From assembly GCA_949752735.1 (NCBI GenBank), contig OX457038.1, positions 20,572,012 through 20,636,011 of the forward strand: 64,000 bases of DNA. The letters are read 5' to 3'. The stretch's first letter is position 1; the number at the start of each line of letters is the position of its first letter. The position numbers and the translations under genes are program-made. Of the stretch, positions 1 to 64,000 are shown piece by piece. Under the pieces are notes generated by a model. It saw only the letters and a program-made list of their open reading frames with translations. It ran no database searches and was not told the origin of the DNA. The DNA is from Lumbricus terrestris. Lineage: Eukaryota; Annelida; Clitellata; Crassiclitellata; Lumbricidae.

Positions 1-245
1 CTCCCTGTCTCCATGTCTCTCTCCCTGTCCCTCTTCCTGTCCCTCTCCATGTCCTCATGTCCCTTTCTCTGTCGCTCTCCATGTCCCTCTCCATGTTCCT
101 ATCCCTGCTTCTCTCCCTGTCCCCATGTCCCACTCCAGATCCCTATCCCTGTTTCTCTCCCTGTCCCCATGTTCCTCTCCATGTCCCAGGTCCCTATGTC
201 CCTTTTATTGTCCCTCTCCCTGTCCCTCTCCATGTGTCTGCATAT
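1..245. repeat. Pyrimidine-rich minisatellite
   Basis: Degenerate tandem units of about 6-12 bases built from TCCCTG, TCCCTC and TCCATG run to about position 240. All plus-strand frames are open only because the tract is C/T with few A residues, giving Ser/Leu/Pro/Cys-rich translations. No gene is supported. Confidence 0.85.
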
Positions 246-345
246 TTCTGCGCGTGCATTCGTCTCTAAGCCTTTCTGTTTTCTGTGCGTCTGTTTATTT
301 CCGTTGTTATTTATTGTCCGTATATGTTGGTCTGTTTTATCTTAA

Positions 346-1120
346 AGGATAACTCATATGAACAGTGTAGCGGCGCCATGTTATCTTATCTAGATCTATT
401 CTCTATGTCTCTCTACACATCGGTGAATTAGCATCTCGCTATTCCAGATCATTGTACCACGTTTCAACCTCAGTCCCTGCTGGTGAATAGCATTACGGAC
501 ACAATGCACAGCTCGTGACCAACACATAAATTAATGTGCTATGCTTTCCGTCCATAATAATGTCTAGATCTTTATATTGTTTTGCCTTTTATTGTTTTAA
601 AACATTTATAAGCATTAATAGTTCTACAAATCGTAAACTACAAATTTCTAAAGTGCTACTATAAAGCAGGGCACCAGTTTATTTACGAGCGCTGCGTCAT
701 ATCAGAGTGGTTTTCCATAGATCAATGCCCAGTGGAGGTGGTCAGAGTTCGGTTGCCAGAAAGGACAGAAAATAATAGGTTGAGAATTTCCTATAAGGTG
801 GGGGACGAGAGCGTAGAAGGCGGAGGATTGGGCGGATTAGGGTAGGAATTGGGGTGGCTCCCCATTTATTCCTTCAATTAATTAGAGTTAACGGATTTCA
901 AAATCCACTTGATCCTCACTTGAAATCGAGCATGTGCTGGCTTCCATGTCACTGCCTCTGCCACGGTCCACGTCATTTGATGATCGAGCACCGACACCGT
1001 GACATGTTTAATTCTCTAGTTTACATTGGATTTTTATGCAGCGCCTCTATAGAAACCTTGCAGCTCTCAATAGCATATGCTGCGTTTATAGCTTCAGCGG
1101 TTCTACAATATAGTAGGCCT
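346..1120. other. Non-genic stretch with one old interspersed repeat
   Basis: No supported coding sequence. Positions 630-700 contain an old repeat (core AAATTTCTAAAG followed by a GGCACCAG block and GAGCGCTGCG). Related copies lie at 2401-2450 with 2630-2665, and on the minus strand near 26,110-26,215 and 43,195-43,300. I see nothing else in this stretch. Confidence 0.5.
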
Positions 1121-1921
1121 ATGCGCAGCCCAGACCCATCAGCATCATGGCGTTATAAAAGCCATTAGGTTCTGTTGAATGCGTGAAACGAAAAAGGAAA
1201 TAAATTGCAATAAAAATGTCGGATGATGATGCACTCAGTGACCCCTTTTGGGGTTGACTGAAGGTGAAGGTCAGAAGCGACTCATAAAGAAATGGAGAGC
1301 CTGCTCAAAATTAGATTAACGGTTATCCAAGCAGCCATCGCTGGTATTAAAACAAGTCTCATGCACGGGAATTTTATGAAGGACATTAATAGGATCCCAA
1401 ATGAATCTATCTCGCTCATTCGTCTGAAATCAAAACACGAATCCGTGTCCGTCTGCGTTGTGTCCACTCTCTGCGATGCCCTCCATTCCATCACATTTGC
1501 TGTATATTGATGTGTGTGTGTGTGTGTGTGTGTGCGTTTGTATGGGTGCGCGTGCGTGTGTCTTCATGAGAATAGCCTCCCTGCGCCAGAAAAACAATAG
1601 GCGAGAGAAAGTCATCAAAAAGACGTTAGGCACAAAATAGATGAGAAATGTTTTTGCGAATAACATTCACAGACACATGCAATATAACGCGCTACTTCGC
1701 TTTTCACAGACATCTCAAGTTCAAGTAACATTGAATTCGAAATTTTCAAAGCATATTATTATTAGCAAAAAATCGTAGATTTCTACAGCGCATCCTCTCG
1801 AAAAAGTAGGCCTAATCTCAGTTGCTCTTTGTACAAGACTAAATGATGTGGTTGAATATTAAAGAGAAGAGTAATTTCCCAGTAGTTATAGCAGTATACA
1901 GAGAAAGTTGTACATACACTG

Positions 1922-1981
<60 letters not shown>

Positions 1982-2205
1982 GCACACACACAAACACACA
2001 CAGTAGTTATAGCAGTATACAGAGAAAGTCGTACATACGAAAGACGCTAGGCACAAAGTACGTAGGCTATACGTGGTAGCACCACCGCACAGCGGGTCCT
2101 CATTGGTGAGTTTAATAGCAACCACTCTGATAGCTATTTCCTTTTGCATTTCACGCATTCAATAGCTTCTATAACGCCATGATGACGATGGGTCTGGGCT
2201 GCGCG
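1121..2205. repeat. Inverted-repeat-flanked, microsatellite-rich segment
   Basis: The sequence at 1121-1205 (GCGCAGCCCAGACCCATC, then CATCATGGCGTTATA and GAATGCGTGAAA) reappears in reverse complement at about 2135-2205. Between them are a (GT)n tract near 1510-1535, a (CA)n tract at 1924-1981 and two direct copies of a block of about 35 bp (AGTAGTTATAGCAGTATACA) on either side of the (CA)n tract. This could be a decayed non-autonomous transposon; no target duplication was identified. Confidence 0.5.
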
Positions 2206-2625
2206 TATAAGCATGAAAGGGTCGCCAGCGGATGACTCAAGCAATGGTGACGTTGAACCGTCCAACGCACTCAGACTAAAATAGGTTAAGCAGCGTCGAT
2301 ATGCAAATGGAATGTGACGACGTTTCAGACGACATCATCGGTCGACTGTATACGTGGTAGCACCATCGCACAGCGGGTCCTCATTGGTGAGTTTAATAGC
2401 AATCGTAAACTCCAAATTTCTATAGCGCCACTTGAGGCCAAGCATAGGGCATCAGCAGTGCTAAAAGTGTGGAAAAAGAAGTGCCTGGACGCCCCTTATC
2501 TTTCCAATACAAGTCCCTGGACGCCCCTTACCTTTCTAGTCATTGCTAGCCAATAAGTGGCTGGACGGCGCTCAGATTTTAAAATAAGTGCATGGACGCC
2601 GTCCATGACCGTCCAGCCACACTTT
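2068..2625. repeat. Local duplication and GGACGCC repeat block
   Basis: A block of about 55 bp (GGTAGCACCACCGCACAGCG and onward) at 2068-2122 is repeated at 2347-2402. From 2480 to 2625 the motif CTGGACG occurs repeatedly, ending in an imperfect palindrome. Part of it (2556-2625) is similar in reverse complement to 37,804-37,870. The ORF across 2314-2556 is an accident of these repeats. Confidence 0.45.
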
Positions 2626-3918
2626 AAGCCCTGGGCATCAGCTTATTCATGAGCGGTGCACGAAATGATCCGTCGAAATTACGCAGAAGACCAATCTATC
2701 CGACCGCTGACCATGCAGGCGCAGACATGTGGTAAGACTTAGTGTCGACTTCGCTTAAATATTCAGCACTAGCAATAATCACATATATAATTATTAATAT
2801 ACATGTATAATTATATAATTATGAATATATTATATATAAAATTATTAATATATAATTATGAATATATAATTATATATATATATTATGAAAGCATGAATTA
2901 AGTGCTCATGCAGTTTAGGCAGGGTTTCGTTCATGGAGTAGGCCTATAGATCTACTAAAGAGTATTTTTGCATAGTAACCTTCAGAATCATCGGCCATGC
3001 AATACCCTACAAAGCTCTTCAATTCGTTACTTCAATTTCACCTCAATCTCTGTTATTGTAAGAAGATGCATTTAAAAGCTGAACGAATAAAGGTTTCTTG
3101 TATTCAATTGACTGGATGGGCAGCAGTGTCTTCTTACTCTTTGCATATTATTCAAATAAAATTCATGTGAAATGATAATTATGTTATATTCATTCACATT
3201 ATATTATAGTTTGACCTGCATTAGTTATAGAATAACTGCCATATAATGAATGATGCGAATGTTGTTCTGTCGTCTCAGTTCCAGTCCATGATGGCGCCTG
3301 AAGATACTTTGAAACAAACCAGACGACACACGGATGTCGATCCCTGCAGCCAGAAAATCCATAACATGTAATATTATTTATAAGGACGTCTCACTTCGCG
3401 GTTGAAGTATATCATCTCGCATGCCGAACCAATGTGTTTGTGTGTATGTGTGCAAGACACGAGTACATGCATGTATGCACATAAAATGTCATGCATACAT
3501 TTGCAACACATCAAATTATACGACAGTTAGATCTATCGTTCTCTGGAAATTGGGTAATTTCTCGCTGTGCATGGGTGCCATGATCATGGAGTCATGGACA
3601 GTTTTTATAGCCAGATCAAACTGGGAAGAGGAAAGAGGAAAGTGGAAAGACTTAGAAGGCGATCAAAACGAGAACATATAATTATATACATATATATACA
3701 TGAAGGATTTGTGAGATAAATGAGGGATTATGTTGGGTTGCCGTAGTTGGAGGTTGGGGTCAAAAGATATGAAATAAGCGAAATGGAAATTTGTCTGAAA
3801 CTTTGCCACATGTCGAATATTTTGTTCTCATGGGATGACTGGCAGTTCAACGATTCACTTTCAAGAGCAACTCAACAGCTTTCCGTAAATATGGTAGTGG
3901 TAGACCAGGAGAAGGACG
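2626..3918. other. Non-genic, AT-rich stretch
   Basis: AT-rich, with near-palindromic TATATAATTA tracts at 2780-2885. The 86-codon and 190-codon ORFs that begin in this area show no recognisable domain, and the longer one is mostly microsatellite. No gene is supported. Confidence 0.5.
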
Positions 3919-3927
3919 ATGGTGTTC

Positions 3928-3928
3928 G

Positions 3929-3986
<58 letters not shown>

Positions 3987-4111
3987 GGTGGTGGTGGTGG
4001 TGGTGGTGGTGGTGGTGGTGGTGGTGGTGATAATGATGATGATGATGGTGGTGGTGGTGGTGGTGGTGATGATGATGATGATGATGATGATGATGGTGAT
4101 GGTGGTGGTGG

Positions 4112-4152
<41 letters not shown>

Positions 4153-4171
4153 GGGGTGGTGGTGGTGGTGG

Positions 4172-4267
<96 letters not shown>

Positions 4268-4275
4268 CGACGACG
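3928..4275. repeat. GAT/GGT mosaic trinucleotide repeat
   Basis: About 350 bp alternate between pure (GAT)n blocks and pure (GGT)n blocks, with few interruptions. Because the period is three, all frames are open: Asp/Gly, Met/Val, His, Ile/Thr and Ser/Pro homopolymers. I treat the long ORFs here as artefacts of the microsatellite. Confidence 0.97.
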
Positions 4276-4369
4276 ATGAAATGGTGATCTTGATGACAAT
4301 CAAAATCATCATTGTCTGAAGATGTGCTCAGCATCTTTCACGAATTAGTCCACGTTAGCTACATCGGTA

Positions 4370-4600
4370 AGAGCTGGTGGCCGTGCGTCTGTGGAAGAGA
4401 GCGTGATGGTCGCGGTTCGATTCCCGAAGGTGGCTATTTCAGAGATTTAAAAATCTCTGGCTAGCACGGTCCGTCCACGGGGACCTAAATGGCGTGGCGT
4501 CCATTCAAACGGGCGAGCGGTGGTGAAGGATCTCACCCTCAGGGTCGAGGCCATAAGACAGCCGCTATATAAAAATCCGATTACATTTACATTTACATTT
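4370..4600 (+). mobile_element. tRNA-derived SINE
   Basis: A canonical pol III B box (GGTTCGATTCC, 4414-4424) lies about 40 bases into the element. A body of about 150 bp with a short hairpin (AGAGATTTAAAAATCTCT) follows, and a simple tail of ACATTT repeats ends near 4600. The A box is poorly conserved. The family differs from the SINE at 62,702. No clear target duplication was found. Confidence 0.65.
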
Positions 4601-5410
4601 CACGACAGGCTTGACAGCCACATACATGTACTTACGATCAGATCATTTGCAGATGACACATCAGAAAGGACGTGGCTAGATGGGAACATTAGGGTCTAGA
4701 GTAGAGCACATGCACTATCGCGCAAAAGAGGCAAACGTGGCAATCTGCTTTGGTCATTTCAAATGACACATTGCAAATAATCACTTTTTGTTTAAAAAAA
4801 GAATTCCGCTGAGCGCAACTTATGATGTCTTCGATCGATTTCTACTCCTTTCCAGGGTATACAGTGTTTGACTAAAAGAACTCGAAATATAGGCTACATT
4901 TAAAGGACTTTCAGGTTACGACATGCATGATGATGAGATTGAGTTTCTTCCGTATGTTGCTCAAATAGATTCCATGTTTTAATCTTCCGCACTAAGTAAT
5001 GTATAGCTTTCGGTTCGGACATTTTGGGTAGAATAATTTATTATGTGTATTGTATAGGTTCATGTAGGCCTATTCAACTACAGTAAGCTGTAGACGATCG
5101 AGTAGGCCTATTAAAAAGCATTATATTCTAATGTCGTTTCAATTCAAACCAATTCAGTATTTTTAGGGGTTCTATTCAGTTCTTTTCATATTTTCTCAAT
5201 CGATGAGTTGAAGCTGTGCTAAATGTTCTATAGATGTTGAACGTGTTTAATTTAGTATTTTGAGTCGATTGATTTGGCATATAATTTAGAATTTAACGTC
5301 CATATGTTTAGTTACGTTGATTCTCACCAATGCATTAGCGCCATAGAGTTAAGAAAATACTATTTTCGCTCATGCATACGTAGACCTATTTAACTATATA
5401 TCGTACAACT
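4601..5410. other. Non-genic stretch
   Basis: AT-rich and unremarkable, with several TAGGCCTA palindromes and no ORF worth calling. Confidence 0.5.
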
Positions 5411-5945
5411 AGATGTTTTACCCGGCGTTGCCCGGGAAATTTGTGGTTTTTAACACTACTCCACCATCGTTGACCGCTAAATTTGGGGTTTTCGCCAACC
5501 CTCCACCCAACCCCGCTTTCCCAAAAAGCCAAACGTGATCCACCCTTACGGGGCGCTGTGGAAATTATTACTGGGCAAGTATGACGTCGTGCCGACTGTA
5601 GACTCTTAACTGATTATTGATGAAATCTGTGTTAAAATGCTATTGATGAAATCTGTCTTAAAACGCCAATAACTCGATTTCTAAAGTGAAATTTAGGGTT
5701 TTAAAGACTACTCCACTGTGGTGCCCATCGTTGAACGCTAAATTTAGGGTTTTCGCCAACCCTCCACCTCACCCCGTTTACCCAAAAATCCAAACGTGAC
5801 CCACTCTTGCGGGGCGCTGCCGAAATTATTACTGGGCAAGTATGACGTCATGCCGACTGTATACTCTTAGCTAGATCGTAACGTGAGCGATTATAGATGA
5901 AATCTGTCTTAAAACGCTAATAAATCGATTTCTAAAATGAATTAA
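5411..5945. repeat. Tandem duplication of about 255 bp with CCGGCGTTGCCCGG end
   Basis: A segment beginning near 5446 (ACTACTCCAC, then TTCGCCAACCCTCCACC, GGGGCGCTG and ATTATTACTGGGCAAG) repeats from about 5699. The copies are similar but not identical. Just upstream sits the palindrome CCCGGCGTTGCCCGGG (5422-5437), a sequence often seen at the edge of animal repeats. It is probably a mobile-element remnant of unassigned class. Confidence 0.6.
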
Positions 5946-6401
5946 AAGCTGAAAATAGTCAATATGACCTTAAAGTTTGGGTAAGAATCAATTGGATATT
6001 TTTTTTAAACCGACGCTCTGTCATTTCCGAGCTTATTTTGGCGCGAAGAGTAAAAATCCGGACATACAAATAAACAAACATATGGAAGGACAAACTTTGA
6101 GAAATATATTAGAGATAAGAAACCTTGTAGCCTCGATATTTATGACCGAGCAAACCTTCCTCGTCCCTTGACTCGTACAGCGTAGATGGCAGTCAATCTC
6201 CCGTCTTCGGTCGCTGAGACCTGAGGGACGCCTGAGGTCTAACCGGACACGTGACTGGCATCTGATGAAGGAAGCAAGTAAGTGAAGATGAGATAAATCC
6301 TCGTGCATGACAGCTGAAAATGAAGGAGTGCTTAGAGGCAGTTTGCAGTTGTACAGTGGACTTGAGTTTTGTCTTTAGGTTAGGCCTATAGTCTGGTCGC
6401 C

Positions 6402-6749
6402 GGTGTCGCGTGACAGAGTCTCCCCCTAAAAGTCTCCCCCGAGACTTTATTTCGAAAACAGATTCTTCCCGGGATCTGTTCCAGAATAAATTCACCTCTG
6501 GAGAGTATATTCTGAAATAAAATCTCCGTGGGGAAGAGAATATTTACTCCGTCGACGAAATAAATGGACCACAGCTATACAACATTTAAGGATGAGCAGG
6601 TTACACCGTTAGTTTACATTGCTAAATTATAGAGTATGAACATATATTATACATAGACTATCTACTTTTACATGGAATTTTTTTCCCAATACAGAGTTTC
6701 AGCCAGTGGAGATTCTGTTTCGGGGGAGAGTTCATTATATTGTGACACC
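6402..6749. mobile_element. MITE-like element with GGTGTC...CCCCC ends
   Basis: The left end reads GGTGTCGCGTGACAGAGTCT then CCCCC. The right end in reverse complement reads GGTGTCAC, then a tract leading to CTCTCCCCC. The ends resemble those of the element at 11,796-12,259. No target duplication is clear, so the class is unassigned. Confidence 0.45.
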
Positions 6750-6774
6750 GGCCGCTGAGTTCGGGTATCTTATT

Positions 6775-6931
6775 CAGTGGCGGCGCTAGGGGGCTAGAGG
6801 GCCAAGCTCCCTACAGAAGGCCATCCGGGTTTTTCTACATGCAAAACTGATTTTCGGCCTAATGACTAAAAAAGGCCGAAAATTTTGTCGGATGAAAATG
6901 GAATGAAACTGAAATCATAGCGCCGCTACTG
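6775..6931. mobile_element. hAT-type MITE, CAGTGGCGGCGC family
   Basis: Starts CAGTGGCGGCGCTAGGGGG and ends AGCGCCGCTACTG. The flanking 8-mers ATCTTATT (6767-6774) and GTCTTATT (6932-6939) match at 7 of 8 positions, as expected for a hAT target duplication. Interior text such as ATGACTAAAAAAGGCC is shared with the copies at 9587 and 27,970. It is non-coding and needs a transposase in trans. Confidence 0.8.
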
Positions 6932-7050
6932 GTCTTATTAAGTTCAAGGGTCAACTGCAGAATATATCCTGCGAATGCTTTCACTCGAAGACCCGTCATC
7001 ACCTGGTCACCACAGTGGGTCAACGTTTGACCCACGTAGGTAAACGCTTG
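6911..7050. repeat. Segmental duplication, copy 1
   Basis: About 130 bp, from the right end of the hAT MITE through GTTCAAGGGTCAACTGCAG to the first minisatellite unit, is repeated nearly identically at 7667-7805. Carrying a MITE terminus across shows that the duplication followed the MITE insertion. Confidence 0.85.
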
Positions 7051-7244
7051 ACCCACGTAGGTCAACGTTTGACCCACGTAGTTCAACGTTTGACCCACGT
7101 AGGTCAACGTTTGACCCACGTAGGTCAACGTTTGACCCACGTAGGTCAACGCTTGACCCACGTAGGTAAACGCTTACCCACGTAGGTAAACGCTTGACCC
7201 ACGTAGGTAAACTTTTGACCCACGTAGGTCAACGCTTGACCTAC
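7018..7244. repeat. 21-bp minisatellite (GTCAACGTTTGACCCACGTAG)n
   Basis: Ten to eleven tandem units carry scattered substitutions, such as GTAAACGCTTGACC variants. Each unit is partly palindromic (GGTCAACGTTTGACC). A shorter array of the same unit occurs at 7766-7815. It has no spacer/repeat architecture, so it is not CRISPR-like. Confidence 0.95.
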
Positions 7245-7660
7245 GCCTATGCATGACTCAAGAAACACACTTCCTCATTGCAGCATAGCCGATATCGTCG
7301 GTTCGTTCAGTAGTTGCCATGTCGTCTTATTCGCTATCGTCGCCAATCTCTTGTGGTCGACGGCATCTGGAAAGAGTTGCTTTCATTCTGTCAATGATTG
7401 TCTCTGTCATTTCTATTTCTAAGTCGGTTTAAATATGTTTTCCCACCAAATTATTGTCATTGCGTCAAATTGTTTCTGCGACGAATAATTGCTCTGTCGT
7501 TGCCTGCAACGGTCATCTACTCATCTCGTCTTCGTGACGATAGACGCGGTCACGTGACACGTGGGATTCGATGCAAGACTCTTGCGTTCGGCCTGTGAAG
7601 CAAATTTAGGTTAAGCAGCCATCAGATGCAGAAAATCCACCAGGCGGCCAGGCAGGCAGG
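7245..7660. other. Non-genic stretch
   Basis: No coding sequence supported; a short 66-codon ORF here has no recognisable features. Confidence 0.5.
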
Positions 7661-7666
7661 CAGAAA

Positions 7667-7880
7667 TCCTAGCGCCGCGACTGGTCTTATTAAGTTCAAG
7701 GGTCAACTGCAGAATATATCCTGCGAATGCTTTCACTCGAAGACCCGTCATCACCTGGTCACCACAGTGGGTCAACGTTTGACCCACGTAGGTAAACGTT
7801 TGACCCACGTAGGTCAGGCAGGCATGCACGCAAGCAGGCATGCAGGCAGGCAGGCAGACACGTAGGCAAACAGGCAGTGG
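7667..7880. repeat. Segmental duplication, copy 2, and AGGC microsatellite
   Basis: 7667-7805 duplicates 6911-7050, including a MITE right end (TAGCGCCGCGACTG) and two to three 21-bp minisatellite units. It runs into an imperfect (AGGC)n tract from about 7813 to 7877. Confidence 0.85.
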
Positions 7881-8210
7881 GACGTCTAGGCTCTAGAGGA
7901 CCTCACCTGGTGATAGAAACAGACACATCTCGTGACGCTACGCCATCATTGATAGCATTAAAACGAATAATTGTCGCAGTGATATACGCCACTATTCCAT
8001 GGAATCACAAAGCGGACGTTAGGCTAAAGTGATTAATGTCTTGTTTCTATTTCAACCGTCTTCACCTACATCCATCAACATCCGGGTTCTGTCGTATTTG
8101 TTGCCCTCTCACTGAGAGCAGGAACACATTCGAAACAAATGAACACCAGTAAATCTCAGTTAGATTTGGACGACCAACCATAAAGCGCATCATGCGAAAG
8201 CCATTAAGCA

Positions 8211-8335
8211 GTGGCGGCGCCAGGACTTCAGGTTTGGGAGCTAAAACCTTCCCAGAGGCGTATCTAGAACGTTTTCCTTGGGGATACCCATGTTGCAAGC
8301 GCCGAAGGCGTCGAACGCTCCCCCAGCGGGGTTTT
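8211..8335. mobile_element. Truncated hAT-type MITE of the CAGTGGCGGCGC family
   Basis: CAGTGGCGGCGCCAGGACTT matches, in inverted orientation, the right end of the family copies at 9587 and 27,970. The opposite terminus is not found, so the copy is truncated or rearranged. Confidence 0.55.
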
Positions 8336-9586
8336 GGGTGGAGCCTCAGAAACCAGGGCATTTTAGCTGTTGACATCGACTAGATCACGTTTCAGGCCCT
8401 TGTTTGCTATAGCTGTTTATGAACGATAAAGTCATGAAGATTTCAAGAAATCGTTTTGCAAATCGTAGACTAGCAGGATAACAAAGTCAAAGTTTTATTT
8501 TAAGAGGAACAGCTAGGTTTCGTCTTTACCATAATCCATAGCCATAAAGTTTTAAAAGCTTCATTACTGTGACTAACAAATGTTATAGCGCCATCGTTTA
8601 TTAAGCAAAGCATCAGCCAACGGTACGCCAAAATCACTCCGCAATTAAACCTGTACCTGTATATATACAGGGTGCGCCCAAAAAAAGAACCCCCTTGGTT
8701 TTTTGCCAATATTTTGGCCAGAAGTAAGAATTTCGAAATGAAATTTTACAGTCCTAGAGACAATTCATATTTTCCCATACCACTCATCATTTTGTTCGAT
8801 TGTACCCAGTTTCAGCCCAATTGAAAAAGGTTAAGCCTTGCCACCGGCACAAAATGTTTTACAATAAGTAAGTAAGTATATTCTTTAATGTACCAGCTGC
8901 AAAACGCACTCTTGTTTAAAAGCATATAAAAAAATGACGCATAAAACAAATACAAGACAAATCAGGCAACCATCAACGGCGCCAATCATAATAGCAATTA
9001 TAACCTTTGTAAAGATATGCAAATTTTCTAGAAATTGGTAATACGGGAACCCATGATGGGGAATTGGGGAGAAAGCTTAATTATTTCATGATGATTAGCT
9101 TCTTTTACGAGCTTTTGCATGTGCCTGACGATATTATTTTATTTTGTGGAATTTTACTGCACTGTGGTCAGACGTTGATTTATGTGAAGTTGCAGTGTGC
9201 AATGAAATCTTTTCTGTGGGATCTTAAGAAAGACTAGTTTGCTGAATCCCAACTCTTGATATTCTCACCCAATCTGTGTGTGTTTTAAATTGTTTAGTGA
9301 ACATGGATTAACTATTTTTGACAAGCGATGACAAGCTATATGATTTGTTGGTAGCCAATAATTATATAATTGCCAGCCAACGGAATTTATACAAACGGAG
9401 ATGTTCTGCGTGTGTTCGATTATCTTAAATTGATCCAAATGTAGGCTACATGTTAATGAAACGATTCCAGAAATATACACTAGCAGCAGTGGGAAACGAT
9501 GGGATAAGTTTGGAATTGTCGAACAATGAAAGAAGAAGAGCAAGACCAAGATCCTGGGTATCTCCGACAATAATTTATAGTCATGC

Positions 9587-9789
9587 CAGTGGCGGCGCTA
9601 GGGGGCTAGGGGAGCTAAGCCCCCTAAAAAAGGCCATCCTTTCGACCGAATGACTAAAAAAGGTCGTCAGAAATTTTTGCGAATGAAAATAGACAACTTA
9701 AAAAGGTCTTCAGAAATTCTGGCGGATGAAAATGGACAATTTCCTCCGCGAGGGTTCAGCTCCCCCAAAAATGAAATCCTGGCGCCGCC
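9587..9789. mobile_element. hAT-type MITE, CAGTGGCGGCGC family, nested
   Basis: Left end CAGTGGCGGCGCTAGGGGG, right end TCCTGGCGCCGCC. The right tip seems to have lost the final ACTG. Flanks AGTCATGC and AGTCATGT agree at 7 of 8 positions. The interior contains the family words AATGACTAAAAAAGG and AGAAATT. Confidence 0.75.
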
Positions 9790-10105
9790 AGTCATGTTGA
9801 CACATTCAATGCCTTGTCTTTATGTCAAGGCTTAATTGGCTTTTAGAAGCGGTGTCTGCTGCGGATGCACCTTTAAATGGTCTGCAGTTCTGGACTGATC
9901 TCCATACGACTGATTTAGGTGCCGTAGGAGCTGCAGTTACTGTCCTTAGACGTTTATGATATCTTGCAGAAGAAATTGCGCCATTCGTATTGTTCTTAAA
10001 CTTGGTTTCTGTATTGGAAAAAGCTACAAACAAATCGCTCGCCAACTTCTGACAGTGAGGCAAACAGAACCACTGGAAATTCCAGTTTCAGTACAGGTAG
10101 GCTAT

Positions 10106-10347
10106 CAGCGGCGCCCGCAGGATTTTCTTCTTGTACGCACAGAAATTTTCGATGGAGGGGGAACAGGGAAAAAAATTTCGTCAAAGTCGCCGAAAAAACT
10201 GATGACCTTTTTTTCTTTTTTTTTTAGTGATCGACCGAAATTTTCCAAAAAAATACCTTTTCCATCCGCCAAAAAAACTGATGACCTTTTTTTTAGTCAT
10301 CGCGCTGTACGCACTTGCGTACGTGCGTACGCCTGCGGGCGCCGCTG
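10106..10347. mobile_element. hAT-type MITE, divergent CAGCGGCGCCCGC variant
   Basis: Ends CAGCGGCGCCCGCAGG and, inverted, CAGCGGCGCCCGCAGG. It is bounded by a perfect 8-bp target duplication TAGGCTAT (10,098-10,105 and 10,348-10,355). Interior GATGACCTTTTTTT tracts relate it to the CAGTGGCGGCGC family. Confidence 0.88.
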
Positions 10348-11038
10348 TAGGCTATAATTTCCGCAGTTGAAATGCATCCACACGACAGATTCATTTGATT
10401 ATACCAAAAATTAAATACTTATTGTTCAACCTAGCCTACTTAATATTGAAAGCGATTGGCTAAGCATGGGCTACAGTACTATACCAGCACAATGGAAAGC
10501 TTGTGAGAATTTCTAGCAAGCAGCCTTATATTTGTTCATGTATATGAAAAAAGCGACTAAAATGATAATAAACTTTGTAAATACAATCATAAACTGCCAT
10601 AAAGGATAAATATCAGGGACAGTTTTTATTCTACAGGCGGTTGAACCAAATTTCCAGATTTTAAGCAGCCTACTAATGAAACTTTTAAAGCAGTAAACAT
10701 GTAACACTGTAGATTCTGTAAGTCGTGTGCAATTGTGCATGGGAGGAATTGCAATGGCAGTTTGTGCAGTGTGTTACACTTGTCTGTTGATACTAGTTTC
10801 ATATTCTGACCAATGCATAATGCCAACACATTAGTTTTTCTTGTATACTTGCAAACCCGCAATTTGTATTTTCAACCGAAAAATAGAGGTTATTGTTAAA
10901 ACTTCATCGTGCTGGTGGCAAGGCTTAACTTGAATATAAAATCCTAACATTTGGTTTTTTAGACTCGTCTAGCTGTATGAGACCCATGGGAAAATGTCCG
11001 GGAGAAAATAATTTTAAATTTTTTTAGCACCCTAGTAT

Positions 11039-11246
11039 CAGGGCTGTTTTTAAGGAATTTTTAGAACTGCACAACTCCTTCTTTCCTTTCCCATCATCCA
11101 TGGCAAATTACTTCCAATCGGAGGACAATGACCTTTTTAAACTAGTTTTAACTGTAGGCCTACAGAAGTGCTTCTACAACTGCACAAATCCATTTAGAAC
11201 TGCACATTTTGTGTACAACTGGCAACTGCACGTTGAAAAAGCCCTG
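11039..11246. mobile_element. hAT-type MITE, CAGGGCTGTTTTTAA family
   Basis: Begins CAGGGCTGTTTTTAAGGAAT and ends TTGAAAAAGCCCTG, with a perfect 8-bp duplication CCTAGTAT (11,031-11,038 and 11,247-11,254). A shorter second copy is at 29,069-29,204. The insertion site is the right tip of the mariner-like composite. Confidence 0.9.
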
Positions 11247-11254
11247 CCTAGTAT

Positions 11255-11795
11255 AGAGCTTATATGACACAACAAAACGAAGCAATGCAGCGATCTTTCA
11301 ATTAGGAATTAACCTAGTTGATTGTAATAATACACACATGGATTAGGGCCGCCTACACACATATATGTATGTAGCCTATCCTACATGCAGACATACTTAC
11401 AGACATCAATAGGCCTACATACGTACATGCGTACATGCATATATATATATATATATACTATATATAGCCAACTAAACCTGGGCTATATACATGTATATAT
11501 GCATATATATAAATATAGCCCGCTAAACCTGGGCCTAGTCGTAATCCCGAGATTCATATAGGACTCAAAATGCTAAGACTTGAGGACAATCCTATTCGCA
11601 GTGAATTAGAGTAAGGTTGTTGTGAGGATCCTGATGGGCCACTATAGAATAAGATAGTAGCCTACGACGTGTAGCTCCTACTAAGCATGCATCGCCTGCT
11701 CGTCTCAAACGCGTATTAGCCTACTATAAAGACGAGGTCAGCGCCGGTGGCGATTGAGCGTGCATGCGAGGCAAGTTGCATCGGCAACAATTGCC
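11255..11795. other. Non-genic, TA-repeat-rich stretch
   Basis: Several TATATA runs and a short duplicated GCTAAACCTGGGC block (near 11,470 and 11,525). No ORF or RNA gene is supported. Confidence 0.5.
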
Positions 11796-12259
11796 GGTGA
11801 CACGAAACGGAGTATCCCCCCTGAAAGCCATCCGGGGGGATGAACTAATCTATCCCCCCGGATGGATTAACCATTATTTAACCAGTCTATACTATCCGGG
11901 GGGATAAACCATTCTATCCCTTTTTTGAAAAATGAGCATAATAAAAAACATTATGCTGTAATCAAAATTTAAAGTGACTCTGATTGTTTTAAGTGTCCTA
12001 AGCAATGCTCAGATAAAGGCAACTCGAATTTATTTAGTGACTCTGAGTGTTTTTAAGTGTTTTAAAAGTTTTAAGTGCTCTAAAACAGGGCAAAAGAAAT
12101 TGTATTGTAAGAATAAACATACTTGTTAGTGTCATTGTTCAACATAAAGCAGATGAAAATTAATTTGCTCAAAAAAATACATGCGGAAGCGGTTTTTTCG
12201 ACTTTTTGTAATTTGGGGGGATACAATTAATACGGGGGGATACTCTATTTCGTGACACC
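11796..12259. mobile_element. MITE-like element with GGTGWCACGAAA ends
   Basis: The left terminus GGTGACACGAAACGGAGTAT then CCCCCC, and the inverted right terminus GGTGTCACGAAATAGAGTAT then CCCCCC, match at nearly every position over about 26 bp. Additional GGGGGGAT motifs line the left interior. I cannot identify a target duplication, so the superfamily is left open. Confidence 0.7.
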
Positions 12260-15200
12260 TGCAGTCTTGCCCCTCGGTGCCACATTGATTGCTTTTGTAA
12301 CCGCTGTAGAGTCCAGCGAATGTCGGGTGATGTATGCTACAAGTAAACGACGACCATAAATAAACACCAAGAGCTGTCTGTTAAAGAAGAAGTAGGCTAA
12401 TTGATAAATAAAGCAAGAGAAATTACAAGAGGTAGGCCTATGAGGTTTTGAATTGAATTGCCATTGAAGTTGTCACGCATGGCAAGTTCATTAATCAACT
12501 CTATTATAGGCCTACAGGGTGGTCCAACATTATAATGAATGAACCGACTTGACATGCAATTACTCCGCCAATTTTCGAAACTTATTTAGGCCTATACTTA
12601 AGGCGTCAAATTAAAGATAATAATTTTTCACCCAAGAATTAAGATTCAACACATTTGTTATAGTATATATATCTTTAACCCATATACATGTAGGCTACAT
12701 GATGTAGGTCGTGATTCGTGATATAACAAGAAGCAAATTTTTCCAGTAACTACACCGGTAGTTAATAAAAAAATCATGACAATTGTAACAGTAACTGCAC
12801 AAAAATCATTTAGCCAGAAACTTGTGCTGCATCGACAAATTAATTATTAATTAAGGGATTTTGTTTGTACCCGGGTTATCGTCTTCACTGCAGATTAACT
12901 CGGTGTGTGCACCGTGCTTACCGATTCGCGTGCATTAATATACGTATGAATGTACGTGCAGACCTATGTATGTAGGCCTATGCAATAGTATGCATGTATC
13001 ATGTACGTATCGAATGTGTGTGTATCTAACGATGTAGGTATAAAGGTATGTATCTGTGTACATTCCGTATACATGTATATGTATGTGATACAGTTACACC
13101 ATTAAGTTATATACATGCAGTATATCAGGGTATACAATATATTGCGCATTTAAGTAGGCCTGTCCACAAAAAACGCGAAGCGACTTGCACTAGACGACTT
13201 TTGCATGCTGACGATGCGTTAAAATATTAAAGCAGCAATGCAGCTCTCTCTCTCTACACAAGACGTGCTCGTTGGAGATTCGTTTCTTTAGGTTTGGTCT
13301 TATATAATAATGGCAAGACTTTCAGTTTCAGTCAACGGGAAAATAACGCGTCAGACGTGTCTAGACCCGCAATTCTTCAGCCATTTATAGCACAACTTAA
13401 GGCACTTTCTACAATGTCTGTAGCTGGTCGATAAACTGAGTAGTCATTATCGCGACCCGGGTTCAAGCCTCGCTCAGGGCAAAAATTTATTTGAATTTTC
13501 TGTTAGCTGCCAGTGGCGCTTTTCTGTTGTGTTGTTTGACTCGGGTCTGTTGAAAATAAGATCGCCCCTCCCACTCCTGGCTTGGCCGTATCAGGAGCGT
13601 TCCAGCACTTGGGTCATTAGTGTTAAGCTACCGAACCTGCTATGTAGCCGATCTGCGTGTCGTGCGAAGCTGGCCGTATTTCGTATAACTTGTACATGTA
13701 ATCGTTCTGCGGTCTGTCAGATTGAATGTCAATAAACGAATATTATTAATTGTTAGGAAAGTCGCATGCAGGTAGCCTAGCCTGCAAGTCGATCAATACT
13801 GAAATCATTATTAACTGGTCAAAAGCTGAACGCAATTGGGTCGTGACCGTCGTGTGCAAATTCTTCGCATTGGTATTGATTACTATAGCCGTATCGATGG
13901 TTAATAACACAGAGGATGAGCGAACAACCGAAGAGTGGATTGCTAAGTATTGTATACAGCTGTCCATGTAGCCTATCTGTAGCTCGGTAGAATGATCCGA
14001 ATGATATACATCTTTTATTCAGTGTTGCCCGCAGTGCTACCAGAACCTTTCACCACATCATGCATGGTCCACATGCATGTTCTTGTTCCAGAAGATCGAA
14101 GGTCATCGCCATCTGGTGGTCAACTTTAAGAGGAGATCGATTGATCTCTTCTTAATTCTCTGCATTCGTTATGTCAGACCCTTCTCCCTAAGACGACCCC
14201 CTCCCGCTCTGCCATCATCAACCCAGGGCAGGCTGCAGAGGCTTCCATGTTTCGTAATTTCTATATTGGGTCTCCCCCCTTTTGGGTTTATCGGATTAAG
14301 GTAAGTGTGCGTGTGCGTGTGTGCGCGAGTGTGTGGCCATAGCAATCTGTCAATAAACGTATATAAATACCCTGCAGATACGTCGTATAGAAGTCTTAAT
14401 AGGTCTAAATACGCACATACCCCTTCATAGTTGAATTTCCTAAACGACGCAATTAAGAGTTGTTATTTTGCAGCATAGCCCTATATCTGCAGAAGACGCA
14501 GCACATGCTAAAATCGAGTGACGATTCATTCAATACAGTATAGGACAGCATGAACATGATTAGCCTACTATAGTGTTAGAATGGAGATGGTATACATAGA
14601 CTAATCATTGCGGTTGCCATAGAAACTCATGGCGCCACAGCAGCAAGAATGAGAAGCATAGTCGATCACGATTTGACGAAGACGTTAACGAGACGTTATA
14701 GGACAACGTCGAGTATAACGCTGAGGAATTTGTAGAATCGGTCGACAGAGGCTGAGACGAAGTCTTTTAATAGAATAGCCGACTAATATTTTGCGGTTCA
14801 TGTCTCTGGGCCATTGAGCTTGAAGGAGCTCTCTTGCGATGTATATAGGCTGTATGCTGTAGACGTAGGCTACAAACGGTGAATTGACAGGACTCGACAT
14901 TTAGGCGCACTGGCAAAAACGTTTGAGTGATTGATCGGTCGAACTCGTGAAGCTTCTTAGTCTTCGTTTCGTCGAGGAATCTTGACAAAAGAAGTTCGCA
15001 GATTTCCGTGAAATAGGCCTATACATGTAAGCCTACTCGTCAAATGATACATGAAGGAAACAGATATCTGGGAGATAAAGTCCAGTTGAAGCTTGTTGAG
15101 ACTTTGACAAAGCTTGAAGGGTTCTATTTGATAAATTCCATTCAGTGCAAGAAACCTCGTTTCAGAACACCTATAGGCTAGACTATATATACATGGGAGA

Positions 15201-15408
15201 TTCTAAGTTCTTATGGCTGCCCCCTAAAAATAAGCCATGATAATTATATTAATCAACTCATGCCGCACAGGCAGTGTGTAGGGTCTGTAACCACGATTTA
15301 GTTGTCAACTTACTAAGTAGTCCCTAAGTAGGCTATGTCTCATGTATACCGACTGTCGTAAACTCTAAGACGCATACTAACTAGTCGCAACGTACAGCGC
15401 TTAGTCGG
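12260..15408. other. Intergenic stretch without recognised genes
   Basis: No domain-bearing ORF. ORFs of 60-75 codons are at chance level. A tRNA-like patch near 13,430-13,485 has a weak B-box (GGTTCAAGCC) but does not fold convincingly. There are several TAGGCCTA palindromes and short GT or CT tracts. Confidence 0.5.
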
Positions 15409-15414
15409 CACGTA
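15409..15414. repeat. Target-site duplication CACGTA, left
   Basis: The hexamer CACGTA directly precedes the 5'-AG terminus of the Polinton-type element and is repeated exactly at 23,647-23,652. A 6-bp duplication is diagnostic of Polinton/Maverick integrase-mediated insertion. Confidence 0.95.
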
Positions 15415-15882
15415 AGTAGTGTTAATAGGCCGGGGGTAAACCAGTTAGTATTAATACTAACTAGTAATTAATTAGTAATTAGTTAGCTATTATTAATAAT
15501 TAGTTAAATAATTAGGTCAATTATATTAATTAGGCCAATTATCTTAATTAGATCAATTAGATAACCTTAATTAGATCAATTAGATTATAATTTTGCCAAT
15601 TATACTAATTAGTTAGATATTATTAGTAATTAGCTATTATTAGTGATTATCTAGCCCTAATTAGCACAACAAAGGATCTGTTAACCCTAAATAGCACTAC
15701 AATGGCACCGGCAACTCACATAATTAGCGATTATTACTAACTAGTTAGCTATTATTAGTAATTAGTTAGCTATTATCTACCCCTAATTAGCGCAACAAAG
15801 GCCCGGGGAGCCCTAATTAGTGCTACGGGGCCCGCCCGCCCGCCCGGGGCGCGTCATCGGCGCTGAGGGTGCGTAATATTAT
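15415..15882 (+). repeat. Left terminal inverted repeat of the Polinton-type element
   Basis: Positions 15,415-15,849 are, by direct base-by-base comparison, identical to the reverse complement of the right repeat (435 bp, no mismatch). Similarity continues with small changes to about 15,882. The outer 370 bp are AT-rich, built on TAATTAG words. The inner part is GC-rich with CCCGCCCGCCCGCCC at 15,831-15,845. Confidence 0.97.
15831..15845 (-). other. G-quadruplex motif in left terminal repeat
   Basis: On the minus strand this reads GGG-C-GGG-C-GGG-C-GGG, the shortest-loop form of the G3N1 quadruplex consensus. The mirror copy is at 23,216-23,230 on the plus strand. Confidence 0.8.
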
Positions 15883-15959
15883 GATAATTCTTAATCGAAT
15901 TAACTATTATGATAATTAAATATGCTAATTTTCTGGCTCTTCGCGCTATAGCAGGAAAT

Positions 15960-16145
15960 GCGGTGCCCAACCAGCGTGCGAGAACCACAATAGCCCAGGA
16001 ATCTGCATCCAATCAGCGTGCGAGCCCCATTCTAGCCCAGGAACCTGCGACCAATGAGGGAGCGAGAATTCTATAGTGTGCCCAACCAGAGTATGAGGCC
16101 TCTTTTAGCTAGAAATCCGTGGCCAATCAGAATGTGAGAAACTTA
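15960..16145. repeat. Degenerate CCAATCAGNGTGCGAG repeats
   Basis: Five diverged copies of CCAAYCAGNGTGCGAG occur (near 15,967, 16,008, 16,051, 16,079 and 16,121), some separated by a GCCCAGGAA block. They lie between the left terminal repeat and the polymerase 3' end. CCAAT is a known NF-Y core, but any function here is a guess. Confidence 0.6.
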
Positions 16146-16201
16146 CTAGTAGAACATTTCTAAGTATGAATGAACAAACACAAGATTTTTCATAACAATT
16201 C

Positions 16202-16207
16202 TTTATT
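16202..16207 (-). terminator. Poly(A) signal for the element polymerase gene
   Basis: TTTATT on the plus strand is AATAAA on the minus strand, about 260 bases past the polymerase stop codon. It is the only canonical hexamer I noticed between the stop and the left terminal repeat. The UTR region 16,255-16,455 has loosely repeated TATTTACAATGTTCGACG-like units. Confidence 0.55.
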
Positions 16208-16468
16208 ACACACGAGTATGCAATCTTTATGTTAATGTGATTGCGCAATATCTTGCGTGATGGTGCAATGTCTTCAAATATTTACAATGTTCGGCGCATA
16301 TTACAATTCAACTAACTACAGAGTTCAATACTTTTCGCAGAGTCCATTATTTACAATGTTCGACGGCTTTTCATATTTCAAATATTTACAGAATTCTACA
16401 ATTTTTCGCAGACTCCTTTATTTACAACCGTCGACGCCTTTTTCGCATTTCAACTAACTACAAATTCT

Positions 16469-19400
16469 TTATACAACATTTACATTTGGAATATTCACAT
16501 GGCCGTAAGCTAAGGACTCGGACGAATTTAAAAGATATCGCTTGTCATCGTAAGGGGAGAGAGCTGCCTTTTGCACTTCCACAGTATGTAATTCGTGCTT
16601 CTTACTTTGGATAACACAGAATTTTGAACTAGTAGGCTTCTCCTCCAATATGCATGTGCGGTATTCAGCATGTCTGATGCACTTCTTTACAAATCCCCTT
16701 TTGATCCCTTTAGCAGTCTTCTTTTCCTTCTCCCCGGCCAGCAACAAACTATACATCTTCGAGCGAAGCCCGCAAAATTCAATCACAGCATCCCCATTGC
16801 ATTCGTCCTTGAACTTTCCAATTACTTTTGCGTTGGAGCGACTATGCAAAAAGTGCTCACAGGGATAGTCTGATGTATCATATTCGTCTATGTGAAGTTG
16901 CATGTCTGTGTATATGTCGCGTGTGAAAATTTGATAGCAAAGACTGTCAGTGTCTGTAAAAAGGAGTTTGCAGGCAGATCCATAAATGGGGATTATATGT
17001 TGGTAATGAAACTCGTACATTTTCAATTTTGATATATCCAAAATGCACATGCCGGCGTAAAGGGGCTTGTTGAGCAAGACGTTAGAATTTGTGAATTTTA
17101 TCACGGTCAAATGGTCATTTATTATATTGTAGGACTCAAAATTTGGACGGGCCACGAAACGTTTGGCTCGTTTCGCGTTGGTGACAAGTTTCACGGCAAT
17201 ATGCTTCCTATTATTTTGCATTGTTTTACCATAAATCGAGTTGTTCATTAATTTAAAGAGGTCTTTTTCAAAGGAAGATTTTGCAATCTGCCGTTTGGAA
17301 GTGTTAAAGTCGATATATGGCTTCAGCCATCGACTTTGGCGAAACTCGAGGATTTTATGAATTTTGGTCAAACGCATGCCCATTTTAAGATAGAATTGTA
17401 GATTTCGATAATGAACGACGTACCGGGTCTTTGCCATGAGATTGGGCACCAATTTTGTGACCCCGGCACCGATTTTAGCCGAAATTTTCTGCGAAACGGA
17501 CTTTGCGTACGGGGATATCATGTCCGGTCGTATGTGAAGCGTCTCTGGTGCAAGGGGATAGTCGTTGTGATCGTCGTGAAGATGAGAAGGGTAGTCCAAG
17601 TCCACGTCCAAAATATATCCCAAGTCGTCGTCTGTCGATTTAGTGTCCAAGTCAAAGTCGTCAATCTCGTCTTCGTCCAAAAATCGAAATTTACCCGTCG
17701 GAAGCGGTTCGGACATGGCATATCCGTAGAGGTTGTTGCAATCCAAATACATGATGTAACTGTTTGGACTGCTTGGATCGTATCCTTGGGCGAGATACGG
17801 ATTGTTGGCCTTTGCGTACCGATTAGAAATCATCGATACGCCGCCTCTCATGCCCCGCTCCACAAACAGGTAAATGTCCGGTTCCGTAATCAAGTCCAAA
17901 TTTACGTTTGTCATGCGCAAGCACGCGTCGAAGCTAAGTCCAGGGCTGCTGTAATAGTGAAGCGGATCCAATTTATAAAAGTCCAAGGACATGACACGAA
18001 AAGATTCAAAGACATCAGCCAGTAAAATGACATCAGTCTTCAGATACAGATCGTGGTAGTCCTGCATAGTTGACATATTAAAAGTCTGCCAAATTTTCTG
18101 GGCATAGTCGTAGTCGGCCTGCGAGATGTCTTCGTCCGTCAATTTGCTAAAGAAACAGCCTTTGGGTGGCAGAGTCCTTTCGGTCATTCTGCAGGCTGAC
18201 GTCATGTACTCGTAGGGAAATACCCCCTTACGCAAGAGCAATTTGTATTCGGTCGGAAAAATTCGCCGCAAATGTTTGAATTTCGAATCGTCCTCTTTCG
18301 ACAAATTTTTGACCAACACGTCCAAACCGCAGTTTAGAAATTGAAGGGAATCCAAAAAGCGTATATTATTGACTTCAAACGAGAGATATTTTTCCATATT
18401 TGTGGCTATGACATTTATTTCTTGCGCTGCAAACTCCTTTGTCATGTTTTTGAGAATAAGATGAGAGTCGTAACCTTTAAGGTTATGGAAGATGACGGGA
18501 AGAAGGTAATTTGCAGATTTGCCTTTCTTAGATTTGGTGGGCTTTCGAAATTTAAGTTTTAGATTGCAAGGAGAGCAAAGAGCAGAAACAAAGTTACCAG
18601 TCATATGACAGTGGTGTCGAACGTTGTTGGTTCCGGAAAAAGCGGAAGAGCAAGAAGGACAGACAGTGCAAGATTCAAATTCTAACCGCTGCTGCTGGGT
18701 AAGAGGAATCATGGGTTTATTTGTAGCCAAAATTTTGTTAATGCGTGTTTGCTCGGATTTTATATGCGTAAAGAAATGCTCCATCACATCTGGACCAGAG
18801 TACGTGTGTGGGGCAGCGTCGTTCAAATGTGAAAACGAAGAAACAGTCAAGCAGCAGAAACCGCTGGGTGTGTGAGTATCGAGAATTTTTGTTGCAGCGG
18901 TTGTAGTTGCAGTGTCGTTTGGCGAGAGATAGCTTTCAAAATCCGAATATATTACGCAAGGCACAGGCATTTCATGTTGTGTGTTTGTGAATGAGAGATT
19001 TGAATTTTCAGGTGTCGGATACCGCACGGACTGAAGTCCGTGCTTGCCGCATTCATCCATGTGCGCATGCTTCCCAGCAGCAGTGGTAAAGCAATAGAGA
19101 CAGTAAGGGCAAGGAAAGATTCTATGTTCATGAGAATTGCGGTCATGTAAGAGAGCTGAAAGATTGCGTATTGTGATATAATGTCGTTTCTCCCCGTCGT
19201 CAAGAAGAAGAAGAGAAACAATATGTTTCCTATCCCTGTGAGCACTGGCGTATAGGGGCGTAAAGGACTTGTCATCGGGATTTGAATACATTATGTTGAT
19301 TGAGTAATCAGGATTAAGACTCTCAAAGATCGGAATCTGATCAATGGTCATGGGAAATTTCAAGCCTTTAGTTTCAAGCTCCTTCACATAAGACTTATAG

Positions 19401-19796
19401 TGGCTGATCCTATGTGGATTATTAGTCTTGAAATGACTTACAGCTAACACGCTGTAGAGAAAACACAGATCGTCGAAATTTTGTATATTTAAAGTAGCAT
19501 GCTTATTTGCGATGTATTGTGGGGTGGGAATGTATGTGGATGCTCCAATCGGCTCGTATACGGCATTACAAAGTTTGAAATCTGCTACACCATTTACCAA
19601 CCATCCTGAACTCTGGCTCGTGAAGACATCTACCAATTCGTCGATGCGATGTACGGCATCTTGCAGCTGGTCTGGAATCTGCGACGGATGTAACAGTGTT
19701 GCCGGCACGGACTTGAAATATCCGACCGTCTGTGTTTCTCCGTCTGGCGTGGGCCGCTTGAAGCTCACATCAACCGCCACGTACCATTTCACCGGC
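16469..19796 (-). CDS. polB: Protein-primed DNA polymerase B, exon 6 (catalytic exon)
   Basis: This 3,328-nt exon encodes all catalytic parts of a DNA_pol_B_2-type polymerase. It starts at a splice acceptor (a T-rich tract then CCTGTAG) and has no in-frame ATG near it; GTG is the first start-like codon. Numbering from residue 195 of the joined protein, in order: a C-x2-C...H-x3-H-type zinc finger (CPYC, about 422); ExoI YSDFE (about 476); an endonuclease-VII-like zinc cluster containing VRHHCHMTGN (about 585); ExoII HNLKGYDSH (about 630); ExoIII YLKTDVILLADVFE (about 777); motif A DCNNLYGYAM (about 878); the protein-primed TPR-like insert with LHDDHNDYPLAPE (about 930-945); motif B NNSIYGKTM (about 1044); motif C DTDSL (about 1141); and KMYSLL (about 1206). 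All metal-binding acidic residues are present and there are no stops or frameshifts. Related polymerases occur in Polintons, adintoviruses and adenoviruses. Confidence 0.97.
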
Positions 19797-20536
19797 CTAC
19801 AGGAAAAAAAAAATTAATATACTATGCAATTCGTATATATCGCGAAATTAGCACGAAACGGCTAAGTCCGACTGTGGCAGTGAACAATTTCTATGTTCAA
19901 TAATTAGAGAAATGTGCTCGCTCTAACAGAAAATTTCTAAGTCCAAACGATAGAGAATTGTAATTGCAAACAATCTTGCAGAGCAAAAATTTCTAAGTCC
20001 AACATTTTAGAGCGAAAAATTTTCTAAGTACAAGATTTGCATGTTCACAATTTCTAAGTCCAAATTACAGAATCAAAATTTTCTAAGTCCAAATTGCATG
20101 TGTAAGACAAACTCACCCTTCGTCGCTGAATGTAGCTTCCAGGGTCTCGGTCATGCGCGCCGCTTCTCCCAGCAGCATCCCGTGAACATCTGTTGTTTGC
20201 GAGATCGGCAGCACCACATCCATGAATACATTTTGTGCCGACGTGGCCACGCCTGGATTGGTCGCTTTCTTCATACAGGTGATGCAGTTCTCCTGGCCGG
20301 ATCTGAAGAATCGTGATGGTCTTCGGCACTTGCACTGCGAGCACTCTTTGCACAACCGACAGTTTTCGCAAAGCCCGTTCACCAAGTTGGTCGTTTTGTA
20401 GTTTCGACAAGAATCGCATCGACCTAAAGACATACAGAAAATTGTAAGAATAGTATAAAATCTAAAGAGTGAAATGTAGGCACATTACGATTGATTTAAA
20501 AGATCTACAAGTAAAGCGAGAAGTGCGTGTGCGTAT

Positions 20537-20602
<66 letters not shown>

Positions 20603-21358
20603 CACATAGGAAGAATGTAAAAGTTAGTCTGTTCAAAATGTTAAAGTTCCTTACTTGAAGTGCCTGGCTCTGCTGGAGATGCCGACCTCGTGTCCCTGCC
20701 GCTGGTGTTGGCCGCCGCTGCCGCGGCGCAGCCGCCGGAGTTGGTCGCCGCCGCCGCCGAGCCTTCTTCTCGCGGGATTTCCGACAGATCTGCAACATAC
20801 AGAAATAGCAAACATAAATTTCTTTACAAATGTCGTATTTGAAAAGTATAAGGTCGTTAAAATTGCTCAATGCAGAACAAAATTCTGTGCTCGTAAAGTA
20901 TAAGTTCGTTGAAAATGTTCAATGTAGCAATAAAATTTTAAAATATTTTTGAAAAGTACACTTACAAGCTCGCTTTGGTGCGCGGCCGATGTCCGTGTCG
21001 GCCTTTCGCTTGAGCTCTACAACACAATGCATTCACCATGTATAAAATCTTACAAAGTATTTTAAATGCAAGAATTATTTCACAGAACTTTAAAAAAATT
21101 ACAACAAATTTTTAATATGGCATATTTTGAAAAATATAATTTTTGTTGATTATAAATTATTCACATTAAAACTTACCCATTTCTCGAATTGACTCCTTCA
21201 GCTGCGCTTCGATCTTGCGCAATTCTTCAATTTTCGCGCGTATGCTGTTCACTAAAGAAAAAATATCAAAATTGCATTAGCGTTGAGAATCTGTGTGCGT
21301 GTGTGTTCTAAGTTATCTAAGCACATAAAGAATAAGAAAATGCTCTACCTGTTTCCAT
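16469..21358 (-). CDS. polB: Six-exon gene for the element's DNA polymerase B, about 1,301 aa
   Basis: I infer exons 21,349-21,358, 21,177-21,251, 20,966-21,016, 20,655-20,789, 20,117-20,423 and 16,469-19,796. Every inferred intron has GT donor and AG acceptor, most donors read GTAAG or GTGAG, and several acceptors have T-rich tracts. Codon phases agree at all five joins, giving 3,906 coding nt with no internal stop. The N-terminal 190 residues hold a short predicted coiled coil (exon 2), a Lys/Arg-rich possible nuclear-localisation patch (exon 3, KRKADTDIGRAPKR), an Ala/Ser/Thr-rich linker (exon 4) and a CxxC-rich zinc region (exon 5). The product should copy the element by protein priming in the nucleus. 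The exon model comes from splice signals alone and needs RNA evidence; exon 6 is certain. Confidence 0.8.
19797..20116 (-). repeat. Last polB intron with iterated TTTCTAAGTCCAA motif
   Basis: This 320-nt inferred intron has about five copies of (A)TTTCTAAGTCCAA (near 19,934, 19,988, 20,022, 20,051 and 20,083), and a related TTTCTAAGTATGA lies outside at about 16,157. The spacing is irregular (about 30-55 bp). It may be a short-repeat cluster or an internal regulatory region. Confidence 0.7.
20117..20423 (-). CDS. polB: polB exon 5: CxxC-rich zinc region
   Basis: The acceptor TATGTCTTTAG and donor GG/GTGAGT bound 307 nt. It begins with CDSCRNY, then CENC, CKEC, CKC and CITC, suggesting two or more zinc ions bound by a compact Cys cluster, followed by about 50 residues without obvious features. 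An ATG overlapping the acceptor could be taken for a separate 106-aa ORF (20,113-20,433). That ORF's stop lies inside the splice donor, and the phase fits exon 6, so I treat it as an exon of the polymerase gene. The Cys cluster may bind terminal DNA or the priming protein (inference). Confidence 0.8.
20655..20789 (-). CDS. polB: polB exon 4: Ala/Ser/Thr-rich linker
   Basis: Acceptor ATGTTGCAG and donor CAA/GTAAGG bound 135 nt, phase 1 at both ends, so skipping keeps the frame. The in-frame peptide contains two poly-Ala stretches and Ser/Thr/Gly/Pro residues and looks like a disordered linker. The intron that follows has a (CA)n tract (20,539-20,600, minus-strand sense). The exon end plus this intron resemble the exon at 21,750-21,869 and its intron. 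Confidence 0.7.
20966..21016 (-). CDS. polB: polB exon 3: basic patch
   Basis: A 51-nt phase 1-1 exon between GTGTTGTAG and GTAAGTG. It encodes a Lys/Arg-rich stretch (LKRKADTDIGRAPKRA) that resembles a bipartite nuclear-localisation signal. This would suit a polymerase that must reach a chromosomal element in the nucleus. Confidence 0.65.
21177..21251 (-). CDS. polB: polB exon 2: short amphipathic helix
   Basis: A 75-nt phase 1-1 exon between TTTTTTCTTTAG and GTAAGTT. The peptide NSIRAKIEELRKIEAQLKES has a heptad-like pattern of I/L/A residues among charged ones, consistent with a short coiled coil. Confidence 0.65.
21349..21358 (-). CDS. polB: polB exon 1 (10 coding nt)
   Basis: ATG plus seven bases ends at donor AG/GTAGAG in phase 1, matching the next exon. 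A TATA-like box lies about 200 bases upstream at 21,559-21,565. The start rests on phase agreement and the absence of a better upstream ATG in frame. Confidence 0.55.
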
Positions 21359-21558
21359 GTTGTAGATCGTTGACACACTTAAATCGGGAAATTTTTGATA
21401 TGTATCAGAATATCCCTATATTAACTACTTAATTTCTCTCTCAGACCGGCACGAATCACACTACTTTCGGAAAAATGTCAAATATCAAATAAAATGTAAG
21501 AAGTCAAGATCTGCTGGACTCTGAAGCTTCTGTGTGAATCCCATCGTGTGGTGGTCAG

Positions 21559-21565
21559 CTTTATA
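21559..21565 (-). promoter_or_regulatory. TATA-like box for the polB exon-1 promoter
   Basis: Minus-strand sequence CGCTATAAAGC. If used, transcription would start near 21,530, leaving a leader of about 170 nt before exon 1. A (GT)n tract follows at about 21,669-21,705. Confidence 0.4.
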
Positions 21566-21666
21566 GCGCGGGACTACTTTCTTGATGTATTCCTACGCAA
21601 AATAGTTCCCAGTGCGCGGAGGGATACGCGGAGGGATATTGTTAAGGCGGTAATGCGGTCAAGTCG

Positions 21667-21707
<41 letters not shown>

Positions 21708-21749
21708 ACACACATAGGAAGCCCGTAAAAGTTTGTAATGGTAGCTTAC

Positions 21750-21869
21750 TTGTCTCTCCAGATTCTGCTGCTGTTGGCGCCATCGTGTCTGCCTCCGCAG
21801 TCGATGAGGGTTCTGCATGATTTGCTGACTCTGCAGTGGGCATCGAGCATGATTCACCGTTGCCAATCT
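21750..21869 (-). CDS. Possible alternative upstream exon of polB
   Basis: Acceptor CACTTGCAG and donor GACAA/GTAAGC bound 120 nt, again phase 1-1 in one frame. In that frame the product is Ser/Glu/Ala/Thr-rich with no stop, much like exon 4, and its downstream intron matches the intron after exon 4 (AACACATAGGAAG, then GTAAAAGTT). It could splice into exons 2-5 from the upstream leader exon at 22,228-22,243. Whether it is used, and in which frame, cannot be decided from sequence. Confidence 0.45.
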
Positions 21870-22227
21870 CTGCAAGTGATAATATCATAGGTTATAAAGT
21901 GAGAAAGTTTAACTGTGAGATCCTTATAAGTGTAATAATATTTTATATTCTTTTCAAAATACAAGGAATTTTCCGGTCGTTCGTCATTTTGGACTCTGGA
22001 AAAAATAAATGATCTGCAAATAATATCACTAGTGACTATGTAGTTTGCGCTAAAGCCTTTACAAGATTTCAGATCCATAGGATTATTATACAGCACCCGT
22101 CTGCAAAAATAAATATACATAGAAAAAATGTGCATAGAAAATATTTCTTAAGTTCTAGCTGCATATCCAGCGAATTTACTGCAAAGACCTGTCCTTAGAA
22201 AATTTATTTTAAAATAAATATACTCAC

Positions 22228-22243
22228 GAGAAGATGAAGCCAT
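22228..22243 (-). CDS. Possible alternative first coding exon of polB
   Basis: ATGGCTTCATCTTCTC ends at donor GTGAGT in phase 1, matching the exon at 21,750-21,869. A TATA box is at 22,414-22,420. The surrounding leader is open in all three frames, including one with a basic 62-codon reading from 22,413. That ATG abuts the TATA box, so it is unlikely to be in the mRNA. The frame choice here is an inference from splice phase. Confidence 0.4.
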
Positions 22244-22413
22244 GAATGCTGTAACGATTCGTGTCTGAACACGTCTGCTGGATGTAGAAGATTTCTGTAG
22301 CGCTGGAAATCGTCTCTTGGTCGTATCTCGTCGTATTGAAGAGTCGTCTGTTGTAGATCGTAAGCGGCTGGCCTTCTGAAAACGTCATTGAAATGCTGCT
22401 GCCTTGGACGCAT

Positions 22414-22420
22414 TTTTATA
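22414..22420 (-). promoter_or_regulatory. TATA box upstream of the alternative leader
   Basis: Minus-strand GGCTATAAAAATG is a strong TATA match and would place the start near 22,388. The palindromic TGATRTCA array begins about 20 bases further upstream. Confidence 0.55.
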
Positions 22421-22440
22421 GCCAGTTATAACCATCCTGC

Positions 22441-22940
22441 ATGATATCATCAACCCCCTCGCCAGCTCTTTTAGTATGGTGGGGCTGATGTCAGCATAGC
22501 CTATACAGAGGGGCTGCTATAGTCGGGCATGCCAAATGTTCGGATGATATCATAAGTCGCTTCCTCTGTTCTGTTAGTATAGCTGGGCTGTGTGTAAAGA
22601 ATGTCTGATATCAGCATGTACACCAGCTGATCGACGAGGTGATGTCAGCCTCCTCTGTGCCGCTATTATTGAGATGCTGAGGTAAGCTTCTAGTGGGATC
22701 TGCTGACCGGTGAGTAGCAGGGAGATGAGATCATCAAAGACTGCTGCTTATGTAAGCTTCTGCTGTGGCCTGCACGAACCGTGGAGGGTGTGTCATCAAG
22801 CTCTACAGCTGATGTAAGCAGCTAAGATAATCTGACATCAGCATGCTACTGGTGAGATGAGCTAAGCAAAGCGTTCGGCTGTACGGCGTGAATCATCGAA
22901 TGAACCGTGTAAGCATCTAAGAGAATCTGATATCATCACG
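22441..22940. promoter_or_regulatory. Array of TGATRTCA-type palindromes upstream of polB
   Basis: Seven copies of TGATATCA, TGATGTCA or TGACATCA (22,442, 22,486, 22,545, 22,606, 22,640, 22,833 and 22,928), several extended to CTGATRTCAGCATG. They lie in about 500 bp with no ORF, between the TATA box and the right terminal repeat. The arrangement suits an upstream control region bound by a dimeric, perhaps bZIP-like, factor; alternatively it is a degenerate repeat. Confidence 0.5.
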
Positions 22941-23180
22941 ATCCGCCAGAAGGCTACCCGTTTGTGGTTATAGGAATCCAGATGAATACAGGGAATGATA
23001 GAAGGAGAGAGGAAGAGAAGAAGGAGGAAGGAAGAGAGATATTGAGATAGAGGACGGGAAAGCTATAGAGAAATAATATTTAACTATTATAATATTTATC
23101 ATAATATTTAATTAGTATAATAATTAATTAGTATAATAGATAGTTAGCATAATATTTAATTAGTATAATAGCTAATTAGC

Positions 23181-23646
23181 ATAATATTACGCTCCCAGCG
23201 CCGATGACGCACCCCGGGCGGGCGGGCGGGCCCCGTAGCACTAATTAGGGCTCCCCGGGCCTTTGTTGCGCTAATTAGGGGTAGATAATAGCTAACTAAT
23301 TACTAATAATAGCTAACTAGTTAGTAATAATCGCTAATTATGTGAGTTGCCGGTGCCATTGTAGTGCTATTTAGGGTTAACAGATCCTTTGTTGTGCTAA
23401 TTAGGGCTAGATAATCACTAATAATAGCTAATTACTAATAATATCTAACTAATTAGTATAATTGGCAAAATTATAATCTAATTGATCTAATTAAGGTTAT
23501 CTAATTGATCTAATTAAGATAATTGGCCTAATTAATATAATTGACCTAATTATTTAACTAATTATTAATAATAGCTAACTAATTACTAATTAATTACTAG
23601 TTAGTATTAATACTAACTGGTTTACCCCCGGCCTATTAACACTACT
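23181..23646 (-). repeat. Right terminal inverted repeat of the Polinton-type element
   Basis: Reverse-complement partner of 15,415-15,882. The outer 435 bp are identical, the first mismatch is at the C/T following GCCCGGGG, and homology fades near the ATAATATTA at 23,181. The plus strand carries GGGCGGGCGGGCGGG at 23,216-23,230. Confidence 0.97.
23216..23230 (+). other. G-quadruplex motif in right terminal repeat
   Basis: Exact GGG-C-GGG-C-GGG-C-GGG, the mirror of the left-end motif, about 415 bp from the element terminus. Confidence 0.8.
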
Positions 23647-23652
23647 CACGTA
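23647..23652. repeat. Target-site duplication CACGTA, right
   Basis: Exact copy of 15,409-15,414 directly abutting the ACTACT terminus. Confidence 0.95.
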
Positions 23653-23683
23653 CCTGGTAATCTAAGATATCGTCTTGCATACG

Positions 23684-23920
23684 CAGTGGCGTAGGCAAGG
23701 GGGTTCCGGGGGTTAAACCCCCATTGGCTTTGGAAAAGGTCATTTATCCACTTAAATAAGAAAAAACAATTGTTTGTAGAAACAATTGTTTTTCTTACTT
23801 TATTCCCTTTGAGACTTTATTCCCTTTTTATTTACTGTACTACTGTTGGGTTGGTATCAGGCAGGACATCCGGCCAGGCCATAAACACCCCCCCATAATA
23901 AGTTCCTGGCTATGCCACTG
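23684..23920. mobile_element. hAT-type MITE, CAGTGGCGTAG family
   Basis: Starts CAGTGGCGTAGGCAAGGGGG and ends TCCTGGCTATGCCACTG. A perfect 8-bp duplication TGCATACG flanks it (23,676-23,683 and 23,921-23,928). It sits 31 bp from the Polinton-type element's right duplication and is an independent insertion. Confidence 0.93.
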
Positions 23921-24009
23921 TGCATACGGGCATAGTTCCTCTGTGTTACGCCAATATGAATTATGCTGATTATTAATTTGACAACTGCATGCCTGTTTGT
24001 CTGTTTGGT

Positions 24010-24593
24010 AATTGTAATCAAGACAATTTATATAGCATCGTCGGTAGCAAGCTACTTCTAGGGTTCTTTACACACATAATACTATCGTCAAACGTCAGCA
24101 TAAAAGCAAACAGTTCGAAGGCAGGTGCAGCTTTAACTGTTTTTCTAAACACAGGTTGAGTTTTTATTTCTTGAACTGATGCCCGAAGACTGTTCCAGGC
24201 GCGTAGGCCAGCGACCCGAAAGGCACGATCACCCGCTGTAGGTTTTGTTGCAGGGACGGAGGATACGTCGGCGGTCTTGGACGACCGCAGACGTGACCTA
24301 CTAGGATCTCTGCCAGCGATCTGATGCTGTCCACGAGGTCTGGTGGTGCACGATTGTGCATCATTGTGCAAAGTTTGAACTTGATGCGCTCGCCTATTCC
24401 AAGTCATTGAAGCTGGTCCCGGATCGCGGTAGAAATATTGTCGAACTTATTTAATCGCAGGACAAGGCGAGCAGCAGCATTGATGACCGCCTGAAGCCGA
24501 ATGATACTGCGCTGTGGCAAGCCAGCAAAGGCGACATTGCAGTAATCGATTCGGCTCAGGTTCAAACTTTGCACCAGATGGCGTGTCACGTCT

Positions 24594-24688
<95 letters not shown>

Positions 24689-24820
24689 GATCACAGCTCG
24701 AGTAATATGTGATGTCATTGACAGGTCGCTGTCGCGTAAAAGACCGAGAAATTCCGACTTCGACGGCGTTTCATTGAATATTACTCTTCTTGATGCAACG
24801 AGTTCTTCAATTTCCACAGT
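24010..24820 (-). pseudogene. CR1/L2-like LINE, 3' fragment of reverse transcriptase ORF
   Basis: Minus-strand frames 24,404-24,817 and 24,018-24,407 read, in order, DSDLSMTSHIT, VQSLNLSRIDYCNVAFAGLP, NAAARLVLRL, then after a frame change DRAFRVAGLRAWNSL. These are hallmarks of the C-terminal end of CR1/L2/RTE-type retrotransposon reverse transcriptases. A (GA)n tract at 24,611-24,686 interrupts the ORF where the family normally has a short HLRQLR-like region. The 3' end (GCTATATAAATTG) is retained near 24,025. The copy is 5'-truncated, frameshifted and dead. Confidence 0.88.
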
Positions 24821-24829
24821 GACGAATTG

Positions 24830-26400
24830 ACGATTGGTAAACGTAGTTCCACATTGACCTTGCGTCTACATAATTATACCTATCTGCCGAAGAGGATCGG
24901 CCGCCATTTTGTATCTGCAAACATGTCAGGTAGTTCTGGCAATTCGGACTAAACTGTCGGGACTGGACTTCCTTCCCGTTTATATTGACTCATAACGTGG
25001 AGTCGACAAAGCACTATAGGAAGTAATCGCCTTTAGATTGATGTGGACCATTTAGAGTGCTTTCATATTAGATGGCTAAACTACCCAACTACTGAGGACT
25101 GCCTGAGCCGAGCATGCCTGCTGGGTTGATGCGAATTCTTCCATCAGCGATTATTGTTAGTCGAATGAAATTTTATTCCTCAAGACTTCATTTGATGAGA
25201 AATTTTCTTGAGAAAATATGACTGCAGGCCTGAGGCATGCATGCTGTCGCAACAGAAAAACCTGCACAATGCACATCTGCATTTAATGTAAGCCCACGCT
25301 TCTTTCGAACCCTGCTACCGTTTCAAGGCAGTCAGCAAAAAGTAATTGATCGCCTGCATTTGTGGGACTCAAAGGTAATCAGCAGACGATGATGGTAGCA
25401 TCGAGCAAAGCATTCGCTGTCCAGGGTGATTAAATTCCATATATACTGACAAGGGTCACTTGCCGACTTCAGTCGTCACGTGATTAAAAGAAATAGAAAC
25501 CGCTAAAAACTAAACGTCGCGCATCCAAGTTCTAACGCGCTCAGGGTAAGCCTATCCGTTCAACGATAAATCCCCCACAGGGACTATCCTGAAGTCACGT
25601 GACGCCACCACCTAACCGTTTAGTAATCTGGCAGTCGGGAGATCTCGTGATGCCTTAAACTCTCGAAGCTGTTATTATTATGAGCTAACGATATTGATGA
25701 CCTCTGCTGTCGTTCCGACAGCAGAGGTCATCAATATCGTTTTGCGTAGATCTGCAGCACGAGTTGAGTGACCGAATGACGACTTGTCGCCACCTTGCGA
25801 ACGGTGAGTGCTGTACACAGTAGACGGTCAACAGAGAGCTAATCACGAACCGGATCCCTGATCACCTCGCAATGCATTCCCAAGGCAATGACTTTCATCG
25901 GATAATAATATTGGAATCCTAAATGATTCATCGCTGCATTTCAAGGAAAGCAACGGTCATATTATCATCATTCCACAGATGGCGTCGAAATACTTGAACG
26001 CAACAAGGAAAATGCGCGCTGAGTCTGATTGAAGGAATAGATAGGGCCTACGGGTATAGGCCTATTGTATTAACTCGACCCGGACCACCACGGACTACTC
26101 TCACGGACAGCCCTTCTGACTCAACGCAGCGCTCGTGAATAAGCTGGTGCCCCGCGCTTGGCTTTCGAGTGGCGCTTTAGAAATTTCGAGTTTACGATTA
26201 CGATTGTATTAGGAGTCTGTTGAGGCTTGTGAGTTGGTTCGCTATGCGGGTGGCTTGTCTGGAATTTTGGAAGGACTCGCGAGCACTTTCAGCCCTATAG
26301 ATATCCAATCCGATTAAGTTAAGGATGAAAAGCAGAATAATTCTTAACATCAAAAAATTCCAACATGTCAGATGTTACTGAATAAGTTGTGAATTTATAC
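24830..26400. other. Intergenic stretch with hairpin and old repeat
   Basis: No coding sequence. It contains a perfect hairpin at 25,687-25,741 and a minus-strand copy of the old repeat AAATTTCTAAAGCGCCACT...GGCACCAGCTTATTCACGAG at about 26,110-26,215. Confidence 0.5.
25687..25741. repeat. Perfect 26-bp inverted repeat with 3-nt loop
   Basis: AACGATATTGATGACCTCTG... (25,687-25,712) is followed by TTC and then its exact reverse complement (25,716-25,741). The stem is too short and the loop too tight for an ordinary miRNA precursor. Confidence 0.97.
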
Positions 26401-26403
26401 TAA

Positions 26404-26543
26404 AATGACACAGGAGAATCAGGAATGACACATGAGAATCAGGAATGACACAGGAGAATCAGGAATGACACAGGAGAATCAGGAATGACACAGGAGAATC
26501 AGAAATGACACAGGAGAATCAGAAATGACACAGGAGAATCAGG
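26404..26543. repeat. 20-bp minisatellite (AATGACACAGGAGAATCAGG)x7
   Basis: Seven head-to-tail units with only isolated substitutions. Confidence 0.97.
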
Positions 26544-27039
26544 AATAATAACACACGAGAACCAAAAGGGGCAGGGACCCATCAAGTCGATGAAGACCTA
26601 GTAGGACTGAAGAGTGAAGACGTAGTGAAAAAGGAGCGATCATATAAAAAGGATTCAAGCCATTCAAGAGGAAGCAACCGGAAAGACCAAATGACACAGG
26701 AAGTCGGCCAAAGAGATTTGGCTGAAGATGCCTTATTCTGCAGCTTTCAATATGCATTATGCAAACATCAGCAACTGACTTTCTGACGACATCCTCATCA
26801 ACAACCCATCTTATCCATGCACCTCAGCCACAGCCGTCGTCTAGACTCCTTAGACTCTGGTCAAGTGCAGAACTATTTTCGCACGCAACATCATCCATCA
26901 CAGCATCCTCCAAAACAAAATGACTGTCGACAGGTCTTGGCAAGTAAAAACAGAGTAAAAACAGTCACCAACGATGCCACACTCACAGGCACTTCTTTTT
27001 ACACTTTAAGCTGATCGAGTCTGTGCTAAGGATGCCTCA

Positions 27040-27230
27040 TCATACGACGACGATGACGAATCACGACGATGATGACGATAACGACGATGACAATGACGAT
27101 GACAATGACGACGCCGACAAATCATGACGACGACGACGACAACAACAACAAATCATGACGACGACGTATCACGACGATGATGACGACGACGATGATGACG
27201 ACGACGACGATGACAATGACGATGACCATG
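27040..27230. repeat. GAC/GAT microsatellite
   Basis: Imperfect (GAC)n/(GAT)n tract with AAATCATGACGACGACG punctuation. A homologous tract in the same orientation lies at 37,528-37,600, beyond the far end of the inverted-repeat-bounded segment. Confidence 0.85.
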
Positions 27231-27838
27231 ATAGTGAGGACGATAAGCTCGTGCATTGTGCAAACTGTGGATAAAAGCAACAAACTTTTTTGTATTGAAG
27301 AAAAACATATTTTAAGACTTTTCAGCGAGAGGCATCAATAAATTCGATCCGGAACATAACTAAAAAAATTAGTGAAATGTCCGAAAAATTCGGTAACTTT
27401 TGTTGTTAGATCGACCATTTGGGCGATTTTATTGGGCTATATTCACTCTACAGAGCCAGCCTTGTAGTGCAGTCGTTGAAATTTATTAGCGATACAAAAC
27501 TTAGAAAAAAGTAGTATAGAGACGGAAAGTGGTTAGTTGTGTTGCTTAAATGAAGAAGTTTAATTGGGTCATTTTCTGCAAGAATCGCCCTTGAGCGTTT
27601 TTAGTTTTTAGCAATTTTGTTGTAACGTCGGTGCGCTACTTATTTCTGATATTATCGCTCAGTGTTTGCGTGTTATTTTTCCAATAATTCATCGTCTGAG
27701 CGTTCTAAATTATTCGCGTATTGGAATTCTCGATTGAATGAAGATTAGATTGATGAAAATCGTTCATTGTGAAACTAGAAGTTTTATTGTTGAAATTTAT
27801 GTTTGCGTAAATTGAACGGTAACGGCCCGCTATTCCGA

Positions 27839-28432
27839 GGGTCCACTATTCCGAAGGTCCACTATTCCGAATATCCACTATATTTTGTTCGTTATCCTTG
27901 GTGGTTAGGGTTACAGCGGGTTAGGGTTAGAGTTGGGGTGAAGTGGGTTAGGGTTGGGTGGATTAGGATCAGTGGCGGCGCTAGGGGGGGCTAAGCCCCC
28001 CCAAAAGGCCATTCATCTTTTCCCATGTAAAAATAAAAATTTGTGACGATTAACCCCTTTTAGCCCCCCAAAAAACCGTAAAGGATAAAAAAGGTCACCA
28101 GAAATTTTGATGGGCGAAATGGAGATATTTTTCTTAAGATTTTGGTCGATGACTAAAAAAAGGTCATCAGAAATTTAGGCGACTGGAAAGGGAAATTTTT
28201 TCCGAAAAGTCAGCCCCCAAAACTGAAATCCTGGCGCCGCCACTGATTAGGATTAAGTTTAGGGTTATGGTTAGGGTTGGGGAGGGTTAGGGTTATGGTT
28301 GTAGTGGGTTAGGGTTAGGGTCGGGGTGGATTAGGTTTAGGGTTATGGTTAGGGTTGGGGTGAGTTAGGGTTATAGTTAGGGTTAGGTTTATGGTTAGGG
28401 TTCGAAATAGTGGACCTTCGGAATAGTGGACC
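27839..28432. repeat. Telomere-like GGTTAGGGTT repeats bounded by inverted TCCACTATTCCGAA
   Basis: GGTCCACTATTCCGAA units at the left, and their reverse complement TTCGGAATAGTGGACC at the right, enclose degenerate GGTTAGGGTTRGGGT repeats (27,897-27,969 and 28,246-28,400). The tract is split by the hAT MITE at 27,970. Confidence 0.85.
27970..28245. mobile_element. hAT-type MITE, CAGTGGCGGCGC family, full copy
   Basis: Ends CAGTGGCGGCGCTAGGGG and TCCTGGCGCCGCCACTG, with a perfect 8-bp duplication ATTAGGAT (27,962-27,969 and 28,246-28,253). It is the best reference copy of the family in this window. Confidence 0.95.
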
Positions 28433-29068
28433 CAAACCGCAAAACATCACGCATCTGACAAACCCAAACCTTCGTTCATTGATACAATTGGTCGATTCGA
28501 GCACCAACTAGTGTATGTGACGGAGGCATAGAGGACTGGTTAGCGGCAATGCGTACAACGTCCTGCTACAATATCTGTTACAATATTGAGGGGTTGGTCA
28601 TTCATCAAAATCCATTTTGCAATTGCATTGGTTATGGCTTCGCATCTACCCGGATCCATTGGCCGGGTCTTCTCCTGCAGACTGCAGTTGAGTAGGCCTA
28701 CGGGTATTGAGTATTAATTTCGTTAAAAAATATTTGAGTGTCTGTAATAGCTGTGGTACCGACAAGTGGTCAAAACAGATTTTTGTCCGGTTGCCATGGT
28801 GTAATGATCTTGCTGTACAAGAAGCTATGTATCTCAAAGTGTGTCACCATAGTTTCCATATTGGATAACCTCCTCTTGGAATATCAGGTGAATGCCACAG
28901 GTCCACTGCATGAGCAGCACACCTACCATTGGGCGCAAATAAGCAAGCTTCCTTTTTCTTGAAGTGGGATTGACTTTTAGCCAGACTTATCATTATCTCT
29001 ACAAATACCTGAGTTGTATTCCAGAATACATGACAGCAGCTGTTTTTTTAGAAGATAAGTTTACTGTG

Positions 29069-29204
29069 CAGGGCTGTTTTTAAGGAATTTTTAGAACTGC
29101 ACACAGTGCACAGCTCCTTTTCCTTCCCATCCTCCATGGTAAATTACTTCCAATTGGAGGACAATGCACATTTTGTGTACAACTGCACGTTAAAAAAAGC
29201 CCTG
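29069..29204. mobile_element. hAT-type MITE, CAGGGCTGTTTTTAA family, short copy
   Basis: Same ends and interior as 11,039-11,246 but about 70 bp shorter. The 8-mers TTACTGTG and TTCCTGTG match at 7 of 8 positions. Confidence 0.85.
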
Positions 29205-29289
29205 TTCCTGTGTACAGTCAATGAAAGGCTAAGTTAGAAGAACATTATGGTGAACATGTTCTTTTAGTTGAAGATAGGGTCATGCTGAT

Positions 29290-30464
29290 GTGGTGTGTCT
29301 GACAAGCAATCCATTAAAAGAATTTGCCATTGCTCACACGTTTGTCCATGCTGCCAACTGTCTCAGTAATCAGTCCCACTCTGTGTACCATGCATTCGGT
29401 TCAAAGTGGTTCATTGATCAACTGTCCCAGCTTGGATTCTCTGTGTCATCTGCACCAGTTTATTCCTTGAAGAGCTGAGTCAACCTTTGGTTGGTAAAAG
29501 TTTTCCAAGGTTTACTCAATGGGTTAGTGACAAAGTCGATCAAACTTGGTTATGTTGCTTCCCATTGTAGATCTTACTCCATGTGATGTGTCGTGCATAT
29601 ATTCCATGCTGTGTTTTGTTGTTAGCCAAGCTAAGTAGTTGCTGAGCACTGTAGCACCATGCAGAACATTCGACCAACCACTATGGCTGAAGACATTGGA
29701 AATAAGCCGATCACCCTTGAGGGATGTATCTGCAGACTTGTCGGATGAGCTTCAGTGAAAGTATTGAAGCAGGTGTGGATTGGTTATAGATGGAAGTTGT
29801 TAAAGTTCAATCAATGTCATAAATTTTATGGCAGGCAAAGTCATAGCACGGACATTGTGTGCATCGTTTTTAATTGATGGAGCATTGAGTGACTATCGAG
29901 ATGACTCCTATGGGACTTCACCTGTATAGCTTACCACTTAGTTAGTTTAAGTGTATACTATGTTTTTGCTTTATTTGGTGGTGAATAAACTACTTACCAA
30001 CAGTTCTGTCTGCTATTCTAATTAAGATGCTGCCACCCATCAGAGGAAGGCACAACATTGTGAGTTGATGAAGTGCCAACGAGTGAACAGATCACAGAGA
30101 TTGTCAGTTTACCTGAGCGTGTTTTTGGCTAAATCTGGAATTGATGTATTAAGTCCAATTGAGGAATTCACAACTGAAGACAACACTATGTCATCTGAAG
30201 TGTTACTTGTCTGCACAGCTGGCAGGACTGTCTCAAACTAAACTTTGTCAGAAGTTCATGAACCATGCTGAAACGGTTCGTTTGTTCAATCGAGCTGAGC
30301 ATTTAAGCCACTGGTTGATGCACGATATTGCGGTATCAATTAGGCTAAACCTGTTTACCACCAGTGGTCATTTCAACTATGCTAACCCTTGTTATGGCCT
30401 ATTTATGATTGCATCTGCATGTCGGGGCACATTGCTTTATTATAGGCTACGCTTTCCAGATTAG
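29290..30464 (+). pseudogene. Relic of a transposon-associated protein of unknown function
   Basis: Two separated plus-strand frames read SVYHAFGSKWFIDQLSQLGF (29,290-29,478) and FMNHAETVRLFNRAEHLSHW, LHTSGHFNYA-like text (30,159-30,464). I recognise these as resembling FGSKxLIDxLxxLGF and ATGHxxYAR regions of large uncharacterised proteins found in many copies in cnidarian, mollusc and echinoderm genomes. The intervening DNA is frameshifted. The family has no assigned activity that I can name, and the assignment rests on memory of these motifs. Confidence 0.45.
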
Positions 30465-30545
30465 ATGACGACAGACTTACAGTTGTCTAACTGTTACCAG
30501 TTCAATGTTTAATAAGTCAGTCTTTCTTCATGCAGATGACATGAG

Positions 30546-31005
30546 CATATTTAGGGGTGGACCCCACACAAATTTTGATGGTGGGTGGGTTACCGGGTTC
30601 AAACTGGTCTGGCTTCAATTGTTCCTGGTTCAAACCCCTCAATGAATAATTTGAGAATTAAAAAAATTATGTGCTTTTGTGGCCATATTTTCCGGAAACC
30701 CCAAATGAACCCCCACAATTTTTGAGGGTGGGTGGGTTACCAGATTCAAACTGTTCCGGGTTCAAACCCCTAAATGAATATTTTTTAAATTAAAAAAATT
30801 ATGTGCTTTGTGGCCATTTTTCCCGGAACACCCCCCCCCCAAATGAACCCCCACAATTTTTGAGGGTGGGTGGGTTACCAGATTCAAACTGTTCCGGGTT
30901 CAAACCCCTAAATGAATATTTTTTAAATTAAAAAAATTATGTGCTTTGTGGCCATTTTTCCCGGAACACCCCCCCCCAAATGGACCCCCACAATTTTTTA
31001 GGGCT
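30546..31005. repeat. Tandem repeat of about 135 bp, three copies
   Basis: Units contain GGGTGGGTGGGTTACC, GGTTCAAACCCCT, AAAAAAATTATGTGCTTT and CCCGGAACACCCCCC. The second and third units start about 137 bp apart and are nearly identical; the first is more diverged. Confidence 0.9.
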
Positions 31006-33719
31006 ACACCCCAACAGATATTTGTGCTGAATGTTCTTGCACATTCCACTAATATTTCTTATTTAATTTGGCTCATGAAAAGTAAATTTTAGCTTCTTTA
31101 ACAATCTTTTTACTAACGATTTCTGTATATTATGTGTTCGTTCGGAAAAATGTGTGTAAAAAATTTTGCTCAAGGGAGATTATTGCAGAAAATGTCTCGG
31201 TTGTTCAGGACTTCCTCCTGAATCAAACGAGCCATTAACCGTCTCTATACTACTTTTTTCTAGGTCTGGAGCCCGGTTACTGGACTATTGTGCGATAGCT
31301 AGGCTTGTACACTTAGTAGCCTGAGCGATATTTGGATTATTATTATTATTGGAATCGGACTAAAAACTTAATTAAAGCTGTATTTCGCTCGTATTGTGCA
31401 CAAGAACATTCATATTTTTGAACAAGGATTGTGTAAATTTGCATGCATTTGAATTTTTGTGTTTGGAAGGTTAGCATTTGAATAACATAGCGATGTCTAA
31501 GCAGTGCCTTTAATCGACTCGGCACTAACGAGTACTCGCAAGTTAATTCAACGCAGTGTGCGGATAATCTATCGCTTTAGCGTTCTAAATTATTCGCCTA
31601 TCGCAGCATTAGTGTTTTCCATCAATCATACTTCTGCTTTGGCATGAGTCCTTTTCATGGTAATTTTTGCAGACTGTCCATGTAAACGGTATGACCGCCC
31701 AAGAAATCGCTAAAATAGAGCGCTGCGACTTATCAGACGCATCACATGATGCAGTGCTCTCAGTAAGTAATCAGCGCGAGATCCCAATAAAAGGGTTAAA
31801 TTAATAATTATAGATGAAAATATTAAGCAAATAATATGAGTAAATACAAAGTGAAGAAACCTGCGCTTCTAAAAATGATTGGGCGCTTTTAAGCATATCT
31901 TGACGCCTTGGGTCAGGTTAAGCATCGTGAGTTTCGGTTAGGGTCAGATTAGGCGTCATGATGGTCGGTTTGGGTTAGGATTAGTGTTGACATTAGATGC
32001 TGTCCAAAGATACTGTAGGCCTATATGCCGATGGACATCACTATATAATTAATTCATTCAGAGCATTTTTTTTAAATAAATGAGAACAAAACCTAACCCT
32101 AACCGACACTCACGACGCCTTACCAAATTTTTGTGTGCTTCCATATTTCATCATTTTTTCCCAACATTTTTCAAATTAATTTTAAGACTTATTTCTTCCA
32201 TTAATTCGGGAGGTTTGAATTTTAATTATAAATCCATATTTCGTCATACTTTTAAAACTTAAAAAAATTAATTTGATAGGTTTTAATTTCTTCTATTTGT
32301 ACTTAACTGAAATGTCGTATAATTTGCTTAAGTTAGAAATTGTTAATTTGCTGTGTTGATTATATACTTAATGAATGCATTCCATCACGGGATAGGGCTG
32401 ATACGTCACAGCATTCTATTTTAGCAATTTTATGGGTGGCTATGCTGCTTACATGAGCAGGGCCGTTGCCTGCACGATTACCCTTTTCATCAATCTAGCT
32501 TCCATAATTATAAGTTCCATTAAGACAAGAATTTATTTAATTGGTGTAGCTTCTATTTTAGCAACAATAACTATTTCTGGTCATTCTATATTTAAATGAA
32601 ATATATTGTTCATCAATCCAGATTTAATTTCAGTAAGAATTTTTTCATTGATCCCACTTCTATTTTTAAAGTAAACATTTTTTCATCAAACCAACTGCTG
32701 TTTAGCGAGAAATCTTTTTGTCAATCCTACTTGTCTGCGTCCAGCGCTACAAGCCACTCAATGATGAACATTTTTTAGAATAATTAAGGGAAAGATTACT
32801 CTGTCACCCTGTGTGTTTGTGGGTGCCAGAATAAAGCACACAAGAAACTGCAGTGTCCAGCTAATTCAACTTGTCATTGACAAGAATTGGTAAAACCGTA
32901 GTTTAAGGTGCTAAATTATGTTAAGCTGTCAGTTTAAAGTTGAAGTCGAAAACTAAATCTTTGCTAGATCGATGAATTTTTTGCCCTAAAGGGAAGTTAG
33001 ATTTATGGGAAGAAAAAGAACTTGATTAAAAAAATTCGATTGATGGAGATAATTCTTCCTATGAACATAATTTCGACTGATGAAAATGTTTCCTTAAACG
33101 TATGCTGTATTGATGACATTATTGTTTTGTATATGACCATTTATAGCCCTACTGAGGACCTACTCTCGGCATAAGTCTTTCAGAAGCGCTACCAGTGTGA
33201 TTGACCCTGAGAACAAAGGCAGGGTTTCAGACGAGAGAAAGATGAGGAAAGATTACCAGAGAGAAAGGTAGAGTGAACTGATGGTGGAATTCCATTCCAT
33301 AGAGAGGGACTATGCAGGCAAAGCAACTGGATTGAGCCAAGGCCGACATGAGGAACAAATGTCAAGCCGATCAGAGGATATTAGAGAACGCAGTGAAGTG
33401 ACACTGAGGAGACGAAGCATCAGATCACAGAGATGCTTCGAAGAAACACCCAATTGAGACATAAAAAAACAATACTTTTAATTGTATATGGTCAGATAGA
33501 AGGATCTGGTAAAACTATTAAATCATGAATGTAGAGATTTGTTTCAAACTTTGAATCACAGCATATTGATCAATTATACGACTATTTGTACTGATGTTGT
33601 TGTCCTGGCTGTTGCTTACAGCAGAGAAAATAGTGTGTCACAAATTCTTGGAGACAATGGGGGGGGGGCATGGTCCCAGGTTCAATACATTGCTGCTCAT
33701 GGGGTTGCGTGAATTTTGA
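31006..33719. other. Intergenic stretch without recognised genes
   Basis: AT-rich. The sequence CGTCTCTATACTACTTTTTTCT at 31,241-31,262 is the reverse complement of sequence at about 27,500-27,522, and CATTTTCTGCAA nearby also pairs, so this is part of the larger inverted structure. No genes. Confidence 0.45.
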
Positions 33720-33727
33720 GTCCCGAA

Positions 33728-34879
33728 TAGGGAATGTAATCCCGGGATCCCGAATACCGGGATCCCGGGAATCCCGGACATTTTACAATCCCGTAATCCC
33801 GGGATTGACAAACATGGAATCCCGTTTTTCGGGATTACCCAAAATTCGGATTTTTTACTAAATTACTTGACCAATTTTGCAACAATTACTCAGTCAATAG
33901 ACGCCAAAACGACGGATAAGCAGACGCCCTAATGAAGGTAAGCTGGCGGACAGCAGAAAGCCCAGAGGGGTGACTGGAGGTAGGCGTTTCTGAGTGATCA
34001 GGCAGGAGGTTTCGGTTTGCTCCCTCCCATTCCTTGCTTGGTTCATGTATACAGACTATAGAGGCCTCCACAACAATCATCCACACACCATTCAGTTGAC
34101 TGATAGAAGATAAACAGATGTCAGATGCTAGCAGAGCTGACCGACTAGGCCTGCGACGTCAAAGGGCCTAACTCCGATTGACGCGTGTTGATGACACCCC
34201 CGCCCGTTTAATTACGCCGATTGGTGAGTGAAAGGACCTGGACAGCATACAGACGGGCTCTTGCTGCCTTAATGTCAGAGGACTGCAGCTAGGCTAACCT
34301 GCAAGATCAGTCACTCACTGGTCAATCTTGGCTAGCCTGCTACCTGTTGTGTTCCTCGCGCTGTGGTCATTAGGTGCATTGGTCACCTCGTATCGTCTGA
34401 CCTAATTCCGCGTCGTCGTATGCAGAGGTTAATTACCCTATTCAGAGTGATTGCAACTTAAGCCCAGTTAAAGATGGGGAAATCTGAAATGAGCTCAACT
34501 CACGGCAATCTAGGTCAAAGGAGAGACACGATAGGGGCCATAGGGCAGTCTAAGGCGGCGAAGGAGAGGGGTATCACTTGGTTGTTTAGTGTGAATAGAA
34601 GCCACTGGTCCTAGGCCTATCACTATCAAGTTTCAAACAAACCTCACTGCTGCCAGGGGCCACTGACTAAAGCCCTTGCCGCGAGTCATGATTGATCGCC
34701 GTTGAAGTGTCTAAAGCAAAGAGAAAGCTGTACTGTATTTGGCCTACTATTATACTATGTCTAAGAATTTTTTAAATTGCCATTTTAAGCCAATCCCGGG
34801 ATCCCGGTATCCCGGGATTGACTCATTTATAATCCCGGAATCCCGGGATTGAGCAAGTGCCCCGGGATTACATTCCCTA
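33728..34879. mobile_element. hAT-type non-autonomous element with CCCGGGAT-rich ends
   Basis: Terminal TAGGGAATGTAATCCCGGG is inverted at the right end. A perfect 8-bp duplication GTCCCGAA flanks it (33,720-33,727 and 34,880-34,887). Both subterminal regions contain many overlapping ATCCCGGGAT palindromes. No transposase ORF is present in the 1,152 bp. Confidence 0.9.
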
Positions 34880-36059
34880 GTCCCGAACTACCCTTTGCAT
34901 GATGACCCATGTTTGATGCATTCATTTTCTGTGACGCGGTTTCAACGTTAGTTGGCCGTAGCAGAAGACCTTGTCGGGAAGTATTACACGGATGGGTAAA
35001 CCAATTAAGAACATTCCACCAAGGCAAAATGCATCATGTGACATCTCAAACATTCTGGGCATCAGGCTGGATATGTTTGGAGTCAAGCTTTAGGAACACT
35101 GCCTCTCTTATCAATTCCTGCAGGCTGTTCTACAAAAATTCCACTGCTTTAAAGATTACTTACTTAAGGTTTGGTGTCAATAAAAAGGTTTTTCTTCAAT
35201 TTCTCCAATGACATGTGTTTGACTTGTTTATTGGGTGTCCCACATACCCATTTGGTCAGTTCATGGAAATGAAAGGTTTTTGGCTAACTGCTACAACAGT
35301 TCGTATCAGCCAAGACACAAATAAATTACACATTTAATACTCTAGTTGCAGCTAAATTAAACCACTCAAAAATTATCCCAGACTTTAATGTACTGTAGGT
35401 GTAGGCCTAATGTGTCAGCATGCATGACAAAAAAGGTTTGGCAAGAAATGTTTTGACACTTTGCAGCAACCCTGGTTTATTCCTCATACGAAATACAACG
35501 AATTTAGTTGATCATGCAAGTCTATGCAATGGTCAGAAAGTTATCAAAGCTGAAAACAGCAACTGGGTTTAGCTGCTCTAGATCAAAAGTTATTGAGCAA
35601 GTCTGAAAATGTCATAAAATGATGCAGATGCAAATTCACATACTTTTGTCCTACCCAATCAACTTCAGCAGCCCACATATCTCAGTCAGTTTTTCACTTT
35701 AGACACTTCAAACTTTTCAGTTCTTCATACCAAAAGACCAGGAATTATTATTGTGCTAGTATGATTGTCAGCGTAATCTTACTGAGACAACCGACAGGCA
35801 GATCGTGAATAACTGGACACGATTTGCAGAGAAAACACTTTGTTAAAATAGTGATAGAAATAAATTACAGCATATTTAAACTGACATTTAATTACTAGTG
35901 AATATAAAAATGTAAATCAAATACTTTCTAAAAAAATTGTGGTGCCAGCATGCATTTTTATAGGAAAATTCCATAATGTAAAAGACTTTTACAACTGGAA
36001 TTTTGACATTGTGTCTGTTTATGACATTATTTTGATGTTCTGTCTTCCATGATGGAAGC

Positions 36060-37385
36060 AAGCTGATGTTGGTAATTGGTATCTGCTGAAAGTACTCTTG
36101 AAGTCATTTGTATCCGTGTACAAAACATTGTGCTGCCCCACATGACTATATTGCAACCGGAAATTGTAATGTTTATGCTAAGTGCAATATGGAGTTGCAT
36201 ATCAGCTCTGGAAATGTGCAGTTTTAGCACACTTTCATAGTATACTGGAGCTGTATCAATTGTCCCACATATGTGTGCATAAAGGCATATGTGTAATGTT
36301 TGAATCAGATTAATAATATTTCATGTTCTCTAAGGACCATATATTCTGCATCAAAGTGGAATATGGAGTTGCATATTGGCTCTGGATATGTACAGTTTTA
36401 GCATGCTTTCCAAGCATACTGGAGCTATATTAATTGTCTCACACATGTATGCATATATGTGTAATGTTTGAATCAAATTAGTATGTGTCACATTGTCAAA
36501 AAACAACATATTCTGCATATAAGTGCATAAAGAATTGCGTATTGGCTCTTAAAATTTGAATATTTAGCATACTTCCATAGCATACTGGCGCTTTAGCAAT
36601 TGTACCACACATGTATGCATGTGTGTAATGTTTTATGTTGTCAAAACATCACATATTCTGCATATAAGTGCATAATGAGTTGTGTATTGGCTCTTAAAAT
36701 TTAAATATAATAATAACATTTAGCATACTTCCATAGCATACTGGTGCTATAACAATTCTACCACACATATGTGTGTGTAATGTTTTAAATCAGGCTAGTA
36801 ATGTTTCATGTTGTCAAAACATCACATATTCTGCATCTAATTGCATAAAGAGTTGTGTATCGGCTCTTAGAATTTGAGTACTTAGCATACTTCCATAGCA
36901 TACTGGCGCTATAACAATTGTACCACAGATGTGTGCAATGTTTTAAATCAGGTTAGTAATGTTTCATGTTGTCAAAACATCACATATTCTGCATCTAAGT
37001 GCATAAAAAGTTGCATATCGGCTCTTAAAATGTAAATTTTTAGATACTTTAATAGCATACTTGTGCTCTATCAATTGTTCGACATATGTATGCATGTGTG
37101 TAATCTTTTAATTAGGTCAGTAATGTTTCATGTTGTCAAATGACCACATATTCTGCATCTATGTGCATAAAGAGTTGTGTATCGGCTCTGGAAATGTGAA
37201 TTTTTAGCATACTTTCATAGTATACTTGTTTTGTATCAATTGCTCCACACTATGTAATGTTTAAATCAGATTAGTAATGTTTCATGTTGTCAAAAGACCA
37301 TATATTCTGCATCCATGTGCAGTTTAGAGCTGCATATCAACCAGGGAGCATGTGCATTTTTAGCATACTTTCAACCTTCTGTTTA
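36060..37385. repeat. Degenerate satellite of about 160 bp, seven to eight units
   Basis: The marker ATTCTGCAT occurs at about 36,351, 36,514, 36,656, 36,828, 36,988, 37,150 and 37,306, so units are about 142-172 bp long. Each unit also contains AGCATACT, a CACACATRTGTGCAT-like core and TTTCATGTTGTCAAAA. Confidence 0.88.
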
Positions 37386-37527
37386 AGTATGTTCCCATTA
37401 GAATTTTTTGATGCCTCTCGCTGAAAAGTTTTAAAATATGTTTGTCTTGAAGCTGTGAAAGTTTGTTGCTTTTATCCACAAGATGCACAATGCACTGCAT
37501 TTTTGGACCTTATCCTCCTCACTATGA

Positions 37528-38838
37528 CGACGCCGACAAATCACGACGACGACGACAACAACAACAAATCATGACGACGACGACGATGATGAGGAGGAGG
37601 ATTATGAGGATGGTCTGTTGCAGAGCGCTTCTTTTGTTATTAATGGATATTCGGTAGATGGCAGCTGCGTACTTTGCTTTCTGACATTTTGAGACTGGAT
37701 GGAACAACTGCCTTCGCTATGTGGCGCTTTATGCTTAATGATGCCGCTACACACACTTAACCTATTTTAAAACTGCATGGGGGGGCCTCCAGGCCTTAGA
37801 GTGTGACAGGGGTCACGGGCGGCGTCCAGGCACTTATTTTCAAATCTGAACGCCGTCTGCCACTTAATTATTTCCCCAGCACAATCATGGAAAGTTCACA
37901 GCCACACGTTTAGGCTAATTGAAGCCCTTCAGACTTCTAGAGCCGCCAGGCACTTCTTTTTTACACTTTAAGCTGATCGAGTCTGTGCTACGGTTACATT
38001 AGGAGGAAAGCGTGTAGTTTCAGATAATTAAGTGTGCTCTGTTAGGCCTATTATGTACGAAATCTGGTTAATTATAAACATAAATTGAAAAGAGTTCGAA
38101 AAGTTGGTTCGTCTGCAGAAATCTGAGCACTCACCTAAGCGCGGACCTGCTAAGTTTATATATAAAATATAAACGGTTTCACGGATTCCTCGTTCTGTTC
38201 CATTATTTGAAATCAGTTGCGGTGGTCAACTCTTCAGAAACAGAACTCTGTAGAAATTTATTTATTTACCTACGATTGCTTACTTACTTACTTATTTATT
38301 ATTTTATATGAAGCGCCATTCTATCTATGAGTCAAAGGATTTTTATTCCTATTTATATTGCTATTTGACCAAAGACCCTCTAGTTGACGGCTGTCGCTTA
38401 ATTAACCACTGAAAGCTGCCTACATTTACGTTTTAATTTTAGGGAAAAATTTTGATGCTGATTGACTCTTCTTTTAGCCCAAAGTTCTAAAGAGTCTTCG
38501 ACTGTTTTCGCTTATTGGCGCTGATGCCAGACTCCATTGCTGTTTGAGTCGCCAGGTGGCACGACTGGCTGAGTCATTGTTAGCGGGGATTGTTAGAATA
38601 CAAGAGTCGGTGCGACGGTTGTGTTGTGAAGAAAGTGTGTAGTTTAGACAATAATAAAGTATACTTTATCATTATGTATGAAATCGAGTTAAACATAAAT
38701 TAGAAAGAGGTCGAAAGGCTTGATTTGTAAAAGGCAAGTGTCTGGTTCTGCGCGATGACTTAGCGACCACCTCGCGCTTGAAGTTATTATAATCAGTTTC
38801 GTTGAAGTGAATGTTCGACGCTAAGAAATCGCTTCACA
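37528..38838. other. Upstream flank of the Frizzled gene with a diverged duplication
   Basis: About 170 bp at 37,990-38,160 (GTGTAGTTT, TTATGTACGAAATC, AACATAAATTGAAAAGAG, TTCGAAAAG) reappears in direct orientation at about 38,610-38,770, near the Frizzled start codon. Also here are the GAC repeat and the CTTTAAGCTGATCGAGTC block shared with 26,986. No ORF is supported. Confidence 0.6.
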
Positions 38839-40554
38839 ATGGCAACATTTAACCTGCAAATATACTTCGTGCTTTTCTTTACGATGCCAAGTTTTGCTGT
38901 GGTGGCGTCGAATGGTAACTGGTATCCGACTGGTAACACTCTGCCAGGGTTCCGTCCTATGCCGGACAACCGGGGTCGGTGCGAAGCGATTACGATACCA
39001 CTATGCAAAGATATTCAGTACAATGAGACGATCATGCCAAATCTACTAAATCATCAACGGCAGGACGATGCAGGACTCGAGGTACATCAGTTCTTTCCGC
39101 TCGTCAAAGTACAGTGCAGCCCCTACCTCAAGTTCTTTCTCTGTACAGTCTATGCTCCAGTTTGCACGTTTCTTGATGAAGTTATTCCACCGTGTAGGTC
39201 GCTGTGCCTGGAGGCAAAGCAAGGCTGTGAGAATCTGATGAACAAGTTCGGCTTCACGTGGCCAGAAAATCTTGACTGTTCAAAATTTCCAGAAAATGGA
39301 CTATGCGTTGGCGAAAATCGCACAGAATTGAAGCATGATTTGGATAAGTCAAATAATCATGATCAAATTGATCCAGATTTATCTGGATTTGGTGGAAAAG
39401 GCCATCCTCATGCTGATCTGCCATTTGAGTGTCCACCATTTTTAGGTGTGTCTAACAGCTTGAAATATAAACTCCAAGTTGGAGACAAAATAGTAAATGA
39501 CTGTGGCTTGCCATGCGACCCTGAAGAAGACATGTTTTTTGGTCCAACAAGGCGGAAGTTTGCCTGGTACTTGATTGGAATTGCGTCGTCCATTTGTTTG
39601 CTTTCAACGCTTTTCACGATGCTGACATTTCTTGTGGACATGCAAAGGTTCAAGTATCCAGAGCGGCCAGTCATATTTCTGTCTGGTTGCTACTGCATGG
39701 TTTCCCTTGCCTTTGTCACTGGTTTCGCTGTTCAAGATGGCATTGCTTGTTCAGGTCCGTTTTCCCCAGAAAATAATGAACACCCGCACAACAGTTGGAA
39801 GGTAGTGGCCCAGGGCACAAAGAAAGAGTCTTGCACAATTATCTTTATGCTGCTCTACTACTTTAGCATGGCTAGCTCCATCTGGTGGGTCATCCTGACG
39901 CTCACCTGGTTTCTGTCTGCAGGACTGAAATGGGGTCACGAAGCCATTGAACGCAACTCACAGTACTTCCACCTTGTCGCTTGGGCGCTTCCAGCCGTCA
40001 AGACCATTGCAATCTTGGCTACGGGACATGTTGACGGTGATGTTCTCAGTGGCGTTTGCTTTACCGGAATCACCAGTGTTGATGCCCTTCGCGGATTTGT
40101 CATTGTGCCCCTATTCATTTACCTGATTGTTGGGACCTGCTTTCTGCTGGCTGGTTTAGTCTCTCTGTTTCGCATCCGTACCATTATGAAGCACGATGGC
40201 ACAAAGACCGACAAGCTTGAGAAGCTGATGGTGAGAATCGGTGTCTTCAGCGTTCTCTACACAGTCCCAGCAATTATTGTCATTGCTTGCTACTTCTATG
40301 AACAGTCATTTCGTCATGAGTGGATGGTGACCTGGCATGCCAAGATGTGCAGCAGGTATCCCTTTCCTTGTCCATCGTCTAGCTATGCATCGCGGCCAAC
40401 TCCTGACTTCACAGTCTTCATGATCAAGTACATAATGACTCTGATTGTCGGCATCACCTCAGGATTCTGGGTCTGGTCGGGAAAGACGGTTGTCTCATGG
40501 AATAACTTCTACAACAAGATCTTTCGCCGTGGAAGGAAACCTTCACCAGTTTAA
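38839..40554 (+). CDS. fz1/2/7: Frizzled receptor, Fz1/2/7 group, intronless
   Basis: A 571-residue seven-pass Wnt receptor in the plasma membrane. A hydrophobic signal peptide (about 1-24) precedes the extracellular Cys-rich Wnt-binding domain with its ten cysteines (48, 56, 93, 102, 109, 119, 123, 130, 147, 156) and an N-glycosylation site NET at 62. An acidic/His linker follows, then seven membrane segments from about 241 to 545 (first [19 protein letters not shown]). The cytoplasmic tail has KTVVSW at 549-554, the Dishevelled-binding KTxxxW motif. [38 protein letters not shown] and [20 protein letters not shown] match the Fz1/2/7 class better than Fz5/8 or Fz4. A single exon is normal for that class. 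The start has a good context (CACAATGG). The C-terminus PSPV fits a class I PDZ ligand (S-x-V) but differs from the vertebrate ETTV. Confidence 0.98.
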
Positions 40555-42000
40555 CTCTGGTTCAGGCAAGTGGCTGCAAATGATGATCTGTTACTACAAT
40601 ATGTAGTTTTTCGTACAATTGGGTTTAGTCTGGATATTGAAATTGGTTTATAATTGGCTGTTCAATGTCAAATGAAAAAATCTGGAAATTTTCCCAGTGC
40701 AATATTTCATAATTTTATGATATTGGATCAGTTTGTAACCAACATGTTACATAAGAAGTCATGCAAAATATGAGCTCTTTATTGTGCTCGAAGTTGACCA
40801 GTTTTGGGATAACAGCGATGATAAACAGCTCAATTCTGGGACATTTTTAATTATTCAGCAAATATGCTGAAACTGAAACAGTTTCAGATTGTAACCATTT
40901 AAAAGATTTTGCAGGTTGATATGTTATCATTGAGCACCGGGACAAATACAGAAATTTTTGAAGGAGGAGACCAAAATGTTTGGTGTAGGGCAGAAATTGT
41001 TTTGGCTTTTGGCTAAAAAATCTGACGACCTTTTTCAGTCCTTTGCTAGAAAAAATGCCATTTTCCTGGCAATATTAGCTGATGACCTTTTTTAGTTGTA
41101 TGCTACTTTTCTCTCGCACCTGGTGGGGGGAGTCATGTCCTATACAAATTTCTGAATGGGGGATGGGGGCCATGGCAGGATTGACCCCCTTGGATCCGAC
41201 CCTGTATAGCACAGCTGGTTGTTTCATGCTGGGCAGTAAGAAACATTATGGTATGTAGCATGAAATAAGCTGGAAAGAAGCTGTAGGTAGATTTTCAGCT
41301 TAGAGTGAAGCATCGGCTCAGTAGTTTAGCGAGGAGTTAAAGGTGAGGAAGCATAGAGTTCCAGTTCGGGTGGAAGCCACTTAACCGCATGTGAATGAGC
41401 GAGCACCTGCCATAGACATGACATGTGTCTGGAAAATGTACTTTCCAGAAGATGATGATTACTTGGATGATTATCCTTGAGGCACAACTAAAGATGAATG
41501 AGTTGCACCTGTGCGTACCTGACAAGTGCCAGGCCAGACAAATCCACTGACAACATACCCTGCAGAACATGAGTGCTTGCACACAGAAATTGAGCTGAAT
41601 TCAGCATGCTGAAAACTCAAGTCGTCATGGAATAATGAAGTACTCTATAAATGGTCTTATGCATTAGATTTGAGGGTGATGCAATTTGGTCATTTTCTGC
41701 TCTTTAGTAATTTTCTGCTATTTAGTCTTTCTTTGCTATTTTTATAAGTTTTGAAAATATAACATGACGGATATGAATTGATGCTAGGTGTTGTGGCAGA
41801 TGTGTGTTAAAAACAGTTTCAGAAATTGCAGTTGAATTGGCCTTCCACAAAATTTATCTACTATGAATTGTTGCTCTAGAGGCAGATGTGTGCTAAAAAC
41901 AGTTTCAGAAAGTCTTGCCGTTGAATTAGCTAGTCCACAATTATCTACTAAATATCTGTATAGTAGAAAAGTTCAAGATGACATTGTGAAACTAGAAGGG
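40555..42000. other. 3' flank of the Frizzled gene
   Basis: Probably includes the 3' UTR. Positions 40,955-41,210 resemble a decayed member of the GATGACCTTTTTTAG MITE group. A block of about 90 bp (GCAGATGTGTGYTAAAAACAG) is duplicated at about 41,797 and 41,882. I cannot place the mRNA end. Confidence 0.4.
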
Positions 42001-42265
42001 ATCTTGTTGAACCTGATGAGGAGCCATGTCCTATACAAATTGCGTGGAGAGTGAGAGGTAGCGAGTTTGAGCCCCTGTTGGGCGGACATGCTTTGTATAG
42101 AAGCATCCACTGCCATGTATTGCAGGTTGTCTTTTGCTAGTATAGTTAAGTTTTGTGTATTCTGTGATCTGTGTTCATGTGAATTGTTTCAACTGCATAA
42201 TTGTACACTGTAACCGGTTGCGTTTGTTGAATTTAAAGAAAATATTATTATTATTATTATTATCA
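42001..42265. mobile_element. Possible SINE or LINE tail ending in (ATT)n
   Basis: A stretch with a weak B-box-like GAGTTTGAGCCCCTG ends in TTTAAAGAAAATATT followed by (ATT)n at about 42,245. The simple tail suggests a retroposed element, but the family is not recognised. Confidence 0.35.
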
Positions 42266-43913
42266 TCTGAAGCTTAGGAAACCAGAAACAGTTGCGAGAA
42301 ATTTGGTTTTCAATCCTTCTGCCTACAAAGCCCCAGTGCAGCTAATTTGACAAAGTTGACAAAGTGACATTACAGCCTTGCTTAATTCTCCTTCGTGCAA
42401 GCTTCAAGGTCACAACTGTCTTCGTGAATGAATATTGTGTAATGTGTATGGTAACTGTGTAAAAAATGAACACTGAAACTGTATGCATAAGTACTAGATA
42501 CTGGCAGAATGAGAAAGGAAGCCCTCTTGGCTTTTTGCTAGACACGATACTTGTTTGGGTGTGACTAGATTAGTTATGATTGGCACAACATACATTTCTA
42601 GATGTTTCTCATACGTTACAGGGTGGACTAGGTGACCACCTATAGAGGTGTTTGACTAGATTTCATGATGAGCCATAATAGGAGTTGTTGCATCAGATGA
42701 GAACTTGAGAATTGACAATGATGAATCTAGAGATCAATTGATAAGCAACTGCTGTATTTCTGTTGCTGTGATATGGAGGCCACCAGTTGAAAGATGATTA
42801 GCTGAATGGTGCATATGACTAATTAATTAAAGTGCACTTTTTGATCAGGAATCATGTTTTGTGTTTTAGTCCTCACAAGAAGATCTATTCTCCTCGCTTG
42901 AACATCTTTGACAAGAAACAGACCTTCAAGAACATGAGATGAGTTTCAGGTAGAGGTGGAGCGAGATTTCCCTGCGCTATGTTCTGATTCTAAATATTCT
43001 TCATTGATCACCTAAACGCTGTTCCTTGTTCTGCACCTCAGAACTTTTGTAATGAACTGGCACTCTAAATGCTGTTCCTTAATGAACTGGCACTCTTCTA
43101 CCTGTATTTCTCATTATTTTTGTGTTTTTTAATTTTTTTAGTAATAATGGAAATAATTTGGTCTTTTTCGTCAGCTTTGCAGGCAAGCAAAGTCTTGCTT
43201 GTCTTGGGCATTTGCACTTGTGAATAAGGTAATGCCCCGCGTGTAGCTTTTAGAGTAGCACTTTAGATTTTTAGATTTTACGAATCTTACAATTGCGGTC
43301 TGTCTAGATTAACTCGACTGATGAATTGATTCTCTGCCTGAGGTCTTTGTTTGTTTGTTTGAACTTTCCACCCATTTCTTGAATAGCTGCCATAAGTAAC
43401 ATAAGAACTTTCTGTTCTGAACAAAATCACAATCTAAATTTGTCTGTACAGTTTTTATTTTGTCTTACGATGCTGATCGTATAATTGTGGTTGTGAATGT
43501 GAATCTTTTACATGCAACGTGGTTGAAGATTTATGCACTGTCGAGGTATACACTGATTAATGCTGAACTGATATAGCCACAGTCTTGGAAGACAGTGTTT
43601 TTTGTGATTGCAAAGGGTTAAGTGCCACTTCTAAGCTCCAGGAATTGTGGTTTTACCATCCATTACACAATGTAGTCCTTCTGAGCACTTATGGCTCAAT
43701 TGCTACTCTAGTGCATGTTTAAAGAGCCAACATTTGATTTAACACCTGGTCACTTGTATGTCTATAGGTAAATAGTGACTAAATACCTATAGATAAATAT
43801 AATCATTCAAGGACACTATTTTCAACCTGTGCATATCAGCATAAGATTACAAGATTTTATGTTGATTATTGTGGTAATTTTTATGTATACTAATCAAGTT
43901 TGTGAATTAAAAG

Positions 43914-43949
<36 letters not shown>

Positions 43950-44720
43950 CACTTGTATTCGATAACATTACAGTCAAAATATTTAGCTCAAATGTGAGCG
44001 AGTTTGATATTTATTTCATGATTGCAGTCAAAATATTTAGCTCAAATGTGAGTGAGTATGATATTTATTTCATGAAGGATTTGTCTCTTTCGAATATATC
44101 GCTTGCATGTTCTTCGCTTTTGTTGATTAGATGAGGGCATGCCACTTAAGAACTTAAACCACCACTTTTAGTATTATTAGCATCAATAGATCGCTGTAAG
44201 TCTATATAAGATTAATTTATTATTTATATAGGCCTATAAATGAAGATCTGTGTGTTGTGTTTGTGTACAGATATATTTGTGTTGTGAATTTAATTAATTC
44301 GCCTCAGTTTCTGAATGTAGTCATTGTAGTGAATGATGCCATATTAAAACAAAGTATTTTATGAACTTTGTTGCCATCTATGACATTTGCTTGTGTTGCC
44401 TTTGCTGAAACCAAATTGTCTATATGGCTAATTTTGCTTTGTTTTGCCCTTCAAAACTGCACCATATCTAACTGCATGGCTAATGTTTTTCAGTCAGTCA
44501 GTCTGTGGCTGCAATGAGCTTCTTAGTTTTGCGCTGGGGAACAAAAAATGACATTTTAGTTCATATCTTTTTTAGAATATGTTTGAACGTTGTTTCCAAT
44601 TTTTAAAGATGTTTTATGTTTTAGAATGAGTATTGTTGTTATATTTGAAATCTCATCAGCTGAAAGTAACAGACCAAAATATGCAATATGGTAACATTCA
44701 TCTAACTGTGTTGTAGCCTT

Positions 44721-44769
<49 letters not shown>

Positions 44770-47700
44770 TCCAGGCTGGAGCTTCCATTGTAAAATTTTA
44801 TGATAGCTTGTGTTCTGACACAGTATTGTTGGGAGCATGATCCCAAATTTAATTCAGGCTAAGAATGAGTTCTTCTTATATTACAATTCTTGTGTGTGCT
44901 GTATTATTTGTGTATCTGCTTACGTTGACTTATGCTTTATGGAATTCTTATGATAGCAGTGATAATAATGCCAGTGGTCACCAATAGAAGGTTCTGGTGT
45001 GCTTTGTTAGTGTGAAAAGTGAACAAGTGGAAGTTAAATGTGGATGAAGAGAGTTGCTTAATTTATCATTTAAATTGGTGAAACTTGTGTTTAGTTTCAT
45101 GGTTGCAAATTTTTATTTCACACAGCTCATTATGCTGTTTAGCATATAAAAGTATACCGTATGATGCTAGTTCTTGTTTAGTTTAAAGCTGTTTATATAT
45201 TTTAAGAGTTCATATTGCGCATGTAACAGTCATGTCATCCTGCTAGGAGATTTTAGCTGCTTTTACGGTTGCCTGCTAAAGGCATTGATGTGGGGTTTTT
45301 TGCTGTGAAATGTGTTTTTGTAGCTATTCTCATAGAAAATAATCATGAAGTCACTTCTTAATCAAAAATTTTGCAGTAGTAACTTCTGTGTCCTTTATTC
45401 TCTGTTTCAGTCAACTTTATATTTTTGGTCATTGTGAAATTCCTTTGGATATATCATAGCAACATAATAGTCACTAAGATATAGCCAGTCATTTGTATGA
45501 AGCATTTGTAATTTTAAAACATAAATTAGATTTTGTTTAAAATATTTGTGCTTCTAAGTATTATTATTACACGCATAAGTGTATGTTATGTTCACCATTT
45601 AACATTTAATTTTCTTGGTTCTAATTTATCGGCATTTGCAGACATTGTCAGAATTTCCTTTGCAGAGCTTAATTGTTACTTGGCAGGCATTATGTTGATG
45701 GTTTGGTGTGAGTAAAGCCAATAATGATGGGTATTGGGTGCATAAGTTTACTGACATGTTTGCTAAACAATGCAGATAAAGCAAGCTGGGCCTGTCAGTG
45801 AAATGCCTGATGTGCGGAGTGTGTGGCCAGAGCAGATAAAGTTCTTCATCTGTCTGAATAGAGATGTAAATGGCCAACTGGTCTGGCATTGGTTGGTTCA
45901 TGAAAACTGCCACATGTAATGGAAATGTCTGCTCTTAGTTTAGTGCTCATTGTTTTATTGATGATCGTAATAGAAAACTATTTTACTGTGCGGCTGATGT
46001 ATAATGATGACAGCAATCCAGGGTACTTGCGAGTACTTCTGACTATAGGTACAAATAAAGTGAATTGTATTGGATCACTTTAATGTAATAATTAGTGATA
46101 GACATACCTGGTAAAGGTAATGTGTAATGGAAGCTTGAGTGCCCAACATTAAAATTGTGCTCTTCAAATGGCGCTACGTAAATGTTTAATTGCAATTACA
46201 ATTGATTACTGTGTACTTGTCAGGTTAATTGCTTGATTGGTGATATCTTCTATTAAAAATTGTCATGATATTTATGTATTGATGAAATGTTTATTCATTG
46301 TGGATTTGATATGTTATCATGCTGCTTAGTTTTTGTCCTGTGTCACATTGCAATTAGGAAGAATTGCTTTATTTAGTGCTTGATGTCATATTTACCTCTA
46401 TTACTATTTATATTTGAATGTATTTATTGTTTATTCTTCAGTAATACTCGGTTATTATTATTTCTGAGGCTAGTTTACAATCTGAAATGAGTAGGAAATG
46501 CACAGTTGTGGTACTTAAGTTAACTCCATTGACAATCAGTTTTGAAAAGTTGACATGACAAAGTTCATGACCGCAGTACAAAGAGCCCATAAATAAACAT
46601 TGGCTGCTGCAGGAGATGGGTTTTGATGAGGGATTAGTCTACACTATGAATACCAACGTCTACGATGTAATAGAACAGTTAGATGTAGACAATCAAAAAT
46701 TTTATTTTCCAAATGTTGTATAAATTGATGTTTTAGCCAGTTTTAGCAACACTGGGAATGGTAGTATTCATTAACAGAAATTCAATTTGTTTGATTCTGT
46801 AATTTTATCTAGATGCTGAGCAAGTTAAATTGCTAAAGTTCTTCAGATAGATATCCTTTCACACAAAATCTGCTTCCTGGCTAGGAAATAACAACTAGGA
46901 AAAGACTTTTCGTTGGCTGCTTATAAATCAGTGTTTTTCCATGACTTTGCAGCCATATCTGGTTAGTTTTCAGTTGGTGTGACCATTTCAAAGTCATTGT
47001 GTTTATATATGTAAATGTATGGTCATGATCCTTATCATTATCATATGTTAAATGTTTGAATGCTACTTTCTACAATCTTGTTTATTCAAACAAAGTGTTT
47101 TGCGCCGGCTGCTTTCTTTCTGCTCAGTTGTTGGTGTTGTAATATTTTGGAAAACAGAACAGAACAAAGCTAAACCAATTCAGATGTTGGTGGTTTTATC
47201 AAAAAATACTGTCTTTGGTGCAAAATACTTGAGAGAGAGAGAAAGGAGGCCTGTCTGAATGGTGCTTGGCTGGAGGAGGATTCAGGGAAATCAGTGGCCA
47301 CCGATTCTCCAGTAAGCTGTTGATGAGTGCTATGGCTTTTTTTTACTCTCTTCATTACTGGCCGACTGACATGCATGCTACTGGTGGTATGCTGGAGAAG
47401 AGATTATTAGCCGAGCCAATGGGTTAATGGCTGACTGAGCTGGAGCCGGTCTGCCTGGTTTGTTTATGCAGCTCAAGAGCTGTGTTTTCATAAAACTCTG
47501 CTGACTGCATGCTATCCTCTCTAGCGCATCTCACTCATTGGCATCCACTGAGAGGTTGTAATAGCTGCTGCTGGGTCTGATTAGATATAGGTTCTTATAT
47601 GTCGGTCTGCCAAATAACTTGGCTCTTCTTAGTCCAACTGCCCCACATATGTGCACGGAAATTGCTGACCAAATTATAGAGATGTCTGGCTTTAGAGACA

Positions 47701-50440
47701 GGACTGTTTGAGTGACTCAGGAGATCCCAGAATGAGATGAGAATTTGGAACATTACTACTGACACACACGCAGATGGAGTGACATAGATGAGGAGGAAGA
47801 GAAGTAGAAGTCTGACCTCATCTGGTCGTCATTTGCAGCCTGATCTTTGGTTTGTAACTAATCCATAGTTTTCATCAGCAAATAACCGACACTTTGATGT
47901 GCCAGGTGTGTTTTGATGTCTGAGCTGGGATCTTTGCTGGTTGGGCTCTGATTGGTCCAATCATAGCTCTGAGTCTTTCTATTGTGCTGGGCCATTCGGT
48001 GCATATTAGTTTCCCAGCTGTGTGTCTGATCATCTTGGGTGGCAAATAGCCATATCCCCAAACCAAAAACTTTCATTCTTTGGGAGAGTCATTTCATCTG
48101 CATGTTTGTATGAAAGAAATTTTTTCTGTATGCTTTCTTATCAGCGGGGTTGTGTCTTGAATTTGGTTTGGTTTTATCATGCATTAATTCTGTTTGCTGT
48201 CCTATTAATATTCTGTTCATTCTTGACTGTCACTTGTTCTTTGGTACGAATGATTTGCTGAAGTTCAACCGGAGTGAAACTTTGAAGTTCTTTGCTTTAC
48301 GACCTTTGATAGATAGCTAATGCATTCTTACATAATTATGTGTGCTAATGCATTCTTATATATGCATGCTCATTCTTTGTTTTCATTAAAATAATTGATC
48401 AATCATTTAAACTATGTTGTTTTTATTAAATTTTCATCTTGTCCTTCATTTTCTTTGCTTTGTTTCATATTATGTAGTTTCGGTTGTAGAATTTAGTCGT
48501 CGGACTAACTGATTCTTCTTCCATTTATATCCACCGATGTGATTAGTCCTTGATTTGATGCAACTGCCATCATTGTAGTGTTAGTCACTGATTTCTACAG
48601 CACAGCAGTAACAGTCTTGGGTTTTTATTTTCAGAGCTGAATTGTAGGGATATTAATTAGGAGATCTAAGACATTTAAAAATAACATCTGGTGACATTTG
48701 CATCCATGGTCACAGAGGACTACTTGTTTTCTTTTTGCTTTAAGTAGTTTTGAATTTAGCTGAAGACCTCCTCTAAACGTTAGCTGGCGTTTATGGCTGT
48801 GCCTCTGACTAGGTCTTGGTGAATATAATTATGAGCTTGTCTTCTTCCCATGTACGTCATTCTGGTCCTTTCTAACTTACACTGATGGGGTCTACATTGT
48901 AGCATTTGGACTCGCCCTAATTAATTTATTTCAGGTTTATTATAAAAGTTCTGGAAATTTTAACTGGACTTAATGTCTTTTTCATTTTCACTAAACTGAT
49001 TGTTCACGTACTTTCTTGCCACTTTGCGTGCTGCTGGAAGCCTATACATGTGGCTCATCACACAACCATTCCCATGATTGCCTTAGGATCTGCAATTCGC
49101 AATAGCAATATTTATGTTTCCATTTGGAGTTCGTTATTTTTTCTGGTTTTATGCCATTCAACCTGATTCATGTGCTGTTTATGCGATGTGTTATGATTCA
49201 CGAAGAAGGTGCTTTGGTGCACTCTGCCAGTCACTGATGTGTAGTTGTTGAGTGTTGTTTGATTGACATGCAACGTATTGGCACCAGCCTCTGTAACAGC
49301 TCTATCACTTACTGAAGTAGGTCCTGGATCACAGTCTGCATACCACTGATTAGCCATGCACTTACAACTGACTAATTGAGCTTATTATACAGGTGACTGA
49401 TAGAATGAAACAAAGTAGATAGCAGTGCTGTTAATGAAACTGATTGGCTGATTAATTTATTGACAGGACCTGAGAGTAGATCATTTGTCTATATTTATGA
49501 ATCAATCAATTAATACAACTGATCTACAAAGTTACTGACTGGCAAAAGTTTGTTAGTCTGTTAAAATGCTTCATAAAAGTGGTCCTGGAGTAAACTGTTT
49601 GTTAAATTGCTTAATAAAAGTGCTTGCAGTTTTCATAATGATAATATGACAGGTGAAGATTAGACAATGTCAGAGCTGTTTATAGTTAAGAAATAATTTA
49701 TGCAGTTTTATTTGATGACTGTGGTGTGGTGAATGACAATTGAGAGGTGTGCATTTCAACAGGCATCATTGTCCTATGTTCTATTCTTGGACTATTCTAA
49801 TTTCTTTCCCATGGACACTCTCTTGGTCAGTTCTATTGTGAACTGAGCTGATTGCTATTTCAGACATGTCAGTTCAGTTTCACTGCCCATGGGTTTGATG
49901 TCTTGGGAATAGTATGCACTCTGGCAACTGGATATCATGACACTTGAATGCCTGCTGCTGCTCTCATATAGGGCCTTTATGACTAATACTATGGACACAA
50001 AGCAGGCCAGGCTGAAGAATGGCTTCTTGGCTGGTGTCCTCTTTCTACCCTCCCCCAGTCCTCCACTTCAAAGCAGGTCTTCCTTGGCAGCCAATTCAGC
50101 CCTCTGACTGAATTACTCAACTGTAATTGGAATTGGTACCAAGCAAATATTTCAGGATATCCTGGGATAATCATACCATCTGGATAATATCCTGGCCATT
50201 TTTATGCATATTTGCTGTAAACACAATTTGGCTGTAATTTTTCCCACTCGGAATAAATAAGACCATTTTAGCTGGCAATGAATTATATGTGCATGTATGT
50301 TGTGATTTTTATTTGTTTATTTCAGCCTTGGGCTGTAATAAACATACTCAGGGCTATTCATAGATCTGATGAATGTTTCATCTTCAACCTTTACCTCAAT
50401 TGTTCCTGGCTCAATCCAGATGCTTTGTCTGCATAGGTCC
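42266..50440. other. Long intergenic interval with simple repeats
   Basis: No recognisable coding sequence or RNA gene. It contains (TA)n at 43,916-43,947 and 44,723-44,763. A 58-bp tandem duplication at about 43,970-44,080 (AGTCAAAATATTTAGCTCAA) and a minus-strand copy of the old AAATTTCTAAAG-type repeat near 43,195-43,300 are also present. ORFs are at chance length. Confidence 0.5.
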
Positions 50441-50442
50441 CA

Positions 50443-50503
50443 TGGAATGAACTCTTTATGGAATGAACTCTTTATGGAATGGACTCTTTATGGAATGGGC
50501 TTC
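50443..50503. repeat. 18-bp tandem repeat TGGAATGAACTCTTTATG
   Basis: Three and a half head-to-tail units with one or two substitutions. Confidence 0.95.
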
Positions 50504-50661
50504 CAACAGCAGTTACAATGTAGTTCCGCCTTTTTTGGTAATCTTTCCTCATCTTTCTCTTGCCTCAAATCCTGCCTTTTCTCTCGGGGTATATATGGAA
50601 CTGCAAGTGCCTCTGTAAGGCTTTAATTGAGATAAGGGCTTTGTAAATGATCATAATATTA

Positions 50662-51320
50662 TACAATACTCATATGTAGCAAAAGATAAAGCTTTTGCAA
50701 GAGCAATAGTGATCATTAGCTATTTTAGCAACTTTGTCACACCTATTACTTATTATGTATTATTATGTAATTTTTTTAATTTTCTTTTCTTTTGGAAGAA
50801 TTAATTATAGTATTGTATCATAAATGATACAGTAAACCTCAGAATAGTCCAGCTTCAGGCTGTGTACCAATACCAATACTCATTCTTATACTCATTATGA
50901 AGCAAAAGATAAAGCTTTTGCAAGAGCAATAGTGATCATTAGCTATTTTAGCAACTTTCTCAGACCTATTACTTATTATGTATTATTATTATGTAATTTT
51001 TTTAAATTTTATTTTGATTTGGAAGAATTAATTAAAGTATTCTATCATAAATTATGCAGTAATATCACAATAGTCCAGCTTCAGGCTGTGTACCAATACC
51101 AATACTCATTCTTATACTCATTATGAAGCAAAAGATAAAGCTTTTGCAAGAGCAATAGTGATCATTAGCTATTTTAGCAACTTTGTCACACCTGTTACTT
51201 ATTATGTATTATTATGTAATTTTTTAAAATTTTATTTTGGAAGAATTAATTAAAGTATTATGTCATAAAAGATGGGCCAGCTTCAGGCTGTGTACCAATA
51301 CCAATACTCATTCTTATAGC
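50662..51320. repeat. Tandem triplication of about 225 bp
   Basis: CAAAAGATAAAGCTTTTGCA recurs at 50,680, 50,903 and 51,129, followed each time by AGAGCAATAGTGATCATTAG and TCCAGCTTCAGGCTGTGTAC. The copies are highly similar. Confidence 0.95.
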
Positions 51321-51631
51321 AATCCATCCGTTCAATGCAATGACATCGACAAATTCAACTTCGGTTTGTTATAACAACTGTCTAAATATATCTGTTGTTC
51401 AGTGCCCGAAATTCTGTGGTCTGAAGACTAGGTTAAATTTTCGTATTATTTTGAGAAGTTGAAAAGAAACAAATATAAAACAGTTTGTACACTGTTCACA
51501 TTTTCTGCTTAATGGAATCTTTTCAAATCTGAGTTTGAACTATCTTAAAGTGTTTGTTTTGACATTTTATAAATATATATATATATATATGTTCCTATGC
51601 ATATATTTGACTTTAATGTATATGTATATAC

Positions 51632-51686
<55 letters not shown>

Positions 51687-52478
51687 TCGATTATGCAATA
51701 ATTTATCATATTTTTAAAAGAATGAATGTGAACTGGTTGTTGAATAAGTTTTAAAGCCTAAAACTTTGAAACTTAGTCACAAAAAGTGTGCTGCTAATAT
51801 AACATTTGCAGCCGATGTTTAATGTGTAACCTTTATAATTATATGTGTAGATGTGCAACTATTCTAAGTGTAAAATGTTTTGTATATTTTTAACTTACAT
51901 GAACATTGTACGTCGCTAAAGAGCCCATTATCAAAGTGTTAACATATTGTAATTTGGTTTCTGTTATTGTTTTCACTGTCGTATTTACAATCAGTTTTGC
52001 TTCTTCTGTTAGTCGCTTAAAGTACAGTTTTATTCCTCTTGAAGTGCAGGGAGCATTAATGGATCATGAAAACTGAAAGAATGTTTACTTCAGTTCTCTG
52101 GAAGTCTCCACAGCAGACGGCAGTTCCATGAAAGTATTGCTTCGATGTAATTTAACATTGTGTTTGGACATTTTGTGATCTTCATCATCACAGTTTTGTT
52201 TTCGCTATACAGGGTTTGAATTATTGTTTAGATGTAGCTTTGCTAATTTACTAGTTTCCTTGTTCTGTAATTTTTACTATATTTGGTTATCAAATGCAGC
52301 CAAAGCGATGCAGTGCATTATTGAGTTTATATTAATCAATACTATAGTAGTTCTTGAGACGATCTTTGTTAGTGTGTTAGTTGACCGTCTACGCTTATCT
52401 GATGTTATCTGATTATTTTATTGCTATTCTATGTATGTCAAAGTTGTGAAAAATACATGTTAAACTTATTGTTCATGT
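51321..52478. other. Non-genic stretch with (TA)n
   Basis: (TA)n at 51,574-51,590 and 51,637-51,682; otherwise AT-rich and without supported features. Confidence 0.5.
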
Positions 52479-52494
52479 TTGTTGCTTCAAATGG

Positions 52495-52830
52495 ATGAAA
52501 GTAGAAGTATGTCAGTGCATCATCACTGCAGGAAGGCTTTCTATCAATGCAGTACATATACTTGCTTTACGCTCTTCGGCCAATGGGGAGCTGCTGGTCT
52601 CTCGAACCCGCTCTGCTACCAGACAGCGTCGAGCCTTTTTGGTTGTTGGCCCGTCCACATGGAATGTGCTCCCACTTGCACTACGCTTACTAGCTCGGAA
52701 TAATTTGCCTGCTTTCTACCACTTGCTCAAGACCTATCTTTTTAGCTCTGGCTGGGCTGGGAGCGCCTCTGAGTAGACTTCCTGAAGGGGCGCTATATAG
52801 GTTTTCGGAATGAATGAATGAATGAAATAT
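52495..52830 (+). pseudogene. LINE 3' end: reverse transcriptase C-terminus and GAAT tail
   Basis: The frame 52,495-52,776 includes ELLVSRTRSATRQRRAFLVV, GPSTWNVLPLALR and LLKTYLF, the usual C-terminal signature of CR1/L2/RTE-like retrotransposon ORF2. It is followed by GGGAGCGCCTCTGAGTAG, GAAGGGGCGCTATATAGG and a (GAAT)n tail to about 52,830. It is strongly 5'-truncated. The terminal block is shared with the SINE at 62,702. Confidence 0.85.
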
Positions 52831-54159
52831 CCAACAGCTGACCAAAACAAACACAAGTCAACATCGGTTGGAAAGTAGTAAGATTAGGAGAAAGTTTACT
52901 TTACTGAAGAGCAGCAGATGATGTGTTTGGAAACTTGAGTAGACCAATACTATCCTCTGCTGCTGCTGCCGCTGCTGCTGTGCCAGATTGCCTGAGGATG
53001 TTGACATTAATATGTACAGTTCCTAAGCAGTTTGATACAACAGTCGGATGAAGACCAATGAACAGGAACGTGTGTTCTCAGTTGGATCAAGGAAGAAGTA
53101 CTTCCTTCAGAAGTAATTCAATCTCCGTTCATCTGCCTTGGAAATTGTAGACTTCACCTATTTGTATAAGCAGACAAATGAAGGAAAGGGGCAATCCAAG
53201 TGAAAGTACAGAATAATAATTATTCTAGGAATGTGTGGTGCCTGTTGCAAAGCACCTACTTATCATCACTAGAACGAACGAATTGCTTGACTGACAATCT
53301 GCTGTAGCTCCTTATCCTCTTATCAGACATTGGTCCAGATGGTAGTGAACTAGAAGCAGGAATTATCCTACCAGAGTACCAGATAGACCAGCCAGTCCAT
53401 GGATCTTCCACTGGTACATTATTGCACCCAGAAGCCTGGCACTCCCATCTTGGCTTAAATGCTGGCAAGTGGAATAAACCTGGCTATTTTGATAGGTTTC
53501 TGCAGCAGCACAGAATCCATTTAAGCTGATGGAATGAGTTGAAACTTACAGAATACCTGTCTGAAGAAGTGTACAGCCCATTTGGTACCTTACAATAATT
53601 AACTGTATTACAATAGACTTGTAAAACTCTGATGAATGCAATGTCTTTATTGCTGTAGCTCAGAAGTATTTCCCGTTAAAATTCAAAACACTGACTGGTA
53701 ATGTTGGTTAAACTGCTTTACAAAGAGCACTAATAGAGTCGACTAGATATTGTGAAACACTTAATGAAAAGTTTCAGGTGATTCAAAGATGTAAAAGAAG
53801 TCGAACAAAGTGACCTTGAGAATGTTGAAATTAATAGATAACAAAGTTATGAAGTTATAAATTCTGTGGCCAGAGCAGTTCTAATGATGTAAATTGGCCA
53901 TGTATCTAAGACACTGGCAAAATTTATAAAGTTCTTGTACACGCTAGTATAGACGTGCATTCACTGACCAGTGTTAGCTGTGTTGTTGCTATTGGTAACA
54001 AAGAGAATGAGTAATTACTAATACATAATTCATTAGTATCTATAGGGACCTAAAGAAGTTCACCCACTGAACTTTCAGGCGGTTACATGTACACTGGAAA
54101 TGATCTCACAACCAGGAGGATTGGAAGAGTACTGGAAAGGCAATGATTTGGGTGTATGT
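52831..54159. other. Non-genic stretch
   Basis: A CTGCTGCTGCCGCTGCTGCTG run near 52,960; otherwise nothing supported. Confidence 0.5.
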
Positions 54160-54167
54160 CACTAGAC

Positions 54168-54506
54168 CAGTGGTTCCCAACCTTTTTTGACTGTCGGGCC
54201 ACTTTTTTAAATTCGAGGACACGAGGGCCATTTTTTCTTAGTTGAAGGACATTAGGGCCCCACAAGGCTAAAATTTAATTAACTAAAGGCATAAAAATTT
54301 CTATAATTGAGTCAAAATAGAATGTTTGATGCGATTTATTAACGTCCAAATAAAATAATTTGTAATAGAAAAGAATTATATATTCTATCATGTCCAAATT
54401 GTCGATTTTTACATATATTTTTCTTAATTCATTGAAATGCTGCGGGCCATTTTTTTAGGCCAGGCGGGCCCCTTTTGGCCCGCGGGCCACGGGTTGGGAA
54501 CCGCTG
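54168..54506. mobile_element. hAT-type MITE, CAGTGGTTCCCAACC family
   Basis: Ends CAGTGGTTCCCAACCTTTTT and, inverted, CAGCGGTTCCCAACCCG. Flanks CACTAGAC and CAGTAGAC agree at 7 of 8 positions. GGGCCAC/GGCCCGC tracts form extra inverted pairs near both ends. The CAGTGGTTCYCAACC terminus is classic for hAT elements. Confidence 0.92.
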
Positions 54507-54514
54507 CAGTAGAC

Positions 54515-56315
54515 AATGGTGATGATGGAGAGCTGACCAACGGTCTCTAGTAGCTTTACATAATTTATATAATCGTATGCATGTCCTGATTTAGGCGATT
54601 TGTGTACGAGTGTCTGTCTAATTATGTCTTCCACGTTAACCTATTCATCACTATTATCCTATGAAAGTCGTCCGATGACATTTGACTACATTGAAATTAT
54701 ATTCAGTTCAGATCTAAACAGTAAATCATAACAGTTAACAAATTCTAGCTAACAAATGATATTTAACAAGAATAAATCACAGCCTACCGTAAAGTACATG
54801 TTTCATAGATAACTTTAGCTAAAATTTTAGCCGCTGTAAGTGTGGGGAGAAATTATTTGTAGTACGTATAGAGGGGTGGGGTCAACAAAATTGTACAGAG
54901 GTAGGGGTAAGAAAATCCGATTTTTTGCATCCGTAATATATTGATGGCCCCAAGAAGGTGCCAAGGCCAAGTATGGCCTGAACTCCTAAACATGGTACCA
55001 ATATGTAATGATTTTTGGTGTGACAGGAACCTTGTTGAACCAACGAGTCACTGATAGATAAGCAATCAGGTACCAGACGAAGCAGAGGGAAATCACGAGC
55101 TAGAACAGGAAATGATATGAAACGATATTGTACATGTAAGCTCAAGAAATTGTTCCATGGAAAGTCAATTTAAGTGGTATTGACATTCCTTTATTGTTAA
55201 ATGACACTGCTGAATGATTGTGAACTCTTATAAAATAGCAAACTATTATGGTCCCCTTTCCTGAATTATTTCAACTGTTTCTCGTTATTGTGAATGCTAC
55301 GATGTTTATCCATAAGAAGTAGACAAATGAAATGCAATTTCCAACAATCATTTTTTTAACAGAATTATTTTTCACAATTTCACACATCTTGAAAAAATAT
55401 AGATCAGCATGAACAAGCATGTATGCCACGCAATCAATGCAATCATGTCCGATTAGTCATTGAAGCACACGAAATTCCCTCTGCAACCAAAAGTCTTCTG
55501 TCATAAATGGGATCCTCGTGGATTGATTACTGAATTCTGTACACGAACATGGTTTTACTTAAAGCTCTTTATGAGCTAAAACACAATTCCGAATGAAAAA
55601 ATACTCGGGTCAGTTTATACTCAAGACCAAGGAAAGGAGATGGGTAGAAAGGAGATGGGTAGAAAGGAGATGGGTAGAAAGGAGATGGGTAGAAAGGCTA
55701 AACATTCCAATTGCTAGAATGGTCAAGATTACGAAAATTATTACAAACTTAAGCACCTATTATTACAAAACCTACAGAATTTTCCGGAGAGTGCACTGCG
55801 GTATTTATACAACACTTTTAAGAACCCTCTCAACATGGTGCTTGGATAGATTTATAGACTGCAATATATTCAACAAGTTGGCTTCCTGGTACACATGGTA
55901 AGTGCTGCTGCATTTAACGCTCACTCATCTCAACAGCTGACAAGGTACATTAATAAAACATTATGTTTTATTAATATATCTTGTCAGCATATTATGTGAG
56001 CTGGCTTTACGAAATGAGGCTTATGTCGAAGCATGTAATTTTCAGATATAGTCGATTTTGTCTCAAAAGGGGTCACCAGGTCAATTTTCACTTGGCATTT
56101 TCGTTTAGTATAGTATCTTATCTTCATATTTTCTGAATTTTTTAAGTAATTTCCCACTGCATATACTATTAATTAATTTTAGTCTGAATTTGTTCCAGCA
56201 AATTTTGACTGCAAAGTTTACATTTTAGCCTGTTTTCGATGTCATTTTATGGTGGCTGAAATGGTTTCTCCTGAAAGCTTGGCCTTTCTAGCTTCTTAAT
56301 AAGGCCACATAAATT
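54515..56315. other. Intergenic stretch with a 15-bp minisatellite
   Basis: AAAGGAGATGGGTAG repeats four times at about 55,633-55,696 (reads RRWVE in one frame). No gene is supported. Confidence 0.6.
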
Positions 56316-56319
56316 ATCA

Positions 56320-56480
56320 TCGTCATCATGAACCGTGGGCTCATTGCCCGTAGGTGTCGGACGCCATTTTCACCATGTTCTTCCACTGCTCTTCCACTGC
56401 TCTCTTTCCAGTGCGATGTCGCTCAGCTTTTGCAGTGATGTTCCGCACCAGTCCGTTAAATCATCCGCCCATTCTAAATT
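56320..56480 (-). pseudogene. Short LINE fragment
   Basis: The minus strand reads DDLTDWCGTSLQKLSDIALE and then a Trp-containing stretch with internal stops. This resembles the DW-T/C-G-x-x-L...A-x-D/E-R-x-x-W terminal motif of RTE/CR1-type ORF2 proteins. It is a small decayed fragment. Confidence 0.5.
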
Positions 56481-56484
56481 ATGC

Positions 56485-58567
56485 AAGTGAACTATTATAG
56501 GCGTACGATTAGAGAGAATATAATGAATAATGATGATTTTTCAAACTGCGCTTTCCTTGGTCAAGCACGTGATCAAAATACTGCAGCTGCATTGGTTGAA
56601 AACTTGGTGCGTGACTCTTTCCTTTAAATCTATCAGCCAGCAGGCTTAGTTTCACCTTGAACCTTGTTGACACTGATGCGCCAACACGGTATAATCGTGA
56701 ATAAACCTATTAAAAATACTGGAAATGGCACAGAAAGGGATCATGAAGAGAATGTTGCATGGTTGCTAAACAATCCAAGCGATCTTCACCTTTCAAATTT
56801 TGATGCAAACAGATGAGTTGATAGTTATAAGCGATATTAAACTTTGATCCAGGCAGACTAAAATCTTTGGCTGCAATTATCTCAAAATGTACGCAACTTG
56901 ATATTGAAGCTACAAGCAGTCATAACTTTATCAAGTGACCGTCAATTTTATTATATGATGGCTCATTTTAACAAGAATGATGTATGCTATTAGAAAAGAT
57001 CAGAAACCTCATTTTTGATTTTTCAAGACATAAGCCTCACTTTGTAATACCACCTCACATATTATGTTGAGCCTAGTTACCAGATGTGAAACAATTTGCA
57101 AATACAGTGGAAGATCACTGCAAGAGAAAGTTCTGCTGATGTATTATATTAATGTGTCAAATTGATGGAAGCTATAATGGATCCAGCTGGCTTGATACTG
57201 AAACACAGCCATCCAACCTATAATTATATATAAATTATAGAACGTTTTATTTTGAAAATAACCGGTCATCATAAATCGACAGATAAGAAGCACAAAGAGA
57301 GCAGCAGATAAAGCCCAATAAGCGCTTTTATTATTCACTCTGAATGATTAAATAAGTAAATTCCATGTGTATGTTACATGGGTGTGCTGCTCATTTTGTA
57401 TGTTGATTATTCGAGGGCCTAATGTTGCCTAACAATCTCTGCGCCTAGAACTGAACGGATTTCTTATAACACTAGCCCTGGCTTGTGTTGGCATTGTCGC
57501 AATGTTTAGTGTATTCATAATCACTATGTATCACAGTTTATCTACCTTTGCTACTTTCAGTCTAATTTAACTGACTATTTGTACCTAATATATATATATA
57601 TAGACCTATAGACAATAGTCTTGCAAATAGTCCTCCTGCTGGGAACAGGTGTTAACTACAAGTATTAGAGGTGATGGGATTAACTGTCATGGGATTGTCT
57701 TCGAGACTACTTGTCCCATATTAAGTGTTGTGCTACCATTTGCATAAACCAGAAATTTATTGTGAAGCTATGAAGTTAGTAACAAATTTTTAGTCATTCA
57801 AATTATTGTGAAGCTACGAAGTTAGTAAATTTTTTAAAGTCATTCAGCTGTTGGACTACATTCATGCTCATGCCTCATCTTAAGACTTGATACAAATAAA
57901 TGCATTATTAACCTCACTAGTAATTATTATTCTATAGCTATGGCTGGAACACTGGAGCAGAGTAATGGCTTTTTTTCAAACGTAACCTCCAAATTTCAAG
58001 CATTTACTTGAAAAAATATCAGTTAATGGTGTTTTCAGTTCATCAGGTTTGCAAAGGCTTTCATGCAATCAGCTTCCAATTTCTGTGCGTCTAATTTGCA
58101 TGCAGTTGAAAACCATTCGATTCGATTGAATTGTCAATTCGAGAGCAGCTATGACGAGTTCTCAAGAAGATGCGCTATATAAATTATGCATGTACAAACA
58201 TTGTCAACAGCAAATTCCCTCCATAATAAATTATATATTCTCTCACATATAACTCTCATATTCCCAACTATTTACTTATCAGTAGTGTTTCTCACAAATG
58301 CCAATTATGCATTTATATATCCAACCGATCACTGACAATCCATCCCTTATGACCTGTTTGCCTCCATTACAACCTGTGTGTCCTGCAATGCCAAAATCCA
58401 GTATTTACACACACGGGTCTGTCCTTATGTTGACTTATGAGGACCAGCTTGCACCAACAGCTGCTCAGGTACAGTTATCTGTGAAGCTGTTGGACAAAGA
58501 AATCAAGATAAACCTTAATGCCGCATGAGAAACATATCTGTTGTTCAATAAAAATAATTCAGTCTCT
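56485..58567. other. Intergenic stretch downstream of the kinase gene
   Basis: Contains a 45-bp tandem duplication (TTATTGTGAAGCTAYGAAGT) near 57,755-57,830 and a LINE-tail-like GCGCTATATAAATTATGC at about 58,170. The 3' UTR of the minus-strand kinase should begin at 58,567, but I could not fix its poly(A) site. Confidence 0.4.
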
Positions 58568-58802
58568 TCAGGTTAAGGTAACGAATGGATCTGACACAAG
58601 CAGTTCTTTCGCCAACGGTCGTTTCTGATAGTCTCTTATGAAACATCGACTGAGAAAGTTTTTTGCCAGTTGAGACGTCTGCGGACCGAGTTCATATTCG
58701 GGAGCGGAGCAGGTAGCAATGCGGTAGATGGCAGCAAAGCCTTCGAACTTGTGCCATGGTGGGTTGCCCGTCAGCATTTCAACAACCGTGCAACCAAGAC
58801 TC
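58568..58802 (-). CDS. MAP3K2/3: MAP3K2/3-like kinase, terminal exon
   Basis: This exon holds kinase subdomains IX-XI: SLGCTVVEMLTGNPPWHKFE, then AIYRIATC, and FLSRCFIRDYQKRPLAKELL, whose Arg (QKRP) is the conserved subdomain XI arginine. It ends 11 residues after the last helix with DPFVTLT and a stop, so there is no C-terminal extension, as in MEKK2/3. The acceptor TTTGTTGCAG gives phase 2, matching the donor at 59,540. Confidence 0.93.
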
Positions 58803-59539
58803 CTGCAACAAAATTTGCACTGACAATCACAAGTTCAGTGGATTTCATCGCACATGGGAAGATTTATAAATTTCTGCTCCAATTATTTAATCTAATTAGG
58901 TTTGTGATCAAATGTATCTGTCACTCTCTAGATAACGAATTTGGGCCTTTAGCTTAATTACCTGTATTATATATATATATTTATATAGTTAAGAGTTTTC
59001 AACAATACAATACAATCTACATAAAATGCTCTTTTTCGCAGGTTCGCAATGCACCAAGTTAGAACAATGAGGAGGTCATTGCCTCGAGCAGAATTAAATA
59101 CAGGATCCATATTTTGAAACAAATTATACCAGAACTCATGATATATTGAAACACATTATAATGCATTCTGGTGTAATACAGCAGTGCAGCCTAGGCTACT
59201 TTGAATAAGTTCAGCTAGAATCATTCTAAACTGCCACTAATTCATCAAACAGAGAAAACAATCTGGATAATTAATTCCTGAATAACATAGTGCCAAGTGG
59301 TTACAGTAATCATTGAAGTTAATTTCTAAGAAATGTATGATTACCTAGCAGAATAGGTTGCATGCATCACTAGGTGCATTGATGAATTGTAATGCACAGT
59401 TTCCATTGTTTGCCTTTCAAGACTTATTGTAATTCATAACTGCTTAGCACCATCGACTTGCCACTATGCGGTGGTGATAACGTAAAACTTAAAAGAAATA
59501 TTAACAATGATCAGTTAAAAGTGAATTGTAAAAAATTAC

Positions 59540-59711
59540 CAAATGTCTGTCCGTCGCCCATAACCTCGGCCATCAATTAATTCAGGCGACATGTAGTATG
59601 GCGTACCAGCGTAGGTCATCAAACAAGACTGAGACAAAACTTGTAATCGCTTTGATGCTCCAAAATCTCCTAGTTTTATGTTGCCTTCGTGATCACGTAA
59701 AACATTGGCAC
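59540..59711 (-). CDS. MAP3K2/3: MAP3K2/3-like kinase, activation-loop exon
   Basis: [20 protein letters not shown] includes the catalytic-loop Asn and the DFG metal-binding Asp. KRLQ, then [14 protein letters not shown], form the activation segment, with SPE in place of APE as in MEKKs, followed by GRRTDIW. Acceptor ACAACTGTTAG and donor TTTG/GTAATT bound the exon. Confidence 0.93.
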
Positions 59712-60384
59712 CTAACAGTTGTACAAACATTTTAAAGTTGATTAGAAAGAGTAACTAATTCAACTGCTGGCTAACTTTTCAGTCCATACACCCTACTTAA
59801 AAGGAGAGTAAGGGTGGTAAGCTACCTGTAATCGGGGCATGCTGTATACACTTGCATACGAGCCAAAATCACACAATTTAACCTGTAAATTAAGAAGAAT
59901 TCTATGACCGTGAACAAGCCAATGTGTGTGTGTGTTTATAGAAGCAGCTGCACATTAAGCAGCCAAATTTGCCAGGTTATTAGGCTCACAGAGAAAGCAA
60001 TGAGTGTTCCAGATCTAAAGCAGAGTAAAGATACTTGGAACAGATGCCATACAGGCTGACCCAATTGGAACCAGTGTCCAGACATCTCACACATGTCTGG
60101 TGTCATCTTCCATTGATCCTCTTCCTGTCTTAGCCTGAACGAGAGAGAAGTAGTTCCTCAAGCCAGTCAGTGGGTGAGGAAGCCACAGGTATCAACTTTC
60201 TCAGCTGCCTGCCTCAGATGCAGGGAAGAGTCTTCATCATGCCCTGCGAGTGGCTGACTCAATGACTCTTTCAAGTCTCGACTCAAAATTCATTTGCTTT
60301 CCAAGGCCGACCCTGATGTTAGTTGACTGAGGCACCCCTGTAATGGCATAGCCATGTGCAAATTTACATTGTTATTATTACAAT

Positions 60385-60485
60385 ACGGTACACATATTCT
60401 GAATCACTTGAAACCCTTATGTTATGTTAAAACACAGGCCGGTGCTTCATTAAAAATGGTCAGTCACACCAAACTTAGGGCACTG
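60385..60485. repeat. Intronic direct repeat, copy 1
   Basis: About 100 bp (GGTACACATATTCTGAATCA through CACCAAACTTAGGGCA) are repeated in the same orientation at 63,118-63,222 with only a few differences. Both copies lie within kinase introns, about 2.7 kb apart. Confidence 0.92.
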
Positions 60486-60594
60486 GCTACATCAGTTTTC
60501 ATAGCCTTGACCTATGAGGGTCAACTACAAGACCCATACACAAAATGACAACTGCCTTATATTGAACACCGACCATTGAAAGTCCATTCATTAC

Positions 60595-60724
60595 CTTTTA
60601 TGTCTCTGTGAATGATCCTTTTGTCGTGTAAATAAACAAGGCCTTCCAGCATTTGATGAGTGTAGTTTCGTGTCAGTGTTTCTGTCAGTGGACCATACAT
60701 CTTGATCTGATCCTTGATTGAACC
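60595..60724 (-). CDS. MAP3K2/3: MAP3K2/3-like kinase, catalytic-loop exon
   Basis: The frame [20 protein letters not shown] leads to [20 protein letters not shown], containing the HRD catalytic Asp and Lys. The order GGS(V/I)KDQ...GPLTE, then YLH and HRDIKGANVLRD, is typical of MEKK2/3. The donor AAAG/GTAATG joins in phase to the GANVL exon. Confidence 0.93.
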
Positions 60725-60964
60725 CTGTTATATAGATATTCATAAACAAAATATATTCATAGACAAAAGCATGTTGAAAACACATGCAAGGTCTAGAAAG
60801 TTACACCTTTTAAACTTCCTTGTATAAGGCAATGGTAGAACTTTGCTTTTCTTTCATCATGACTGGTGAATTTTATAATTTTATATCTGGAAAGTACAAA
60901 ATACAAAAAGTACATAGACAGTTAGACACGAAAGACAATTTCCTTCTTTCTGCTGCAAACAGGA

Positions 60965-61110
60965 ACCTTGAGCAATGAGCAAGTCCTTCACTTGCAATTG
61001 CTCAGGCGCTTCGGCGTGAAACTCCGATTCAGTGTCCTCACTATAAGCGGGAGCGCTTCCGACTAGAATCTCCGTAAGGGTGCTATAACAAACTTGTGCA
61101 CATACATAGA
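60965..61110 (+). mobile_element. Diverged, 5'-truncated copy of the tRNA-derived SINE
   Basis: AAGTCCTTCACTTGCAATTG, GCTTCGGCGTGAAACTCCGA and GGGTGCTATAACAAACTTGT match the body and 3' tail of the SINE at 62,702 in the opposite orientation. The pol III promoter part is missing. Confidence 0.8.
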
Positions 61111-61237
61111 TAAACATGGTCAGTGCCACATTCACATAAAATATCTACGAGGAAGTTTAAGAGGTGCCAGAAGAGCCAAACCTGTAGATATAATTTGCCC
61201 GGATTTTGACAAAGTACAGCCTGGTCAAGAAGTTAGA

Positions 61238-61483
61238 AACATGTGGGATTAGAGTGCAGGTATTAACATGGATTCAAAGCTTGCTATACAAGTTAAGATA
61301 GAACACGTGGGATTAGAGTGCAGGTATTAACATGGATTCAAAGCTTGCTATACAAGTTAAGATAGAACACGTGGGATTAGAGTGCAGGTATTAACATGGA
61401 TTCAAAGCTTGCTATACAGGTTAAGATAGAACACGTGGGATTAGAGTGCAGGTATTAACATGGATTCAAAGCTTGCTATACAG
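61238..61483. repeat. 64-bp tandem repeat in a kinase intron
   Basis: Units of GTGGGATTAGAGTGCAGGTA, TTAACATGGATTCAAAGCTT, GCTATACARGTTAAGATAGA and ACAC repeat about four times. The array continues as pieces at 62,671-62,701 and 62,919-62,970, because two mobile elements are inserted in it. Confidence 0.95.
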
Positions 61484-62669
61484 GGCCGGCAGTCACGACA
61501 TACGTGTACTGTGCGCCGCACTTAAAGGCTACTCTAGGTCATAAGTATTCTTGTGATATGTTTTACTCTTGTATGGTAGTCATGAGCAAGCGTAGACGTT
61601 GGATTATCTATTCATCTGACTAAAGCGGTGGTTATAGATTTCTAGGGTATCGCGCACGCGCACAGCCTACCTACTATATTTATATCCAGTTGTTTCCGAC
61701 GATAAGTAAGCAAGTGGATAGACGGCCGCAAAGCAAAACGATGCACATTTAATATAGTCTAAATACAAAAAATTACGAGGCTTGATAAGAGCAAATAATA
61801 ATTATTTGAGTGAACGTTATTTACAAAGGTAAGCTTATAGGAAGAAAATTATATAGCGAGAAAGTTGAAAAGATTTTGAATAGAACGGTGATGTGGGGAT
61901 AGAATCTGATGAAACCGTAACCGGTTTCAGATAGTGGTCGCCGAATTAAAATTATTAAAGGAGCTATTTCTTGTTTGTTTTTCGAACTGTCTATTTTCAC
62001 GTGGCATGCGTTTGATTTATTGTGGAGTTTAATATGCAAGCTGTCGGTAGAACAAACTATTTACAACAGATAAAAGGGCCGCTACGTTAGGTAAGCGACC
62101 CACAAATTGGTATTGCTACCATGACGCGGCGCTTCGAATGTAGGTTTCTCGAACTGTCCAATTTCACGTGGCATGCGTTTGATTTATTGTGGAGTTTGAT
62201 CTCTTCTCAAAGATTTACATTACATTACATGCAAGTTGTCAGTAGAACAAACTAATTACAACAGATAAAAGGGTCGCTGCGTTAGGTAAGCGACCCACGA
62301 TTTGGTAGGCCGACTGTAACGCGGCACTTCGAATGCAATTTACTATGGTATTTAGCCAAATTTTAATATTTTGTGACGGCGAAAATAAAAGCCAGTATGA
62401 TGTTCGCCGTCGACGAATGATACGAGTTCATTGCAGACGTTTTAAACACGTTTTGACATGTAAAGTGTGGTCGAATGCAACGAGTTTCGAGTCATAAACA
62501 ACCGCCATCTTAGGGAGTAGAGACTTACACCTGCCCGATAATGGGCGTAGCGTTACTCGCAGAGCAAAGGTTTACGTTTGACCCATGACTACCGTTTTAA
62601 ATTGTTATTCGGATGTAGACCATGTTTATGCCTAGAGTACGAGATACACGTATGTCGTGACTGCCGCCC
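61484..62669. mobile_element. Non-autonomous DNA transposon with CAG target duplication
   Basis: Inverted ends GGCCGGCAGTCACGACATAC and GGGCGGCAGTCACGACATAC extend through GTGTA. The interrupted tandem repeat shows a 3-bp duplication CAG (61,481-61,483 and 62,670-62,672). A 3-bp duplication is compatible with PIF/Harbinger, but the class is not proven. The interior has an imperfect tandem duplication (about 61,974-62,140 and 62,146-62,340; CACGTGGCATGCGTTTGATT, then TTAGGTAAGCGACCCAC) and no transposase ORF. Confidence 0.8.
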
Positions 62670-62701
62670 CAGGTTAAGATAGAACACGTGGGATTAGAGT
62701 G

Positions 62702-62918
62702 TTTGTTTGTATGTGCACTTGTTATAGCGCCCCTTCAAGCTCTCTACTCAGAGGCGCTCCCGAATGCAGAGCGGACACTGCATCGGAGTTTCACGCCGAA
62801 GCGCTGAGCAATTGTGAGTGAAGGACTTGCCCAAGGTCCTTACGCGGCGAGGTGGATTCGAACCTCGAACCTTCCGGCTTCAAGGCAACGACGCCACCAC
62901 TACACCACCGCGCCCCAC
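62702..62918 (-). mobile_element. tRNA-derived SINE with LINE-type 3' tail
   Basis: The minus strand has an A box TGGTGTAGTGG (62,897-62,907) and an exact B box GGTTCGAATCC (62,854-62,864). A body and a terminal block GGGAGCGCCTCTGAGTAG...GAAGGGGCGCTATA shared with the LINE end at 52,760-52,800 follow. Target duplication AGAGTG (62,696-62,701 and 62,919-62,924) is confirmed by the interrupted 64-bp repeat. Confidence 0.93.
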
Positions 62919-63117
62919 AGAGTGCAGGTATTAACATGGATTCAAAGCTTGCTGTACAAGTTAAGATAGAAGACAGAATGTGGACAAATGCAACAAATAG
63001 TCTAGCTTAATAACATTAATTGGAAACATGCTCAGAGATGCATACGAGGGGAAGAGAACCAAAGAGAGTTTGGCTATTAAGCGCTATAGCTTAACTCGTA
63101 GCGGTTCTAACACATTG

Positions 63118-63222
63118 TACCGGTACACATATTCTGAATCACTTGAAACCCTTATGTTAAGTTAAAACACAGGCCAGTGCTTCATTAAAAATGGTCAGTC
63201 ACACCAAACTTAGGGCAATGGT
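63118..63222. repeat. Intronic direct repeat, copy 2
   Basis: Partner of 60,385-60,485. Differences include GTTAAGTTAA for GTTATGTTAA and CCAGTGC for CCGGTGC. Confidence 0.92.
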
Positions 63223-63370
63223 GAGAATAGGACTGTGGTCTAAATAGTTTGATAAAGTGACTGCAACTTACTCATAAGTCAGTGTCAGTCCTATCAGAAA
63301 CATTTGGCTTCATTTCCAGTGATTATTTGGTCAAGGCATATAATATCATACAGTATATATGCATACTCAC

Positions 63371-63496
63371 TCCAGGTAAGTATTCCATAAAAATGGACAG
63401 AACTCCGTCGGTGTCTTCACTTCCCAGATACTGAACAATTCGAGGATGCTGGAGTTCTTGCAGGAGTTTAATCTCAGCTCGCAGTGACTTCATTTC
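63371..63496 (-). CDS. MAP3K2/3: MAP3K2/3-like kinase, alphaC-to-hinge exon
   Basis: EMKSLRAEIKLLQELQHPRI then VQYLGSEDTDGVLSIFMEYL gives the alphaC helix with its conserved Glu, beta4 and beta5 strands and the hinge. Acceptor TTGTTGCATCAG and donor GGA/GTGAGT agree in phase with the next exon. The preceding exon (glycine loop and ATP-binding Lys) and the PB1 region expected for MEKK2/3 are beyond position 64,000, so the gene is cut by the window edge. The four exons together give 220 residues and a stop. The protein would activate MAP2Ks by Ser/Thr phosphorylation in the cytoplasm. Confidence 0.92.
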
Positions 63497-63724
63497 CTGA
63501 TGCAACAACCAAAGCTTGTCTACACCCAACAATAACAAGGCATTTGTAATATGGTCATTGTTTCTCTATGGCAGTGGGTCTATGGCAGTGCTCATGCTTC
63601 AAAGGACAGACGAGTCACAAGTTTAACCTCATCAAGGCCCGTATACGAGTGCAATCCCAATCTCCAAAAATTTTAAAGGCAGCAACAGTAATCACGAGAA
63701 AGACTTGCTAAGAACTGATATCTA

Positions 63725-64000
63725 TGCAAATAGGGTTGCCAGGCGTCCGGTAATGAACCGGACAGTCCGGAATTTACACGAACTGTCCGGTCAGAAATTT
63801 CAGACATTACCGGACATGGCTGTGTCCGGTAAATTATTATTGCTAGCAACAAGTGTATTTGGAGTGTATAGTTTTCTTCGGGCCATGAAAATATCTGCTT
63901 ACGATTTTCCCGCGTATAATGGATTGCCATGTGAAACAAAGCCAAATTTATAGCCTACACACCAGTCATCGTCGAAATGACGGCGTCGTTAAATAAACTA
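63725..64000. mobile_element. Repeat with TCCGGTA/CCGGACA palindromes
   Basis: GGGTTGCCAGGCGTCCGGTA is followed by several CCGGACA/TGTCCGG words (63,731-63,836). This resembles a dispersed animal repeat with the same opening words. The window ends with GACGGCGTCGTTAAATAAA, which looks like a separate LINE/SINE tail. Neither boundary can be confirmed here. Confidence 0.4.

What the first reader, a model, noticed from the sequence alone, without database searches (positions are those of the whole stretch)
15409..23652. Minimal Polinton-type element that keeps only a DNA polymerase
Seen: 435 bp of identical terminal inverted repeats starting 5'-AG, a perfect 6-bp duplication CACGTA, and one intact polymerase gene filling most of 8.2 kb. 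Known: Polintons/Mavericks carry integrase, ATPase, protease and capsid genes in 15-20 kb, and their non-autonomous derivatives usually hold gene remnants. Inference: this is a self-replicating but integrase-dependent satellite of a full Polinton, or a new compact lineage. The retained open polymerase frame argues that copying its own DNA is under selection.
Basis: partly seen in the sequence, partly recalled or inferred. Interest (0 to 1): 0.88.

Follow-up and report, generated by a model that had tools for sequence, protein, structure and literature searches.

The report
Polymerase-only satellites of Polinton transposons
This animal genome carries many copies of an 8-kb mobile element whose only recognisable gene is a DNA polymerase kept intact by selection, so the element likely copies its own DNA but is predicted to borrow the integration enzyme of larger Polinton elements that sit in the same genome.

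Summary
In detail: 15415-23646 (8,232 bp) has 435-bp identical terminal inverted repeats starting AGTAGT and a perfect CACGTA duplication. It is not a one-off deletion. In the host assembly (1.056 Gb) a polymerase 33-mer occurs at 166 places. Of 15 polymerase-bearing copies read out, 10 are 8.2-8.9-kb units with AGTAG ends and perfect 6-bp duplications. The single gene (6 predicted exons, about 1,300 aa) encodes a phi29-like PolB. Across 15 copies median dN/dS is 0.087 at dS 0.54. No integrase, ATPase or major capsid match was found in 11 elements. The same genome holds full Polintons; one was delimited at 16.5 kb with integrase, ATPase, double-jelly-roll capsid and a different PolB (44% identical over the part compared), and it has the same AGTAG ends and a 6-bp duplication. 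Seven noncoding, mostly fold-back elements with related repeats and 6-bp duplications form a third tier. Best reading: a self-copying satellite lineage that likely uses the resident Polinton integrase in trans. Trans-integration is inferred, not shown. New variant of a known kind.

The parts
15409..15414 (.). target-site duplication CACGTA, left copy
15415..15849 (+). left terminal inverted repeat (435 bp identical to the right one), begins AGTAGT
15442..15474 (+). subterminal 33-bp core CAGTTAGTATTAATACTAACTAGTAATTAATTA; 57 genomic places within 2 mismatches (50 exact), 0 in control; candidate origin or protein-binding site (inferred)
   Evidence: coordinates from the match at C4:20587453-20587485 and the window offset
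16469..19796 (-). exon 6: phi29-like family B DNA polymerase with exonuclease and polymerase motifs and an embedded endonuclease-VII-like zinc patch
20117..20423 (-). exon 5: cysteine-rich (putative zinc) module; acceptor and donor conserved in 11 of 11 copies
   Evidence: related N-terminal modules in homologues
20655..20789 (-). exon 4 (alanine-rich linker)
   Evidence: donor 11 of 11, acceptor 8 of 11
20966..21016 (-). exon 3
   Evidence: sites 8 of 11
21177..21251 (-). exon 2 (coiled coil suspected by eye)
   Evidence: acceptor 8 of 11, donor GT in 7 and GC in 1 of 11
21349..21358 (-). exon 1 with predicted start codon
   Evidence: ATG and donor 8 of 11
21740..22430 (-). second TATA-like and 5'-exon-like set upstream, seen by eye, perhaps a duplicated promoter region (unverified)
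   Evidence: sequence
23212..23646 (-). right terminal inverted repeat, ends ACTACT
23647..23652 (.). target-site duplication CACGTA, right copy

Best explanation
This is one copy of a multi-copy 8-kb transposon whose only recognisable gene is a phi29-like DNA polymerase under purifying selection, so it likely copies its own linear DNA and would be inserted by the integrase of the full Polintons resident in the same genome. Steps: (1) the spliced gene is transcribed and translated (predicted); (2) the polymerase starts at the AGTAG ends by protein priming, perhaps sliding back on the AGT-AGT repeat as adenovirus does on its own ends (recalled analogy, untested), and makes linear copies with inverted repeats (inferred from the fold and the end structure); (3) retention of the polymerase but not of the integrase implies that the polymerase works mainly on the DNA that encodes it while the integrase is shared (inferred from dN/dS); (4) a resident Polinton integrase recognises AGTAG ends and joins them with a 6-bp stagger (shared end signature shown, use of the enzyme inferred); (5) noncoding fold-back elements with related ends would in turn borrow both activities (inferred).
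For: Family: polymerase 33-mer at 166 places, 0 in the reversed control; all 42 copies scored (of 1,630 candidates) match over essentially the full length at 90-100%, 38 of 42 without a stop (the best-scoring ones, so biased to intact). Units: 10 of 15 copies with 350-570-bp repeats, AGTAGT or AGTAGG ends, ten different perfect 6-bp duplications. Repeat-core pairs: 22 inverted pairs, 2.1-10.7 kb, none of Polinton size, at least 11 with the polymerase. Selection: 105 pairs of 15 copies, median dS 0.536, dN 0.043, dN/dS 0.087, range 0.055-0.171. Fold: mean pLDDT 88.4; the nine best PDB matches are all phi29 DNA polymerase, one of them bound to terminal protein. No integrase, ATPase or major capsid match at E up to 0.1 in 11 elements. 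Possible helper present: a resident Polinton with rve-plus-chromo integrase, Pox_A32-type ATPase, double-jelly-roll capsid gene, a different PolB, 421-bp repeats beginning AGTAG and CGCATA on both sides.
Against: No DNA similarity between the Polinton stretches and the elements was found beyond AGTAG (core absent), so recognition by that integrase rests on five bases and the 6-bp stagger. Only one resident Polinton was delimited. The polymerase carries a conserved endonuclease-VII-like patch that could cut DNA. Two of 110 listed polymerase places (of at least 166) lie within 20 kb of a scored integrase gene (chance expectation 0.54), though both elements end before it. Of 15 copies five were not fully delimited (L019 has matching ends but unequal flanks; L028, L030, L033, L036 lack an end in the stretch read). 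One copy, L018, has lost the Exo III aspartate, and L011, L014, L017, L028, L030 were used only in uninterrupted pieces because their frames are broken. The terminal protein that a protein-primed polymerase needs was not identified.
Confidence: 0.68

Rival explanations
1. The element moves by itself: the endonuclease-VII-like patch inside its polymerase, perhaps with host repair, cuts the target and joins the new copy, so no integrase is needed.
For: Patch residues C378, C381, H394, H396, C409, N410 are invariant in 30 aligned homologues and the motif is present in 15 of 15 copies or pieces; phrog_2633 endonuclease VII E 5e-5.
Against: Pfam score is below the curated cut-off (19.6 against 23.6). 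The same patch is in the host's other polymerase L024 (also below cut-off), whose 80% identical relative sits in an integrase-bearing Polinton, so it is not a replacement made by this lineage. AGTAG ends and 6-bp duplication are those of the integrase-bearing Polinton.
Confidence: 0.14
2. Ordinary non-autonomous Polinton derivative: an internal deletion that happened to keep the polymerase and is copied and integrated wholly in trans.
For: Same end type and duplication length as the resident Polinton; noncoding elements with related ends and 6-bp duplications suggest that mobilisation in trans occurs.
Against: dN/dS 0.087 at dS 0.54; splice sites of the last two introns conserved in 11 of 11 copies; polymerase only 44% identical to that of the delimited resident Polinton and apart from L024 in the tree.
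Confidence: 0.08
3. The elements are the satellite of a specific full Polinton lineage with the same polymerase that was missed or is extinct in this assembly.
For: Only 129 of 4,227 integrase candidates and 42 of 1,630 polymerase candidates were scored; homologues of up to 66% identity exist in other species and metagenomes with unknown surroundings.
Against: Among 110 listed polymerase places, the two within 20 kb of a scored integrase belong to elements that end before it; all 22 repeat-core pairs are 2.1-10.7 kb.
Confidence: 0.1

Closest known systems
Polintons / Mavericks (including the resident 16.5-kb copy at C4:24923316-24939850)
   Same: protein-primed-type PolB, long terminal inverted repeats beginning AGT-AGT or AGTAG, perfect 6-bp target duplication (resident copy; vertebrate Mavericks most often have (AGT)2 ends, and intact ones 6-bp duplications: passages of PMC8097293)
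   Different: no integrase, ATPase or capsid gene found; half the length; the gene is split by five predicted introns, whereas the intact vertebrate Mavericks of PMC8097293 are described as having intronless frames; polymerase pattern at 166 places, against at most 38 intact copies per genome in that survey (not a like-for-like count, since not all 166 were shown intact)
Polintons lacking capsid genes (9 of 72 in PMC4028283, section 4)
   Same: loss of capsid, protease and ATPase genes; a transposon-like rather than virus-like state
   Different: that section does not say whether they also lack the integrase; here the integrase is missing too and a separate polymerase lineage has amplified
Non-autonomous Polinton derivatives (recalled; Kapitonov and Jurka 2006 is not held)
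   Same: would use integrase in trans
   Different: an intact replicase under purifying selection is kept
L1-Alu-like or virophage-like satellite systems (concept, recalled)
   Same: a small element that exploits machinery of a larger one
   Different: here the satellite would bring its own replicase and borrow only integration
Protein-primed viruses and plasmids of the phi29 / adenovirus / bidnavirus type (recalled apart from the phi29 fold)
   Same: polymerase fold
   Different: integrated, multi-copy and without a capsid gene as far as tested

Membership tests
[quoted passage not shown]
   phi29 DNA polymerase is the best structural match; PF03175 found in 11 of 30 homologues though not in the window protein itself. 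Protein priming itself not testable.
Polinton / Maverick | terminal inverted repeats with AG or (AGT)2 ends | tested here: met
   comparison with PMC8097293 passages and the resident copy
Polinton / Maverick | 6-bp target-site duplication | tested here: met
   10 of 15 copies perfect; L019 unequal; four not delimited
Polinton / Maverick | RVE-type integrase encoded by the element | tested here: not met
   three integrases by tblastn, E up to 0.1, against 11 elements: no match; all three match L039, L040 and L041
Polinton / Maverick | packaging ATPase and capsid proteins | tested here: not met
   no match of two ATPases, two major capsid proteins and a putative minor capsid protein; the phospholipase-like zinc-ribbon protein gives weak matches, E 0.03-0.09, in 5 of 11, judged chance. 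The virus contig's major capsid protein also failed in the positive control, so that query is weak.
Polinton / Maverick | adenovirus-type cysteine protease | tested here: inconclusive
   PF00770 search of the genome rang nowhere, also not in controls; no resident protease was used as query
Polinton / Maverick | length 15-20 kb | tested here: not met
   8.2-8.9 kb in 10 delimited copies
Self-replicating satellite of Polintons | own replicase under selection | tested here: met
Self-replicating satellite of Polintons | integration by a Polinton integrase in trans | not testable with these tools
   only the shared AGTAG ends and 6-bp duplication speak for it

The most novel reading that the evidence does not exclude
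A replicase-only transposon class: an autonomous lineage of intron-containing, zinc-module-fused protein-primed polymerase genes that spreads through animal genomes without capsid or integrase, sits between full Polintons above and noncoding fold-back parasites below, and may even use the nuclease patch in its polymerase to join its own ends.
Probability: 0.3. Interest if true: 0.88.

Novelty: new variant of a known kind. Interest (0 to 1): 0.75.

Why it matters
Known non-autonomous DNA transposons keep their ends and lose their enzymes. Here the replicase is kept under strong selection and the integrase is absent, which separates the two halves of a self-synthesizing transposon and implies that copying is cis-limited while integration is shared. 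A three-tier system (full Polinton, polymerase-only element, noncoding fold-back element) in one genome would make the question of how Polintons replicate, not observed directly as far as I recall, testable on a small element with a single gene.

Tried and rejected
Rejected: one-off internal deletion (multi-copy, different polymerase lineage); hidden integrase exon; polymerase copies as parts of larger integrase elements (two near cases, C2:43193018 and C2:20812991, end at TACTACT about 1.4-1.5 kb after the polymerase, where similarity of the two copies stops exactly).

Led nowhere: the first scan of viral contigs with the single protein found nothing; with an alignment it gave two virus contigs. 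PF00770 rang nowhere, controls included. A genome search with PF04665 was asked for seven times and never answered. A search for copies of the resident PolB, meant as the positive control for co-location with the integrase, did not complete (with L024; 114, 116, 124, 125 with L044), so that control is missing. Solved-structure sequence search gave only short zinc-finger and other weak matches. The host species was not identified: the nearest Frizzled proteins (95, 85, 81%) are unnamed. In one search the lengths of contigs C5, C8, C15, C16 and C227 used for the null were my estimates, and the 110 polymerase places were the 100 listed of 166 plus ten. In one search I gave only listed polymerase places on or near the contigs with pairs, dropping most rows of C5 and those of C15 and C16, plus two, so 11 of 22 is a minimum. 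Repeat-bearing stretches without polymerase that could not be delimited and are not counted among the seven noncoding elements: L024, L025, L026, L027, L029.

Literature: eight searches. Their listed rows (one search lists 40 of 316 papers, 30 of 32, 20 of 62) show no title or abstract start on polymerase-only Polinton elements; beyond that I saw only the passages and the section named in the report. Most subscription papers and Repbase reports are not in that library.

Full report
What is there. The window holds an 8,232-bp unit (15415-23646) with 435 bp of identical terminal inverted repeats, AGTAGT ends and the duplication CACGTA. The only long frame in it is a 1,107-aa polymerase frame on the minus strand.

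It is a family. The window lies in an animal assembly of 1.056 Gb (animal judged from the Frizzled gene). The left repeat finds 76 matches there, many as inverted pairs. A 33-bp polymerase pattern occurs at 166 places within two mismatches and at none when reversed. The protein search scored 42 of 1,630 candidates; all 42 match from residue 1 to at least 1,103 of 1,107 at 90-100% identity, 38 without a stop. These are the best-scoring ones, so the intact fraction is biased upward.

The unit is 8 kb in the copies that could be delimited. Fifteen polymerase-bearing copies were read out: the window and L011, L014, L016-L019, L028, L030 (chosen by their repeats) and L031-L036 (chosen by their polymerase). 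Six of the first nine and four of the last six have both repeats and a perfect 6-bp duplication, with ten different target sites and lengths 8,232-8,898 bp. L019 has matching ends but unequal flanks; L028, L030, L033 and L036 lack one or both ends in the stretch read. A second pattern, a 33-bp core 27 bp inside the end, occurs at 57 places, 50 of them exact, 0 in the control. These form 22 inverted pairs of 2.1-10.7 kb, at least 11 with the polymerase inside, and none near the 16.5 kb of the full Polinton. Seven of the ten delimited polymerase copies have this core. Such conservation, in elements whose polymerase genes differ by a median dS of about 0.5, suggests a cis-acting site (inference).

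The gene. An alignment of the 5' parts of 11 copies shows exons and splice sites: the donor of exon 4, both sites of exon 5 and the acceptor of exon 6 are kept in 11 of 11 copies, the earlier sites in 7-8 of 11. The predicted protein has a short N-terminal part, a cysteine-rich module and the polymerase, about 1,301 aa. An N-terminal module with weak similarity occurs in homologues (P0112, E 1e-10; P0036, E 7e-4; two more at E 0.02-0.04, of 120 compared).

The polymerase. AlphaFold2 gives mean pLDDT 88.4 and pTM 0.86; the nine best PDB matches are phi29 DNA polymerase, including the complex with terminal protein. In the window protein Pfam finds only subthreshold endonuclease-VII and FYVE matches, while 11 of 30 homologues match DNA_pol_B_2 and 19 of 30 the endonuclease family. 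Each of seven motif strings (names recalled) is matched in 13 to 15 of 15 copies or pieces. The misses in L011, L017 and L028 fall outside the piece used; in the Exo III string L018 has lost the aspartate and L030 has one conservative change.

Selection. Pairwise Nei-Gojobori estimates for 15 copies (10 full-length, 5 pieces of 723-1,015 codons), 105 pairs: median dS 0.536, dN 0.043, dN/dS 0.087, range 0.055-0.171. Dead passengers would not show this. The copies appear to stem from several lineages that each kept a working polymerase (inference).

What is missing. Against 11 elements (94 kb; the ten delimited ones and L019), three integrases, two ATPases, two major capsid proteins, a putative minor capsid protein, a 194-aa protein and a phospholipase-like protein from resident Polintons or a virus contig gave nothing except weak matches (E 0.03-0.09) of the last one in 5 of 11. 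The same queries find Polinton stretches of the host, partly as self-matches; the virus contig's major capsid protein failed in that control. The protease could not be tested well.

The likely helper. The integrase (rve) of a virus contig with a related polymerase (L037) scored 129 of 4,227 candidates in the genome. All three stretches read around such hits (L039, L040, L041) carry an integrase, the phospholipase-like gene and the ATPase. One was followed (C4): integrase with rve and chromo matches just under the Pfam cut-offs, Phospholip_A2_4, Pox_A32 ATPase, a double-jelly-roll capsid gene (E 4e-52), a putative minor capsid gene by reading only, and a PolB that is 80% identical to the host's L024 polymerase over the part compared and 44% to the element polymerase over residues 444-1098. 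Its repeats are 421 bp, 99.8% identical, begin AGTAG, and are flanked by CGCATA on both sides: C4:24923316-24939850, 16.5 kb. Thus the integrase-bearing and the polymerase-only elements share end type and duplication length, but no longer DNA similarity was found (the core is absent).

Separate elements. Of 110 listed polymerase places, 2 lie within 20 kb of one of the 129 integrase places (null mean 0.54, P of two or more 0.098). In both cases the polymerase element ends about 1.4-1.5 kb after the gene, at TACTACT, where the similarity of the two copies stops exactly; the integrase lies beyond. The tree places seven element polymerases together (100/100), next to P0001 and P0002, away from L024 and the two virus contigs (midpoint root, L024 present with a third of the columns, fork between the two main groups 89/94).

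Third tier. Seven elements with related repeats and no polymerase (L012, L013, L015, L020-L023; 2.2-9.5 kb, six of seven with arms of 1-5 kb) have perfect 6-bp duplications (L021 with one mismatch in its end).

Known background. PMC8097293 (passages) describes intact vertebrate Mavericks with intronless frames, 6-bp duplications, most often (AGT)2 ends, and at most 38 intact copies per genome. PMC4028283 (passages and section 4) reports 9 of 72 Polintons without capsid, protease and ATPase genes. PMC6431247 (passages) gives 15-25 kb and PolB plus integrase as typical. The listed rows of eight searches show no polymerase-only element.

Verdict. A real, high-copy, selected, polymerase-only relative of Polintons. 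Copying by its own enzyme is strongly indicated; use of the Polinton integrase in trans is the best inference. It is not filed as a Polinton because integrase, ATPase and capsid genes were tested for and not found.

Noticed in passing
window 38839-40554: Intact single-frame Frizzled 1/2/7-type receptor gene; nearest proteins (95, 85, 81% identical) are unnamed, named ones among the 120 listed reach 57-68%, so the host may belong to a poorly sampled animal group.
   Followed up: partly
L012, L013, L015, L020-L023: Noncoding elements with element-like repeats and perfect 6-bp duplications, six of seven with arms of 1-5 kb; how such long arms arise is unexplained.
   Followed up: partly
window 15442-15474 and 57 genomic places: Subterminal 33-bp palindrome-bearing core that is exact in 50 of 57 places although the elements are otherwise diverged; candidate replication origin.
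   Followed up: partly
L024 and L012: A repeat end next to a Polinton polymerase fragment appears in similar arrangement at two places on C2, perhaps a segmental duplication.
   Followed up: no
L026:3630-4436: Transposase-like RNase H domain (PF21787, E 8.5e-13) in a stretch that ends with an element-type repeat but has no polymerase.
   Followed up: no
P0029, P0045 (Mytilus edulis), P0036, P0021: Related polymerases with C2H2-like zinc fingers at the N-terminus, 46 and 44 member sequences in the two Mytilus clusters: similar elements may be widespread in animals.
   Followed up: no
L038: Virus contig with a related polymerase and ATPase- and capsid-like genes (by reading) in which no integrase was noticed among frames of 120 aa or more.
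   Followed up: no
L018 polymerase copy: Exo III aspartate changed to alanine in an otherwise open frame; perhaps a proofreading-deficient or dying copy.
   Followed up: no
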